Shown: in pieces, positions 1 to 49,245 of the stretch
How the letters are laid out: every line of letters begins with the position of its first letter
Position numbering within the stretch: the first letter of the stretch is position 1
NCBI GenBank assembly: GCA_027307045.1
Contig: DAHUXR010000021.1
Span: 1-49,245, forward strand
Direction: 5' to 3'
Origin: Acidobacteriaceae bacterium
GTDB taxonomy: Bacteria > Acidobacteriota > Terriglobia > Terriglobales > Acidobacteriaceae
Length of the DNA: 49,245 nt
Made by a program: the position numbers and the translations under genes
Notes under the pieces: model-generated
Seen by the model: the letters and a program-made list of their open reading frames with translations, nothing else
The model's database searches: none
What the model was told of the DNA's origin: nothing

Positions 1-663
1 CTTCGCGTACGCTCGCCTTCAGTGTGGGCTAACTTGTGGTCGCGCCTCCGGCGCTTCGACTTGTGGTGAGGACGGTAGAGGATTTGGCTCACGCGAGGCG
101 GCAGCGGAGCCGATCCCTTACCTACGCGCGAAGAGGCGCTGGCGCTTTCATGCAGCCACGGCTGCTCCGGTTCGGGATGGCACGTCGTGAGAGAAAAGTC
201 TTTATCCCTTAAAGTGAGTTGCCGGGGACGGTTTTCGCCATTTGTCTTCCTTTTTCTCTTGACTCCATGGGCGAACAAATGGTAGAGTATTATATTTTCC
301 TCCCAGCGAGGAGCCGCTATGCGGTGAGGGATCTTTGACAACTAGCAATCAGCCGTCAGCACTCAGCGTTCAGCCAAAACAGGAGTGACCTTTTGCGACC
401 CTCTGCCGACCGGACAGTTAAAACGAGAAAACAGGGTTGAAATTGACCGCGATTGGAGCCTTGAAAAACGAGAAAAAAGGGCCCCGACCGCTCGGTCACC
501 GCTCGGTCGAATTAGGGTTTGGCTTTTGTTTTCAACAAAGGTCCTATGGGGGGTGGGGGGCTTGGCTGAAGGACACAGGCAGAGGGACGCAAAAGAGATT
601 GCCAACATTGCCATTGATTGCCAAAAATTGCCAAAATTGAAAAGCACGAATCGGAACGTTTTA
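1..663. other. Gene-poor left end of window
   Basis: I see no convincing gene here. Open frames around 363-819 overlap the HAD gene antisense and have no family signature. A weak sigma70-like promoter may lie near 260 (TTGACT, 18 nt, TAGAGT). A heptanucleotide repeat occupies 344-375. The first 200 bases are GC-rich and hairpin-prone, and may be the edge of a repeat or a truncated neighbour. Confidence 0.4.
344..375 (+). repeat. Heptanucleotide tandem repeat (AGCNNNC type)
   Basis: Four consecutive 7-base units beginning AGC (AGCAATC, AGCCGTC, AGCACTC, AGCGTTC) followed by AGCC. The period is exact while the inner bases vary. It is one of about ten such arrays in the window (see findings). 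Confidence 0.75.
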
Positions 664-1371
664 CTAGAAGTGCTCTTGCAGCTCCACAAATTTCTCCACT
701 TGCAACAGCTTGAGTCCTTCAGGAGCCGGATTCACCGTTTCATGCTCCAGCGCCCAGGTGAGATCGTGCGGGACAAAGACGGCGTTGATGCCCGCCGCCA
801 GCGCAGGATTAATGTCTGACCTGGGGCTGTTGCCGACCATCCATGTGAGCTGCGGCTCAAACTCATACTTGGCGACGATCTCCTTATAAGCAGACTCGGT
901 TTTTTCCGCCACGATCTCCACGGCGGCAAAATATTCCTTGATGCCGGAACGCTCCACCTTCCCTGCCTGCTCGGTGAAGTCGCCTTTGGTCATGACCACC
1001 ATGTGGTGACCACGGCCTGAAAGATAGTTCAGCGTCTCCGGCACGCCAGAGATCAACTCAATGGGATAGTTTGAAACCTTGTGGGCAAAGCCCCAGATGA
1101 ACTCATGCAGCTCCGGCGTGACCGGCATTTCCGAGAGGCGCTCAAAGCACTTGACCAGCGAATGAGAGAAGCTATGCGATCCGTAGCCGCGCTCCAGCAC
1201 GGTCTCGCGTTCGACCTCATACAGAAATTTCCGGACTTCGTCCGGCGAAAGGTGCTGATGGTTCAGCCGCTCGATGAAGTCGGCAATCGCCTGGTCAAAG
1301 TAAACGTTGTTTTCCCAGAGCGTATCGTCGGCGTCGATCAGCAACGTTTGGGGCGTCGAGAGCGAGGGCAT
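664..1371 (-). CDS. HAD-superfamily hydrolase
   Basis: A 235-residue soluble protein of the haloacid dehalogenase superfamily, probably a small-molecule phosphatase. Motif I near the N-terminus reads DADDTLWEN, holding the nucleophile Asp and the acid/base Asp. A Thr-Lys-Gly stretch near residue 130 (MTKGD) fits motifs II/III. GNSPRSDINPALAAG near residue 185 is motif IV with the Mg-binding acidic residue. A helical cap is expected between motifs I and II. The length is normal for the family. It lies just downstream of a small putative membrane protein on the same strand (50-bp gap), so the two may be co-transcribed. The substrate cannot be read from sequence. Confidence 0.9.
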   Translation of the reverse strand: MPSLSTPQTLLIDADDTLWENNVYFDQAIADFIERLNHQHLSPDEVRKFLYEVERETVLERGYGSHSFSHSLVKCFERLSEMPVTPELHEFIWGFAHKVSNYPIELISGVPETLNYLSGRGHHMVVMTKGDFTEQAGKVERSGIKEYFAAVEIVAEKTESAYKEIVAKYEFEPQLTWMVGNSPRSDINPALAAGINAVFVPHDLTWALEHETVNPAPEGLKLLQVEKFVELQEHF

Positions 1372-1421
1372 CGTTTGTTAATGATAACGGGAAAACTTAC
1401 CACGGAGACGCGCGTTGACGA

Positions 1422-1715
1422 TCACCTTGAGTAATACCACAGCGGGACAGAGATGCTTACGAGCAGCAGGATTAATGTGTATCGGTGGGCGCGCCGTTCA
1501 ATGCGCTCGAGCGAGCCGATTGCGCATGCGTAGAGAAAGGCGAAGACACATGCGACGGTTAGAGCAATGCCATGCCCCGCGATTCCCCTGTTCTGGATAA
1601 TGTGGCGCACGGCGGGTACCGTGAGACGTACAGAAAGAACCGCAGGAACCAACCATAAGCGGGTGTAAGGATTATCGCGATACCGGCGCTGTTGTTGATC
1701 CGGGTTTGCAGCCAC
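1422..1715 (-). CDS. Small putative membrane protein
   Basis: A 97-residue frame with about three hydrophobic segments: one near residues 19-40, one near 48-70 and one close to the C-terminus (TLILLLVSISVPLWYY). Arg-rich loops separate them, notably RIERRAHR. That pattern is typical of a real inner-membrane protein, not a shadow frame, but I recognise no family. It sits upstream of the HAD gene on the same strand. Its proposed start is divergent from the metallopeptidase gene; the real peptidase start at 1814 leaves about 100 bp for a shared promoter region. A downstream start is possible. Confidence 0.5.
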   Translation of the reverse strand: MAANPDQQQRRYRDNPYTRLWLVPAVLSVRLTVPAVRHIIQNRGIAGHGIALTVACVFAFLYACAIGSLERIERRAHRYTLILLLVSISVPLWYYSR

Positions 1716-1813
1716 CTATTGCCCTTCTCCCAAAATTCATTGACGGCCATATTTCGCCTGATAACCCCCGTGACTTTAACAGAAGCGGCGGCGATCTTGC
1801 TAGAATCTTGCCT

Positions 1814-3529
1814 ATGAAAACAGAACGCTGTTTGTTGGCCCTGATCTTTGCGATGGTCCTTCCGGGAACGATTCTGGCCCAGGCGGGCCGGCGCGCCGCG
1901 CCGCCGCCCAAGACCGCCGATAAATGTCTTTTGAAAGAGAACGTGAATGAAGATATTGCCGCGCAGGTAAACAAGTTCAAACTTGTTTCCATGCCTTTCA
2001 GCGTGAACGGCCTCACGGACAATGAGCGCAAAATGGTTTACAAGCTGGTGGAAGCATCGCAGTTTCTGGAAAGCATTTACTGGCGGCAGAGCGATCCTAA
2101 AGGGCTGGAGTTGTACAAGCGCCTGCTGGGCTGCAACCAGGTAATGAATCAGAAGATCCGCCGCTTTCTGATGATCAACGGCAGCCGCTATGACCTGCTG
2201 GAAAACCAAAAGCCATTCATCGGCAGCGACCCATTTCTGCCCGGCCACTCTCTCTATCCTGCGGGAATCACGCGGCAGGAGATCGAAGCGTACGTCGCGA
2301 AGCATCCGGAAAAGAAAGCCCAGATTTATAGCCCATTCACTGTGGTCAAGCGCCAGCGCGGAGAGCTGGTTGGCGTTCCCTACCACATTGAATACAAGCC
2401 CTGGCTAACGGGAGCGGCAAAGGCCCTGCGTGAAGCCGCGGCCCTCAGTCCGGACAAAGCCTTTGCCGGCTTTCTGCAGTTGCGCGCAGAAGCTCTGCTC
2501 ACCGACGACTATTACAAGAGCGACATTGCATGGCTCGACCTGGAGAACCCAAAGTTCGACGTGATCTTTGCTCCGTATGAAACGTATCTTGACGACCTGC
2601 TGGGCGTGAAGACTTCTTACGGCGCCGCAGTTATGATCCGCAATCAGGAGGAAAGCGCCAGCCTGGATACTTTTAAGAAATACGTTCCGGACATACAGGA
2701 CGCGTTGCCGCTTGCTCCTGAAGATCGCCCATCAATGCAAGGCAAGAGCACGCCGATGGAAGTAATGGACACGCCTTTCCGCGCCGGCGATCTGCGCCAC
2801 GGCTATCAGGCAGTAGCAGACAATCTGCCGAACGATCCGCGCATCCATCAGGAAAAAGGCACGAAGAAAATCTTCTTCAAGAATTACATGGACGCGCGCG
2901 TGAACTACGTGGTGCTGCCCATCGGCAAGCAGTTGATGCGGGAAGACCAGGCTGCGCTGGCCAGCATGGAAGGCTATCTGGCCGTGGTGCTGATGCATGA
3001 AATCTGCCATGGTCTGGGACCGGCATACGCCCGCACGGCAGCGGGCAAGGCTGATATTCGTGAATCCATTGGGCCAGCCTACTCAGGACTGGAAGAAGCG
3101 AAGGCTGATGTCGTCGGCTTGTTCGCGCTGAACTGGCTGATGGACAAAGGCGTGATACAGAAAACACAGGCCAACACGTTTTATGCGTCGCACGTGGCCG
3201 GGATTTTCCGTACGGTGCGCTTTGGCGTGGCGGAAGCCCACGGTCGCGCGGAGATGATGGAATTCAACTACCTCGCGGAGCAGGGCGCGATCACTTTTGA
3301 TCCCAAGACCTCAAAGTATGCAATTGATTTCACAAAGATGCCGGATGCGATTGCCACGCTTGCCAAGGAGCTGCTGGAGATTGAGGCCACAGGCGACAGG
3401 AACCGCGCTGAGCAATGGTTTAAAAAGTATGATTCCATGCCGGCTGAGTTAAAATCGGCCCTAACGAGCGTGAAAGATGTGCCCGTGGACATTGATCCAG
3501 TCAGCGCATTTGGAGAGCAGATTCAATGA
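1814..3529 (+). CDS. Secreted M49-like (dipeptidyl-peptidase III-type) zinc metallopeptidase
   Basis: A 571-residue exported protein. I chose the ATG at 1814 because it opens directly into a signal peptide (MKTERCLLALIFAMVL then LAQA). An in-frame upstream ATG at 1706 would bury that signal. The zinc site reads HEICH near residues 395-399. About 30 residues later EEAKAD supplies the third ligand. This HExxH plus EEAKAD pair is characteristic of the dipeptidyl-peptidase III / M49-like group, whose eukaryotic members have HELLGH and EECRAD. Its substrate is unknown. The last codons overlap the start of the PilZ gene (ATGA at 3526), indicating translational coupling. Confidence 0.85.
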   Translation: MKTERCLLALIFAMVLPGTILAQAGRRAAPPPKTADKCLLKENVNEDIAAQVNKFKLVSMPFSVNGLTDNERKMVYKLVEASQFLESIYWRQSDPKGLELYKRLLGCNQVMNQKIRRFLMINGSRYDLLENQKPFIGSDPFLPGHSLYPAGITRQEIEAYVAKHPEKKAQIYSPFTVVKRQRGELVGVPYHIEYKPWLTGAAKALREAAALSPDKAFAGFLQLRAEALLTDDYYKSDIAWLDLENPKFDVIFAPYETYLDDLLGVKTSYGAAVMIRNQEESASLDTFKKYVPDIQDALPLAPEDRPSMQGKSTPMEVMDTPFRAGDLRHGYQAVADNLPNDPRIHQEKGTKKIFFKNYMDARVNYVVLPIGKQLMREDQAALASMEGYLAVVLMHEICHGLGPAYARTAAGKADIRESIGPAYSGLEEAKADVVGLFALNWLMDKGVIQKTQANTFYASHVAGIFRTVRFGVAEAHGRAEMMEFNYLAEQGAITFDPKTSKYAIDFTKMPDAIATLAKELLEIEATGDRNRAEQWFKKYDSMPAELKSALTSVKDVPVDIDPVSAFGEQIQ

Positions 3530-3891
3530 GGCCTACGCAGGAAGCGCAAAATCCACAAAATCCGGAAGAACGCCGCAGGTTTGAGCGCGTGGACATCGCG
3601 CACCAGTCACAGGTGCTGGTGATGGACGCCAAAGGCGGGCAGGCCGGCGTGCTGCGCCAGTTGGCGCGCGGCGGCTTTATGATGGAGCCCGATCGGCACT
3701 ACAACGAAGACAGCAAGATCTATACTTTCACTATCCACGAGCCCACGGAGGACATCCGCGTGCGCGTGAACGCGCGGCTGCGCTTTGCCGACCAGCAGTA
3801 TGCCGGGTTTGAATTTGTGGATCTTGACCCTGAAGCGGCGGTGGAGATCGGTCACATCATCGGCAAATATTACGAGCATACCAAGGCGTAA
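3526..3891 (+). CDS. PilZ-domain protein
   Basis: A 121-residue cytoplasmic protein that is essentially one PilZ domain. RRRFERVDI near the N-terminus corresponds to the RxxxR cyclic-di-GMP motif. The second motif, normally (D/N)xSxxG, is degenerate here (QLARGGFMM), so nucleotide binding is uncertain. It starts inside the stop codon of the metallopeptidase (ATGA overlap) and is surely made from the same mRNA. How a PilZ protein relates to a secreted peptidase is not clear. A c-di-GMP-responsive role is inference only. Confidence 0.85.
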   Translation: MRPTQEAQNPQNPEERRRFERVDIAHQSQVLVMDAKGGQAGVLRQLARGGFMMEPDRHYNEDSKIYTFTIHEPTEDIRVRVNARLRFADQQYAGFEFVDLDPEAAVEIGHIIGKYYEHTKA

Positions 3892-3915
3892 GAATCGCCG
3901 AGATTGCGACAAGCC

Positions 3916-4052
3916 TACCGCGGATTTGCGCGGATGATCGCGGATCAGAAGAGATGGACAACATCCAAATCTTCTGTGTAACCGCTGAAGCGATGTTTTG
4001 TCTGCCCATCCCCCAATTCCTATCCGCGAGGATCTGCGTTAATCCGCTGTAA
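3916..4052. repeat. Pair of inverted (ATCCGCGNNN)n dispersed repeats
   Basis: Copies at about 3916-3948 and 4021-4052, in opposite orientation, carry the ATCCGCG-like decamer seen also near 8201, 8275, 43650 and 46357. They lie between the convergent PilZ and RNase H genes, where a folded RNA could serve as a transcription end. No U-tract is present. Confidence 0.6.
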
Positions 4053-4097
4053 AGGTTTTGCTTTTCGGTTCTCGGCGATGGCGCGCGATTTCGGCGA

Positions 4098-4514
4098 TTA
4101 GATATCCAGCGCTGGTTCGCGCCGAAAACGCACCGCATGGTTGGCCAGGCGGTTGGCTTCCTGGTTCTGTTCGCGCGGAATGTGGGAAATACAGAACTTC
4201 AGGGTTCGGGCCAGCTTGCGGCACATCCAATGGAGAGAATATAGACGCGGGCTGCGGCAGGAGTACTCGCCGGTCATCTGTTTTACCACCAGCTCTGAAT
4301 CGGTAAAGACGCTGAGCGACGTGGCATTGAGTTCCAGCGCGCGCTGCAGGGCTTCCAGCAGGGCTGCATATTCGGCCACATTGTTGTCATGGTGGCCAAT
4401 CCAGCGGGCAATGCGGATCATTTCGCCGTCCGGCTTCTCAATCAGAACGCCAATGCCTGAAGGCCCCGGACTGCCGTGGGAACCACCGTCGACATAGGCG
4501 ATGAGATCTGACAT
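4098..4514 (-). CDS. RNase H-like protein (reverse-transcriptase-like family)
   Basis: A 138-residue RNase H fold protein. I prefer the Met at 4514 (MSDLIAYVDGG) over the ATG seven codons upstream because it places the first beta strand at the N-terminus as in the family. Catalytic residues visible are Asp in YVDGGSHG, Glu in NNVAEYAAL and Asp in VFTDSELV. The fourth acidic position, normally Asp in EADRLAN, is Asn here (EANRLAN, codon AAC). In E. coli RNase HI the equivalent D134N change is known to be tolerated, so activity may survive. The likely role is cleavage of RNA in RNA-DNA hybrids. Confidence 0.88.
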   Translation of the reverse strand: MSDLIAYVDGGSHGSPGPSGIGVLIEKPDGEMIRIARWIGHHDNNVAEYAALLEALQRALELNATSLSVFTDSELVVKQMTGEYSCRSPRLYSLHWMCRKLARTLKFCISHIPREQNQEANRLANHAVRFRREPALDI

Positions 4515-4738
4515 CTTTCTCCCTAAGACACACAATGAGGCAGATCAGGTTGTGCCGTCAAGAACATCTTTGGTTCATTCGCTCGTTTGGGCTGGCACTT
4601 TCGGCATAAAGATTTTGTGGAAACCACTGTGGAAATCAAGGACGGGCCGAAATCAGGGCCCTTGCACCCGCGTTTTATCAGCATTTTTCAAATCGGGAAA
4701 TCGTGGAAAAAAATCTGCGTTTGCACAGATCATGGGCG

Positions 4739-4766
4739 TTGACTTTTCACGGTCTTCAGCTAGGAT
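4739..4766 (+). promoter_or_regulatory. Candidate sigma70 promoter
   Basis: TTGACT at 4739-4744 and TAGGAT at 4761-4766, spaced by 16 nt. An ATG begins only five bases after the -10 hexamer and opens a 58-codon frame. That frame has no family signature, so the promoter may drive a leaderless small gene or a non-coding RNA ending at the 5321-5356 terminator. Confidence 0.4.
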
Positions 4767-4790
4767 CACACATGTCGACGGTCGAAAGGG

Positions 4791-5081
4791 TTAGTCAAAA
4801 TAAACAGTGGCTGATCCGAAGTAGACTGGGTGATCAGGTTCAATGGAGCGATCCAGTGAACACCCGGACCCGAAAAAACCGACAGGCCCTGCGAGGGGCA
4901 GGTTGGGGTCAGGAACTGCGAAAGCAGTGGTCGCATCAAGGGCTGTGACGGTACATGCATCCACGTTGTTAACTCCCTCGCAGGAGTTGGCGGCTAGAGC
5001 ATAACCAATGTCACAGCCTTTACTATTTGTTAGGCAAGTTGGAATCTTCAATACCTGGCCTTCTACCTTCCAGCCGCACAT
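4791..5081 (-). CDS. Doubtful small open frame
   Basis: A 96-residue frame with six cysteines and a low-charge, Gly/Ala/Pro-rich composition that could belong to a secreted protein. It has no recognisable family and no signal peptide. It begins abruptly, so it might be the 3' remnant of a decayed gene. It runs against the candidate + strand transcript in the same interval. It is kept only because the composition is less shadow-like than other frames here. Confidence 0.2.
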   Translation of the reverse strand: MCGWKVEGQVLKIPTCLTNSKGCDIGYALAANSCEGVNNVDACTVTALDATTAFAVPDPNLPLAGPVGFFGSGCSLDRSIEPDHPVYFGSATVYFD

Positions 5082-5320
5082 TCCTACCCCAAAACCATCT
5101 CTTGGCTTACAGCTTTTGCCGGTCTATGTTTCGACTCTTGATCATGGATTGGATTCAACTGTAAAGGCTTAACTTTCGCTTTTAGAACAAAGGAATTTTT
5201 TCTGTTCCGTGGGCCCGACCCCAGTGTCTAATCCTGCAGCGGCCGGATTTTGAGCAACTGGCGCGGACTTTTTGGCAATTCTTCCCGCCTGTTCATCTTG
5301 ACCCCTGGCTGCGCTCCTTA

Positions 5321-5356
5321 GGGTTTCAGGTATAGCTGCCTGAAACCCCTTTTTTA
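5321..5356 (+). terminator. Rho-independent terminator without an obvious upstream gene
   Basis: The stem GGGTTTCAGG pairs with CCTGAAACCC across a short loop and is followed by a run of six T. This is one of the strongest intrinsic terminators in the window, yet no + strand gene precedes it for more than a kilobase. Confidence 0.85.
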
Positions 5357-5546
5357 TTGCTCAATTCCCTAATCGCATCTTTATAGATGAGTTGGATCAA
5401 GGCGTGTCCCTGGCGACACACTGTCTATGTCCCCACACGTATAACCCATCCTGAAAATCATATAAGCCATTATTTATCAATAATTTAAGTCTTGGCTGCC
5501 CAGGTGCTCTTAATCCTGGTGTCACACGACACAAGGAGAAATCAAC

Positions 5547-6374
5547 ATGCGGCGGCTAGTTGTGATCTCAGGAAAATCAAAAATCATTGCGGCATCTGCG
5601 GCGATGGCCTTTTCGCTGACCAGCATCCATCTGGCTGCCAAGGCCCACATTGCCAGCCTGCAACGGGAACAAGAACAACTTGAGAAAACAGCAGTCAGCA
5701 CTCAGCAATCAGCACTCAGCCAAGACTCTTTCTTAAACGAACTTAAACCAATTCCACCCGCCCCTGTGGCACCGAACATTGGCGCAGTTACCGAGCCGTC
5801 CGCGCACGCTCCGTCGATCACTAGAAGATCTCAGGCTGCCGAGAGGAGTGCAAGTCCGGCCCCCAAACGCCAGATCATTATCAGCATTGCGGACCGCCAA
5901 CTGGCGGTCATCGACCATGGCCAGGTGTTCAAGACTTATCCCATCGCCGTGGGCGCGCGCGGCACGCCAAGTCCCGACGGCGATTTTGTGATCGTCAACC
6001 ACGCCAAAGACCCCGTCTATCGGCACGGCGACAAGGAGATCGCGCCGGGCAAAGACAATCCGCTGGGCACGCGCTGGATGGGACTGAGCTTGAAAGGGTA
6101 CGGCATTCACGGGACCAACGTGCAGAGTTCCGTGGGCAAGGCAATCTCGCACGGCTGCTTCCGCATGCGCAAACAGGACGTGGAGGAGCTGTACACGCTG
6201 GTGCGGGTGGGTGACACGGTGATGGTCCGGCGCGAGCGCGACGCAATGATCGCCAAGGTTTTCTCTGCTCCCTCACCAACGCAGCCAGCGGTGACACTGG
6301 CCGCGGCGACAAACAGCGAAGTACAGGCAACAGCGGCGGCCACAACGACGACGGTCGAAACCACGGAGCAATAG
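5547..6374 (+). CDS. L,D-transpeptidase (YkuD domain)
   Basis: A 275-residue cell-envelope enzyme that forms or remodels peptidoglycan cross-links or protein-peptidoglycan bonds. The N-terminus has a hydrophobic signal/anchor (residues 12-32), then a short coiled stretch and a Pro/Ala-rich linker. The YkuD domain spans about residues 107-227. The catalytic signature is HGT near residue 188 and SHGCFRM with Cys near 204, the family motif being HGxx...SHGCxR. The start follows a good ribosome site (AAGGAG). A heptanucleotide repeat lies inside the linker (5691-5718) and is translated as Ser/Gln/Ala. A low-complexity Ala/Thr tail ends the protein. Confidence 0.9.
   Translation: MRRLVVISGKSKIIAASAAMAFSLTSIHLAAKAHIASLQREQEQLEKTAVSTQQSALSQDSFLNELKPIPPAPVAPNIGAVTEPSAHAPSITRRSQAAERSASPAPKRQIIISIADRQLAVIDHGQVFKTYPIAVGARGTPSPDGDFVIVNHAKDPVYRHGDKEIAPGKDNPLGTRWMGLSLKGYGIHGTNVQSSVGKAISHGCFRMRKQDVEELYTLVRVGDTVMVRRERDAMIAKVFSAPSPTQPAVTLAAATNSEVQATAAATTTTVETTEQ
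5691..5721 (+). repeat. Heptanucleotide repeat inside the L,D-transpeptidase gene
   Basis: Four 7-base units GCAGTCA, GCACTCA, GCAATCA, GCACTCA followed by GCC. The same repeat type is otherwise intergenic in this window; here it is in frame and encodes part of the linker after the membrane anchor. Confidence 0.75.
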
Positions 6375-6596
6375 GAATGAAGAAACGTGAACCGCAGGAA
6401 ACGCGGAGATTCGATAGACCAGAAGATCAGCCGCGAGTTGACGCCAAAGAGAACGAATCGGGCTAGGTCGGAGGACACGGAGTGGGATTTAAGCAGCGAG
6501 ACAAGAAGAACCAGATAACGAGTGTGGTCCTTTGATCTCTGCGCTCTCTCCGGCCTCTGCGGTGAAAACGATTTTGGTTATTTAGGAGGCATTGCG

Positions 6597-8090
6597 ATGT
6601 TGTTCTTGAAATATCTGCTGCTGTTCACCGGTTGGGGCCTGCTTGCGGCCGCTGCCATTAACGTTTTCAAAAATCTTTACAGAGTTGTCCAGTATCACCG
6701 CCAGTTGCGACATATAGCTCCAGGCTCCGAATCCGGGCTTTCATCGGGACCGGAAGGCGCCCCCGCGGAGCGGCCATTAACCCATGGCGCTACCGTGGAA
6801 AAACCGCAACTGAACTGGACCACTGCCAAATGGGCGTTTCCTGCGGCCTGGCTGCCGCTCATTCTTGCTGCCGGCATCGTGGTGGTGCCCAGCGGGATGG
6901 GTGGCATCAGAGTGAGCCAGACTGCAGGAACGCTTCCAGGCACGTTGTATCCGGGCGCGCATTTCATTGTGCCGCTGCTCGATTCAGTGGTGCTGTATGA
7001 CATACGCGACCAGGTGCTGACAACGTCGTCCGGCAAAGACGGGCTGGAGTCGACCAGTGAAGCTGAAGCAGAAAAGCGGGAAGCAAAAAACAAGAAAGCC
7101 GACGCCTTCACCGTGCAATCGCGAGAAGGCCTGAGCATTGGCCTGGCCATTACGGTGCGCTATAAGTTCGATCCGGCGAGGCTCGATTACATCCATGCCA
7201 ACCTGCCGCAGCCGGTGGAGAAAGAGATTGTGCCGCCGGTGGTTTCCAGCGTCTTTCGCGAGCTGGCGCCGAACTATACCGTCCGCGAAGTTTTTGCCAC
7301 TAAGCGGGAAGAGATACGGCACTCTGCCGCAGACCGCATCACGCGCAAGCTGGGAGCTGACGGAATTATTGTGAAAGAAGTCATGCTGCGCGATGTTCAG
7401 CTTCCGGAAGAATACGCCAAGGGCCTGGAAGGTCTGCTGCTGAAAGAACAGCAGAATGAAGGCATGGGCGTTGAGACCGAGATGAAAGCAAAGCAGGTAA
7501 AGATCGCTGAGCTTGAGGCCGAGGCGGCGCGCGTCCAGCAGGTAAAGCAAGCGCAGGGCGCGGGCGAAGTGCGGGTGCTGCAAGCCAAGTCAGAGGCGGA
7601 CGCCATGCAGTTCACGCTGCCGCTGAAACAGAAGCAGATTGAACAGTCACGCCTGGAAGCCGAGGCGCAAAAGGAAACCACAGTGAAGAACGCTGAAGCG
7701 CAGGCGCAGGCCAAGGTGATCGACAGCAAGGCTGAGATGGAACGCAGAGGCATGCTGGCTGAAGCCGAAGCCAATCGCATACGCATTGTTGCCGTGGCAG
7801 ACGGTGAACGCATGAAGTCAGAGGCAGCGCTGCTGAAGGAGAGTCCGCTGTTGATCAACAAGATTGTGGCGGAGCGGATGTCTGACAAGCTGCAGATCAT
7901 GATGGTCCCATCCGACGCCAAGATCTTTTTCAACGACATAATGAAGAGCGGCGTGACGCCGGATGCGTTCACCAACGCCAAAGCTGCACAGGCCGCGGCG
8001 GAAGAAAACGAAGGATCTGATCCGGAGCAGGACGAACAACCAGCTCCGGCACAGCAAGCGATCAGAAACAAGACATGGAAAGGGAGATAA
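6597..8090 (+). CDS. SPFH/prohibitin-family (band 7) membrane protein
   Basis: A 497-residue protein. The start at 6597 follows GGAGG with proper spacing and opens a first membrane helix (MLFLKYLLLFTGWGLL). An upstream in-frame ATG at 6522 lacks both features. A second membrane segment lies near residues 75-100, followed by the SPFH domain (about 105-300). A long Ala/Glu/Lys-rich coiled coil follows (about 290-430), then an acidic Gln/Pro tail. Proteins of this type form oligomeric membrane scaffolds that organise microdomains or control membrane proteases. A charged insert of about 30 residues sits early in the SPFH domain. It follows the L,D-transpeptidase by about 220 bp; co-transcription is possible. 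Confidence 0.88.
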   Translation: MLFLKYLLLFTGWGLLAAAAINVFKNLYRVVQYHRQLRHIAPGSESGLSSGPEGAPAERPLTHGATVEKPQLNWTTAKWAFPAAWLPLILAAGIVVVPSGMGGIRVSQTAGTLPGTLYPGAHFIVPLLDSVVLYDIRDQVLTTSSGKDGLESTSEAEAEKREAKNKKADAFTVQSREGLSIGLAITVRYKFDPARLDYIHANLPQPVEKEIVPPVVSSVFRELAPNYTVREVFATKREEIRHSAADRITRKLGADGIIVKEVMLRDVQLPEEYAKGLEGLLLKEQQNEGMGVETEMKAKQVKIAELEAEAARVQQVKQAQGAGEVRVLQAKSEADAMQFTLPLKQKQIEQSRLEAEAQKETTVKNAEAQAQAKVIDSKAEMERRGMLAEAEANRIRIVAVADGERMKSEAALLKESPLLINKIVAERMSDKLQIMMVPSDAKIFFNDIMKSGVTPDAFTNAKAAQAAAEENEGSDPEQDEQPAPAQQAIRNKTWKGR

Positions 8091-8200
8091 GTTTCTGTCG
8101 GTCGTTATCCGGGCTGCTTGTCCCCGCCGGGACACGCGGCCCGGGCCGGTGGGAGAACCTAGGATTTGCAACACGGAGAAACAGAGAAGAGCTGAGGATC

Positions 8201-8310
8201 TTACCGCGGATCAACGCTGATTCACGCGGATTAAGACCCAGACGTTGGTCTGAGTAAGTTGAAGGCTTGTTGTTCTGATCCGCGATCATCCGCGTAAATC
8301 CGCGGTTAAG
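8201..8310. repeat. Inverted pair of (ATCCGCGNNN)3 dispersed repeats
   Basis: Copies at 8201-8235 and 8275-8310 are in opposite orientation and could form a long imperfect hairpin. The interval 8091-8443 around them has no gene. The same decamer family recurs at 3916, 4021, 43650 and 46357. Confidence 0.65.
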
Positions 8311-8443
8311 CTCAGGCGATTCAGGCAATCTGTTTCTTGTCTCCGTGGCTCCTTGGTGGATGTGCTCTTGACTAGTTCATTTCCCCGATTGCTAATTGAG
8401 GTGTTTTCCAGTCAAATGAGGAGCTATACCAAGCTTTCATTCA

Positions 8444-9643
8444 ATGTTAATGACCGCCAATAGACGATGGCTGTGCGCGTTTGTGTTTGGGATTGTGGCC
8501 GTCGCTTCAGCTGCGCCGCAAGAGGCCGTATCTCTTCCCGCGGCTGCCACGGAATTCGTCCAGCTCATACAGTCGCGCGCGGGATCGCCTTCGGCGGTCG
8601 CCGTAACCTTCCAGAATATGTCTTCGCTTTCGCCGGAAAGGCAGGAAGCGCTGCAAAACGCAATCTTCAATGCTTTCCGCAATGCCAACGTCAGGGTGGT
8701 CAAACCGGAACAGGCAGTGGCGGAAGCGCACATCACTTTTTCTGAAGACTGGCAGGGCTATTTGTTGACTGCAGTCATTCAGCAGGGATCGACCAACCAG
8801 ACGGTGATCAAGAAGTTGCCGCGCCAGCAGCAGACGCAGGCGGCGCACGCCACCACGCTCACTCTTCGCAAGATTTCGGTCTGGCAGCAAGAAGCGCCCA
8901 TTCTGGATTTTTATCAGGATAATCAAAACCTGCTGGTGCTGGAGCCCAGCCAGCTGGCGTTGTATTCAATGGAGTCGGGACAATGGCGTCCGCGGCAAAT
9001 GCTGGGAATCCCGCACCAGAATCCCTGGCCGCGCGATCTGCGCGGGAAGCTGGAGGTTCGCGGCGGAGAACTCAATGCCTTTCTTCCTGGCGCGCGTTGC
9101 AGCGGAAAGATTTCTCCTCCGTCGCTCGATTGTCGCGGCAGCGACGATCCGTGGCCAATCGGCGAAGGTTTGGTAGCGTTCTTCAGTCCGCGCAGGAATT
9201 TCTTTAATGGCCTGTTGGCCGGAACCAGCGCAGGAGCTTCTGTAGCGCCTTTCTTCTCCGGAGCAACATGGCAAAGCAACGACCAGCATGTTTGGCTTTT
9301 TACCGGCACGGACGGGCATACGCGACTTTTTCAAAATGATCTTGGCACGCCCACAGCAACGTTCAACGGCTGGGGAAGCACGCTGGCTCCCGTGCATTCA
9401 GTATGCGGAACAGGCTGGCAAGTGCTGACGAGTTCGCCAGCAGACACTACGCGCCCAGACAGCGTCCAGGCCGTTGAGATTTCCGGTCGCGAAGCTTTGC
9501 CGGTGAGCGCACCCGTAGATTTGGCTGGCACGGTGGAAGCATTGTGGACGGCGGGCAATTACGGCCAGGTAGTGAACGGAGTGTTGCATTCGCAGCAGGG
9601 AAAGTATGAAGCGTTTACTCTTACGGTTATTTGTAATCAGTAG
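8444..9643 (+). CDS. Secreted protein of unknown function, first gene of a two-component operon
   Basis: A 399-residue protein that I do not recognise. A signal peptide is clear (ANRRWLCAFVFGIVAVASAAPQ). The start could equally be the ATG two codons later. Residues about 35-130 look like a domain predicting a lipoprotein-type alpha/beta fold, and the remainder has beta-propeller-like spacing of aromatic and Gly residues; both are impressions only. Three Cys pairs may form disulfides. Its end overlaps the next gene, a solute-binding protein, by 38 bp. Kinase and NtrC-type regulator genes follow, so it probably contributes to sensing at the cell surface. Confidence 0.75.
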   Translation: MLMTANRRWLCAFVFGIVAVASAAPQEAVSLPAAATEFVQLIQSRAGSPSAVAVTFQNMSSLSPERQEALQNAIFNAFRNANVRVVKPEQAVAEAHITFSEDWQGYLLTAVIQQGSTNQTVIKKLPRQQQTQAAHATTLTLRKISVWQQEAPILDFYQDNQNLLVLEPSQLALYSMESGQWRPRQMLGIPHQNPWPRDLRGKLEVRGGELNAFLPGARCSGKISPPSLDCRGSDDPWPIGEGLVAFFSPRRNFFNGLLAGTSAGASVAPFFSGATWQSNDQHVWLFTGTDGHTRLFQNDLGTPTATFNGWGSTLAPVHSVCGTGWQVLTSSPADTTRPDSVQAVEISGREALPVSAPVDLAGTVEALWTAGNYGQVVNGVLHSQQGKYEAFTLTVICNQ

Positions 9644-11057
9644 CCTGTGCATGATGGCGGGCGGTGCGTATGGCGGATCGCGTCCGCGCTACGGCGGCAG
9701 TGTGCGCATTCTGCTTCATGACCGTGTGCTCTCGATTGATCCTTTGGGGGATGAAGACCGCCCCGCCGCGCGTGATCGCATGGCCGCGCTGGCATTTGAG
9801 CACCTGACGGGGGTCGACGCGCAGGGCCGTTTGCGTCCGGGGCTTGCGGTTTCATGGCATGCGGACCAGTCGAAACGCGCATGGCAATTTCGGCTCAGGC
9901 TGGCAAACTTCCATGACGGCACAGTCCTGACTGCGGCTGATGTTGCAGCAAGCCTGGCGAAGAGTAATCCGGCATGGAAATATTCTGCCATTGACAGACA
10001 GACTGTATCGATTGAGACGCCTTACGCTGTCCAGCAGATGCCGGAGTTGCTGGCCCTGCCGCGCTATGCGATTGTGAAACGCCAGGCCGACGGGAGCAAT
10101 CCGCCAATCCTGATTGGCACAGGAAGCTACAAGCTTAACCAGTGGCAAGCCGGAGAACGCGCGCAGTTCACCGCCAACGACGATTACTGGGGCGGACGTC
10201 CGTTCGCTGACTCCATTGAATTTCAAATGGGCGCATCTCTTCGCGATCAGTTGATGGACCGCCAACTCGGCTCCTTTGCAGCCACGGAATTAAGCGTTGA
10301 CCAGATTCGCAACGTGGAGCTGAACAACCAGACGGTTACATTGTCACGTCCTGCCGATCTGCTGGCGCTTGTTTTCGTGCAGCCGGATTCCGGCGGAAGG
10401 CCAGGCAGGAAGCCGGTTGACGCGCGCGTGCGGCAGGCGCTGGGATTAACTCTAAATCGGGCGGCCATCAGCAATGTTATCTTTCAGCGCAAGGCAACGC
10501 CCGCTTCCGGGCTGCTGCCGCAGTGGCTTACTGGATACGAATTTATGTTTAACGGCGCATCTGACATCAATCGCGCCAAAGAGCTGCGCGCGGATGCGGC
10601 GGCTTTTGTTGTAATCAGCCCGATTGCGCTGGCGTATGATTTTGCCGATCCGCTGGCGCGGCTCGCGGCGGAGCGCATTGCCGTTGACGCACGCGAGGCC
10701 GGCATCATTGTTCAGCCGTATGCTGAATCCCATCTCTACAGCAAAGCGGCGCGAGGCTCAATGAACGCAGACGCAGTCCTGCTGCGCGTGCCGCTGCAAT
10801 CGCTTGATCCATCGGTTGCGCTGGCGGCGCGCATGGACGATCTGGGAATTTCCCCGGAAAGCGCGCCGGCGATCTTTGGCGCTACGCGCCCGGAAGACCT
10901 GCTGGAGATCGAACGCAAATTGCTGGAGACGAATCGCGTGTTGCCTGTGGCGCATGTCCCACAGGTGCTCTGGCTGAACAGCACGGCGCACAACTGGCAA
11001 CAGGGATTGAATGGGGCGTGGGACCTTGACCAGTTGTGGATGGAAGGAGCGCGATAA
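9606..11057 (+). CDS. ABC transporter family 5 (peptide/nickel-type) solute-binding protein
   Basis: A 483-residue exported binding protein. The signal peptide is MKRLLLRLFVISSLCMMAGG. Family 5 features are RPRYGGSVRILL and IDPLGDED at the start, then LRPGLAVSWHAD, FHDGTVLTAADVAASL, IGTGSYKLNQWQAGE and NDDYWGGRPFADSIEF. The C-terminal part is shorter than in DppA/OppA. No permease or ATPase gene is nearby. A sensor kinase begins four bases downstream, so it may present a ligand to that kinase instead of a transporter. This is inference from context. Confidence 0.82.
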   Translation: MKRLLLRLFVISSLCMMAGGAYGGSRPRYGGSVRILLHDRVLSIDPLGDEDRPAARDRMAALAFEHLTGVDAQGRLRPGLAVSWHADQSKRAWQFRLRLANFHDGTVLTAADVAASLAKSNPAWKYSAIDRQTVSIETPYAVQQMPELLALPRYAIVKRQADGSNPPILIGTGSYKLNQWQAGERAQFTANDDYWGGRPFADSIEFQMGASLRDQLMDRQLGSFAATELSVDQIRNVELNNQTVTLSRPADLLALVFVQPDSGGRPGRKPVDARVRQALGLTLNRAAISNVIFQRKATPASGLLPQWLTGYEFMFNGASDINRAKELRADAAAFVVISPIALAYDFADPLARLAAERIAVDAREAGIIVQPYAESHLYSKAARGSMNADAVLLRVPLQSLDPSVALAARMDDLGISPESAPAIFGATRPEDLLEIERKLLETNRVLPVAHVPQVLWLNSTAHNWQQGLNGAWDLDQLWMEGAR

Positions 11058-11060
11058 GCA

Positions 11061-12863
11061 TTGTCCTTAAAGACCAAGCTGCTTCTTCTGGTAACGATCG
11101 GCATTACCGCCAGCGTGGGCGCGGTGGCCTGGCTGATTGAAGAGCGCGCGCATGAAGCTTTCCGCCAGGTGGAGCAGGACCGCACGGCTGCGCTGGTGAA
11201 CCAGTTCCGGCGGGAATTTGAGCACGCGGGCGACGAGATAACGCGCGGCGTGGATGCGATTGCCAGCTCTGACGCGATGCAGCGAACCGTAACGGAACTG
11301 GCCAACGGCGCCGAATACGCCAACTACGTGAATGAAGCAGCATCCAACGCGGCGGCGCAACGTTTGGATTTTCTCGACCTGATCGCACCCGACGGCGCGA
11401 TCATTTCTTCAGCCCACTGGCCCGCGCGCTTTGGATATAAGCAGCGCTGGTTTCTGGATCTTCCGTCTCCTCTGCCGCGCCAGGCTTTTCTCAAGCATGT
11501 TGAAACGCCGCAGGGCAGTGTGCTGGCCATGCTCTGCTTGCGAACAGTGCCGGTCCATGGCCTCAATTATTACCTGATCGGCGGGCGCAAGCTCGATGCC
11601 GTGGTGCAATCACTCTCTCCGCCGGAAGGGCTACGCGTGGCGATTTTCAGCGTGCCGGAGCAGGGAACGGGAGAGTTAATTGGGCCGGGCAAAGAGAGTT
11701 TCGATCCCGCAAGGCTGACGTCTCTGATCCAAAAAGTTCTTGATAAACGCACCGAAGACTCTGCCACGGTCGATCTGGGGCCAGCGCTGGGACGCGAGGA
11801 GATTGTGCACGCGATTCCCCTGCCTGGCTACACCGATCGCGTTCCTGCGGTGCTTCTGGTGGGCAACTCACTGGAGCAAGAGCTTCTGCTGGAGAAGCGC
11901 ATTCGCAACATCAGCCTGGCAATTGCCGGAGTCGGCGTTTTTATTGGCGTGGTGGTGAGCGGGATAGTGACCGCGCGATTCAGCCGGCCGATCAAGACGC
12001 TGGCACAAGCGGCAACCGAAATCGGACATGGTAACTGGGACGTGCGCGTGGAAACTTCCGGGAAGGATGAAATCGGCAAGCTGGCTGTGGCGTTTAACCA
12101 GATGACGACGGAGTTGATAGGACAACGGGAGCGGCTGGTGCAGAGCGAGCGCGTTGCCGCGTGGCGCGAACTTGCGCGACGGCTGGCCCATGAGCTGAAG
12201 AATCCGCTGTTTCCATTGCAGATCACGGTGGAGAACCTGCTGCGCGCGCGGCAGAACACGCCGCAGGAGTTTGATGAAGTATTTCAGGAAAGCACCGCGA
12301 CGCTGCTGGCGGAAATCGCCAACCTGAAGACGATTATTGGGCGATTCAGTGACTTTTCAAAGATGCCAGCGCCGCAACTTCAGGCAGTGGATTTAAATGA
12401 ACTGGTCAGCAGCGTCGCGCAACTATTTCAAGGACAGCTCAATCGCGATCCCGGGCGCATACAGCCGAAACTGCAACTGGGCGACGTGGCGAAGGTAAGC
12501 GCCGATCCGGTACTGCTTCGTCGAGTGATAGAAAATCTTGTGCTGAACGCGATTGACGCCATGCCCCAAGGTGGGACATTGATTTTCCGAACAATGACCG
12601 GCTCAGACGATCGGTTCGCGCTGTTTGAGTTGGAAGACACCGGAGCCGGCCTGACGACAGAAGAGTGCGAACGCCTTTTTACTCCTTACTATACGACCAA
12701 GCAGCATGGCACAGGTCTGGGGTTGGCGATAGCGCAATCAGTCATCAGCGATCATCATGGGCGAATCACGGTAAGCAGCAAAAAGGACCTGGGCACGACG
12801 TTTCGGATTGAGATGCCGGTGTGGGATGGTGCGGGCGAAGGAAAGAATGTGGGCGTTTCATGA
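11061..12863 (+). CDS. Sensor histidine kinase (NtrY-like layout)
   Basis: A 600-residue membrane kinase with a TTG start three bases after the preceding stop codon. Membrane helix 1 covers about residues 5-25 and an extracytoplasmic sensor domain about 30-275. Helix 2 is near 278-302, followed by HAMP (about 300-352). The HisKA dimerisation helix contains the phospho-acceptor in RRLAHELKNPLFPLQ. HATPase_c carries the N-box (VIENLVLNAIDAMP), G1 (EDTGAGL) and G2 (GTGLGLAIAQS). The pairing with an NtrC-type regulator downstream gives a complete two-component system. Kinases with HELKNPL are typical partners of sigma54 activators. Confidence 0.92.
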   Translation: MSLKTKLLLLVTIGITASVGAVAWLIEERAHEAFRQVEQDRTAALVNQFRREFEHAGDEITRGVDAIASSDAMQRTVTELANGAEYANYVNEAASNAAAQRLDFLDLIAPDGAIISSAHWPARFGYKQRWFLDLPSPLPRQAFLKHVETPQGSVLAMLCLRTVPVHGLNYYLIGGRKLDAVVQSLSPPEGLRVAIFSVPEQGTGELIGPGKESFDPARLTSLIQKVLDKRTEDSATVDLGPALGREEIVHAIPLPGYTDRVPAVLLVGNSLEQELLLEKRIRNISLAIAGVGVFIGVVVSGIVTARFSRPIKTLAQAATEIGHGNWDVRVETSGKDEIGKLAVAFNQMTTELIGQRERLVQSERVAAWRELARRLAHELKNPLFPLQITVENLLRARQNTPQEFDEVFQESTATLLAEIANLKTIIGRFSDFSKMPAPQLQAVDLNELVSSVAQLFQGQLNRDPGRIQPKLQLGDVAKVSADPVLLRRVIENLVLNAIDAMPQGGTLIFRTMTGSDDRFALFELEDTGAGLTTEECERLFTPYYTTKQHGTGLGLAIAQSVISDHHGRITVSSKKDLGTTFRIEMPVWDGAGEGKNVGVS

Positions 12864-12867
12864 GCGC

Positions 12868-12880
12868 TTTTTCTGAAATC
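12868..12880 (+). repeat. Left copy of a 13-bp inverted repeat flanking a GIY-YIG gene
   Basis: TTTTTCTGAAATC. Its exact reverse complement lies at 13279-13291, and the two enclose the broken GIY-YIG gene. A third copy (12 of 13 bases) is found at 48224-48235 upstream of the deformylase gene. Each copy is followed on its inner side by a GC-rich hairpin-prone stretch. Confidence 0.7.
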
Positions 12881-12939
12881 CCGACCCTGAGCTTGCCGAA
12901 GGGGAGGGAACCCTATAGCAAGGGACGGTCTATAGGACT

Positions 12940-13329
12940 ATGAACCCGACAGCGCCAAAGTCTATACGCAGGTCTCAGCGGTGCTACTTTGTTTATGTTC
13001 TGGCGAGCCTGACCGGGACACTGTATGTTGGTCTTACTGATGACATAAGAACACGTATGATTCAGCACAAGTCCGGGACATTTGATGGCTTTACCAAGAA
13101 ATATGGAATCAACCGACTTATGTACTTTGAAACTTACACCGAGTCAAAGATTGCCGCCAATCGTGAACAGCAGATTAAGAAGTGACGGGAGAAGAAGATC
13201 GCTCTTTTTTCTGATCCCGAGTGGAAGGATTTAACCTCGGAGCTGTTTCAAAGTATAGGGATCTCTCGCTACGCTCGAGATTTCAGAAAAAAGATCGCTG
13301 GAGATCCTGAAGAGCCCGAAAATCTATGA
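12940..13329 (+). pseudogene. GIY-YIG nuclease-domain gene with an in-frame stop
   Basis: The open part (12940-13185) encodes a UvrC/GIY-YIG superfamily domain: YFVYVLASLTGTLYVGLTDD matches the GIY and YIG strands, and EQQIKK starts the final helix. The frame ends at TGA 13183-13185, then continues without a shift as REKKIALFSDPEWKDL. Full-length relatives usually read KKWRREKK... at this point, so one TGG (Trp) appears to have become TGA. The frame runs on to 13329, overlapping the NtrC start as ATGA. Thirteen-base inverted repeats bracket the gene (12868 and 13279). An 81-residue product could still be made. The break may be real decay or a sequencing error. Confidence 0.75.
13279..13291 (-). 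repeat. Right copy of the 13-bp inverted repeat
   Basis: GATTTCAGAAAAA, exact inverse of 12868-12880. It is preceded by a hairpin-forming stretch (ATCTCTCGCTACGCTCGA) and lies within the 3' part of the broken GIY-YIG frame, 35 bp before the NtrC start codon. Confidence 0.7.
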
Positions 13330-14696
13330 AAGCCCAACTCTTTATCGTCGATGATGACGCCAACACGCTGGCATCGCTTTCGCGCGCCTTCCGGTTGGCG
13401 GGGCATGATGCTACGGTGTGTGACAATCCAATCAAAGCGCTGGAGATGATCAAAGCGGAAAAGTACGACGTGATCTTTTCTGACGTGGTGATGCCGGCCA
13501 TGAACGGCCTTGAGCTGCTGGAAAAGATCAAAGCGGCGGGCGTGACAACTCCGGTGGTGATGATGTCCGGCCAGGCGCATATTGAGATGGCGGTAAAAGC
13601 CACGCAGCTGGGCGCGCTCGACTTTCTGGAAAAACCCATTTCCACTGACAAGCTTTTGCTCACGGTGCAGAACGCGCTGCAGCTGGAACGGCTGAAGCAG
13701 GAGAACCAGCAGCTACGGCAACAACTGGGCAGTGGCGGCATTGTGTTTACGGGCGAGAAGATGCGCAAGCTGATGGCCCAGGTGGAACGCGTGGCCGCGA
13801 GCGAGACGCGTGTGTGCATCCTGGGTGAAACCGGAACCGGAAAAGAGCTGATCGCGCGGACGATCCACGATAAAAGCCCGCGCCATGCGGGACCGTACGT
13901 CACGTTGAATTGCGCGGCGGTACCGGCGGAGCTGATTGAGTCTGAGTTGTTTGGACATGAGAAAGGATCTTTTACCGGCGCCGCCTCCCGGCATATTGGC
14001 AAGTTTGAGCAGGCCACGGACGGCACGCTGTTTCTGGATGAGATCGGCGACATGCCACTGGCTATGCAGGCCAAACTGCTGCGCGTGCTGGAACAGGGCG
14101 AAGTGGAACGCATTGGCGGTGACAAACCGACCAAGGTGAATGTGCGCGTGGTGGTGGCGACGCATCGCCAACTGGAAGAGCAGGTGAAGCAGGGGAATTT
14201 TCGCCAGGACCTGTTTCATCGCATCTTTGTTTTCCCCATTGTGCTGCCGCCGCTGCGGGAGCGTCAGGAAGATATTCCCGCGCTGGCCGCGCATTTTGCC
14301 GCACAGATTGTGAAACAAAATAGCTGGAAAGAGATCACGTTTACGCCGGAGGCGTTGCAGGCTTTGCAGGCGCATTCATGGCCGGGAAACATCCGCGAGC
14401 TGCGCAATGTGGTGGAGCGTTTGCTGCTGTTTGCCGAAGGCGACACCGTAACGCCCGCCACGGTGCAGGCGGCGCTGCCATCGCAGGCCGTCGCCGTTGG
14501 GGGGATGGCTTTTTCCGGGACCGGCACGCTGGCTGAGCGCGTGGAGCAAGTGGAACGGCAAATGATTGTGGAAGAAATCAAGCGCCACAACCAGAACATT
14601 ACGAACACGGCGAAGGCCCTGGGCCTGGAGCGCAGCCATCTTTATAAAAAGTGCCAGCAGCTGGGGATTGATCTGAAAGAGATACGCAAGGAATAG
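13326..14696 (+). CDS. NtrC-family sigma54-dependent response regulator
   Basis: A 456-residue DNA-binding activator. The receiver domain covers residues 1-120, with acidic pocket IVDDD and phospho-acceptor Asp53 in FSDVVMPAMNG. The AAA+ domain (about 140-375) has Walker A GETGTGKE and Walker B LFLDEIGDMP. The sigma54-contact loop reads GSFTGA, a variant of GAFTGA. The C-terminal Fis-type helix-turn-helix is in NITNTAKALGLERSHLYKKC. It is the obvious partner of the kinase upstream, from which it is separated by the GIY-YIG insertion. Its targets are not visible in this window. Confidence 0.93.
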   Translation: MKAQLFIVDDDANTLASLSRAFRLAGHDATVCDNPIKALEMIKAEKYDVIFSDVVMPAMNGLELLEKIKAAGVTTPVVMMSGQAHIEMAVKATQLGALDFLEKPISTDKLLLTVQNALQLERLKQENQQLRQQLGSGGIVFTGEKMRKLMAQVERVAASETRVCILGETGTGKELIARTIHDKSPRHAGPYVTLNCAAVPAELIESELFGHEKGSFTGAASRHIGKFEQATDGTLFLDEIGDMPLAMQAKLLRVLEQGEVERIGGDKPTKVNVRVVVATHRQLEEQVKQGNFRQDLFHRIFVFPIVLPPLRERQEDIPALAAHFAAQIVKQNSWKEITFTPEALQALQAHSWPGNIRELRNVVERLLLFAEGDTVTPATVQAALPSQAVAVGGMAFSGTGTLAERVEQVERQMIVEEIKRHNQNITNTAKALGLERSHLYKKCQQLGIDLKEIRKE

Positions 14697-14709
14697 CTCG
14701 ACCGCTGCT

Positions 14710-14740
14710 TAACCACAAAGGACACGAAGGAACACAAAGG
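14710..14740 (+). repeat. 31-bp dispersed repeat, copy 1
   Basis: Begins TAACCACAAAGGACACGAAG and is identical over 31 bases to 35419-35449. Both copies lie immediately after a stop codon region of a + strand gene. Such ACACGAAG-rich intergenic sequences look like a dispersed repeat, not a regulatory site. Confidence 0.7.
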
Positions 14741-14818
14741 CTATCGGATCTATCCGGAAATGCTACTTCCTGATCGAGATTGGCAAGGCAGGCGAGCGTG
14801 TGCGAAACTTGAACGCGG

Positions 14819-14894
14819 GGGCCTGTAGCTCAACGGTTAGAGCAGCAGACTCATAATCTGTTGGTTGTAGGTTCGAATCCTACCGGGCCCACCA
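14819..14894 (+). tRNA. tRNA with CAT anticodon (Met, or Ile2 with lysidine)
   Basis: A complete 76-nt cloverleaf. The acceptor GGGCCTG pairs with CGGGCCC (one G-U). The D arm is GCTC...GAGC and the anticodon arm CAGA-CTCATAA-TCTG has anticodon CAT. The T arm is GTAGG-TTCGAAT-CCTAC, with discriminator A and an encoded CCA. CAT is shared by elongator tRNA-Met, initiator tRNA-Met and tRNA-Ile2. The G1-C72 pair excludes a normal initiator. Identity between elongator Met and Ile2 is not settled from sequence alone. Confidence 0.93.
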
Positions 14895-15018
14895 GTCACT
14901 CATCGAGACTATTGCTATAGAGGTCCTTCGCGCTTCGCGCTCAGGATTTCGCCTCGCGGCTCGGACGCCGCGAAACCGGCTCAAGATCGGGCACGTCTCT
15001 TCCCCAATCCAACTGCTG

Positions 15019-15984
15019 TCAGCTCGGTCGGCTGGCCTCATCTTGCAGGACTCCGCCTAAGAATTGTCCCAGTACATGAGCAAAGGCCCGAGGATTATCC
15101 CCCTGCACCGTGTGTCCGGCCTCGCCGACTTGCGCGTAATGTCCATCGCGAAATTCATTGGCCAGCTTTTGTGCGTCCTCGCTGGTGAAGACGTCGCTCA
15201 AACTGCCCTGCACGATGAGCGTGGGACAGTTGATACGCGCAGCTTGCCGGAAGCGTTCTTCCAGCTGCTTGCGCTCCGCTTCCCGGTCCCTGTTGCCGTG
15301 CCACATCCGGAGATCAGTTTTCCTCGCCCATTTGCCGCTGGCGTTCTGGCGAAAATTGTGCAGCAGGCTGCGCCGCAAAAGCCGGGGATCACGGCGAGGG
15401 TTGAACTCAATGGCTTTCTGAATCACCTCGTCCAGTGAATCCAACTCCGCGGTTTGCGATACAAAGTCAAAAATTCTCCTCGCGCCTTTTGCCAGCATGC
15501 TGGGCCCGGCATCCACCAGCACCAGCGCGGCAAGCCGGTGGCTGTGGTGAAAGGCATAGTTAAATGCATTGAATCCACCCATCGAGTGGCCGACGAGAAC
15601 AAAGCGATCAAGGCCCAGGTGATCAACCAACGCTTCAATATCTCCACGGTGAGCATCGCCGCTATAATCACCGTCCTCAGCCCACGCGCTTTCACCATGC
15701 CCGCGCTGGTCCATTGCGTGGCAATGATACTGCTGCCGCAGCGCCAGGCACACAACGTCCCAGGTATGTGCATTGAGAGCGGCGCCGTGGAGAAAGACAA
15801 TGGGCCGGCAACCGGAGGTGCCCCAATCCAGATAATGGATTTGCATTTGCGGTGTTGTAATTTCACGCCCCTTGGGTAAGACGACCTCCGCCTCAATGCC
15901 TGAGATTTTGGCGGCCAGGGCCAGATGTTCCAACTCTTCTTCTGGTTCCATCGCCGGCTTCCGTGTTTGCTGGACTTTCTTCAC
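15019..15984 (-). CDS. Alpha/beta-hydrolase
   Basis: A 321-residue cytoplasmic hydrolase of the alpha/beta fold. The oxyanion-hole region is FLHGAALNAHTWD, and DQRGHGESAW follows strand 4. The nucleophile elbow is VGHSMGGFNA with catalytic Ser. The acid is probably Asp in LIVQGSLSDVFTSEDA, and the His is in VGEAGHTVQGDNPRAF. The N-terminal 40 residues (Glu/Leu-rich) precede the fold. Substrate class (ester, epoxide, haloalkane) is not readable. It is a single gene flanked by a tRNA and a non-coding stretch. Confidence 0.88.
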   Translation of the reverse strand: MKKVQQTRKPAMEPEEELEHLALAAKISGIEAEVVLPKGREITTPQMQIHYLDWGTSGCRPIVFLHGAALNAHTWDVVCLALRQQYHCHAMDQRGHGESAWAEDGDYSGDAHRGDIEALVDHLGLDRFVLVGHSMGGFNAFNYAFHHSHRLAALVLVDAGPSMLAKGARRIFDFVSQTAELDSLDEVIQKAIEFNPRRDPRLLRRSLLHNFRQNASGKWARKTDLRMWHGNRDREAERKQLEERFRQAARINCPTLIVQGSLSDVFTSEDAQKLANEFRDGHYAQVGEAGHTVQGDNPRAFAHVLGQFLGGVLQDEASRPS

Positions 15985-16085
15985 CTGCCCCCGGTTACTT
16001 TATAAAGCTTTTGGAGCGGACTCAATGGCTCTCCAAATATACATCGGAAATAAGTAACCTTATCTGCATGAACGCCACTAAATTC

Positions 16086-16103
16086 AGCAATTAGCAATCA
16101 GCC
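16086..16103 (+). repeat. Short heptanucleotide repeat
   Basis: AGCAATT, AGCAATC then AGCC: two units of the 7-base family described in the findings. The rest of 15985-16248 shows no gene. Confidence 0.55.
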
Positions 16104-16248
16104 AAAAGCGTAAGGCTAGTTGCGAACAGGTCGCGACTTTGTGGCTGAGCCACTGCACATGCCATACTGTCCGCGATGGCAGTTTGGCCTCCAATATTTC
16201 CGGCAGCCATTCAGTAGAGCTCACGCAGACAGAATCGGGAGCAGATAT

Positions 16249-16743
16249 TCAATCTGTGTTCGAAAAAATACAGATGTTCTTTGATCGACGCATCGCTTTA
16301 TAGCTGGCCGCCACTTCGTCCAGACTTATGCTTTTCTGCGGTGACTGCGCGCCAACGAAAGATGATGGTCCCAGATCGACCGGCCTGATTTCCTCCTGCG
16401 TTTCTTCCTCGGGGTTCTGCACCGTGGCAGCCGATTCAGGAACGTTCGATGCCGCGGCGTTTTGGTAAACCGGTGTTACAGGATAAGTCGCGGTCACCAC
16501 GCCCTCTGGACTTTCAACATAACTGCTGGCGCCCGCCCTTCCCTGGGTGGAAATTCCAACAACAGGCGCGGGCGAGGCAATACCAGTCAGTGGCGTTGCC
16601 GGCGCTCCGGTTCCTGGCGCAAGAATCGGTTGACGCTGGCCGTACTCGACCGTGTTCCCGACGACAATCTGCACGTTCTGTCCCTGAAAAACTTGAGAGA
16701 TGAATCCGCAGAGAACAAGAGCGGTAAAAAACGAGAGTTTCAT
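16249..16743 (-). CDS. Small secreted protein of unknown function
   Basis: A 164-residue protein. The start at 16743 opens a signal peptide (MKLSFFTALVLCGFISQVF). The mature part is low-complexity: a Pro/Gly/Ala/Thr-rich segment, then an acidic stretch (NPEEETQEEIRPVDLGPSSF), then a short basic C-terminal tail. I recognise no family. The motif VDLGPSSF followed by AASYKAMRR recalls small envelope proteins of acidobacteria, but that is only an impression. It is divergent from the methyltransferase at 17263. A CRP-like palindrome lies about 105 bp upstream of its start. Confidence 0.65.
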   Translation of the reverse strand: MKLSFFTALVLCGFISQVFQGQNVQIVVGNTVEYGQRQPILAPGTGAPATPLTGIASPAPVVGISTQGRAGASSYVESPEGVVTATYPVTPVYQNAAASNVPESAATVQNPEEETQEEIRPVDLGPSSFVGAQSPQKSISLDEVAASYKAMRRSKNICIFSNTD

Positions 16744-16848
16744 TAATGACTCCAAGCCGGCCAGAGGCGGAGCCACACCGGGGAGCATGGGTCGCAATCC
16801 CCTAACCTAGACCTGTAAATATTTTCAAGCCTCGCAGGGGTAGCAATC

Positions 16849-16864
16849 TGTGACACGCGTCACT
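16849..16864. promoter_or_regulatory. CRP/FNR-family-like operator, left
   Basis: TGTGACACGCGTCACT: TGTGA-N6-TCAC with only the last base off a perfect palindrome. It lies 106-121 bp upstream of the secreted-protein start at 16743. Confidence 0.5.
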
Positions 16865-17148
16865 ATGTGGCGGCAGCAACAGCTTGATCCAGCCAGCGGG
16901 CCGGCACCCAATGCTTTCGTTTTTACCGCTTCCTGTATCCAATTATTTTTGGAGGAACGGCTGCGCTGGTGATCACAAAACAATTCTTTGTGCGGGCTCC
17001 GGTGTCTTCTGTTTGACATGGCGGAGAAGGTGAATAAGTAAAGTGCGAAATTTGCGCGTAGAACCACGACAGCGGGTTGCGGTTGAATGAGACAGTGTTG
17101 CATCCCACCCTTTTGCAAAGAACGCGAAAGGATTGGGCACTCAGCGAG

Positions 17149-17164
17149 TGTGATTTTTATCACA
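17149..17164. promoter_or_regulatory. CRP/FNR-family-like operator, right
   Basis: TGTGATTTTTATCACA, an exact TGTGA-N6-TCACA palindrome identical in form to the E. coli CRP consensus. It lies 99-114 bp upstream of the methyltransferase start at 17263. Confidence 0.6.
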
Positions 17165-17262
17165 GACATTGTCATCGGCAAAAGATAAATGTTGTAGCGG
17201 TCTCTCAATGTGTTCGTAAGTCAAGCTCCCACGGCTGGCACGGACAAATGTGAGGAGGCAGT

Positions 17263-17925
17263 ATGCTTCGCATGGAATCCTTGTTTGGTCCGGGCCTTCT
17301 ACCGGAGATACGCGACCGTGTTGTCACCGATTACGGTTGTGGAACGGGACTGGAAGCCATAGAACTCGCCCAGAAGGGCGCTCGTACGGTTTTCGGAATC
17401 GACATCAGACAGAGGATGATAGAGGCGGGACAAAGGAACGCGCAAGCTGCGGGAGTACACAACGTTTTCTTCAGTGATTGCCCACCGGAATCAACAGATC
17501 TGATTTTCAGCATCGATGCTTTTGAGCATTTTGGAAATCCAGCCGAGATTCTTGAGAAGTGGGCTTCTATTCTCAATCCACGGGGAAAGGTGATCATTTC
17601 ATTCGGCCCTCCCTGGTATCATCCCCGCGGCGGACACTTCTTCAGTTTTTTTCCGTGGGCGCACATACTCATCCCGGAAAAGACGCTCTGCAAGTGGCGA
17701 TTGCGATACAAGAAGGACGGCGCGCTGCGATTCTGCGATACCGAGGGCGGTCTCAACCAGATGACGATTCGTCGTTTTGAAAAGCTTGTTCGCCTCTCCC
17801 CTTTCGCCTGCCGCCACATGCGCATGATCCCGATACGCCTCGTGCGATCGCTCCATTGCCGTGCCACACGCGAGTTCTTTACCAGTATCATTCAGTGCGA
17901 GTTGGTTCTGCGGGGTGAAAATTGA
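17263..17925 (+). CDS. Class I SAM-dependent methyltransferase
   Basis: A 220-residue Rossmann-fold methyltransferase. Motif I is DYGCGTGLEA, the acidic end of strand 2 is GIDIRQRM, and IFSIDAFEHF is motif IV, the usual position of the catalytic-loop Asp. GGAGG ends seven bases before the start codon. The C-terminal part is Arg/His-rich, with a WYHPRGGHFFSFFPWAH segment typical of enzymes acting on lipids, sugars or small polar substrates. The N-terminus is short compared with many relatives, beginning only about 20 residues before motif I. A perfect CRP-like palindrome upstream suggests it is regulated. The substrate is unknown. Confidence 0.82.
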   Translation: MLRMESLFGPGLLPEIRDRVVTDYGCGTGLEAIELAQKGARTVFGIDIRQRMIEAGQRNAQAAGVHNVFFSDCPPESTDLIFSIDAFEHFGNPAEILEKWASILNPRGKVIISFGPPWYHPRGGHFFSFFPWAHILIPEKTLCKWRLRYKKDGALRFCDTEGGLNQMTIRRFEKLVRLSPFACRHMRMIPIRLVRSLHCRATREFFTSIIQCELVLRGEN

Positions 17926-18346
17926 CGTATTTTGGGGCCTCGTAGAACCCGTATGCCCGTTGCAGAAAAGATATTTAGGCACATTGTGGTGGACAAAAAT
18001 GTCTGACGACTGTGCTTGATCTACGCAGAGCTGGATTCTGTGGACTTGATACGTGCAGAGAGCATTAAAAAACTAGATTCACCTTTCGCGCTCGTGTATA
18101 CGACAGGGCCACTTACGGATTGCCCTCGAACACCCTTGCGGAAGCAATATCCAAATCTTCTGTAGAACTTTTTCCAATCGGTATACATGTGAACGTCGGG
18201 TGACGCGATCTAGAACCGGGGCCGGAAAGGCCAAAAATCTACCGCGGAAGCGCGGAGACACGGAAAAAAGCCAGGTCCCAACACAGCCGAGGGCGGCTGT
18301 GCCACACGATTCCAGGCGGCCCCGAGTGAAAGAGTCGGCAAGGAGA
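17926..18346. other. Intergenic interval without a recognised gene
   Basis: Convergent spacer between the methyltransferase and the beta-barrel gene. It contains a fragment resembling the CCGCGGA dispersed repeats near 18240. I see no RNA gene and no clear terminator. Confidence 0.4.
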
Positions 18347-19570
18347 TTAGCGAGACAACGAGAAGCTGCTATATTCGACGCCGGAAGGAGCGGAAACTTG
18401 CGCGGATGCTGCCTGGGTTTTAGGGGACTTAAGCCGGCTGTAGTCGACCGTAAAGGTGAAAAGAATGCTATTGCTTCGCGTGCCAAACAGGTTCCCAACG
18501 CGGCTTCTGCCCATGTTGTCCACGTAGGCAGAATCCAGTTTGAACCGGGAAAACTTGAAGGAAAGCCCCGCCGTGGGCGAAGTTTCATCCAGGCCGAATC
18601 TTGCCGCCAGGCGCTTGTTGAGCAGTTCCTGCTCAAAACCGAGAGTTCCGTGGTAAACCAGCGTGTTGGTGCCGGCAAGATCATTGCGGCGCGCAAGACG
18701 CGTTCCGCCAACGTCGACCAATGCGCCTTGCCACGGCATGAATGAGCCGCCGAGGCGAAATTCCGCGCTGTGGGCATTGCCCTGAACGGCGCCGGCAGGA
18801 TCCGTGCGGCGCTCAAGGTCATTATTCAATAGACCGCGAAATCCAAAAAGCAGCCTTTTATCGGGCTGCCAGGCCAGGCCGAACCCGCCGGATGGACGCC
18901 ACTGGGTCTCATAGCGGACAGTCTGTTGCGTAGTTAAATTCAGGTTTGCCGAGGGCGTGGCATTGAACTGCGAGGTCTCATAGGCCAACAGGACGCCGAC
19001 AGAGAATCCCTTGCCCAACGGCATGGCAATCTTTGAGAAGAGAGCATGATCGGTCCCCTTGCCGGTTAATGAAACGGCCTTTGGACCGAAGCCTGCGGAC
19101 TTGCCGTTAAAGGCCACGTTGTTGCTGTCCTGTTGCATGCCTATAACGTAAATGGCCAGCTTATGCCAAAGGGGCGGGGTGGTGAGACCAACCGCGGAGA
19201 AATGAAAGTTGTTGCCGTTGGTGAAATGCGTGTCGCCGTAGTCTGCTATGGCGGTATCCGCATCTCGCCATACAAGAGCATAGTTGCCCCAGGTTGCGCC
19301 GTCGCCGCCGAAACCAATTGACCGGACACCCTTTTTGATCTGGCTGGAAGAAAACTCGCGCATGGAAAGTTCTGGGGACTGGGCGCGCATTTGTCCGGAA
19401 AAAGCACAGGCCACGGACATGACCAGCAAAAGCGCCAGCCATGAAAATTGTGTTCGCCTTGGACTAGCGGCGATCGCACGCGAGGAATGGCGTGCCGCAA
19501 CGGTTGGCCGTTTCAGGCAATTCATCCTTGAAGACATTCGCTTTTCACACAGAGATGGGCACATCGGCAA
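18347..19570 (-). CDS. Outer-membrane beta-barrel protein (PorV/FadL-like)
   Basis: A 407-residue exported protein. The start is uncertain; several Met codons precede a signal peptide around residues 40-63 (FSWLALLLVMSVACAF). The mature part begins with SIGFGGDGATWGNYALVWRD, typical of PorV/PorQ or FadL-type barrels in which the first strand follows a Gly-rich segment. Alternating aromatic/polar strands follow (LFGFRGLLNNDLERR, FRLGGSFMPWQGALVDVGG), spaced about 20-25 residues apart. The last strand reads SILFTFTVDYSRL and is followed by a Ser/Ala tail, so the barrel is not at the very C-terminus. A transport role for hydrophobic compounds is inferred. A large antisense-overlapping frame at 18079-18822 was rejected. 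Confidence 0.72.
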   Translation of the reverse strand: MPMCPSLCEKRMSSRMNCLKRPTVAARHSSRAIAASPRRTQFSWLALLLVMSVACAFSGQMRAQSPELSMREFSSSQIKKGVRSIGFGGDGATWGNYALVWRDADTAIADYGDTHFTNGNNFHFSAVGLTTPPLWHKLAIYVIGMQQDSNNVAFNGKSAGFGPKAVSLTGKGTDHALFSKIAMPLGKGFSVGVLLAYETSQFNATPSANLNLTTQQTVRYETQWRPSGGFGLAWQPDKRLLFGFRGLLNNDLERRTDPAGAVQGNAHSAEFRLGGSFMPWQGALVDVGGTRLARRNDLAGTNTLVYHGTLGFEQELLNKRLAARFGLDETSPTAGLSFKFSRFKLDSAYVDNMGRSRVGNLFGTRSNSILFTFTVDYSRLKSPKTQAASAQVSAPSGVEYSSFSLSR

Positions 19571-19713
19571 AATTTATCACCAGACTTTATGGAGCAACCA
19601 TTCTAATGCAGCGGTATGGCCCCATCTACTTGCAGTCCGGATAACCGGAGGAGCAGGACCTTTGCGTGGAGAGACCCTTGGAGGCAAGCCGGGCGGGCCC
19701 GTCGCGTTCCGGG

Positions 19714-20625
19714 TCAATTGTTTTTTTTCTTTCCCCGGGCGTCCCTGAACCAATTTTTTAGTCTTTGCGGTGAAACGCCAAGCCAATAGGCAAGCCGCAG
19801 AAAATATATAAGGAGCGCGGTGCGAAATACGCCGTGCTCAATGTAGCGTCGGCCGGAAACGGTGAGCGGCGTCCTTAAGACAGCGAACTTTCCTGCCTGC
19901 TTGATACGGCGCACCAATTCGACGTCTTCAAACAGCGGCCATTCCGGCGCGCCACCGATGGATTCAAAAACTGATTTGCGCACGAAAACGCCCTGGTCGC
20001 CGGTGGCGGAGTTGCGGAAGCGCGCGCGAACGTTAATGCCCCAGGCCACAAGGCGCAGAGATCGCGGACGCGATTCGGCAAAGCGAATGTAGAAAGCGCC
20101 GCCGGCAAGCTGCTGGTCAGCGAGCGCAGCGTGAAGAGCGTCAATCGCGGGCTGGGAAATGAGGCTATCAGCATGAAGGAAGAGCAGACAAATGTCGGGA
20201 GGGCGTGACGTGGCGAAGGTTTTGGTCGCGGCTGTTTCCGCCGCGGATGTTTCAGGGGCTTCGGCGGCGGTTGTGCCAGTGGAGGCCGGTTCTTTGGTGG
20301 AGGTCTCAGTGGCGAGGGTTTCCTTGGCGGGTGTTCCAGTAGGGTTTCCAGTGGTGGCCGCTTCTCTGGCGAAAGTTTCGGCGCAGGCTGTCTCGGAAAC
20401 ATCAAAAGCCGCAGCGGCGCCAACGTTGATCTGCGGGCCTTTGCCGCGTATGGACCTCACCAGCACGATGTCCGGCTGGGCTTGCAGCCAGGCAACGGTG
20501 CCGTCTGTGCTGCCGCCATCGGACACAATGATTTCCGCAATGCCCCCGCAGGCGCGCAAGGCGGCGATGGTCGCAGGCAGCGAGGCGCGTTCGTTCAGAA
20601 CAGGAATGACGGCCGAGATTTTCAT
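19714..20625 (-). CDS. Family 2 glycosyltransferase (TIGR04283-like) with low-complexity insert
   Basis: A 303-residue transferase. The GT-A core starts with SAVIPVLNERASLP, then EIIVSDGGSTDGT (nucleotide-sugar site) and GKGPQINVGAAAA. In relatives the metal-binding LLFLHADS follows within about ten residues. Here residues about 75-141 are an Ala/Thr/Glu/Pro repeat inserted before LLFLHADSLI. Later motifs are normal: GDQGVFVRKSVFESIGGAPEWPLFEDVELVRR. The C-terminal helix is basic. It pairs with the TIGR04282-like gene upstream, a common association. The start is preceded by three 17-bp copies of its own initiation region. Confidence 0.85.
   Translation of the reverse strand: MKISAVIPVLNERASLPATIAALRACGGIAEIIVSDGGSTDGTVAWLQAQPDIVLVRSIRGKGPQINVGAAAAFDVSETACAETFAREAATTGNPTGTPAKETLATETSTKEPASTGTTAAEAPETSAAETAATKTFATSRPPDICLLFLHADSLISQPAIDALHAALADQQLAGGAFYIRFAESRPRSLRLVAWGINVRARFRNSATGDQGVFVRKSVFESIGGAPEWPLFEDVELVRRIKQAGKFAVLRTPLTVSGRRYIEHGVFRTALLIYFLRLAYWLGVSPQRLKNWFRDARGKKKNN
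20203..20403 (-). repeat. Low-complexity Ala/Thr/Glu insert within the glycosyltransferase gene
   Basis: About 67 codons made of imperfect repeats of Glu-Thr-x-Ala or Ala-Thr-type units, between two conserved core motifs of the glycosyltransferase. The frame is kept throughout. Confidence 0.75.
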
Positions 20626-20661
20626 TTCGACGCGATTTTCATTTTGAAGAGATCTTCATTT
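20611..20661 (-). repeat. Three 17-bp copies of a translation start region
   Basis: On the minus strand three consecutive 17-base units each start AAATGAA and continue (G/A)ATC(T/G)C. The last contains the ATG of the glycosyltransferase gene. Only the third is in frame with it. Earlier AAATGAA strings occur further upstream to about 20720. Confidence 0.65.
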
Positions 20662-20717
20662 GACGACGGTTCATTTTCGGTGAGTTTCTTGCTGTCGGCT
20701 TCATTTTTGCTGCCGCT

Positions 20718-21383
20718 TCATTTAGGCGGATTCGGCTCCGTGAAAGACGCGCGGCTGAGCAGTTCCGCAGTCTTCGGCGCGGCTGCAGGATCATTGGCGA
20801 GCTGGCGGCGCAGGCGCTCAAGGTCGTCATGGCTATCAATATCGAACCACGGATTGATGAGTACGGTCTTCATGCCGAACTGTTCCAGCTTGTGCGTGGT
20901 GGCGGCCAGCGTGGTGGAATGGCTCCACTGGATTCCTTCCAGCACGCCCACAGGACAGTCCTTGAGGCCGATGAGGTAAAAGCCGCCGTCAGCGGAAGGG
21001 CCAAGCACTGCGTCGGCGTTTTGCAAAGCGTCGCGCGCAGTTTGAAGATAAGCCGCGGGAAGGCCCGGGCTGTCCGCGCCAATGGCCAGCACAATAGGCT
21101 TGCGCTTGAGGGCCAGCCGCAGCACTTTTTCCAAACGGTCGCCCAGGTCGCCTTCAGACTGCAGCCAGACTTCATCTGGTTTGAAGTAAGGGCGCTCAAA
21201 AGTTTTTGTGGCGGCAATAATGCATTCCGCCCACGGGACCGTGCGGACCATCGCGACTGTGTCTTCAAGAAACGCCTCCGCCAGCTCCGCCGCGCGCTCC
21301 GGGCCAAGCTCCGGGATGAGCCGGGTCTTCACCGATCCGGGGATTGGCGGCTTGGCGAAAATGCAGACGATGGCTTCCGGCAT
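20718..21383 (-). CDS. TIGR04282-like glycosyltransferase / nucleotidyltransferase-fold protein
   Basis: A 221-residue protein of the family annotated as arsenosugar-biosynthesis glycosyltransferase. I prefer the start at 21383 (MPEAIVCIFAKPPIPGSVKTRL), since the family begins with this FxKxPxxGxVKTRL strand-loop. Other conserved parts are WLQSEGDLGDRL, IGADSPGLPAAYL (metal-binding DSP) and LGPSADGGFYLIGL. It overlaps or abuts neighbours in a minus-strand operon: TVP38 protein upstream and TIGR04283-like enzyme downstream. No ArsS or ArsM gene is in the window, so an arsenosugar role is not supported here. A lipid or carotenoid sugar modification is an alternative. Confidence 0.87.
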   Translation of the reverse strand: MPEAIVCIFAKPPIPGSVKTRLIPELGPERAAELAEAFLEDTVAMVRTVPWAECIIAATKTFERPYFKPDEVWLQSEGDLGDRLEKVLRLALKRKPIVLAIGADSPGLPAAYLQTARDALQNADAVLGPSADGGFYLIGLKDCPVGVLEGIQWSHSTTLAATTHKLEQFGMKTVLINPWFDIDSHDDLERLRRQLANDPAAAPKTAELLSRASFTEPNPPK

Positions 21384-21423
21384 TAAATTTCCTGCGCTTG
21401 CTGCGGTTCGCGGCAAAACGCAC

Positions 21424-22089
21424 TTATTGTTTCACGACTGCATTGGAATCCGTGCCCATTTCTTCGCGCAATGCTTTTTTTGCGATGCGGCCAAGCCACC
21501 ACACCAGGACCACGATCGCCGCCAGACCGCCCCACAATAAGAGACGTCCGGCGATGCCGGAGTTGGGCCGTCCGCGCAGGAGATCAGAAATATCGTTCAT
21601 GATAGAGCCAAGATAGACATAGAGAACGGTGGCGGGAAACATGCCGATCCATGAAGCCAGCATGTAATCCCGCAGGCGGATGCTGGTGAGACCCAGCGCA
21701 TAATTCAGGATGTTGAACGGCAGCACCGGTTGCAGGCGCAACAGGACCACGGCCTTGAATCCGTTCTTTTCAATGGCGCGATCAATGGCGGCGGCCTGCG
21801 GATATTTGTTGAGACGGCGAGTGACCCAGCCCCTCGCAACATATCGGGCGATGAGAAATGCCAGCGTGGCTCCAGCAACGCTGGCCGGCGAAACCACCAA
21901 GGTGCCGATGATCGCGCCATAGAGAAAGCCTGCGCCCAGGGTGAGCGGAAGTCCCGGGAAAAAGAGCGCGGTGCCGGCGATATAGAAGACGGCGTAGATC
22001 GCGCCTCCGGTTGCGCCCATACCTTTGGCCCAGTGGATGAAGTCGACCATCCATTGCAGGAACGGAAGCGCGCTGGCGAGCAGAATCAT
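21424..22089 (-). CDS. TVP38/TMEM64 family membrane protein
   Basis: A 221-residue integral membrane protein with about five or six hydrophobic segments. The family core is visible: GTALFFPGLPLTLGAGFLYG (re-entrant Gly/Pro loop) and the LRLQPVLPFNILNYALGLT segment. Members of this DedA-related group are thought to move lipids across membranes. The position between a methyltransferase and two glycosyltransferase genes on one strand suggests a shared envelope-lipid role, which is inference. Forty bases separate it from the next gene. Confidence 0.9.
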   Translation of the reverse strand: MILLASALPFLQWMVDFIHWAKGMGATGGAIYAVFYIAGTALFFPGLPLTLGAGFLYGAIIGTLVVSPASVAGATLAFLIARYVARGWVTRRLNKYPQAAAIDRAIEKNGFKAVVLLRLQPVLPFNILNYALGLTSIRLRDYMLASWIGMFPATVLYVYLGSIMNDISDLLRGRPNSGIAGRLLLWGGLAAIVVLVWWLGRIAKKALREEMGTDSNAVVKQ

Positions 22090-22163
22090 GTGGTTATCAT
22101 CTCAGATGATGGCTTTGATGGACACATGGCGAAGGAGAGTTATCTATGAGGCGTTCGGTTACG

Positions 22164-23138
22164 CTATTCAATCCAAAGGTCGCCCCAGCCCGCTTTGCGG
22201 GTGCGTTTGTATGCCTCTTTGCTGGAGCGCGTGATTGTACGATTTTCAATCTGGCCTTTGGCCGTGCAGAGCGCAAGCTTGACGTGTCCGCTATGCTTGC
22301 CGGGATGGCGGACGATGCGCGCTCCCTTGGATGGCGCAGCGCTTTTTGCGGCCACGAGGTAAGAAAATTTCTCGTCTTCATAACCAAGCGCGCCGCCTTT
22401 CAATTGCCGGTGCTGCGACGTGCGTTCCACGCGCTGCGAAAAATGGCACCAGTCGCCGACGGCGTCCATGGGACACGTGAAATGATGCGGACACGGAGCA
22501 AGAATCATGGCTGCATTCGCAAGCAACGCAGATCGCGCTGCGTTGATGGCTGCGAAACCACGGCGCGTCCCCGGCTCAATGACCACAAGAAATTTGGCCG
22601 CACATTTCCACGCTTTATTGAGCACGGCTTCTGCGGCCGCTTGCGGCAGCTCGCCGAGCGTGTAAGAAATCACGACGAGGTCGTGCTTTTCACAGGTCAG
22701 CCCGGAGCGCAGGTCCTGCTTGAGCCATTGCGCCTGCTGGACAATTGTCGATCCGCTTTGCTCGGCCAGACGCTTGCCCACGGCGATCCAACCAGCGTCC
22801 GATTCGATCAGCGTGGCTTGCTGAAGCTGCGGGAACTGTTCAGCGGCGGCAAGCAGCACTGTACCAGGACCAGCGCCGAGATCGAGCAGGCTGACAATTT
22901 CTTCCCGTGGCGCGCGCAACTTGATTTCAGCAAACACGCGCTGGATAGCAGCATACGTCGCGGGCAGCCGCACCGCGAGATAAGCGGCGCGATGCGCTTC
23001 AGAGGCAACCGCAGGAGTGGAGAAATCAGCGGCCTTATAGTGTTCAGTAATTTGGGCTGTCGCCTGCGCGAGCTTGCGATGATCAACTTTGTCGGTCTCC
23101 CGCTGAATGGCGTCCTGCAACTCGGCGGAAAGGCGCAT
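22164..23138 (-). CDS. Rsm22/METTL17-like methyltransferase
   Basis: A 324-residue protein. LLDLGAGPGTVL is the SAM-binding motif I of a class I methyltransferase. The C-terminal half has CPHHFTCPM and DWCHFSQRVER followed by LKGGALGYEDEKFSYL, the cysteine pattern and signature of Rsm22, the mitochondrial ribosome assembly factor family. In mitochondrial relatives these cysteines bind an iron-sulfur cluster (established for Mettl17). It ends with a basic tail (TRSSKEAYKRTRKAGWGDLW) that could contact RNA. It lies 15 bp downstream of the redoxin stop codon, in the same operon. A role in small-subunit ribosome maturation is likely by family. Confidence 0.87.
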   Translation of the reverse strand: MRLSAELQDAIQRETDKVDHRKLAQATAQITEHYKAADFSTPAVASEAHRAAYLAVRLPATYAAIQRVFAEIKLRAPREEIVSLLDLGAGPGTVLLAAAEQFPQLQQATLIESDAGWIAVGKRLAEQSGSTIVQQAQWLKQDLRSGLTCEKHDLVVISYTLGELPQAAAEAVLNKAWKCAAKFLVVIEPGTRRGFAAINAARSALLANAAMILAPCPHHFTCPMDAVGDWCHFSQRVERTSQHRQLKGGALGYEDEKFSYLVAAKSAAPSKGARIVRHPGKHSGHVKLALCTAKGQIENRTITRSSKEAYKRTRKAGWGDLWIE

Positions 23139-23153
23139 CGGGTGAGTGAGGCC

Positions 23154-23765
23154 TCAGTCCTTGTATTTTACGGAGCAGCCGTAAGGACGCGTTGCCGCCT
23201 CAGCCACCGGCTTGCCGCCCATGGCTTGCTCAAGCGCCGCCGAAACATAGTTCTTCGATCTCGCAATGTCGCCCTGGTCAGAGGTTGGGTGATCGTCAAT
23301 AGCGCCGTTATAGATCAGCGTCCCGTTGGGATCGATGATGAACATGTGCGGCGTTGTTTTTGCGGCATAGAGATGGCCCAGAGATCCGCCGGGATCCATC
23401 AGCACAGCGGTGGGCGCGGCGTTCATCGTCTTGAGATAATTATTTTCCTGCGACGGCGTAACAAAGCCCTGCGTTCCGGGAGCCGAGGAAATCGCCGTAA
23501 GCCAGATTACACCTTTGGCCGTCCACTCTTTTTGCAGCCGCTGCATGTTGCCGCTCTCATAATGCTTTTTCGTGTACGGGCAGCCCTGATTGTGCCATTC
23601 CAGCACCACAAATTTGCCCTTGTAATCAGAGAGGCGCTGCTGCTTGCCATTGCTGTCCACGGCGGTAAAGCCGGGCGCGGGATCGCCGACCTTTACGGCA
23701 AATGCCGACGCCACCAGCGCCAGCAGCGCGCACGCTCGCCGTATAAAACGATACCGACGGTTCAT
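23154..23765 (-). CDS. Exported redoxin (thioredoxin-fold, AhpC/TSA type)
   Basis: A 203-residue exported thiol protein. Signal peptide near residues 8-23. GDPAPGFTAVDSNGKQQRLSDYKG is the redoxin opening. The active segment is WHNQGCPYTKKHY, so only one cysteine is in the classical site, with Tyr-Thr-Lys in place of the second Cys. A further Cys lies near the C-terminus (RPYGCSVKY) and might be its resolving partner. TTPHMFIIDPNGTLIYNGAIDD carries the cis-Pro. It follows a DsbD-N-domain gene, which fits extracytoplasmic thiol chemistry. Confidence 0.87.
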   Translation of the reverse strand: MNRRYRFIRRACALLALVASAFAVKVGDPAPGFTAVDSNGKQQRLSDYKGKFVVLEWHNQGCPYTKKHYESGNMQRLQKEWTAKGVIWLTAISSAPGTQGFVTPSQENNYLKTMNAAPTAVLMDPGGSLGHLYAAKTTPHMFIIDPNGTLIYNGAIDDHPTSDQGDIARSKNYVSAALEQAMGGKPVAEAATRPYGCSVKYKD

Positions 23766-23797
23766 TGCGCCCTCCTTTATAAACTTCGTTTCGCAAA

Positions 23798-24628
23798 CTA
23801 TTGTATCGGCTGGCGCACATGCGCTTCAATCCGGTAAGCCGGCCCGCCGGGAATTACCAGTACGCCGCGAAGAGCTGTAATCGGTTTAATAAGCAGATCG
23901 GATTTCTTCAAAGCTATCTTCGCGCCATGGGACGTCTGCTGAAGTTTTTGCGGCGCAGCATTATCGATTTGCCCCGGATCAAGCGGAAAAAAATCAGCCT
24001 GCGTGATGGGCTGGCCGGCGCGGATCGTCAGGACGAAATCATCTTTGCCCGACGTGGCGCTTGCATTCCAGCCGCGAGGCAAAGGTTGTGGGATCAGTCT
24101 GTCAGTCTTTGCGAAAAGCTGCGAATGTTGCTGGTCCAGGCTAGTAGTCGCACCCACAGGCAAACTCAGATGCAGGTCAGCATGCTCCGGAATGCAAACT
24201 TCGCGGCAAGTGATCCACTTGGCGTCGGCAGCGAATTCCGCCGCGCGGCCGCCGATAGCAGATGGCGCGTGAATTGTAAGCGGGAGCAAGACTTCATTGT
24301 CATAGCCGTAATCAAGCAATTCTTTGCTCGGCTGCAACCGCTCAGGACGCGGCCACTGTATTTCTCCGGCGCTGAAGCCAAGAGGCAACTTCCAGTTAAA
24401 AGAAGGCGGCTGGCCGGAGTCACCAGGATTGATCCAGTAAATGTGCCAGCCTTTCTCCAGGATGAAGTGAACGCCCAGTTGCAGGTCAGAGTTGGGCTTC
24501 ACCGACGCTTGCCGCGAAAGCAGTTCCACGCGCGCATGCTGAGGCGGAGCCTGGGGGCTGCCGCCAAAGGAACTCGCAAGCGCGACGATGAGGCTGGCGG
24601 CAAGGCGAATGTTCAGAAAGATGGCCAC
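23798..24628 (-). CDS. DsbD N-terminal-domain protein
   Basis: A 276-residue exported protein corresponding to the N-terminal periplasmic domain of DsbD/ScsB. A signal peptide is at residues 1-25. GWHIYWINPGDSGQPPSFNW and WPRPERL are family signatures. The redox pair is in WITCREVCIPEHADL. The membrane electron-carrier domain and the C-terminal thioredoxin domain of full DsbD are missing, and no gene for them is adjacent. It is the first gene of the minus-strand operon and follows a terminator. Its partner is probably the redoxin downstream (32-bp gap). Confidence 0.85.
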   Translation of the reverse strand: MAIFLNIRLAASLIVALASSFGGSPQAPPQHARVELLSRQASVKPNSDLQLGVHFILEKGWHIYWINPGDSGQPPSFNWKLPLGFSAGEIQWPRPERLQPSKELLDYGYDNEVLLPLTIHAPSAIGGRAAEFAADAKWITCREVCIPEHADLHLSLPVGATTSLDQQHSQLFAKTDRLIPQPLPRGWNASATSGKDDFVLTIRAGQPITQADFFPLDPGQIDNAAPQKLQQTSHGAKIALKKSDLLIKPITALRGVLVIPGGPAYRIEAHVRQPIQ

Positions 24629-24645
24629 AACAGAATTTTATCGCG

Positions 24646-24673
24646 TAAAAAGCGCCGGCCTTTAACCGGCGCT
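24646..24673 (-). terminator. Rho-independent terminator
   Basis: On the minus strand AGCGCCGG pairs with CCGGCGCT across a 7-nt loop and is followed by TTTTA. It separates the transglutaminase gene (stop at 24732) from the DsbD-N gene (start 24628), so the downstream operon has its own promoter or depends on readthrough. Confidence 0.85.
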
Positions 24674-24731
24674 CTGTGTTGTTTTGGACAACCACAGGCC
24701 ACGGATCTGAGAAAAATTGGCAATTTAAAAT

Positions 24732-25730
24732 TTATCTTGCAGCGCGGGTGGCTTCGCGCCCGCCAGAAACGTCGCTAAATGAAAACGCGTAGGCCACATT
24801 GGGATAGGGCTTTCTATCCAGCTCAACATACGGAAAAATGAAATAATTCACACGATCGCCGCGCTGCGCCGGACTCAGTTGCAGGTCGCGGCCCAGGCTG
24901 AACTGCACTCGATTGACGTCATGCGCGCCGAAGAAGTAATCCTTTTTCTCCTGGTGCTTCCAGGCTTCAGAGATGTCCACCGGGAACCAGCCGCGCGCGC
25001 GGGTATAAAACTCTGCCCAGCAGTGGTAACCGGCAATCTGGCCAGAATTCTGCCCTTCCGGCAATGACAGTCCCATTTCAAAGCGGGCAGGAATCTTCTG
25101 CGAACGCGCCATGGAGATAAAGACGGAATGGAAATCCGTGCAATTGCCATGTTTGGCGTCGCAGGCCCAGAGCGCATCGCCGCGGCCCCAGCCGGTCCCA
25201 GTCTTGTCATACTTCATGGTGGAAAAAGTGTAATCGTAGAACGCACGGACTTTATCCAGGTCAGACATGCCCGGTTTTATCTGAGCAAATGCCAGTTCGG
25301 CGGGCTTACCCGTGATGGGCACCAGCTTGTCTGCCTGTAAAAAACGTTGGAGGTCTTTTTCCGATGCTGGCTGCTTGAGCGATACCGCGGCCAGATGCTC
25401 CAGCCGCACCACATCGTATTTAACGGTGAAGTGATACTCGGGCTGGGTTGCTTTGTCCGTGTGGGCATAAAACATCTTGTTGCCGTACTCATGCTCGGTT
25501 GTTTCCTTAAGCGCTAGGTCGCCGCTTTTGGAAAGCACATTCACCTGCTGAAACCGGTCAGACTGCGCCACGGGGAACCAGATATCGAGCGGCTTGCCGG
25601 GATCGGTAATGCGAACGGTGAAGGAATAATTAAGCTCAAAGTGGCGCGACTTGCTTTGGGCAAATGCGCAAGCAGCGCACAACAGAAAAAGCGAGACGGC
25701 AGAAATACTCCGCAACGTGGAATGAAACAT
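24732..25730 (-). CDS. Exported transglutaminase-like protein
   Basis: A 332-residue protein with signal peptide (SISAVSLFLLCAACAFAQS). Residues 28-150 form a beta-rich domain and 155-270 a transglutaminase-like (papain-fold) domain. The catalytic triad is visible: Cys in HGNCTDFHSVF, His in AGYHCWAEFY and Asp in WFPVDISEAW. The C-terminal part holds YFFGAHDVNRVQFSLGRDL, common in this family. The enzymes are usually proteases or amidases, not true transglutaminases. It is a single gene with a terminator downstream. Confidence 0.88.
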   Translation of the reverse strand: MFHSTLRSISAVSLFLLCAACAFAQSKSRHFELNYSFTVRITDPGKPLDIWFPVAQSDRFQQVNVLSKSGDLALKETTEHEYGNKMFYAHTDKATQPEYHFTVKYDVVRLEHLAAVSLKQPASEKDLQRFLQADKLVPITGKPAELAFAQIKPGMSDLDKVRAFYDYTFSTMKYDKTGTGWGRGDALWACDAKHGNCTDFHSVFISMARSQKIPARFEMGLSLPEGQNSGQIAGYHCWAEFYTRARGWFPVDISEAWKHQEKKDYFFGAHDVNRVQFSLGRDLQLSPAQRGDRVNYFIFPYVELDRKPYPNVAYAFSFSDVSGGREATRAAR

Positions 25731-25878
25731 AAATTCTTCCTTTTCGGCTTATTCAGAGATGAGGGTAGAGAACGTCCGACCGGAGGTTTGGCCGACTACC
25801 GTCAAGTAAAGCCGTGGAAGAAGCGGGACATCGCGAAGGGAATTGTACTCCGCGAAACCAGCGATGGCAAAATGCCAG

Positions 25879-26262
25879 CTAGGGCCTCTGCGCAGGAGTA
25901 TAGGGATTATCGATGACAAACCGCCAGGAACCATCTGCTTGTCGACGAACCACTTCGGTGCTCAGACCTCGCGTCGTTTTGCCAGTTTCGTCTGCTGGAC
26001 CGGGTTCGAGAACCCAATCACCGTGCAACACGGCCAGATTGTCGTCGAACACAATTGCTGAGCGAGTCTGAAGTGACATTCGAGGCCGCCGGGCAAGAAA
26101 ACTCTCATAAGCATCTCGAATCAACTCTTGGCCCGCAACAGGTTGACCATTGACGACGAGGACAGCATTTGACTCATACAGCGCTGCAAGCGCATCAATA
26201 TCGCCTGCATTGAACGCAGCCATGAAGAGAGTATGGATATAAGCAGGATCGTGCTTGTTCAT
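25879..26262 (-). CDS. SnoaL/DUF4440-like (NTF2-fold) protein
   Basis: A small cone-fold protein of 127 residues if the Met at 26262 (MNKHDPAYIH) is used. An ATG 11 codons upstream touches the stop of the preceding gene. FMAAFNAGDIDALAALYES and VVRRQADGSWRFVIDNPY are typical of the NTF2-like/SnoaL-like superfamily, where such proteins bind small molecules or act as isomerase-type enzymes. It is probably the last gene of the operon that begins at 29008. The function in that operon is not known. Confidence 0.8.
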   Translation of the reverse strand: MNKHDPAYIHTLFMAAFNAGDIDALAALYESNAVLVVNGQPVAGQELIRDAYESFLARRPRMSLQTRSAIVFDDNLAVLHGDWVLEPGPADETGKTTRGLSTEVVRRQADGSWRFVIDNPYTPAQRP

Positions 26263-26295
26263 TGAGATGTCCTTGATCGGCGTTTGCAAAAACAC

Positions 26296-27825
26296 TCACT
26301 CGGCTTTGGCTACAAACTCACCGGTCTCAACCTTCCCTGCACGCTTTACCTGCACGAAGATTCGATAGTCACCCGGCTTGGGGAAACCATAAGGAAATGA
26401 AATCTCGGAGGAAGGTACAGCATGGCCCATGTTTTCCATCCCTGCCTTGGCGTTACCGCCTTCGGCCAGATTTACCGCGGCCATGGAAACAGAACCTGCA
26501 GGATGGATGTGCGCAAAAACGTTGCCGTCTGTACTCATGAAAACGGCATGCGCAGCCATGCCCATGTAGGGCTCAAGATCGGCGGCGGGTTTGCCGTCTT
26601 TATCTTCCACGCGAAAGCGGAACCAGTAAGGCTGGTTGACTTTGAAAGGGCGATCTTTGAATGCAAGATCTTTGGAAGAAAGATCTTTGAGGGAAAGGTT
26701 TTTGGAAGAAAGATCGTCGCGCTCCCACGCCATGCGATAGCCGCCGGAAAGCTGCGCGACTTTGTCAGCGGGCGTCAGGTCGACGGAGCCGGCATTGTCG
26801 CCGCTTAGTGCCACGCCGGTAATGGCCGGCAGATTCACGGTGGCAACCTGCGTCTCAGGAAAGCCGGTGTGATGAACGATATCAGCGTAAAGTTTGTATT
26901 GGCCTTCCGGCATGATCGGCAGGTTCACGGCAAAATCGCCGGGCTGGGTCTGGTCCGGATGCAGGTGCAAGAACGCTTTCATATCCGGCATGCGCACAAT
27001 GAAAAGATGCATGAGATGGCCATGGTCTGGGATGAGGTCATCCAGGAGGATGCGATCCGGCTGCTCCGTTCGAAAGCGAGTTGGCTCAGCTTCATTTGGA
27101 TTATCAAGATGCAGACGCAGCACGTTTCCCGCAGTTAGAGAAGGCTGCATATTGGGAAGCCGATAGTTCAGGCGATCATTGGCGCTGGCTTCACTTCCCC
27201 ACCACAGATTGCCCAGGATGAATGCCGCCAGCACGATTGCCGTGGCCACGGCCAGGCCGATGCATCCACGGCGAGCCTGCGCGGGCGCAGGCGTTTCTCC
27301 GCCTTTTAATGCTGCATCGCGCGTGGCCGCAAAGATGATGCCAATAAAGCCCGCAGCCAATGCCAACCCCAGAAATGCCAGCAGAATTCCCAAACTTGTC
27401 TGCATCGGTTGTGAACTGGTAGAGACCGCAGGCAGAGGAACGTCGAGCTGTGCGACGCCTTTTTGTCCCGTGACCTCGATCTGTACCTTCCAGGAGCCGC
27501 GTACCATGATCCACAGATTTCCAGTAAAAAGCTGCGGATCATCTTTCGAGCGCTTTGCGGGATCAGGCAGTGGAGCCATCTTTGCGCCAACGCCGATCAT
27601 GCGTAAGGGCAGGATTTTTATTTCGCTTACATCGTTTGACACGGTGCGAATTTGCACCTGTGCTATGCCCGGCACCACCGCGGGCGGTCGCAATGTGACA
27701 AGCAAGTGGTACGGCCCGGCATAGCCATCAAAATAAACATCTGGGCTGTTGACGTGGGCAGTCCCAGCCAGCGGCAAAAAAAGAAGACAAAGGGCCAAGA
27801 AAACGAAGCGTGTCGCCAGGCGCAT
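26296..27825 (-). CDS. Exported membrane-anchored protein with His-rich motifs, unknown function
   Basis: A 509-residue protein. Signal peptide (FVFLALCLLFLPLAGTAHV) then a beta domain (about 25-135). Two membrane helices follow (about 145-168 and 188-206), then an extracytoplasmic domain with GHLMHLFIVRMPDMKAFLHL and AHAVFMSTDGNVFAHIHPAGS. These Met/His-rich strings recall YtkA/CopC-like metal-binding domains. A translated 15-bp repeat (DLSSK-type pentapeptides) lies near residues 375-400. It is four bases downstream of a polytopic membrane protein. Metal, perhaps copper, handling is an inference; I cannot name the family. Confidence 0.75.
   Translation of the reverse strand: MRLATRFVFLALCLLFLPLAGTAHVNSPDVYFDGYAGPYHLLVTLRPPAVVPGIAQVQIRTVSNDVSEIKILPLRMIGVGAKMAPLPDPAKRSKDDPQLFTGNLWIMVRGSWKVQIEVTGQKGVAQLDVPLPAVSTSSQPMQTSLGILLAFLGLALAAGFIGIIFAATRDAALKGGETPAPAQARRGCIGLAVATAIVLAAFILGNLWWGSEASANDRLNYRLPNMQPSLTAGNVLRLHLDNPNEAEPTRFRTEQPDRILLDDLIPDHGHLMHLFIVRMPDMKAFLHLHPDQTQPGDFAVNLPIMPEGQYKLYADIVHHTGFPETQVATVNLPAITGVALSGDNAGSVDLTPADKVAQLSGGYRMAWERDDLSSKNLSLKDLSSKDLAFKDRPFKVNQPYWFRFRVEDKDGKPAADLEPYMGMAAHAVFMSTDGNVFAHIHPAGSVSMAAVNLAEGGNAKAGMENMGHAVPSSEISFPYGFPKPGDYRIFVQVKRAGKVETGEFVAKAE
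26640..26716 (-). repeat. 15-bp in-frame minisatellite
   Basis: Five imperfect 15-base units, each encoding five residues of the form Asp/Asn-Leu-Ser-x-Lys (DLSSK, NLSLK, DLSSK, DLAFK, DRPFK). The array lies between two beta-strand regions of the His-rich protein and preserves frame. Such arrays vary in copy number between strains. Confidence 0.75.
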
Positions 27826-27829
27826 TGCT

Positions 27830-29008
27830 TTACCGCCTCACCTTTTTAAGCCAGTTGCCCCAGTAAATACCGGCCCACATACTGGCTACCGAGAATAGGA
27901 ATCCCAAGCCCATGTTGCGCCAGAACTCAGCCGGAGTTCGCTCCCAGGGCACAAAAACGTGGTTGACCGTGGGAGATGTAGGCAGCGCGAAGTACGGAAA
28001 ATCAGTGGTGGAAAAGAACCTGTTCCGCGCCATGGACGACATCAAAAACGTCGCAAAGGGCCATTCCGCTGCTATAAGAATCGCCAGAAAAGCCACGCCG
28101 CCAAAAATAGCGTGCTGCCACTTGGGCGCGTCTTTGAACAGAGGTAAAAGCAAATCGAGAAAAAACGCGGGAACGATCAGCAAAAGCGGAAACGGCAGCG
28201 GCACCATGTGCGTGATGTTCTGGTAGACGGGGCCAAGCTTGGGATGCGCGGGAAAGAGCGGGAGCACCCACATGAGAAACAAGACAAAGGCCGAGTAAAT
28301 GCCGGTCATGATAGTGCGCGCCCAGCGATGTGCGGTGACGCGCGCCAGCCCTTCCAGCAAAAGCAGCGTGCCGATTCCGATCACCATGTACGAAATGGCG
28401 CTGTGCAACAAAACGCGGTTCGTGTATTCCAGCTTGAGCGTCATGGTCTGAATCACGATGAAGCCGCCCATCAACAACACGACCCGCTGCAGCTTGGTGC
28501 GTTGTTCCCCGTCGGCGCGGTTGAGGTACGAGGCACCCAGAATCGCGCCGCCCCACATAATTCCCGCAATGCCCAGCGCCAGCAGCATGTGCGGCGGGCT
28601 GATGATCTTTACGTCGAGCCCGTAGGCTTCATGCCACCAGTTATCGAACGGCGCGGAAGTCAGCATGGCGCCGCCACCCCAGGCCGCGATAAAAGCTCCC
28701 AGCGGCGCGCGAAAGCCCAGGACATTTACTGAATTCCGTCGCTCTTCAGTGTCGCCGCCAAAAGTGGTCCGCATGATGACTACGGCAGAGCCAAAAGCGC
28801 CCAGCACCGCCCCAAACTGGATCAGCAGATGAGCGGGCGTCCAGAAGCTGTCACGACCAATGGTTTCATGCCAGGAAATATCCCAATAAAGCCCGGTGGA
28901 AATACACATGGAGGCAATCACATTGGCCCAGACCAGCCACGGTACGGCTTTCGCTCGGGATAAAGTGGTTGGCGTGCTTATGCTCGACGCAGCAGTAATA
29001 GTGCTCAT
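27830..29008 (-). CDS. Polytopic membrane protein with repeated His motif, unknown function
   Basis: A 392-residue protein with about ten hydrophobic helices; I do not recognise the family. Two similar segments occur in the N-terminal half: YWDISWHETIGRDSFWTPAH and DNWWHEAYGLDVKIISPPH. Each has Asp/Trp, His-Glu, Gly, Asp and a final Pro-x-His, spaced alike, which suggests an internal duplication carrying metal or haem ligands at the outer membrane face. The C-terminus is basic (NWLKKVRR). It is followed after four bases by the His-rich exported protein, so the two products probably work together. An 18-bp palindrome lies 55-72 bp upstream. Confidence 0.78.
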   Translation of the reverse strand: MSTITAASSISTPTTLSRAKAVPWLVWANVIASMCISTGLYWDISWHETIGRDSFWTPAHLLIQFGAVLGAFGSAVVIMRTTFGGDTEERRNSVNVLGFRAPLGAFIAAWGGGAMLTSAPFDNWWHEAYGLDVKIISPPHMLLALGIAGIMWGGAILGASYLNRADGEQRTKLQRVVLLMGGFIVIQTMTLKLEYTNRVLLHSAISYMVIGIGTLLLLEGLARVTAHRWARTIMTGIYSAFVLFLMWVLPLFPAHPKLGPVYQNITHMVPLPFPLLLIVPAFFLDLLLPLFKDAPKWQHAIFGGVAFLAILIAAEWPFATFLMSSMARNRFFSTTDFPYFALPTSPTVNHVFVPWERTPAEFWRNMGLGFLFSVASMWAGIYWGNWLKKVRR

Positions 29009-29062
29009 GGACGCGCCCCTTCAGCGAAATCATGCGCTGTTAATGAAGTGGATACAGGATAC

Positions 29063-29080
29063 ACTGAATGGCCATTCAGT
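29063..29080. promoter_or_regulatory. 18-bp perfect palindrome, candidate TetR-type operator
   Basis: ACTGAATGGCCATTCAGT is an exact inverted repeat. The TGAATG-N2-CATTCA core is a shape often bound by TetR/AcrR-family dimers. It sits just upstream of the polytopic membrane protein gene (start 29008). No TetR gene is seen in the window. Confidence 0.55.
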
Positions 29081-29102
29081 CTGAAGGGGGTTCGCAAGGA
29101 AA

Positions 29103-29136
29103 GACCGTTCTTCAACCCTGAGATGGAAGAACGGTC
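29103..29136 (-). terminator. Terminator hairpin, possibly bidirectional
   Basis: An 11-bp perfect stem (GACCGTTCTTC / GAAGAACGGTC) with a 12-nt loop. On the minus strand it is followed by TTTCCTT and lies ten bases past the stop of the small acidic protein. Confidence 0.75.
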
Positions 29137-29145
29137 CTTTAAGCT

Positions 29146-29448
29146 TTAGGCGACTTCCTTTTCATCCTGGCTCTCGTCGTCACGTTCAGATGAATCGCTC
29201 TCGGCCACAGCCCTGGTGTCGACCGATGTATTTTCAGTATTGAGTTCGGCGTCTGTCTGACCCGCCGGCTCAGGCCGGGACTCGTTCAACTTCTGCCCCT
29301 CAACAGAGCTTGCGTTTTGATCGGGTTTTTGCGCCCCTCCGACGCTGCTGAACTTCTTTTCTATGTCTGCTTTTACCTCATCGACTTTTTGGGTGAGTTC
29401 TTCTTTTATCTTTCCGCTCATTTGCTCTTTCATTTTTCCGAAATCCAT
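29146..29448 (-). CDS. Small highly charged protein of unknown function
   Basis: A 100-residue soluble protein. Residues 1-38 are amphipathic and Lys/Glu-rich (MKEQMSGKIKEELTQKVDEV), probably a coiled coil. The rest is acidic, low-complexity and likely disordered (SDSSERDDESQDEKEVA). No family recognised. A good ribosome site (GGAG, seven bases before ATG) and a terminator immediately after the stop support it as real. It may be a stress-type hydrophilic protein, though that is only a composition-based guess. Confidence 0.65.
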   Translation of the reverse strand: MDFGKMKEQMSGKIKEELTQKVDEVKADIEKKFSSVGGAQKPDQNASSVEGQKLNESRPEPAGQTDAELNTENTSVDTRAVAESDSSERDDESQDEKEVA

Positions 29449-29952
29449 TGGTTTCTCCTTTTTTGCGAAACTGTTGTCTGGCTGCCCAGTGCAGAGGTGG
29501 CTACGGGCCCTATTGACAGTGCGGGATGTTTCAATTGGTTGGTGAGTTGGAGAGTAAGCAGTGGCCCGCCTGGATTCAATGGGCGATCACCCTGTTAGGT
29601 GCCGCTCACGAGCCAAACGATGCCAGTGCGCCGGACTTGGCCTGCAAGTAAAATCGTTCTACTCAGCTCCTGAGCAGCAAACACCAAGCCGGAAGATGCA
29701 GTTAGGACCACTTAAACTTCCGCTCTGCTCGTATGCTTCAGACTGCAGATCGATAGCGGCTGGAGAGCACCTGTTGCTCTCAGCCTAAAGTAAACGTAAC
29801 AAGGGGGTATTTGCCTGCTTTAAATATCTCGATTTGCTAAGAGAGTCAAGAAGATTCGCGGTGACAGGCAAACCTCCGGCAACGGGCGCCAAACGAATGC
29901 ACTTCCCCATGCCGGACTTGTACGACACAATGGTTTCGTGGGGCGGAAAGGA
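29449..29952. other. Intergenic interval without a recognised gene
   Basis: Divergent spacer between the small acidic protein and the WD40-like gene. I see no RNA gene or palindrome. The frame at 29561-29788 has no signature. Confidence 0.4.
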
Positions 29953-29958
29953 ATGTTG

Positions 29959-31344
29959 ATGAGGAAGATGCGGCTGTGTCTGTGGCTGTTTCTGGTAGTA
30001 GCGACTCTGGTAGCGGGCCAGGCTAAAAAGGCAGCGCCCGCCGGCGGCGTGGCTTCATCGGCGGCAACGATCTGCGACAAGCCATATGCTGGCGGCGAGG
30101 TTGCCGATGGATGGCCGGAAGGGCCCGTCACCATTCTTTTTCACCGCGAAAAGAGCAAAGCGCCGTGGGCACATAATCCAGCGATCCGCGTGCCCGGATT
30201 GGAGGCCGCCGCGCCGGCCAGCGCGCGCACTCTGGTGTGCGTGATTGAGTCGCAGGTGGAAATGGGGCACTACGACTCCGGCGAGCCGGGATATGCCCCC
30301 TCCTGGGGCACGTTTCTGGTGCGCCTCTCAGACCGCAAGGTTTATTTCATGGGCCGCTCTTTGGATGGAGAGATGCCTCCCCAGGTGAAATACAACAGAG
30401 GCGCGGGCGTGGGCAAAGCTCCAACTGAAATTCTGGTGCGCTGGCTGCGTCTGGTTCTGGAGCAGAAGGTTGCGCGGTTTAAGATGCGGCTCAAGTGGAA
30501 GGAATACGGTGAGGTTTCCGCCATGGCGTTTTCCGGCGACGGTAGCCGCCTGGCGGTGGCGCAAGAGGCACGCCGTTCCAGCAGCGAAGGCATACCGCCT
30601 TCACCCATCACGGTATTCGACCTGGCGACGGGACAGCCCGTGGCAACCATGCACCCGGATTATGCCACCGGCGCAATTGCCGTCTCGAAGTCAGGAAACG
30701 TGGTTGCGACTGAGCGCTATGGCGGCGTCGAAATCTGGGACGTGGCTTCAGGCCGGATGACGCGCAAACTGGAAACCAGCAACGTGAGGTCCATGGTCTT
30801 TGGACCGAATGACATGCTTGGCGTGGCGGGAGACGAAAAGGCCGCGGTGTGGGACGTGAGCGGAAATCGCATTGTGCATTCGGGCACCGGCTCGGTGGTG
30901 GAGCTTTCTCCCGAGGGCGCGTGGCTGGTGATGGGAAAGGGCGCAAAAGGATTTACCGTGCGCGAACTGGAATCAGGGCGTGAGCTGGGAAATTTTCCTG
31001 CTTGCAGCGAGCCAGATAAATGCGTGCCTTCGCGGGACGGCAAGATGATGGTGCGATGGTCCTCACTGGGCGGGGCGATGTATTCGAGCGGCAACCGCGA
31101 AGGAAAGAATCTTGCTCTGCCCAACCTGGGCGTGGGCATTGTGTATGCCGCTGCGCCAACCAGCGACAGCTTTGTGATCGCCAACAACGATGGTATTGCC
31201 GGGGTTGTTTCCGCCAGCGCTCCAGAACCGCGGGCATTCGCCACGGACATGACGAGCATCAAGGCGATTGCTGTCTCGCCGGACGGTAAGCTCGTGGCGC
31301 TGGGAGACAGCAGCGGAATGGTGGAGGTTTGGGAGCTGCGGTGA
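29959..31344 (+). CDS. Exported WD40-type beta-propeller protein
   Basis: An exported protein of about 461 residues. The start at 29959 opens the signal peptide (MRKMRLCLWLFLVVATLVAG) and has AGGA seven bases ahead; ATGs at 29938 and 29953 are alternatives. Residues about 30-170 form a separate N-terminal domain with paired cysteines. Residues about 180-460 hold WD40-like blades: VSAMAFSGDGSRLAVAQE, GGVEIWDVASGRMTRKLE, KAAVWDVSGNRIVHSG and IKAIAVSPDGKLVALGDSSG ending MVEVWELR. Such propellers are binding scaffolds. The partner is unknown. Confidence 0.82.
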   Translation: MRKMRLCLWLFLVVATLVAGQAKKAAPAGGVASSAATICDKPYAGGEVADGWPEGPVTILFHREKSKAPWAHNPAIRVPGLEAAAPASARTLVCVIESQVEMGHYDSGEPGYAPSWGTFLVRLSDRKVYFMGRSLDGEMPPQVKYNRGAGVGKAPTEILVRWLRLVLEQKVARFKMRLKWKEYGEVSAMAFSGDGSRLAVAQEARRSSSEGIPPSPITVFDLATGQPVATMHPDYATGAIAVSKSGNVVATERYGGVEIWDVASGRMTRKLETSNVRSMVFGPNDMLGVAGDEKAAVWDVSGNRIVHSGTGSVVELSPEGAWLVMGKGAKGFTVRELESGRELGNFPACSEPDKCVPSRDGKMMVRWSSLGGAMYSSGNREGKNLALPNLGVGIVYAAAPTSDSFVIANNDGIAGVVSASAPEPRAFATDMTSIKAIAVSPDGKLVALGDSSGMVEVWELR

Positions 31345-31363
31345 AAATTGGCGTTTTGGGGGC

Positions 31364-31897
31364 TTAACAGATGCTAAGAAATTTTTGCTTCCAGAATCCA
31401 GCAACCCTGCCGAGAGCTGCTGAATCGCAAGGTTGAACCCTCAGCCCTTGGGGAAAGCCGATTCCGCCGTGAAAACTTTTGGTCTGTTCCTTTTGCTTGC
31501 TCTTTCTACCTTGATTTTGGGATGTCAAGGAATACGCGTGAACTCTCCAGATGCGGGAACGTCGGGTGATCCTGCAGGAGCCTCTGGCCAGCCAGTGCCG
31601 AAAGAGTTTGTTTATGTTGCCAACCTCAGTAGCTTGAACAATCCCGGTGGCAGCATTTCCGGTTTCGACAGCTTGATCTTTGCTCATGGGCGTCATGCCC
31701 ATGTCGATGAATGCACGCTGCGGAAGGTCTTCTAAATCTGCCAGCGTGGGCCGCACCAGCCCCGCAAGTTGCCGTAAAGCAGTCCTATCGAAGCCCTGCT
31801 GAAGGGCTGCCACTGCCAGATCAGGCAGATCGTCAGACCGGATGCCGCTCAATACCCAGCGCGCCTGTAGAAGTTCAGGATCGACTTTCTCTTTCAT
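31364..31897 (-). pseudogene. 5' fragment of a conserved small gene, fused to unrelated sequence
   Basis: The first 75 or so residues look like a genuine protein (LPDLAVAALQQGFDRTALRQ, LAGLVRPTLADLEDLPQRAF). This pattern is found in small conserved proteins of unknown function associated with Leu/Asp-rich repeats. After about MSKDQA (near 31672) the frame continues only as the antisense of a lipoprotein gene fragment and loses protein character. The natural 3' end is therefore missing. The adjacent + strand gene is cut at the same point. Confidence 0.65.
31469..31668 (+). pseudogene. 5' fragment of a lactonase-fold beta-propeller lipoprotein
   Basis: From a GTG at 31469 the frame reads a lipoprotein signal (LLLALSTLILGC), a Gly/Ser/Pro linker and KEFVYVANLSSLNNPGGSIS, the first strand of a YncE/lactonase-type propeller. 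A similar complete protein is encoded at 36978-38129. After about 31668 the frame enters the antisense of another gene and stops at 31735. Six and a half blades are missing. It is thus a truncated gene facing a truncated gene (31672-31897). Confidence 0.7.
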
Positions 31898-31962
31898 CGC
31901 AAGTCAACATCCACCATACCGCCCACGGACCACGTAGCGCCACTTGTTCCCGACGCTTAAGC

Positions 31963-33006
31963 TCATCTGCCGTTTGCCGTCGCCAGCGGAACCGCCATCG
32001 CCACGCTCCGGATTGGCGCAGACAAGCCCTTCATCAGCCGTGCGAATTCATCAAGGTTGAGCGACTGCGCGCCGTCTGACAATGCGCGCTCCGGACACGG
32101 ATGCACTTCAATGATTAACCCGTCGGCTCCGATGGCCAGAGCCGCGCGGCTGGCGGGAGCGATCAGTTCGCGCTTGCCGGTGCCATGCGATGGGTCGGCG
32201 AGAACAGGAAGATGCGAAAGCTCGCGCACCAGAGCGACGGCGGCAAGATCGAGCGTGTTGCGCGTCATCTCACTTTCAAAGGTCTTGATGCCGCGCTCGC
32301 AGAGCACAACGTTGTCATTACCGCCGGCCAGAAGATATTCCGCCGCGAGCAGCCACTCCTTTACGCTCGCAGACGGGCCGCGCTTGAGCAGGATTGGCTT
32401 CTTGGCTTTGGCAAGCTGGCGCAGCAGGTCATAGTTCTGCATGTTGCGCGCGCCCACCTGAAGCATATCGGCATGGTCACAGATGAGCTGAATGTCATTG
32501 GTGCTCATCACCTCGGTGACCACGGGCAAGCCAACTTCTTCACGGACTTCACGCAGCAGACGCAGCGCCTCAATGCCAAGGCCCTGAAAATCATAGGGCG
32601 AGGTTCGTGGCTTGTATGCGCCGCCGCGCAGCAGCGTTGCGCCAGCGGCTTTGATGGAGCGCGCCGTGGAGAAAAGCTGCTCCCGCGATTCAACCGAGCA
32701 TGGCCCGGCAATCACCACAGCTTCTTCACCACCGATAATGACGCCGCCAACGCCAACCTGCGTGCGTCCGCTCTTGGTTTGCTTGCTCACCAGCTTGAAC
32801 GGGTGCGCGATGGGCACAACGTCTTCTACGCCCGGCGCGGCCTTGAGCGCTTCCAAGGCGACGCGGTTGCCGCCGGAGCCGACCGCGGCCACAATGGCGC
32901 GTTCCGCACCGCGCGTGACATGCGGCTGAAAACCGCATTCGATGACCCGCTCAATTACGTGTTGAAGTTCCGCTTCCGACGAGCCTGCCGCCATATTGAT
33001 GACCAT
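31963..33006 (-). CDS. aroF: 3-deoxy-7-phosphoheptulonate (DAHP) synthase, AroA-Ibeta type
   Basis: First enzyme of the shikimate pathway: condenses phosphoenolpyruvate and erythrose-4-phosphate. The protein is 347 residues from the Met at 33006; an upstream Met at 33060 is unlikely. A ferredoxin-like regulatory domain covers about 1-70, as in the Thermotoga enzyme. The barrel has AGPCSVESREQ (metal Cys), LRGGAYKPRTSPY, LQVGARNMQN, LLKRGPSAS, DPSHGTGKRELI (metal His) and IIEVHPCPERALSDGAQSL (metal Glu/Asp). The N-terminal domain normally mediates allosteric inhibition by Tyr/Phe. It is downstream of chorismate mutase and of the Phe/Tyr attenuator. Confidence 0.95.
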   Translation of the reverse strand: MVINMAAGSSEAELQHVIERVIECGFQPHVTRGAERAIVAAVGSGGNRVALEALKAAPGVEDVVPIAHPFKLVSKQTKSGRTQVGVGGVIIGGEEAVVIAGPCSVESREQLFSTARSIKAAGATLLRGGAYKPRTSPYDFQGLGIEALRLLREVREEVGLPVVTEVMSTNDIQLICDHADMLQVGARNMQNYDLLRQLAKAKKPILLKRGPSASVKEWLLAAEYLLAGGNDNVVLCERGIKTFESEMTRNTLDLAAVALVRELSHLPVLADPSHGTGKRELIAPASRAALAIGADGLIIEVHPCPERALSDGAQSLNLDEFARLMKGLSAPIRSVAMAVPLATANGR

Positions 33007-33026
33007 GAGAAAAACTCCTGTGAAAA

Positions 33027-33090
33027 AGCAATTAGCAAATAGCAATTGGCAATTAGCCAAACCAAGCAGTTGGTAATTAGTAATTGGCCA
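33027..33090 (-). repeat. Heptanucleotide repeats between aroF and chorismate mutase
   Basis: On the + strand AGCAATT, AGCAAAT, AGCAATT, GGCAATT, AGCC, then AGCAGTT, GGTAATT, AGTAATT, GGCC. An A-rich array with a similar 7-base period (CCAAAAT type) follows to about 33140. It occupies the spacer inside the aromatic operon. Confidence 0.7.
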
Positions 33091-33196
33091 AAATCAAAAC
33101 CACGATCAAAATCAAAATCCAAAAATCCAAAATCCAAACCGTTAATCGAAACTTTCTGGCGGTGCGGCATCGTTCTCGAGCGCACTATAATTTTGG

Positions 33197-33526
33197 TCAC
33201 GGCCGAACCCTTACTGTTGCTTCTCCGCTCTGCTCCTCCATGCGCTCTGTGCCCAGGCGACGCGTTTCGCGGATGATCCCGGAGAAAATGTCGGTGATGC
33301 TCTGTTCGTCGAGCGGGCCGGTATTCTTTTCCACCATACGGGCCAGTACCTGGCGTTCACGATTGCCGTCGTAAGCAGGCAGGCCCGAGGCCACCTTGAT
33401 GGAGGCAATTTCACAGGCGATGGCGGCGCGCTGATTGAGCAGGCGAAGCAGTTCGGTATCGAGCGCGTCAATCTGTCGGCGCCAGTCGTCAAGAGTTTTG
33501 TCGCCGGTAACGTTTTGTAAGCCCAC
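33197..33526 (-). CDS. aroQ: Chorismate mutase (AroQ class)
   Basis: Converts chorismate to prephenate, the entry to Phe and Tyr synthesis. The 109-residue all-alpha protein starts with GTG, with AGGAG placed seven bases upstream. LDDWRRQIDALDTELLRLLNQR is the first AroQ helix with the catalytic Arg. VLARMVEKNTGPLDEQSITDIFSGIIRETRRL is the last helix pair. A variable C-terminal tail follows. DAHP synthase is next on the same strand, 190 bp away. Transcription starts upstream at about 33797 and passes a leader peptide and an attenuator hairpin. Confidence 0.92.
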   Translation of the reverse strand: MGLQNVTGDKTLDDWRRQIDALDTELLRLLNQRAAIACEIASIKVASGLPAYDGNRERQVLARMVEKNTGPLDEQSITDIFSGIIRETRRLGTERMEEQSGEATVRVRP

Positions 33527-33649
33527 AAAAAAGCTCCTAAAGCGAAAAGTAGTGGTTCAATTTGTTTGATGTTCATCGCTACGCCATCCGCCCGCCCCCA
33601 ACACCGGCGTGCGCCTTCGGGCACCTGGCTTGCGATGAACGTCCAAAGC

Positions 33650-33678
33650 AAAAACCGCGACCCTTTGGGGATCGCGGC
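33650..33678 (-). terminator. Attenuator terminator of the aromatic operon
   Basis: On the minus strand GCCGCGATCCCC, loop AAA, GGGTCGCGG then TTTTT. The stem has six G/C-rich pairs, one bulged U and three more pairs. It lies 39 nt after the leader-peptide stop and 124 nt before chorismate mutase, which is the position of an attenuator. An alternative pairing of its 5' arm with 33735-33745 (GGGTAGCGGC) would destroy it. Confidence 0.85.
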
Positions 33679-33716
33679 TTGCGGTGATTTATGATGACTA
33701 ACTTCTTATTGCATTG

Positions 33717-33794
33717 TCAGCACAGATCCGCGTCGCCGCTACCCGTAAAGTGGTAGCGGTAAGTAAACGCGAAAGTAAATCGGCTGGCGTGCAT
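33717..33794 (-). CDS. Phe/Tyr-rich leader peptide of the chorismate mutase-DAHP synthase operon
   Basis: A 25-residue frame starting MHASRFTFAFTYRYHF and ending in a 9-residue tail. Phe occurs at 6, 8, 10 and 16, Tyr at 12 and 14: six aromatic amino acids in eleven residues. This is the design of pheL-type leader peptides, in which ribosome stalling at low charged tRNA(Phe)/tRNA(Tyr) prevents termination. A hairpin (33736-33759) overlaps its Tyr codons and a terminator follows. The ATG is only about three bases from the predicted transcription start, so translation would be nearly leaderless, as known for trpL of Sinorhizobium. Confidence 0.75.
   Translation of the reverse strand: MHASRFTFAFTYRYHFTGSGDADLC
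33736..33759 (-). promoter_or_regulatory. Attenuator 1:2 (pause) hairpin
   Basis: CCGCTACC pairs exactly with GGTAGCGG across an 8-nt loop. The 5' arm contains leader codons 13-14 (Arg, Tyr), so a ribosome stalled at the preceding Phe/Tyr codons would cover it and free the 3' arm for antitermination. Confidence 0.7.
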
Positions 33795-33803
33795 GCTCAG
33801 CGG

Positions 33804-33833
33804 ATAGTAGTCTAGATTTTTGGGTGTTGTCAA
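33804..33833 (-). promoter_or_regulatory. Sigma70 promoter of the aromatic operon
   Basis: On the minus strand TTGACA (33828-33833), an 18-nt spacer and TACTAT (33804-33809). The -35 hexamer is consensus. Predicted start of transcription is near 33797. Confidence 0.75.
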
Positions 33834-33852
33834 GAAAGTTAATGTTAAAAAC

Positions 33853-33957
33853 AGCTTTTAGCCTTTAGCTTTTGGCCTTTAGCCAGAGTGGTAGCGCTCA
33901 ACATCCAGGGCTAAAGATCAAGAGTGAGGCTAACGGCTGAGAGCTAAGGGCTAAATT
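33853..33957 (+). repeat. Heptanucleotide repeats upstream of the decarboxylase gene
   Basis: AGCTTTT, AGCCTTT, AGCTTTT, GGCCTTT, AGCC (33853-33884), and a second run of GGCTAAC, GGCTGAG, AGCTAAG, GGCTAAA near 33929-33956, ending at the start codon. They occupy the divergent spacer between the aromatic operon promoter and the decarboxylase gene. Confidence 0.7.
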
Positions 33958-35421
33958 ATGAGCAAAACCACTGATTCCACTGGTCCTAACGACACCGCAG
34001 CGGCGCCGCAGGCAGCCCAGCAAAAGACCGATTGGCAGGCCTATGTGGAAGACTTCCGCCGCGCCGGCCACGAGACCGTGGACTGGATTGCCGAGTACCT
34101 GACCAATGTGTCAGAAATGCCGGTCCTGGCGCGGACAAAGCCGGGGGACCTGCTGGATGCGCTGCCGAAATCGGCGCCGGAAAAAGGCGAGACGTTTGAT
34201 ACGATCCTGCGCGATTTTGACCGGCTGGTGATGCCGGCGGTAACGCAGTGGAATCATCCGCGCTTCTTTGCCTACTTTGCCTGCACTGGATCCACGCCGG
34301 CGATCCTGGGTGAGATGCTGGCCGCGGCGCTCAACACCAACGGACTGCACTGGAAGACTTCTCCCGCTGTAGCGGAGCTGGAACAGCGCGCGCTGGATTG
34401 GCTACGGCAATGGATCGGCGTGCCTGAAGGATGGTTTGGCATTGTTTACGACACGGCTTCCACCAGCAGCATGCACGCGGTGGTTTGCGCGCGCGAACTG
34501 ATCGATCCGGAAGCGCGGACCGCGGGAAGCCGCAACGATATGGTGCTGTACACGTCTGACCAGTCACACATGTCGATTGAGAAAGGCGCGATTGCCGTGG
34601 GCGTGGGCCAGAAGAACATTCGCAAGGTGCCATCGGACAAGGAATTCCGCATGCGCGCCGACGCACTGGCAAAGATGGTGGAAGAAGACAAACGCGCGGG
34701 CAAGCGTCCGTTCTGCGTGGTTGCGACGGTGGGCACAACTTCGACCACCAGCATTGATCCTGTGCCGCAGATTGCGGACGTAGCCGAGAAACACGGCCTG
34801 TGGCTGCATGTGGACGCCGCTTACGCCGGCGCGGCGGCGATCCTGCCGGAACAGCGCCACATTATGGCAGGAGTGGAGCGCGCGCATTCTCTGGTATTCA
34901 ACGCCCACAAGTGGCTGCTTACGCCCATTGACCTGAGCGCGTTTTATACGCGCAGGCCGGACATTCTGCGGCGAGCATTTTCCCTCACGCCGGATTACCT
35001 GAAGACGCAGGACGATCCTCGGGCGCATAACCTGATGGATTACGGCGTTCCGCTGGGGCATCGTTTCCGCGCGCTGAAGCTGTGGTTTGTGATGCGCTAC
35101 TTTGGGCGCGAACGCATTGAAGCCATGCTGCGTTCGCACATCCAGTGGGCGCAGGATTTTGCCGCGCTGGTGGACGCGCATCCCAAGTTCGAGCGCGTCG
35201 CTCCGGCGCCGCTGTCTGTTGTCTGCTTCCGCTATAAAGGTTCTGACGACGAGAACCGGGCGATCCTGGAACAAGTAAACGCTTCAGGCCGCATGTTCAT
35301 TGCCAGTACGGTGCTGAATGGCAAGGTCACGCTGCGGCTGGCGATCGGCCAGTTGGAAACCAGTTGGCGCGACGTGCAGGAAGCGTGGGAGTTGCTGCAA
35401 AAAGCGGCAGACAAACTTTAA
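33958..35421 (+). CDS. Group II pyridoxal-phosphate amino acid decarboxylase (aromatic type)
   Basis: A 487-residue cytoplasmic enzyme. HPRFFAYFACTGSTPAILGEML and GIVYDTASTSSMHAVVCARE are characteristic of aromatic-L-amino-acid/tyrosine decarboxylases. The PLP region has HVDAAYAGAAAILPEQRH, with Asp binding the pyridine N. The Schiff-base Lys is in FNAHKWLLTPIDLSAFY. HRFRALKLWFVMRYFGRERIE is a C-terminal family signature. Length matches the family. It is divergent from the aromatic biosynthesis operon, which suggests its substrate is Tyr, Phe, Trp or a derivative, though substrate cannot be fixed from sequence. The start lies directly after heptanucleotide repeats, with no clear ribosome site. 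Confidence 0.9.
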   Translation: MSKTTDSTGPNDTAAAPQAAQQKTDWQAYVEDFRRAGHETVDWIAEYLTNVSEMPVLARTKPGDLLDALPKSAPEKGETFDTILRDFDRLVMPAVTQWNHPRFFAYFACTGSTPAILGEMLAAALNTNGLHWKTSPAVAELEQRALDWLRQWIGVPEGWFGIVYDTASTSSMHAVVCARELIDPEARTAGSRNDMVLYTSDQSHMSIEKGAIAVGVGQKNIRKVPSDKEFRMRADALAKMVEEDKRAGKRPFCVVATVGTTSTTSIDPVPQIADVAEKHGLWLHVDAAYAGAAAILPEQRHIMAGVERAHSLVFNAHKWLLTPIDLSAFYTRRPDILRRAFSLTPDYLKTQDDPRAHNLMDYGVPLGHRFRALKLWFVMRYFGRERIEAMLRSHIQWAQDFAALVDAHPKFERVAPAPLSVVCFRYKGSDDENRAILEQVNASGRMFIASTVLNGKVTLRLAIGQLETSWRDVQEAWELLQKAADKL

Positions 35422-35449
35422 CCACAAAGGACACGAAGGAACACAAAGG
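35419..35449 (+). repeat. 31-bp dispersed repeat, copy 2
   Basis: Identical over 31 bases to 14710-14740. This copy begins at the stop codon of the decarboxylase gene. Confidence 0.7.
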
Positions 35450-35621
35450 GAAGCGGCAGAATATTCTCATGGGACGTCTTTATTCGCGAGCTTTGATGGG
35501 CCAAGAGAAAGAAGAAATTTGCCACGAGTCCATTAGTCAATTTAGATCGTGCGCAGAAACGCGAATCGAAAAAAGGGAAGGAAATTCGTGTTCCTTTGCG
35601 CAAATCGCGGCTGCTTCAGGC

Positions 35622-36650
35622 CTACGCTGCGTGGCTCTGCAAAAAGTAAAACGCATAGCACAGCGCGAGAAACACAGCTTCCAATCCTGCAAACACAATG
35701 AAAAAACTATTGTGGATGCGGAAGAGCAATTGATTATCGAAGCCCCATTCGCTCGCAGGCGGACGCGCCTGCATGGCGCGATAGAGGCCGCGAGCCGTCA
35801 TCACAAAAAAGCGCAGCAGCAGGGCATAAAAGCCAATCCAGAAAACTACCCAGAAGAGCGGGCCAACGCTGGAAAACAATCCGTCAAAGCCATAGTCACT
35901 GCCGCTCAATGCCACAAACAAAAACGCCAGCAGCACCAGATTGGGCCAAAGGCCTTCCGCGGTGATGAAGTAAAGATAATAGTCGGCCAAATTGCGGGCG
36001 TGCCGATTGCGCGGAAACTCTTTCTGCGCGCCCTGGCTGAACAGGCCCGCGGCCAGAAACAGCGCCAATGAAAAAATGAGCGGGCTGCCCGAATTTACGA
36101 TCGCCATTGTGCTTTGCCGCGCGCGAAGGTGACGCTCCCGCGCGGCCATTTTTTCCTTGTACTGCTCCTCAGAGCTGCGGGATTCCTCCAGCGAACTGTT
36201 GAGCGCCGCAAGCGCCTGCTCGCGGCTGAGCGGCGTTGCGGAAATGTGCAGCTTAAAAGTCGAGTTCGGCGAACTGGAAATTCTTCTGATCTCCGCCTGC
36301 GTGGCTGCAATAATTTCTTCCTGGCGCTTGATCTCTATCTTTGAGCCGGCCTGCAATGCGGTGATATCTTCTTCAAGCTTGCCGGAGTGGCGCGTGGTCA
36401 GCCAGTTCATGCCGGCGGCGATGACCGCTATCAGCACCAGCCCTTGCAGCGCAAACATGCCGGGAGAAATCCACCCGCGCAGCCCGGCAACAGCGGCAAA
36501 AGGCAGAAGCTCAGCGTTCTGGTCGATAACGTTTTTCTGGCGCAGCAACGGGACCGCCCCCGGCTGCTGCCGCCATTGCAGACGGAGCTGGTCCTGCGGC
36601 GTTAGCCCAACTTCGCTAACCTGCGCTTCGTCCTGGTACACCGATTCCAT
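35622..36650 (-). CDS. Membrane protein of unknown function
   Basis: A 342-residue protein from the Met at 36650 (MESVYQDEAQVSEVGLTPQD). A soluble N-terminal part of about 45 residues precedes a first helix (ALQGLVLIAVIAAGMNWL). A long coiled-coil/hydrophilic section with Gln/Glu-rich helices follows (about 85-185), then about four membrane helices at the C-terminal end (PLIFSLALFLAAGLFS; NLVLLAFLFVALSG; LFWVVFWIGFYALLLRFFV; the terminal aromatic helix). No family recognised. It is isolated between a beta-propeller gene and the decarboxylase. Confidence 0.72.
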   Translation of the reverse strand: MESVYQDEAQVSEVGLTPQDQLRLQWRQQPGAVPLLRQKNVIDQNAELLPFAAVAGLRGWISPGMFALQGLVLIAVIAAGMNWLTTRHSGKLEEDITALQAGSKIEIKRQEEIIAATQAEIRRISSSPNSTFKLHISATPLSREQALAALNSSLEESRSSEEQYKEKMAARERHLRARQSTMAIVNSGSPLIFSLALFLAAGLFSQGAQKEFPRNRHARNLADYYLYFITAEGLWPNLVLLAFLFVALSGSDYGFDGLFSSVGPLFWVVFWIGFYALLLRFFVMTARGLYRAMQARPPASEWGFDNQLLFRIHNSFFIVFAGLEAVFLALCYAFYFLQSHAA

Positions 36651-36977
36651 CGTACTGGCTTGTTTAGCACGCTTTGAAAATCGGGCACAAGCACCAACAG
36701 TGCATAGCCTGAATTGCACCGGCAGCAGGGACTTTCGTGGGCCTTGATTTCAGCGGCTTTTCGTCGATTGCCGCAGTTTCAATCCGCCATTTTATTTTTT
36801 CAGGGGCTACAGCCAGGATTATTTTGAAGCACTTACGGCACGACTTGAACTCGTGCCCTGACACTTGTGTTCATTAAGGACACTTTTTCCCGCAACCTCG
36901 TTGGCCGGTCACCACACTTCCAGCGCCGCACAACGTTGGCTTTGCCGATCGCACGTTCTTTAGCTCTTCACGTTTCT
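36651..36977. other. Intergenic interval
   Basis: Contains a weak hairpin near 36836-36862 (GGCACGA / TCGTGCC) and a cysteine-containing 66-codon minus frame (36664-36864) that I do not accept as a gene. No RNA gene seen. Confidence 0.4.
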
Positions 36978-38129
36978 TCAGCGCTTTACCAAGGTAATCG
37001 TCGATGCTGATGTGGGCACGCCAAAGGGCGATCCCTTTATCTGTTCGAGCGCGCCGTTCGAGGCAATACTGAAAGCGGCAATATCGTGGCTTGTCTGCTC
37101 CGTCACATAGACAAAATTGGTATCTGCGTCCACGGCAACGGCTGAAGGGCCAACGCCGCCCGTGGGGAAGGGCGATCCGCTCACCTGGCCCAGCGCGCCG
37201 GAACTGGAATCAATGGCATAAACAGAAACGTTATTGGACCCGCTGTTGGCGGCAAACAAGAGCGCTCCCTGCGGATCAATGCCCAGGCCAAGCGGCGCTG
37301 TGCCGGCGGCAAATGGCGAGCCGCTGATCGGAGCAAGCGTTCCATTGCTTTGAATCGCAAATCCGGCAACCGCGTTGTGGGCGGAATCCGCCACATAAAG
37401 AAAGCGGCCGGAATGTTCCACCGCAATCGAGGTCGGGGTGGCGCCCGTGCCCACTGAGACCGGCAATCCTGCCTGCGTCAGCGCCCCATTTCCACCGATA
37501 CTAAACACAGCGATGGTCCCTTCCGTGCCATTGGCCACAAACAGGAAGTTGCCCGTAGGCGCAATTGCCACAGATGAAGGATGCGACGGCGGCTGGATCG
37601 GGAACGGCGAAGCCGGCGAACTCGGCGTACCCTGAATAACGACCAGGCTTCCACTGCCCGGGTCCACCGTATAACCGGTTACGTCGCCGGATGTCTGGTT
37701 TACCACATAGAGAAACGGAGACACGGGCGACATGGCCAGGGAAATCGGACCTATATCGGTGGCAAAAACGTTGGTCGGGTTCACCGGAGAAACAATGCTG
37801 GTGCTTACCGGGACGGAGAGATTGCCGTTGCCCGAGTTAATGTCCAGCAAGGTCACGTCATTGCCGGAAAAGTCTGCTGTATAAAGGAAGTCGCCGGAAG
37901 TATGCGGCAACAGCGCCGCCGGATTGGATCCAACAGGGAAATTCGGCGTCCCCAAAGGCAACAGGGTGCCATTGGACTGCACGCGGAACTCAAAGACCTC
38001 ATTGGTCCCCGGGCCCGCCGCGTACAGAAACTGCTTGTGTCCGCTGGCGCATCCGCTCAACAAGCCCGCCGCACATACCGCTAAAAACGCTATTCCGCCG
38101 TAAAAGGCCCTGAACGCCCCTGCCCTCAT
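36978..38129 (-). CDS. Lactonase-fold beta-propeller lipoprotein (YncE-like)
   Basis: A 383-residue lipoprotein. The lipobox is in LAVCAAGLLSGCASG. Seven blades of the lactonase/YncE type are visible as repeated FLYVAN- or LFAANSGSNNVSVYAI-like strands followed by GSPF or NGTLAPISGSPFAAG-type loops. The repeats are about 40-45 residues. Such proteins are very numerous in acidobacteria; a few members of the fold are 6-phosphogluconolactonases, but this exported version more likely binds or displays. The truncated copy at 31469 belongs to the same family. Confidence 0.85.
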   Translation of the reverse strand: MRAGAFRAFYGGIAFLAVCAAGLLSGCASGHKQFLYAAGPGTNEVFEFRVQSNGTLLPLGTPNFPVGSNPAALLPHTSGDFLYTADFSGNDVTLLDINSGNGNLSVPVSTSIVSPVNPTNVFATDIGPISLAMSPVSPFLYVVNQTSGDVTGYTVDPGSGSLVVIQGTPSSPASPFPIQPPSHPSSVAIAPTGNFLFVANGTEGTIAVFSIGGNGALTQAGLPVSVGTGATPTSIAVEHSGRFLYVADSAHNAVAGFAIQSNGTLAPISGSPFAAGTAPLGLGIDPQGALLFAANSGSNNVSVYAIDSSSGALGQVSGSPFPTGGVGPSAVAVDADTNFVYVTEQTSHDIAAFSIASNGALEQIKGSPFGVPTSASTITLVKR

Positions 38130-38183
38130 TGAATCTCCTAAGACTGCAATTGAAAGAAAGTAAAGGATACATGAAATTACAGC

Positions 38184-38215
38184 AGCAATCAGCCATCAGC
38201 CGCCAGCACGCAGCC
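38184..38215 (+). repeat. Heptanucleotide repeat upstream of the padR remnant
   Basis: AGCAATC, AGCCATC, AGCCGCC, AGCACGC then AGCC: four units plus the cap. Confidence 0.7.
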
Positions 38216-38386
38216 AGACGAAGCTACGCCCCAGCCTCCTTGGGAAGAACGCAGAGAGGGCCGGTTTCATGCAGCCATATGTTTCGGCCCGCTCAGTTCA
38301 GTTCGAAGGAGACCGTCACTGACGCAGAGATAGTGGCTGCGTTCGTGTTGACATTCTACCCGACAAAAAATGCATACTCATGTCGA

Positions 38387-38738
38387 ATGCCGACCCGAGA
38401 TGAGAAAGATCGCATCGCATTACTGCAGGGCACGCTGGATTTGCTGATTTTACGCACGCTGCTTTTTGGCCGCCAGCATGGCCAGGGTATTGCGCGAGCC
38501 ATTCAGATGCTCTCCGGTGACGAGTTGTTGGTGGATCACGGCTCTCTCTGCCCTGCAACGATTGGAAACGCGTGGCTGGATCTCCGCCGAATGGGGCACC
38601 AGCGACAACAATCGCAAGGCCCGCTTCTACCTCCTCACCCGGACAGGCCGAAAACAGTTAGTCCATGAAACCGGCCAGTGGCGACGCCTGGCGGCGGCCA
38701 TCGGACGCGTCCTGGGATCAGGTGAAGTGGAGGGGTGA
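38387..38738 (+). pseudogene. Frameshifted PadR-family regulator (acidobacterial TIGR03433 type)
   Basis: The 5' part (38387-38549) reads a PadR start: [20 protein letters not shown], then LLVDHGSL. The 3' part in another frame reads [20 protein letters not shown] and ends [20 protein letters not shown]. The family has GSLYPALQRLE at the junction. The sequence TCTCTCTGCCCTGCAA lacks five bases (ACCCT or equivalent) needed to encode Tyr-Pro-Ala. Restoring them gives 118 residues, the normal length. The deletion removes the most conserved part of the winged helix. The gene stops four bases before the permease start, the usual pairing of this regulator with ADOP permeases. Confidence 0.82.
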
Positions 38739-38742
38739 ATCA

Positions 38743-38832
38743 ATGTTTTGGCGCAAGCGGAAGCAGAGCGACTTTGATGACGAGATTCAGGCACATCTGG
38801 CGCTAGAGACAACTAAAGCCGGGTCATTTTAG
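38743..38832 (+). pseudogene. 5' remnant of an ADOP-type ABC permease
   Basis: MFWRKRKQSDFDDEIQAHLA is the standard N-terminus of acidobacterial duplicated orphan permeases (TIGR03434), which are about 800 residues long. The match ends after about 23 codons (LALET), at the edge of the RAYT/REP element. No further permease sequence appears on the other side of the element, so the rest was deleted, not merely interrupted. Confidence 0.78.
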
Positions 38833-39376
38833 ATCGTTTACCGGCCCGGCTGAAGCCCGGGCCCTGATACGAACCAGGATTCGCGCCCAGCATGCCGCGG
38901 GTACCACTGGCTTTTTTCTTCTTCCGGAAATAGGCCGAGCAATACGGATATTCTTCGGCGCTCTTGGCCAGTCCGGCTTTCACCGGGTTCTCATCGATAT
39001 ATTTTTTATGCGCCAGAAAGCTCTTCCTGTCCCGGATCCGCACTTCCGAAAATCCCGGCGGCCAGATCTCTCCTTCCAGCCCGAGTTCCTTGTTGCGCCG
39101 GAATGAATACCCGCCCTTAATGAGTTGAACCGCGCGTTCAATGCTGGTATTGCCGTCAACGGTCAGGAGCACATGAAAGTGGTCCGGCATCACCACAAAG
39201 TTGTGCAGCTTAAACTTGCCGGCCAGGGTGTTCGTCCGCAGCACGTCAATAAAAAGCTCGGCTTCGTTCTGCGCCTCAAAAAATCGTCGCTCCATATAGG
39301 TCTTACACCCGGCGAAAAACGTCCGCCGACTAGCGACAATATTGCGCCGGTCCGATTTTCGGGTGAGCTTTACCAT
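38813..39376 (-). CDS. REP-associated tyrosine transposase (RAYT, IS200/IS605-like Y1 family)
   Basis: A 187-residue Y1-type transposase. The HUH motif is in VVMPDHFHVLLTVDGN. The catalytic Tyr is probably in HKKYIDENPVKAGL, the family signature. IERAVQLIKGGYSFRRNKEL lies between them. The last 25 residues (GSYQGPGFSRAGKRSK...) are encoded by the adjoining REP sequence, an extension also seen in a dead frame at the other repeat copy. The gene is bracketed by two 39-bp direct repeats (38837 and 39412). RAYTs mobilise or maintain REP sequences and are usually single-copy housekeeping-like genes. Confidence 0.9.
   Translation of the reverse strand: MVKLTRKSDRRNIVASRRTFFAGCKTYMERRFFEAQNEAELFIDVLRTNTLAGKFKLHNFVVMPDHFHVLLTVDGNTSIERAVQLIKGGYSFRRNKELGLEGEIWPPGFSEVRIRDRKSFLAHKKYIDENPVKAGLAKSAEEYPYCSAYFRKKKKASGTRGMLGANPGSYQGPGFSRAGKRSKMTRL
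38837..38875. repeat. REP repeat, left copy of 39-bp direct repeat
   Basis: Contains the GC-rich imperfect palindrome CCGGCCCGGCTGAAGCCCGG followed by GCCCTGATACGAACC. It is identical over 39 bases to 39412-39450. A TAAAGCCGGG string precedes each copy by about 15-20 bases, so the repeat unit is probably about 60 bp. This copy forms the 3' end of the RAYT coding sequence. Confidence 0.85.
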
Positions 39377-39411
39377 AGAAAGCGGTTAAAGCCGGGATTC
39401 TACTACGGCCC

Positions 39412-39450
39412 TTTACCGGCCCGGCTGAAGCCCGGGCCCTGATACGAACC
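39412..39450. repeat. REP repeat, right copy of 39-bp direct repeat
   Basis: Identical to 38837-38875 and in the same orientation. It lies upstream of the RAYT start codon and is followed by heptanucleotide units at 39475-39495. Confidence 0.85.
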
Positions 39451-39666
39451 GGGGGCCGCGCGGAGCGCGGCTACACTCAGCGCTCGGCATTCAGCCAGAG
39501 CAAAGATATTCCGACGTTGCTTCTCCCGCAATTTTCCGTTTGCATCGCCGCGATTCCTGAGTACACTTTGCTCACCCTCGTTCGTCGCTGGGATTTCATA
39601 CATTCATAGTTCGCGGCAAGGCTTGGCCTCATCCCTTTCAGGAATTTACGGCTTAGGAGATCATGA

Positions 39667-41268
39667 ATGTTTAAGCGAACACGTCACCCCGCGTGGATAG
39701 TTCTTTGTCTGGCAAGCCTGGTCATTTTCAGCGCCTTGTCCGCCCTGGCACAGAGTGCGCCAGTCCCTGCCAGGCCCCGGCTGCACATTGTGCCGGTGCT
39801 CGATCCCAATAGTGCTAATAATGCCGCCGTTGGATTTGCGGCCCCCGCGGGCGCGCACCTGAGCTACTTTGGTGGACCGGTGATTTCGAACGTCCACGTG
39901 GTGCAGGTGCTGTACGGCAGCGGCTCTTACAACGCGCAGGTTGCGGGAACCACCAGCCCCACCATGGGCCAGTTCTATGGCGATCTGACCGGCGCCAACA
40001 GCGGCTATACCTCGTTGCTGACGCAATACAACACGCCGGCTACGGGCGGCACGAATCAGACGATTGGCAATGGCACGTTTGACGGACTGTTCCAGATTGT
40101 TCCGTCAGCCGGCAACAACGGTTCCACCATCAGTGATGCGCAGATCCAGTCTGAACTTCTGGCCCAGATCACCGCGGGACACCTGCCGGCGCCTATTCTT
40201 GACGCCGCGGGTAACGTGAACACGCTCTACATGATCTTCTTTCCCCCGGGAAAGACCATCACGCAGGGCGGATCGTCAAGCTGCGTGGCGGGCGGCTTCT
40301 GCGCCTATCACGGCACCACGTCGACCCTGCTGAACGGGAAGAATGTTCTTTACGGCGTGCATCCGGACATGCAGAGCGGCCTTTGCTCGACCGGTGGATG
40401 CGGCAACGCCGGAGTGTTCGGCAATTACACGTCCGTGACCAGCCACGAATTGACGGAAGCGATTACCGACGCAGACGTGGGCATTGCCACCACATTTGCG
40501 CCGCCGCTGGCCTGGTATGACATGGTCAACGGCGAAATTGGCGACATCTGCAACGGCCAGCAAGGAACGTACACCGCCAATGGCACTGCGTACACCATCC
40601 AGTTGGAATTTTCCAACGCTGCAAACAATTGCGTGCTGCCGCCTCCAGCCGCCACCGGGCCTGACTTCTCCATCACGGCATCACCGGCATCGCAGACAGT
40701 AACGCAGGGCGGAGGCACATCGTACACCGCGACCGTGACTGCCCTTGGCGGATTCAGCGGCGTTGTCAGCTTCAGCGTCAGCGGCCTGCCGAGCGGCGCC
40801 AGCGCCAGCTTTAATCCAACTTCAGTGACCGGCTCCGGTTCTTCAACGCTGTCGGTGAGCACCAGCAGCACCACTCCGGCCGGCACTTACTCGCTGACCG
40901 TCACTGGAACCAGTGGCACATTGAGTCACTCCACCAATGTCACGCTGGTGGTAAATCCAGTGAATCCGCCGGACTTTACGATTTCCGTGTCTCCCGCCAG
41001 CCTCAACGTGACCCGTGGAACCACAGGACGCTACACGGTGACGATCGGCGCGGTCAATGGATTCACCGGCACAGTAAGCCTCAGCGTCAGCGGATTGGGT
41101 TCGCGCGTGACAGGAACCTTTAGCCCCACGTCCGTTACTGGATCGGGAACTTCAACGCTCTCAGTCACGGCGGCCCGCAACGCAAGCAGGGGTGCCCGAA
41201 CCATAACTATCACCGGCGTCAGCGGCAGCCTGAACCACTCGACCACCGCGACTCTGAACATCCAGTAG
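39667..41268 (+). CDS. Secreted exordium-like/metalloprotease-like protein with two Ig-like repeats
   Basis: A 533-residue exported protein. Signal peptide (WIVLCLASLVIFSALSALAQ). The N-terminal domain (about 50-330) has VVQVLYGSGSYN and a zinc-type motif TSHELTEAITDAD, followed by LAWYDMVNGEIGDICNGQ. The pattern matches EXORDIUM/phi-1-like domains and M35-like proteases. Two C-terminal repeats (about 338-430 and 438-533) start PDFSITASPASQTVT and PDFTISVSPASLNVT and contain FNPTSVTGSGSSTLSV. These are Ig-like domains common in acidobacterial surface proteins. Function is unknown; a secreted binding or peptidase role is inferred. Confidence 0.8.
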   Translation: MFKRTRHPAWIVLCLASLVIFSALSALAQSAPVPARPRLHIVPVLDPNSANNAAVGFAAPAGAHLSYFGGPVISNVHVVQVLYGSGSYNAQVAGTTSPTMGQFYGDLTGANSGYTSLLTQYNTPATGGTNQTIGNGTFDGLFQIVPSAGNNGSTISDAQIQSELLAQITAGHLPAPILDAAGNVNTLYMIFFPPGKTITQGGSSSCVAGGFCAYHGTTSTLLNGKNVLYGVHPDMQSGLCSTGGCGNAGVFGNYTSVTSHELTEAITDADVGIATTFAPPLAWYDMVNGEIGDICNGQQGTYTANGTAYTIQLEFSNAANNCVLPPPAATGPDFSITASPASQTVTQGGGTSYTATVTALGGFSGVVSFSVSGLPSGASASFNPTSVTGSGSSTLSVSTSSTTPAGTYSLTVTGTSGTLSHSTNVTLVVNPVNPPDFTISVSPASLNVTRGTTGRYTVTIGAVNGFTGTVSLSVSGLGSRVTGTFSPTSVTGSGTSTLSVTAARNASRGARTITITGVSGSLNHSTTATLNIQ

Positions 41269-41294
41269 CGCCGGTTAACACCGCAACTCGCATT

Positions 41295-41318
41295 CGGCCC
41301 GGGACAAAACCCGGGCCG
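41295..41318 (+). terminator. Hairpin after the exordium-like gene
   Basis: CGGCCCGGG and CCCGGGCCG form a 9-bp G/C stem with loop ACAAAA, followed by a T-rich but interrupted tract. It lies 26 bp past the stop codon and probably ends + strand transcription. Confidence 0.6.
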
Positions 41319-41334
41319 GATCTTTCTTACACGC

Positions 41335-41356
41335 AAAAATCCCGCCTTGCGGCGGG
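41335..41356 (-). terminator. Rho-independent terminator of the TPR gene
   Basis: On the minus strand CCCGCC-GCAA-GGCGGG followed by ATTTTTG, located about 80 bp past the stop codon of the TPR gene. Confidence 0.75.
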
Positions 41357-41391
41357 AAGTCTGCTTAACGTCTTGGAAATGCCTTTGGTTT

Positions 41392-41433
41392 GGCTAATTG
41401 CTGAGCGCTGAATGCTACCTGCTAGTTGCTTAG
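41392..41433 (+). repeat. Heptanucleotide repeat
   Basis: GGCTAAT, TGCTGAG, CGCTGAA, TGCTACC, TGCTAGT, TGCTTAG: six units sharing GCT at the same phase. It is read on the opposite strand as AGC-type units like the others. Confidence 0.7.
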
Positions 41434-41435
41434 CC

Positions 41436-42935
41436 TCACCGATACTTTGCCCGCGGATCCAGCGCCGGATTCGACTTGGACGCCATGGCTGCGCGCTGCT
41501 TGCGGAATTCAGGCACCACCACCGCCTGTTCGATCAGCGGCATGTTGAACGCGGCCAGCTTGGCGGCCAGTCGAGTGGCGTTGCCCTGCTGTCCGTTCTT
41601 GTTATAGGCGGCAATCAGGGCGCGCATGGAGATGGCGTTGGAATCGTCTTCTTCCAGATGGTTCACGGCGTCGGCAAATTTGCCTTCAGTCAGCGCCATG
41701 GTTCCGGCGGCACCATGAAAGGCTCCGGAGATAATGCCGTCAGCGTCATTGGCCTCTGAAAGCGTTTGCAGTTGCTTGAGTGTGGCTGCGGCCAGTTCGG
41801 CGTTGTTGTCCGCCAGGGCGCGCTCCACGCGTGTGCGCAGCACCTGGGCCAGTTCCTGGTTGAGCAACGATTGCGGGACCTTATGTACTTCCTTGAGAGC
41901 AGCTTCAGCCTTGGCCAGCAAAGCCAACGACGCGGAGCCCTCAAGCTGATACAAGGACATGCTGCGATACGCTTCAGCTTCAAGGTTGACGAAATCTTTG
42001 GCGTGGGCCTGCTCCGCTACGGCGCTGAAAGCTTTGTCGGCCGCGGCCAGGTCGCCTTCGCGGACATACGTTGCGGCCACCTGCAATGACCACACGACTT
42101 TCTGCACCGGCGACGCAACTGCAATGGCCTTGGCATATTCCGCGCGGGCTTTTTGCTGGTCGCCCATCAAGGCGTATGTATCGCCCAGGCCGAGTTGTGA
42201 TTCATGGAAGCTGGGATCGATCTTGAGCGACATGCGGTAATGCGTCAGAGCATCTTCAAAGCGCCCTGACATGCGCGAGATTTCCGCGAAGGAATCCTGC
42301 GGGTTGGGCTCATTGGGGACGAGTTCGGCATAGCGCTTAATGTCGGCAAACGCCTTGTCAAAGTTGTTCTGCCGCGCGTAGCAATACGCGGCTTCGTTGT
42401 AAGCGTCGGCAAACTGGGGATCGATCTTCATGGTCTGCTCAAACATGGCGATGGCGCGCTGCGTCTGGCTGCGGTCCAGTTGCAGCCACCATCCGGCCAG
42501 CCAGTGCAGATGCTTGTCATTGGGATAGCCGCTGAGGGCTTCATTCATGGCCTGGATCGCCGGGACCCAGTTGGCCTGGCTCGCGTTGGCCAGCCAGTCG
42601 ATGATCAGTTTTTCTTCAGGGCCTGCGGAAGCGCGCGTGGCCAGGGCTTTTTCACGCTCGGCTACCTGCTCCGTCGGGTCCTGTGAAAAGAAGGTGAGGA
42701 AAATATGGCCCAGGGCAAATTGCGGATCGGCCTGCACGGCATTGCGGAAATTATCCAGGCCGTCCTGCGTGTGCAGCATCTCCATCTTCTGTATGCCTTT
42801 TTCAAAGAACACATGCGCCTGCGGCGACTTGGTGGAAATATGCATGCCGTTGGCGCTTTCATGCGCGAACGCATGCAGCCCAAAAATCCCAAAAACAATG
42901 CCCAGCGCCAGCGTGGAAACCTTGATCCGCTTCAT
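41436..42935 (-). CDS. Exported tetratricopeptide-repeat protein
   Basis: A 499-residue exported protein. A signal peptide (TLALGIVFGIFGLHAFAH) is followed by TPR helices covering nearly the whole mature protein. Clear repeats are DGLDNFRNAVQADPQFALGH, AIAMFEQTMKIDPQFADAYN, KAFADIKRYAELVPNEPNPQ and ALTHYRMSLKIDPSFHESQL. TPRs are protein-binding. Relatives are common in acidobacteria as single secreted proteins of unknown partner. A weakly conserved C-terminal part (about 330-499) is also helical. It ends with a terminator at 41335. Confidence 0.87.
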   Translation of the reverse strand: MKRIKVSTLALGIVFGIFGLHAFAHESANGMHISTKSPQAHVFFEKGIQKMEMLHTQDGLDNFRNAVQADPQFALGHIFLTFFSQDPTEQVAEREKALATRASAGPEEKLIIDWLANASQANWVPAIQAMNEALSGYPNDKHLHWLAGWWLQLDRSQTQRAIAMFEQTMKIDPQFADAYNEAAYCYARQNNFDKAFADIKRYAELVPNEPNPQDSFAEISRMSGRFEDALTHYRMSLKIDPSFHESQLGLGDTYALMGDQQKARAEYAKAIAVASPVQKVVWSLQVAATYVREGDLAAADKAFSAVAEQAHAKDFVNLEAEAYRSMSLYQLEGSASLALLAKAEAALKEVHKVPQSLLNQELAQVLRTRVERALADNNAELAAATLKQLQTLSEANDADGIISGAFHGAAGTMALTEGKFADAVNHLEEDDSNAISMRALIAAYNKNGQQGNATRLAAKLAAFNMPLIEQAVVVPEFRKQRAAMASKSNPALDPRAKYR

Positions 42936-42973
42936 CTGTAACTCCTTGAAAGATGACCCAATGACCTATGAAA

Positions 42974-43001
42974 GATGACCAATGACCAATGACCGATGAC
43001 C
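42974..43001 (+). repeat. Heptanucleotide repeat (ATGACC type)
   Basis: GATGACC, AATGACC, AATGACC, GATGACC in perfect phase, between the TPR gene and the PstS-like gene. Further imperfect units extend upstream to about 42953. Confidence 0.75.
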
Positions 43002-43044
43002 GTTTCTGCCGCCCGAGCAATGCAAGCGCGCGGCAGTTGTGTGT

Positions 43045-43500
43045 CTAGTTGCCTTTCAGAAAATATCCCTGCTCCAGCGGAAGCTTGCCGTCAACCTTCA
43101 AAACATTCACGCGGCTATTGATGGAGTAAACGTCCACCAGCCCAACCGCGCCGGGAATCGCCTCCACGGATTTCAAAAGTTCGTCTTCCGACCGCACAAT
43201 GATTACGCCGCTGGCATGCGCCGCCAGCAGAGACTTAAATTCCTCGACTTGCATGTGATAGAGCTTCTCAATCGCCGTCTTCATTTCCGGCGTGGAAGGA
43301 TCGCGCAGAACAAGAATCACCGGACGGCCGTCAGGCCATTTGTGGCTGTCAAACTTGAAGACCTTCGCCAGATCCATGGTCGAGAGGCCGCCTGTATTGT
43401 TCGTCTTGTCCACGATGACAGCCAGTTGCCGCGCTTCACATGAAGCGGCGAGCATGGCGGTCAGCAATAACAAGAGCCAAATTCGGCGTCCAATACTCAT
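43045..43500 (-). CDS. PstS-like phosphate-binding-type exported protein
   Basis: A 151-residue protein with a signal peptide (RRIWLLLLLTAMLAASCEA). The fold is the short periplasmic-binding-protein domain related to PstS: LAVIVDKTNNTGGLSTMDLA, VFKFDSHKWPDGRPVILVLR, EEFKSLLAAHASGVIIV and VEAIPGAVGLVDVYS match. It has only about half the length of a transport PstS and is not next to pst genes, so it is probably a stand-alone binding or surface protein. It is followed on the same strand by the TPR gene (about 110 bp away). The pair may be co-transcribed. Confidence 0.78.
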   Translation of the reverse strand: MSIGRRIWLLLLLTAMLAASCEARQLAVIVDKTNNTGGLSTMDLAKVFKFDSHKWPDGRPVILVLRDPSTPEMKTAIEKLYHMQVEEFKSLLAAHASGVIIVRSEDELLKSVEAIPGAVGLVDVYSINSRVNVLKVDGKLPLEQGYFLKGN

Positions 43501-44063
43501 GACCGTGAAGTGTATGTTGGAAGTGGAGGGAAGATAAGATTACTGAGGTAATAGGAGCTTTACTTGCAATGGGTTGGAACCCAGGTTGGGAACATAAATC
43601 ATTGCAGAATGCGCAGATCGGCGCCGATGATTAATTCTGTTTGGCTTTTATCCGCGTCCATCCGCGCAAATCCGCGGTAAACATTCTTGTTTTTATTTTG
43701 CCGGACCTCTTTCCCTCCAACGCGATTCATGTCATATTAGTTCTCGCAGAGGCTTTCGCCCCAATGATGAAACGACTCAATCTCAATCTGCATAGACAAT
43801 CGGCGCCGGAACTCCGGCACGATTGCTATTGGGCGACTGCCGCGCTATTCCAATAAGCGCTCCTTCTTTCAGCCTCTGCTAATCAGCGTCGCAACATAGC
43901 AACAACCGTGCTCTGGATCATTTTTGGGCCTTCATTGGCTCGGCAACGGCGCCATTGTACAACGCTGGATTCCGTATCAAAAAACGCTTACCAATCCGCT
44001 CGCCGCGGATGGGATTGCGTGCTTGCGCCTTAAGCGCGCAGGCGATACCTGGAAAGAAGGAGT
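43501..44063. other. Intergenic interval before the RtcB-linked locus
   Basis: Contains a (ATCCGCGNNN)3 dispersed repeat at 43650-43680 and two unsupported small frames. No sigma54-type promoter (GG-N10-GC core) that I could accept was seen. The promoter for the downstream locus is not identified. Confidence 0.4.
43650..43680 (+). repeat. (ATCCGCGNNN)3 dispersed repeat
   Basis: Three consecutive decamers ATCCGCGTCC, ATCCGCGCAA, ATCCGCGGTA. The same arrangement occurs near 8285-8310 and in degraded form elsewhere. Confidence 0.7.
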
Positions 44064-44813
44064 ATGAGATCGGACATGAAGAAAGTTGTGGTCGAGCGGC
44101 CGCGCGGACAGTCCTCTGTGCCGAACCGCAAGTTCGGCGCGCGTCTGCCGTATGTCCCAGACCACGATTATGACGAGCAGCCAAAGCGCGTGGGCATTTC
44201 TGCCTCATACCGCGACTACGGCTACTCTGCGAAATGGTTTACTGACGTGCTTGGCCCGCTCAGGCGGTTCCTGGAGAAAAACGTCGGTCGGCCATGGAAC
44301 GATGTTTATAGCGAAATGTGCGCCAGCCTGGACAAGCGCAAAGCAACGGGCAAGCACATCTTTGATCATGCAATGGACATGGTTGATACCAACTGTTTCA
44401 TCGGCGCGAGCGGCAAAGTTTTCCGCTTGTGTTGGGGAGCTGAACGCGAGGTTGAAGGCCTGTATGTCCATGCGCAAACTGGAATACTCTGCCGCGCTGT
44501 GCCGCCGAACAAACGTGAGCTGAAACGCCGGCGATTGCTGGCGGAAGAGGTCACATGGCTCAACATCAATGACGAGTCAGGATACCGGAAGCATGAAGGT
44601 ATCTGGTATCTCGTGAGACTAGAACGGGTGTTTGCAGGATGGACGCGCAGTAAGAAGCCCGTCATGGTTCGTGACATCTTTCTCAAAAAGGATGTACCGC
44701 TGGATCGCGGCTGGTATTCCGTGGCCATTGCAAAGAAACAGTGCAATCGCGACGAGTTGCAGCATCTGCGCTACATGCTGCAAAATCGCGAACGACAAAT
44801 CAGAAACATGTAA
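44064..44813 (+). CDS. Conserved-looking protein of unknown function, upstream of the tRNA-like RNA and rtcB
   Basis: A 249-residue soluble, basic protein that I cannot assign. The N-terminal 45 residues are Arg/Lys/Pro-rich. Then LGPLRRFLEKNVGRPWNDVYSE and KHIFDHAMDMVDTN form a recognisable block. A Cys/His-poor beta-rich middle part (GLYVHAQTGILCRAVP) and a basic C-terminal helix (LQHLRYMLQNRERQIRNM) follow. The charge pattern would suit RNA binding, but this is inference. The GAAGGAG is too close to the ATG at 44064, so the Met four codons downstream may be the true start. The stop is 24 bp before the tRNA-like RNA. Confidence 0.7.
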   Translation: MRSDMKKVVVERPRGQSSVPNRKFGARLPYVPDHDYDEQPKRVGISASYRDYGYSAKWFTDVLGPLRRFLEKNVGRPWNDVYSEMCASLDKRKATGKHIFDHAMDMVDTNCFIGASGKVFRLCWGAEREVEGLYVHAQTGILCRAVPPNKRELKRRRLLAEEVTWLNINDESGYRKHEGIWYLVRLERVFAGWTRSKKPVMVRDIFLKKDVPLDRGWYSVAIAKKQCNRDELQHLRYMLQNRERQIRNM

Positions 44814-44837
44814 CCAGTTTGCCGGTGGTGAAGATTA

Positions 44838-44929
44838 CAGCTACTTCGGTGGGTATAGCTCAAATAGAGATAGAGCATCCCGGTTATGCCGGGACGACGA
44901 AGGTTCGAGGCCTTCTACCCAGTAAGCTG
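44838..44929 (+). ncRNA. tRNA-like RNA with extended acceptor stem, between the 249-aa gene and rtcB
   Basis: A 71-nt cloverleaf-like core (44851-44921). The acceptor is GGGTA/TACCC (five pairs, not seven), then T8-A9 and the D stem GCTC/GAGC. The anticodon stem is TCCCG/CGGGA with loop GTTATGC, T33-like U in place. The T arm is GAAGG-TTCGAGG-CCTTC with TTCGA loop consensus. It lacks the D-loop GG, lacks CCA, and has a possible extra G-C pair closing the anticodon loop. The stem continues below as CAGCTACT with AGT-A-AGCTG (eight pairs, one bulged A and a five-base internal bulge). This is not a decoding tRNA. Y-RNA/YrlA-type RNAs are known tRNA mimics in rtcB operons. It ends 47 bp before the rtcB start. 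Confidence 0.75.
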
Positions 44930-44976
44930 CAATCGGCTTGTTCCCCGGCAAATGTTATTAACAAAAAGGAAAACTG

Positions 44977-46206
44977 ATGTCAGACAACACTTACAACGTA
45001 TACAAGCCCAGCAACGGCGTACCCATCAAGGCGTGGACGAAGGGCGTTCCTGTGGAGGAAGCTGCGCAGAAGCAGTTGATGAACGTGGCGCAGCTTCCGT
45101 TCATCTATAAGTGGGTTGCCGCCATGCCGGACGTGCACTGGGGCATTGGCGCCACCGTGGGCAGCGTCATTCCCACCAGGGGCGCAATCATCCCCGCTGC
45201 AGTGGGCGTGGATATTGGCTGCGGCATGATGGCGGTAAAGACCAGCCTGAACGCCTCGCACCTGCCGGACAATTTGCACGGCATCCGTACGGCGATCGAG
45301 AAAGCGGTCCCGCACGGACGTACCGACAACGGCGGCAAGAACGATCGCGGCGCGTGGGCCAACGCTCCCGCTTCTACCGTGGACACCTGGGCCACTTTAA
45401 ACGATCGCTATGAAGAGATCGTAAAGAAGTATCCCAAGCTGAACCATTCGCAGCGCATCAATCATCTGGGCACGCTGGGCACGGGCAACCACTTTATTGA
45501 GGTCTGTCTGGATGAAGCGCAGAACGTCTGGTTCATGCTGCACTCGGGATCGCGTGGCGTGGGCAATCGCTTCGGCACGTTTTTCATCGAACTGGCCAAG
45601 GAAGACATGCGCAAGTGGATGATCAATTTGCCTGACGCTGATCTGGCCTACCTGCCGCACGGCACGGAGCACTTCAATGATTATGTTGAAGCCGTGCACT
45701 GGGCGCAGGAGTATGCCCTGTTGAACCGCCGGTTGATGATGGCCAATATTGTTGCGGCCGTCGTCGGCTGCGGTGAAGTGCCTGCTTTCCAGGCGCATGT
45801 TGAAGCGGTGAACTGCCACCACAACTATGTGACCTGGGAGCACCACTACGGAGAGAACGTCCTCATCACCCGCAAAGGCGCAGTGCGCGCCCGTGAAGGC
45901 GATATGGGCATCATTCCCGGCAGCATGGGCGCGCGTTCGTACATTGTGCGCGGCAAGGGCAATCCGGAAAGCTTCAACTCCTGCAGCCACGGCGCAGGTC
46001 GCGCCATGTCCCGCACGGAGGCCAAGCGCCGCTACACCGTGGCGGACCACATCGCCGCTACGCAGGGCGTGGAGTGCCGCAAGGATGCAGACGTGATCGA
46101 CGAGACTCCAATGGCGTATAAATCCATTGACGCCGTAATGGAAGCGCAGAAGGATCTTGTCGAAATCGTTCACACCTTGAGGCAGGTGGTGTGCGTGAAG
46201 GGGTGA
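44977..46206 (+). CDS. rtcB: RNA-splicing ligase RtcB
   Basis: Joins RNA ends bearing 2',3'-cyclic phosphate or 3'-phosphate to 5'-OH ends, using GTP and Mn2+, in tRNA splicing and RNA repair. The 409-residue length matches E. coli RtcB (408). Motifs: GVDIGCGMMAVKT (Mn ligand Cys82), GTGNHFIEVCLDE, LHSGSRGVGNRFG, NCHHNYVTWEHH, GNPESFNSCSHGAGRAMSR (guanylated His in SHGAGR) and a C-terminal Lys (VVCVKG) at the GTP site. RBS is AAGGAAAACTG before ATG. The upstream 249-aa gene and tRNA-like RNA lie on the same strand. No RtcR regulator or archease is seen. Confidence 0.97.
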   Translation: MSDNTYNVYKPSNGVPIKAWTKGVPVEEAAQKQLMNVAQLPFIYKWVAAMPDVHWGIGATVGSVIPTRGAIIPAAVGVDIGCGMMAVKTSLNASHLPDNLHGIRTAIEKAVPHGRTDNGGKNDRGAWANAPASTVDTWATLNDRYEEIVKKYPKLNHSQRINHLGTLGTGNHFIEVCLDEAQNVWFMLHSGSRGVGNRFGTFFIELAKEDMRKWMINLPDADLAYLPHGTEHFNDYVEAVHWAQEYALLNRRLMMANIVAAVVGCGEVPAFQAHVEAVNCHHNYVTWEHHYGENVLITRKGAVRAREGDMGIIPGSMGARSYIVRGKGNPESFNSCSHGAGRAMSRTEAKRRYTVADHIAATQGVECRKDADVIDETPMAYKSIDAVMEAQKDLVEIVHTLRQVVCVKG

Positions 46207-46356
46207 AACAAATCGCCGCAGATGAGAAAACAAACCGGCCGCGAATTGCCCGAATGAACACGAATTCAACGTAAGTATGATCCGCGTATTTTCGTGTGCA
46301 TTCGCGGCCAAAATTCTTATCAGCGTTTATCTGCGCAAATTTGCGGCGATGCTTTT

Positions 46357-46386
46357 ATCCGCGTTGTTCCGCGAAAATCCGTGGTC
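46357..46386 (+). repeat. Degraded ATCCGCG dispersed repeat
   Basis: ATCCGCGTTG, TTCCGCGAAA, ATCCGTGGTC: three decamers of the family seen at 8285 and 43650. It lies in the convergent spacer between rtcB and the cytochrome gene. Confidence 0.55.
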
Positions 46387-46410
46387 AAGAATTTTTTGGA
46401 AACGCGGTCC

Positions 46411-47544
46411 CTACTTCGCCGGCACCTTCGGCTCCGCCGGAGCAGCTGGCGCAGCCGGCTTCTCAAACTTCTTATCGTCCACCGGCACATTCTGCTGCAG
46501 TTCGGCTATCTGAACCGTAAATCTCCCCAGTGGTCGTGCAAGGGTCCACTGGAACGGAATTTTTACTCCATCCTGCGAGCGATAATCCGCGTAATCCACC
46601 TGCGTAGGATTGCGGCCCAGCGGCGTGTCGGCATAGCGAATGCTGCGCACCAGCAGGCCTGACTCTTTATCAAAGAACAGTCGCATGGGAGGCTTGCCGG
46701 GATTCGCGCCAATCAACTGCATCACATCGTGCCCGCCAATCTTCTCTGCCGCCGGGCGGACGCGGAACTGGGCAAACATCTTCTTGAGTTCCGTGGGCAG
46801 GTAGAACGTGGCGTCAAAGCCGATGGCTTCGTTTTCCGGTTCGCTCATATCGCGCGGCGGCCTCGGCCCGGGGTTCCCGATCCATCCCGCATGCCCGTCA
46901 AATGCCGTGATGTTGTCGCCGTTTGGCGTGTGCACCATGGAGATGCGCTTGTTCGGGGCTTTGGCCAGCACTTCAACCTGAAGCTGCTGCGGACCAAAGC
47001 TGATCGTCCCTTTCTCCACGCGGCTGGTGATCTTCTCCAGCGCTGCCGCTCCGCCAACGGCCTGAACATATTTATTCAGGATTTCGTCGGCCGTGGGCAA
47101 TGCCGGCGCGGCCGCTTCCTCCTTCTCCGGCTCAGGCCTTTTGGGTTCTCCCTCCGCAATGATCGGCACGCCCACAGGATCATGTGACCCGCGATGGCAG
47201 GAGAAACACGTCACCTCGCGCTCGCCCTTGAAGTTATCGCGATTGATCGCCATCTGCATCTGGATCATCTGGCGCGCGGTCTGCTTGGTCTTCTTGTCGT
47301 CTTTCTCATTGGCGCCGCGCACGTGGCAGAAACCGCACTCCACGCCCAGCGAATTGGCGATGAACTGCATCGACGGAACTATTTGGTTCGCCGGCGTGCC
47401 CTTGAGCACCTGAATATTCTTGAACACTTGTTCCGCTGGACTCGCGCTGTCCTCTGGTGAAGGCCCTGCGTGGCTCTGCGCGCGGGAGGAGCTAGCCGCT
47501 AGCAAAATAATGGCGACTGTGAAATGAAAGACGGTCCTTTTCAT
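46411..47544 (-). CDS. Exported c-type cytochrome (reaction-centre cytochrome subunit-like)
   Basis: A 377-residue exported electron carrier. Signal peptide (HFTVAIILLAASSSRAQS). Two haem-binding CxxCH motifs are present: ECGFCHVRG and CFSCHRGSHDPVGVP. The segment around them (NIQVLKGTPANQIVPSMQFI before the first, ARQMIQMQMAINRDNF between) matches the photosynthetic-reaction-centre cytochrome c subunit-like family common in non-phototrophic acidobacteria. The C-terminal half (about 160-377) is a separate beta-rich domain followed by an Ala/Pro/Lys tail. A role in respiratory or redox chains is inferred; haem number is two by motif count. Confidence 0.87.
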   Translation of the reverse strand: MKRTVFHFTVAIILLAASSSRAQSHAGPSPEDSASPAEQVFKNIQVLKGTPANQIVPSMQFIANSLGVECGFCHVRGANEKDDKKTKQTARQMIQMQMAINRDNFKGEREVTCFSCHRGSHDPVGVPIIAEGEPKRPEPEKEEAAAPALPTADEILNKYVQAVGGAAALEKITSRVEKGTISFGPQQLQVEVLAKAPNKRISMVHTPNGDNITAFDGHAGWIGNPGPRPPRDMSEPENEAIGFDATFYLPTELKKMFAQFRVRPAAEKIGGHDVMQLIGANPGKPPMRLFFDKESGLLVRSIRYADTPLGRNPTQVDYADYRSQDGVKIPFQWTLARPLGRFTVQIAELQQNVPVDDKKFEKPAAPAAPAEPKVPAK

Positions 47545-47616
47545 GTAGTTTCCTTCAATGACTTTTTGAATGGGAAGTGTAAATGATTGGGGTCGCTCAA
47601 TCTAAAATAACGTTGT

Positions 47617-48219
47617 CTAGCGCCGTTTTTCCGTTGCGAGTAGTAGGCTTTGCAACTCCGGCAGCGTCTTGCCCTTCCAATGCTGGGTAAAATTCTCCAC
47701 CGTCATCAGCGTGCGCGGATGCATGTGGTCCACGTACATCGTTCCCGCCAGAGGGTCGATCTCATGTTGCAAAATGCGCGCATACCAGCCGCAGGCCTCA
47801 ATCACTTTGGCTTCGCCCTTTTCGTCCACGCATTCCACGCGGACGCGGCGCGCTCGCGGCGTCAGCGCCATCAGGTTGTCCAGGCTCAGGCAGCCTTCAA
47901 AATATTCCACGCGCTCTTCGCCCAGCAGCGTGATCTTTGGATTGACGATCACGTGGAAGGGCACTGCCTGGCGCTCGCGCTCCGCCAGTTGTTCCGGCGT
48001 CCAGTCCTTTATATATTCCTGGCGGTCCTCAATCACCGCCAGCTGAATGCCCTGGCCAATCTGCGGCGCGGCCAGCCCAACTCCCGGCGCGGCATACATC
48101 GTCTCTTTCATCTGCTCGATCAGTTCGCGGATCTCGCGGCTGCGGATCTCATTCGGCCTCAGCGCCCGGGCAGGCCTGCGCAGCACCGGGTCTCCGGCTT
48201 GTACGATTGTGAGTGGCAT
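47617..48219 (-). CDS. def: Peptide deformylase with an altered zinc motif
   Basis: Deformylases remove the N-formyl group from nascent proteins. The 200-residue protein starts best at 48219 (MPLTIVQAGDPVLRRPARAL). PGVGLAAPQIGQ is motif I and EGCLSLDN is motif II with the metal Cys. Motif III normally reads QHEIDHLxG; here it is QHEIDPLAGTMYVD, with Pro (codon CCT) in place of the second zinc His. The C-terminal MTVENFTQHWKGK is a plant/mitochondrial-like extension found in related bacteria. Either this is a second, non-catalytic copy or metal binding differs. A 12-bp copy of the 13-bp dispersed repeat lies just before its start. Confidence 0.85.
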   Translation of the reverse strand: MPLTIVQAGDPVLRRPARALRPNEIRSREIRELIEQMKETMYAAPGVGLAAPQIGQGIQLAVIEDRQEYIKDWTPEQLAERERQAVPFHVIVNPKITLLGEERVEYFEGCLSLDNLMALTPRARRVRVECVDEKGEAKVIEACGWYARILQHEIDPLAGTMYVDHMHPRTLMTVENFTQHWKGKTLPELQSLLLATEKRR

Positions 48220-48223
48220 AAGC

Positions 48224-48235
48224 TTTTCTGAAATC
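48224..48235 (+). repeat. Third copy of the 13-bp repeat, upstream of def
   Basis: TTTTCTGAAATC, followed by CCGAACGCCGAAAGCGGAGG. This is the same order seen at 12868 (repeat, then CCGA... and a GC hairpin), which indicates a dispersed hairpin element of about 40 bp. Confidence 0.6.
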
Positions 48236-48429
48236 CCGAACGCCGAAAGCGGAGGGATCACTATTCCCACAGAAACTTTACACGATAAATTACAAGTGAG
48301 ACGCTTTGAGCTATTCGGCAGTCAATCTGCAGAGCCCGTCGATTGACGGCTATAGCGCTGCCCTTGCTCCGCTCAGAGGTTGTGACTTTTTTGAAAGTTC
48401 CTTGATATTGCACCAAGAAAATCACGGGC

Positions 48430-49245
48430 ATGAGCGATGTTTTGGCTTACGATGCAGTCATGCAAGAGCCACAAGGCAGCAGACAGAGTGAAGTAAAACC
48501 TCCTGTGCGGCTACGCCAACCGCAAAGAAGCCAGATGGAAATGCGGGTTCAGTGTCCGGATGATTGGGTAGGAGCGGACCATTCTGTACGTATGGTGGCA
48601 GAGGTGGTGGAGCGCCTGAATATAAGCAAGTTTTGTGAGGACATCAAAGCGCGGGAAGGGGAAGTGGGTCGGGACGCTACCGATCCGGGATTGCTGATTA
48701 GCTTGTGGCTATATGCCTGTATACGTGGCATTGGGTCGGGGCGAGAGTTAGCCCGGAGGTGCGAAGAAAGCAAGCCGTTTCTGTGGCTGTGCGGAGGGGT
48801 GACGGTGAACCACCGTATGCTGTCGGACTTCCGCACCGATCATGGTGAAGCCTTGGATGAGTTGCTGACGCAGGTGATAGCGTCGTTAGTGGAACAAGGA
48901 GTGGTGAAGGTAAGCCGCATTAGTCAGGATGGGGTGCGGGTGAGAGTAGGAGTGGGGTCGGCGAGCTTCCGGCGGGAAGAGCGACTAGAGAAGCTGCTGG
49001 AAGAAAGTCGGCAGCACGTGGAGGAACTGAAGCGGCAACTGGAGGCGCCGGAGAGTTTGGAGAAAATCAAAGCTGGGCAACTCCAGGCACAACAACGGCG
49101 GGCGGAGGAGAAGCAGAAGCGATTAGAAGATGCGCTGGCGCAGCTACCGGAGTTGAAGAAGAAGCAGGAAGAGGCGGCCCAGCGGGCCGGGCAAGGCAAG
49201 TACGGAGACAAAGTCCGGGCTAGGCAGCTACGGGTGAGCACGACG
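48430..49245 (+). mobile_element. IS1182-like transposase, 5' part (runs off the window)
   Basis: An uninterrupted frame of 272 codons starts near 48430 and continues past the window end. WVGADHSVRMVAEVVERLNI, PGLLISLWLYACIRGIGSGR and VNHRMLSDFRTDHGEALDEL are typical of IS1182 (IS5-related DDE) transposases. SQDGVRVRVGVGSASFRREE carries the first catalytic Asp. A long coiled coil follows. Start codons at 48430, 48460 and 48541 are possible; the last would lose conserved residues little. The terminal inverted repeat cannot be fixed since the right end is not in the window. The sequence looks intact as far as it goes. Confidence 0.88.

Follow-up and report, generated by a model that had tools for sequence, protein, structure and literature searches.

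The question this locus raises is what kind of RNA lies between the reading frame of a 249-residue protein, here called p249, and the RNA ligase gene rtcB, and what it might do in such company. In the window, that is, the whole stretch of 49,245 nucleotides that was analysed, both genes were found where the original prediction had placed them, p249 as an open reading frame and rtcB by its match to PF01139 (see the table), and both frames are open over their full length. The features share a single orientation, with 6 bp between the p249 ORF stop and the RNA and 26 bp between the RNA and the rtcB ATG; a search for a promoter-like site found none. This rtcB is the sole PF01139 match in the genome at E<=0.001.

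Table. Features of the locus, in window coordinates.
Feature	Position	Strand	Evidence
p249 (249-aa protein, unnamed family of large viral contigs)	44064..44813	+	ORF
Y RNA, whole: stem and tRNA-like head	44820..44950	+	R1 match 44.3 bits, E 3.2e-7 (the window itself is one of the model's 46 sequences); MFE fold
Y stem 5' arm: outer helix, bulged U at 44826, GATT and CAGCT of inner helix	44820..44847	+	alignment A1, fold
tRNA-like head, plain order: acceptor, D arm, anticodon arm (UAU), T arm, acceptor	44849..44923	+	ARAGORN, Rfam tRNA, shuffles
Y stem 3' arm, end = TTCCCCGGCA	44924..44950	+	alignment A1, inner-helix pairing test, fold
rtcB, RNA ligase	44977..46206	+	PF01139, E 4e-131

The tRNA-like fold claimed for the space between the two genes is recovered by both programs applied to it: ARAGORN calls a tRNA-Ile(TAT) at 44848-44924, and the Rfam tRNA model gives 42.1 bits (E 1.2e-5 in the window). 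None of 5000 dinucleotide shuffles of the insert was called a tRNA by ARAGORN, so the cloverleaf call is not due to chance. The head is nevertheless that of a degenerate tRNA. The T-loop TTCGA and T8-A9 are present and both the D-loop GG and CCA are missing, all as first read from the sequence; in the Rfam alignment the acceptor has six pairs, the first of them mismatched, and the discriminator is U, and the intact core of a functional tRNA (G18G19 and the first acceptor pair) is thus lacking. Its score is the third-lowest among the 42 tRNA matches of the genome, and a close parent sought among the genome's 40 tRNAs was not found, the best sharing 53 identities over 82 columns; compared with phage DNA, the insert gave only two weak matches. 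The anticodon arm has U33 and a purine at position 37.

Below the cloverleaf, which is joined to it through the acceptor end, lies a long stem. The RNA is real and larger than first drawn (44838-44929), because pairing runs on through GATT/AATC to an outer helix and extends the RNA to 131 nt. In the minimum-energy fold the outer helix consists of six pairs, a bulged U and two more pairs, and the inner helix of GATT/AATC, CAGCU/AGCUG and then three pairs past a bulge, with the cloverleaf on top. The five-pair acceptor over an eight-pair stem described originally is seen in this fold, whereas the centroid fold, like the Rfam alignment, has a six-pair acceptor. The folding energy of the whole RNA is moderately unusual (z -2.84, with 2 of 200 shuffles folding equally well), and that of a longer stretch more so (z -3.53, with no shuffle of 200 as low). 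The ends of the RNA form the kind of stem, with a bulge near its base, that is conserved in Y RNAs.

A DNA search of the intergenic stretch against 100 genomes of the family returned two genomes besides the window's own, each with a match of 33 bases in the 5' arm. Both (G056 and G028) carry an RNA with that 5' arm and a matching 3' arm upstream of an rtcB, at a distance of about 1.1 kb in G056 and 25 bp in G028, and the part enclosed by the arms in G056 (L015) is a weak match to the Rfam YrlA model (38.9 bits against a gathering score of 69) with its T arm before its D arm. TROVE/Ro60 proteins are encoded in 26 of 120 family genomes, the window's included, and most of these 26 Ro60 contexts bear several RNAs with the same arms. 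The single TROVE match of the window's genome lies on another contig (C314), where five Y RNAs stand alongside it; the earlier statement that Rsr/Ro60 is absent is accordingly right for the locus and wrong for the genome.

The covariance model R1 was built from 46 stems, 45 from Ro60 contexts plus the window's, drawn from 23 sources (the window and 22 of the 26 Ro60 contexts); two false stems (L054 7504 and L062 6036) were left out of the underlying alignment A1. At E<=0.01 R1 finds matches in 22 of the 26 Ro60 contexts, which is partly by construction, the model having been built mostly from them. Counts for the outer helix are inflated as well, because the stem finder required five outer pairs, and the case for the stem rests on the inner helix, the pairing of which played no part in stem selection. 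True arm partners pair there with a mean of -12.84 kcal/mol, against -8.08 (sd 0.37) when partners are re-dealt, and none of 10000 re-deals reaches the true value. The true partner has a median rank of 3 of 46, although in four stems it stands at rank 22 or beyond. With the window's 5' arm as the start, its own 3' arm comes out best of the 46, and with the 3' arm as the start the window's 5' arm comes 8th. The Y stem thereby shows the covariation for which the original prediction had asked. When viral loci were chosen by the stem pattern alone, 32 of 34 turned out to encode a Ro60 homologue, and none of these loci has 1 kb in common with another at 95% identity. The viral contigs, here and below, are from IMG/VR and may include host DNA. 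Given the partner test and the presence of Ro60 at nearly all pattern-picked viral loci, the stem is, as far as sequence can tell, that of the Ro60-linked Y RNAs, and it presumably binds Ro60. The stem family is thus tied genomically to Ro60/Rsr, with no Ro60 at the window's locus itself, and the comparison with Y RNAs holds in a stronger form than was originally claimed. For the phylum at large, a scan of 347 genomes with R1 was too insensitive for counts, its first look scoring 16 candidates per genome; it returned two matches in the window's genome, neither of them the window copy.

The closest described relative is YrlA (RF02553), which is found in rsr-yrl-rtcBA operons and is known to bind Rsr (PMC8394870, in the parts available). 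The window RNA shares with it a long stem built from both ends of the RNA, a tRNA-like head with T and D arms and a nearby rtcB, as well as, in relatives of the window's genome, a neighbouring Ro60. The two differ in the head: that of YrlA comprises D, T and acceptor arms (excerpts of PMC8394870) and is circularly permuted (excerpts of PMC11472068, where the Y RNA 6CU1 is likewise given as a circular permutation of tRNA), whereas the window head keeps the plain order, includes an anticodon arm and is hung by its acceptor. The Rfam YrlA model has no match in the window RNA up to E 10, and rsr is not in the same operon, the TROVE match being on C314. By stem and linkage the window RNA is a Y RNA, but neither the Rfam model nor the order of its head makes it a YrlA in the strict sense.

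The order of the head also sets the window RNA apart from the Ro60-linked Y RNAs found in relatives and on viral contigs, which share its stem and have tRNA-like parts that are partial or permuted. The exact stem pattern with a tRNA-sized insert occurs at 34 places in 24 of 200 family genomes, and only one of the 34 inserts, the window's, is called by ARAGORN as it stands; 16 of the remaining 33 are called after rotation and 17 neither way. A larger set of 171 distinct Y RNAs (108 genomic and 63 from viral contigs, forming 165 groups at 0.9 similarity), the finding of which also required outer pairs, again contains a plain-order ARAGORN call for the window insert alone. In a simple word search of this set, 45 Y RNAs have a T-like before a D-like box (permuted) and four a D-like before a T-like box, namely the window and three without a tRNA call; 22 have a T-like box only, 13 a D-like box only and 87 neither. 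No relative with a plain-order head was found in the searches of family genomes, genome_contigs and viral_contigs or among the 171 Y RNAs. A pattern combining the Y 5' arm with the 5' half of a plain-order tRNA recovered the window, and no hit came from genome_contigs (84,980 species) or viral_contigs; being exact, the pattern overlooks variants, and these collections may not include the genome of the window. Likewise, the literature searched, which covers papers on bacterial Y RNAs in part, yielded no description of a plain-order Y RNA head. With no such relative in these searches, the plain-order head may be an isolated case or a copy in decay.

Hairpins resembling an anticodon arm are frequent among these Y RNAs. 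In 53 of the 171 Y RNAs a hairpin of at least 4 pairs with a 7-nt loop begins 1-2 nt past the 5' arm, whereas 200 shuffles gave 5.1 on average and 11 at most, and removal of near-copies leaves 50 of 165; the window does not belong to the 53 because its anticodon arm sits at another place. Of these hairpins, 44 have U33 and 49 a purine at 37, and 18 of the 53 loops match a real anticodon loop of the window genome's tRNAs letter for letter (letter-shuffled mean 0.24, maximum 2). With this many hairpins, and this many loops matching real ones, about a third of these Y RNAs appear to mimic an anticodon arm. Mimicry in this set thus seems often to cover the decoding end of tRNA, which is not among the arms listed for YrlA in the excerpted text of PMC8394870. 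Enrichment for GUN anticodons was not significant (13 of 44, with 9.5 expected and a maximum of 15).

The surroundings of rtcB elsewhere in the family were examined as well. At E<=1e-100, rtcB occurs in 16 of 200 family genomes in 18 copies, and an R1 match at E<=0.01 lies within the stretch examined (up to 1.5 kb on each side) of eight of the 18, three of the eight stems having been in the R1 model and one being a partial match of 22.8 bits. Four of the eight are Y RNAs of 67-69 nt standing among 12 or 13 tRNAs upstream of rtcB. From 6 to 13 tRNAs precede rtcB in 7 of 17 other rtcB loci, and these tRNA genes share their cloverleaf and position with the window head, which differs in being enclosed by a Y stem and in its degenerate tRNA core. 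In G170, which carries the nearest relative of this rtcB, all that stands upstream is a remnant-like arm.

The third member of the locus, p249, has no match in Pfam, NCBIfam or PHROG, and 32 members of its family have none in Pfam and PHROGs. It is rare in bacteria: of 200 genomes from the family 2 have it, and of 297 from the phylum 5 (the window's genome is within both counts). In a congener it adjoins an internally deleted rtcB, while at four other bacterial p249 loci the stretch examined lacks both rtcB and a Y stem, so that bacterial p249 lies near rtcB solely in the window and this congener. The family belongs largely to viral sequence, with 42 viral loci, 24 of them on contigs above 100 kb, and one match in a Myxococcus phage from a short-peptide search of phage records; the same kind of search found no relatives in plasmids and, when made from the window p249 alone, none in genome_contigs or viral_contigs. 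At least one tRNA is present at 26 of the 42 viral loci, and tRNAs occur in all 30 of the whole viral records that were searched (30 of 42), at 1 to 55 each. The p249 stretches of these 30 records hold 182 tRNAs against 41.5 if tRNAs were evenly spread, the observed count being by ARAGORN and the record totals by Rfam, and 9 of the 30 stretches have none.

Three viral loci (L203, L204 and L207) have p249, then about 0.4 kb further on Y RNAs, with room for a small ORF between, and then Ro60; their contigs are 88-98% alike in that region and hence count as one lineage. In another (L209) p249 begins 0.3 kb after RtcB. PF01139 is found in 2 of the 30 p249 viral records searched, and 38 of the 42 viral loci have neither a strong Ro60 nor RtcB in the stretch examined, a further one having a weak Ro60-like match. 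Structure prediction reaches a pLDDT of 38.6 from one sequence and 81.5 with 32 sequences; the predicted structure has no fold match in PDB or BFVD at E<=0.001, and no PDB sequence falls below E 0.04. The suggestion that the protein may be a new partner thus gains some support from its neighbours in the one viral lineage and in L209, and loses from its rarity near rtcB in bacteria. Since p249 lies near Y RNAs and Ro60 in one phage lineage and near RtcB in L209, all three genes of the locus, the Y RNA's included, appear to make up a single RNA-repair module that is probably phage-derived. Comparable sets (RtcB, Rnl, TROVE) have been described from jumbo phages (PMC7824862); as far as the partial descriptions allow comparison, they are alike in combining RtcB, TROVE and tRNAs in large phages, and p249, being without a Pfam, NCBIfam or PHROG match, may set the present locus apart. 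A Ro60-related ORF is reported from a jumbo Vibrio phage in the available part of PMC7765460, and PMC12282133, also consulted in excerpt, suggests that a Listeria phage has an Rsr together with Y RNAs, and cites Y RNAs of mycobacteriophages.

Several readings of the RNA compete with one another. It could be a working tRNA-Ile(UAU) gene that came to lie between p249 and rtcB by chance, with an incidental flanking stem; ARAGORN and Rfam both call a tRNA and tRNAs often stand before rtcB in relatives, but the low score, the missing D-loop GG, the mismatched first acceptor pair, the discriminator U and the distance from every tRNA of the genome all count against it, as do flanks that are a covarying Y stem linked to Ro60. 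The genome has three CAT tRNAs already, and one CAT tRNA could read AUA after lysidine modification, which leaves this reading very unlikely. We also think it improbable that the RNA is a cis-acting leader of the rtcB mRNA, in which the head would sense tRNA status or a tRNA-binding protein and control RtcB translation. Its place immediately before the rtcB start in the same orientation, repeated at nearly the same spacing in G028, speaks for such a leader; the same stem, however, is also present next to Ro60, among tRNAs that lie some 1 kb away from rtcB and in viral stretches that contain no rtcB, and is therefore not tied to a leader position.

Decay is a further possibility, the RNA then being a remnant of a phage tRNA-array island that no longer works. 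The loss of the D-loop GG, the phage-type family of p249, the congener's p249 beside a deleted rtcB and the remnant-like arm of the nearest rtcB relative all point that way, yet rtcB and p249 are fully open and both the outer and the inner helix still pair, and we judge this quite unlikely. A somewhat better case, though still an unlikely one, can be made for a sacrificial substrate: anticodon nucleases would cut the loop, the stem would keep the halves together and RtcB would reseal them, so that the RNA soaks up or records nuclease activity. The U33 and position-37 purine of the head agree with this, as do the anticodon-arm-like hairpins at a fixed place in other Y RNAs; against it stand the lack of significant GUN enrichment and the failure to detect fragments of Salmonella YrlA, as stated in the part of PMC7790460 available, though the tRNA-like arms given for that RNA in PMC8394870 are D, T and acceptor.

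We favour, with slightly better than even confidence, the reading that 44820-44950 encodes a Ro60-type Y RNA with a plain-order tRNA-like head, which forms part of an RNA-repair module with p249 and RtcB, probably derived from a phage, and acts as a Ro60-tethered tRNA mimic; its stem family, Ro60 linkage, head order and gene neighbourhoods were computed. The module (p249, Y RNA, Ro60 or RtcB, and tRNAs) would have been assembled in phages and retained here with RtcB. The RNA would be co-transcribed and processed, and its Y stem would be bound by the Ro60 encoded elsewhere in the genome. The head, anticodon arm included, could then be presented to RtcB, PNPase, modification enzymes and anticodon nucleases, and might compete with damaged tRNAs or report on them while RtcB reseals cleaved RNA; a head that had been cut would, we infer, stay held by the stem until resealed by RtcB. 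An anticodon-arm head fits an idea put forward in the excerpted text of PMC7790460, namely the tRNA-like domain of Salmonella YrlA as a possible competitive inhibitor of an anticodon nuclease. With its unpermuted head and anticodon arm beside RtcB and p249, the window RNA offers a direct way to test whether Y RNAs mimic tRNA towards nucleases and ligases.

A wider generalization, which we put forward tentatively and hold to be doubtful, is that Y RNAs are a general platform for tRNA display, in which a Ro60-binding stem can be spliced into a tRNA at four joints. Anticodon arms of many identities might then act as decoys for anticodon nucleases, or as sensors of them, when phage and host are in conflict, and p249 and RtcB would be the partners in repair. 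The joints in question are the D loop and the junction of D arm and anticodon arm, where the stem of the permuted Y RNAs is placed by eye, the junction of acceptor and D arm, as in the Y RNAs of L203 and L204, and the acceptor end, as in the window.

The closest rtcB relative (90%) lies at the rtcB locus L107, where, judged by eye, an apparent Y RNA 5' arm and inner helix stand directly 5' of the gene and the closing 3' arm is missing. At the p249 locus of a congener (L003, 5958-7169), a p249 homologue is followed by an rtcB gene with a large internal deletion. The rtcB loci of seven other relatives carry 6 to 13 tRNA genes upstream of the ligase gene, the nearest being 42-120 bp from rtcB in five of the seven (L108, L109, L111, L114 and L115), 718 bp in L116 and 972 bp in L110.

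In the Ro60 contexts of relatives, a longer class of Y RNA (160-178 nt) adjoins Ro60 in four cases, and Acido-Lenti-1 RNAs are found in two other contexts (Table).

Table. RNA features in the Ro60 contexts of relatives
Feature	Locus	Position	Setting
Longer Y RNA	L040	10303-10126	adjoins Ro60
Longer Y RNA	L053	10083-9924	adjoins Ro60
Longer Y RNA	L065	10004-9843	adjoins Ro60
Longer Y RNA	L044	10416-10257	adjoins Ro60
Acido-Lenti-1 RNA (RF01687)	L055	9392-9437	in Ro60 context
Acido-Lenti-1 RNA (RF01687)	L055	11387-11432	in Ro60 context
Acido-Lenti-1 RNA (RF01687)	L046	1435-1480	in Ro60 context

A search with the Y-stem covariance model R1 found no Y stem in the TROVE stretch L041 (G082:C17), in which ten tRNAs and genes that appear phage-like by eye share the stretch with the TROVE protein gene. 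ARAGORN tRNA calls begin at or near the Y RNA 5' arm in the Ro60 contexts L040 (9596-9664), L053, L058, L059, L063 and L065; judged by eye, these calls are probably annotation artefacts.
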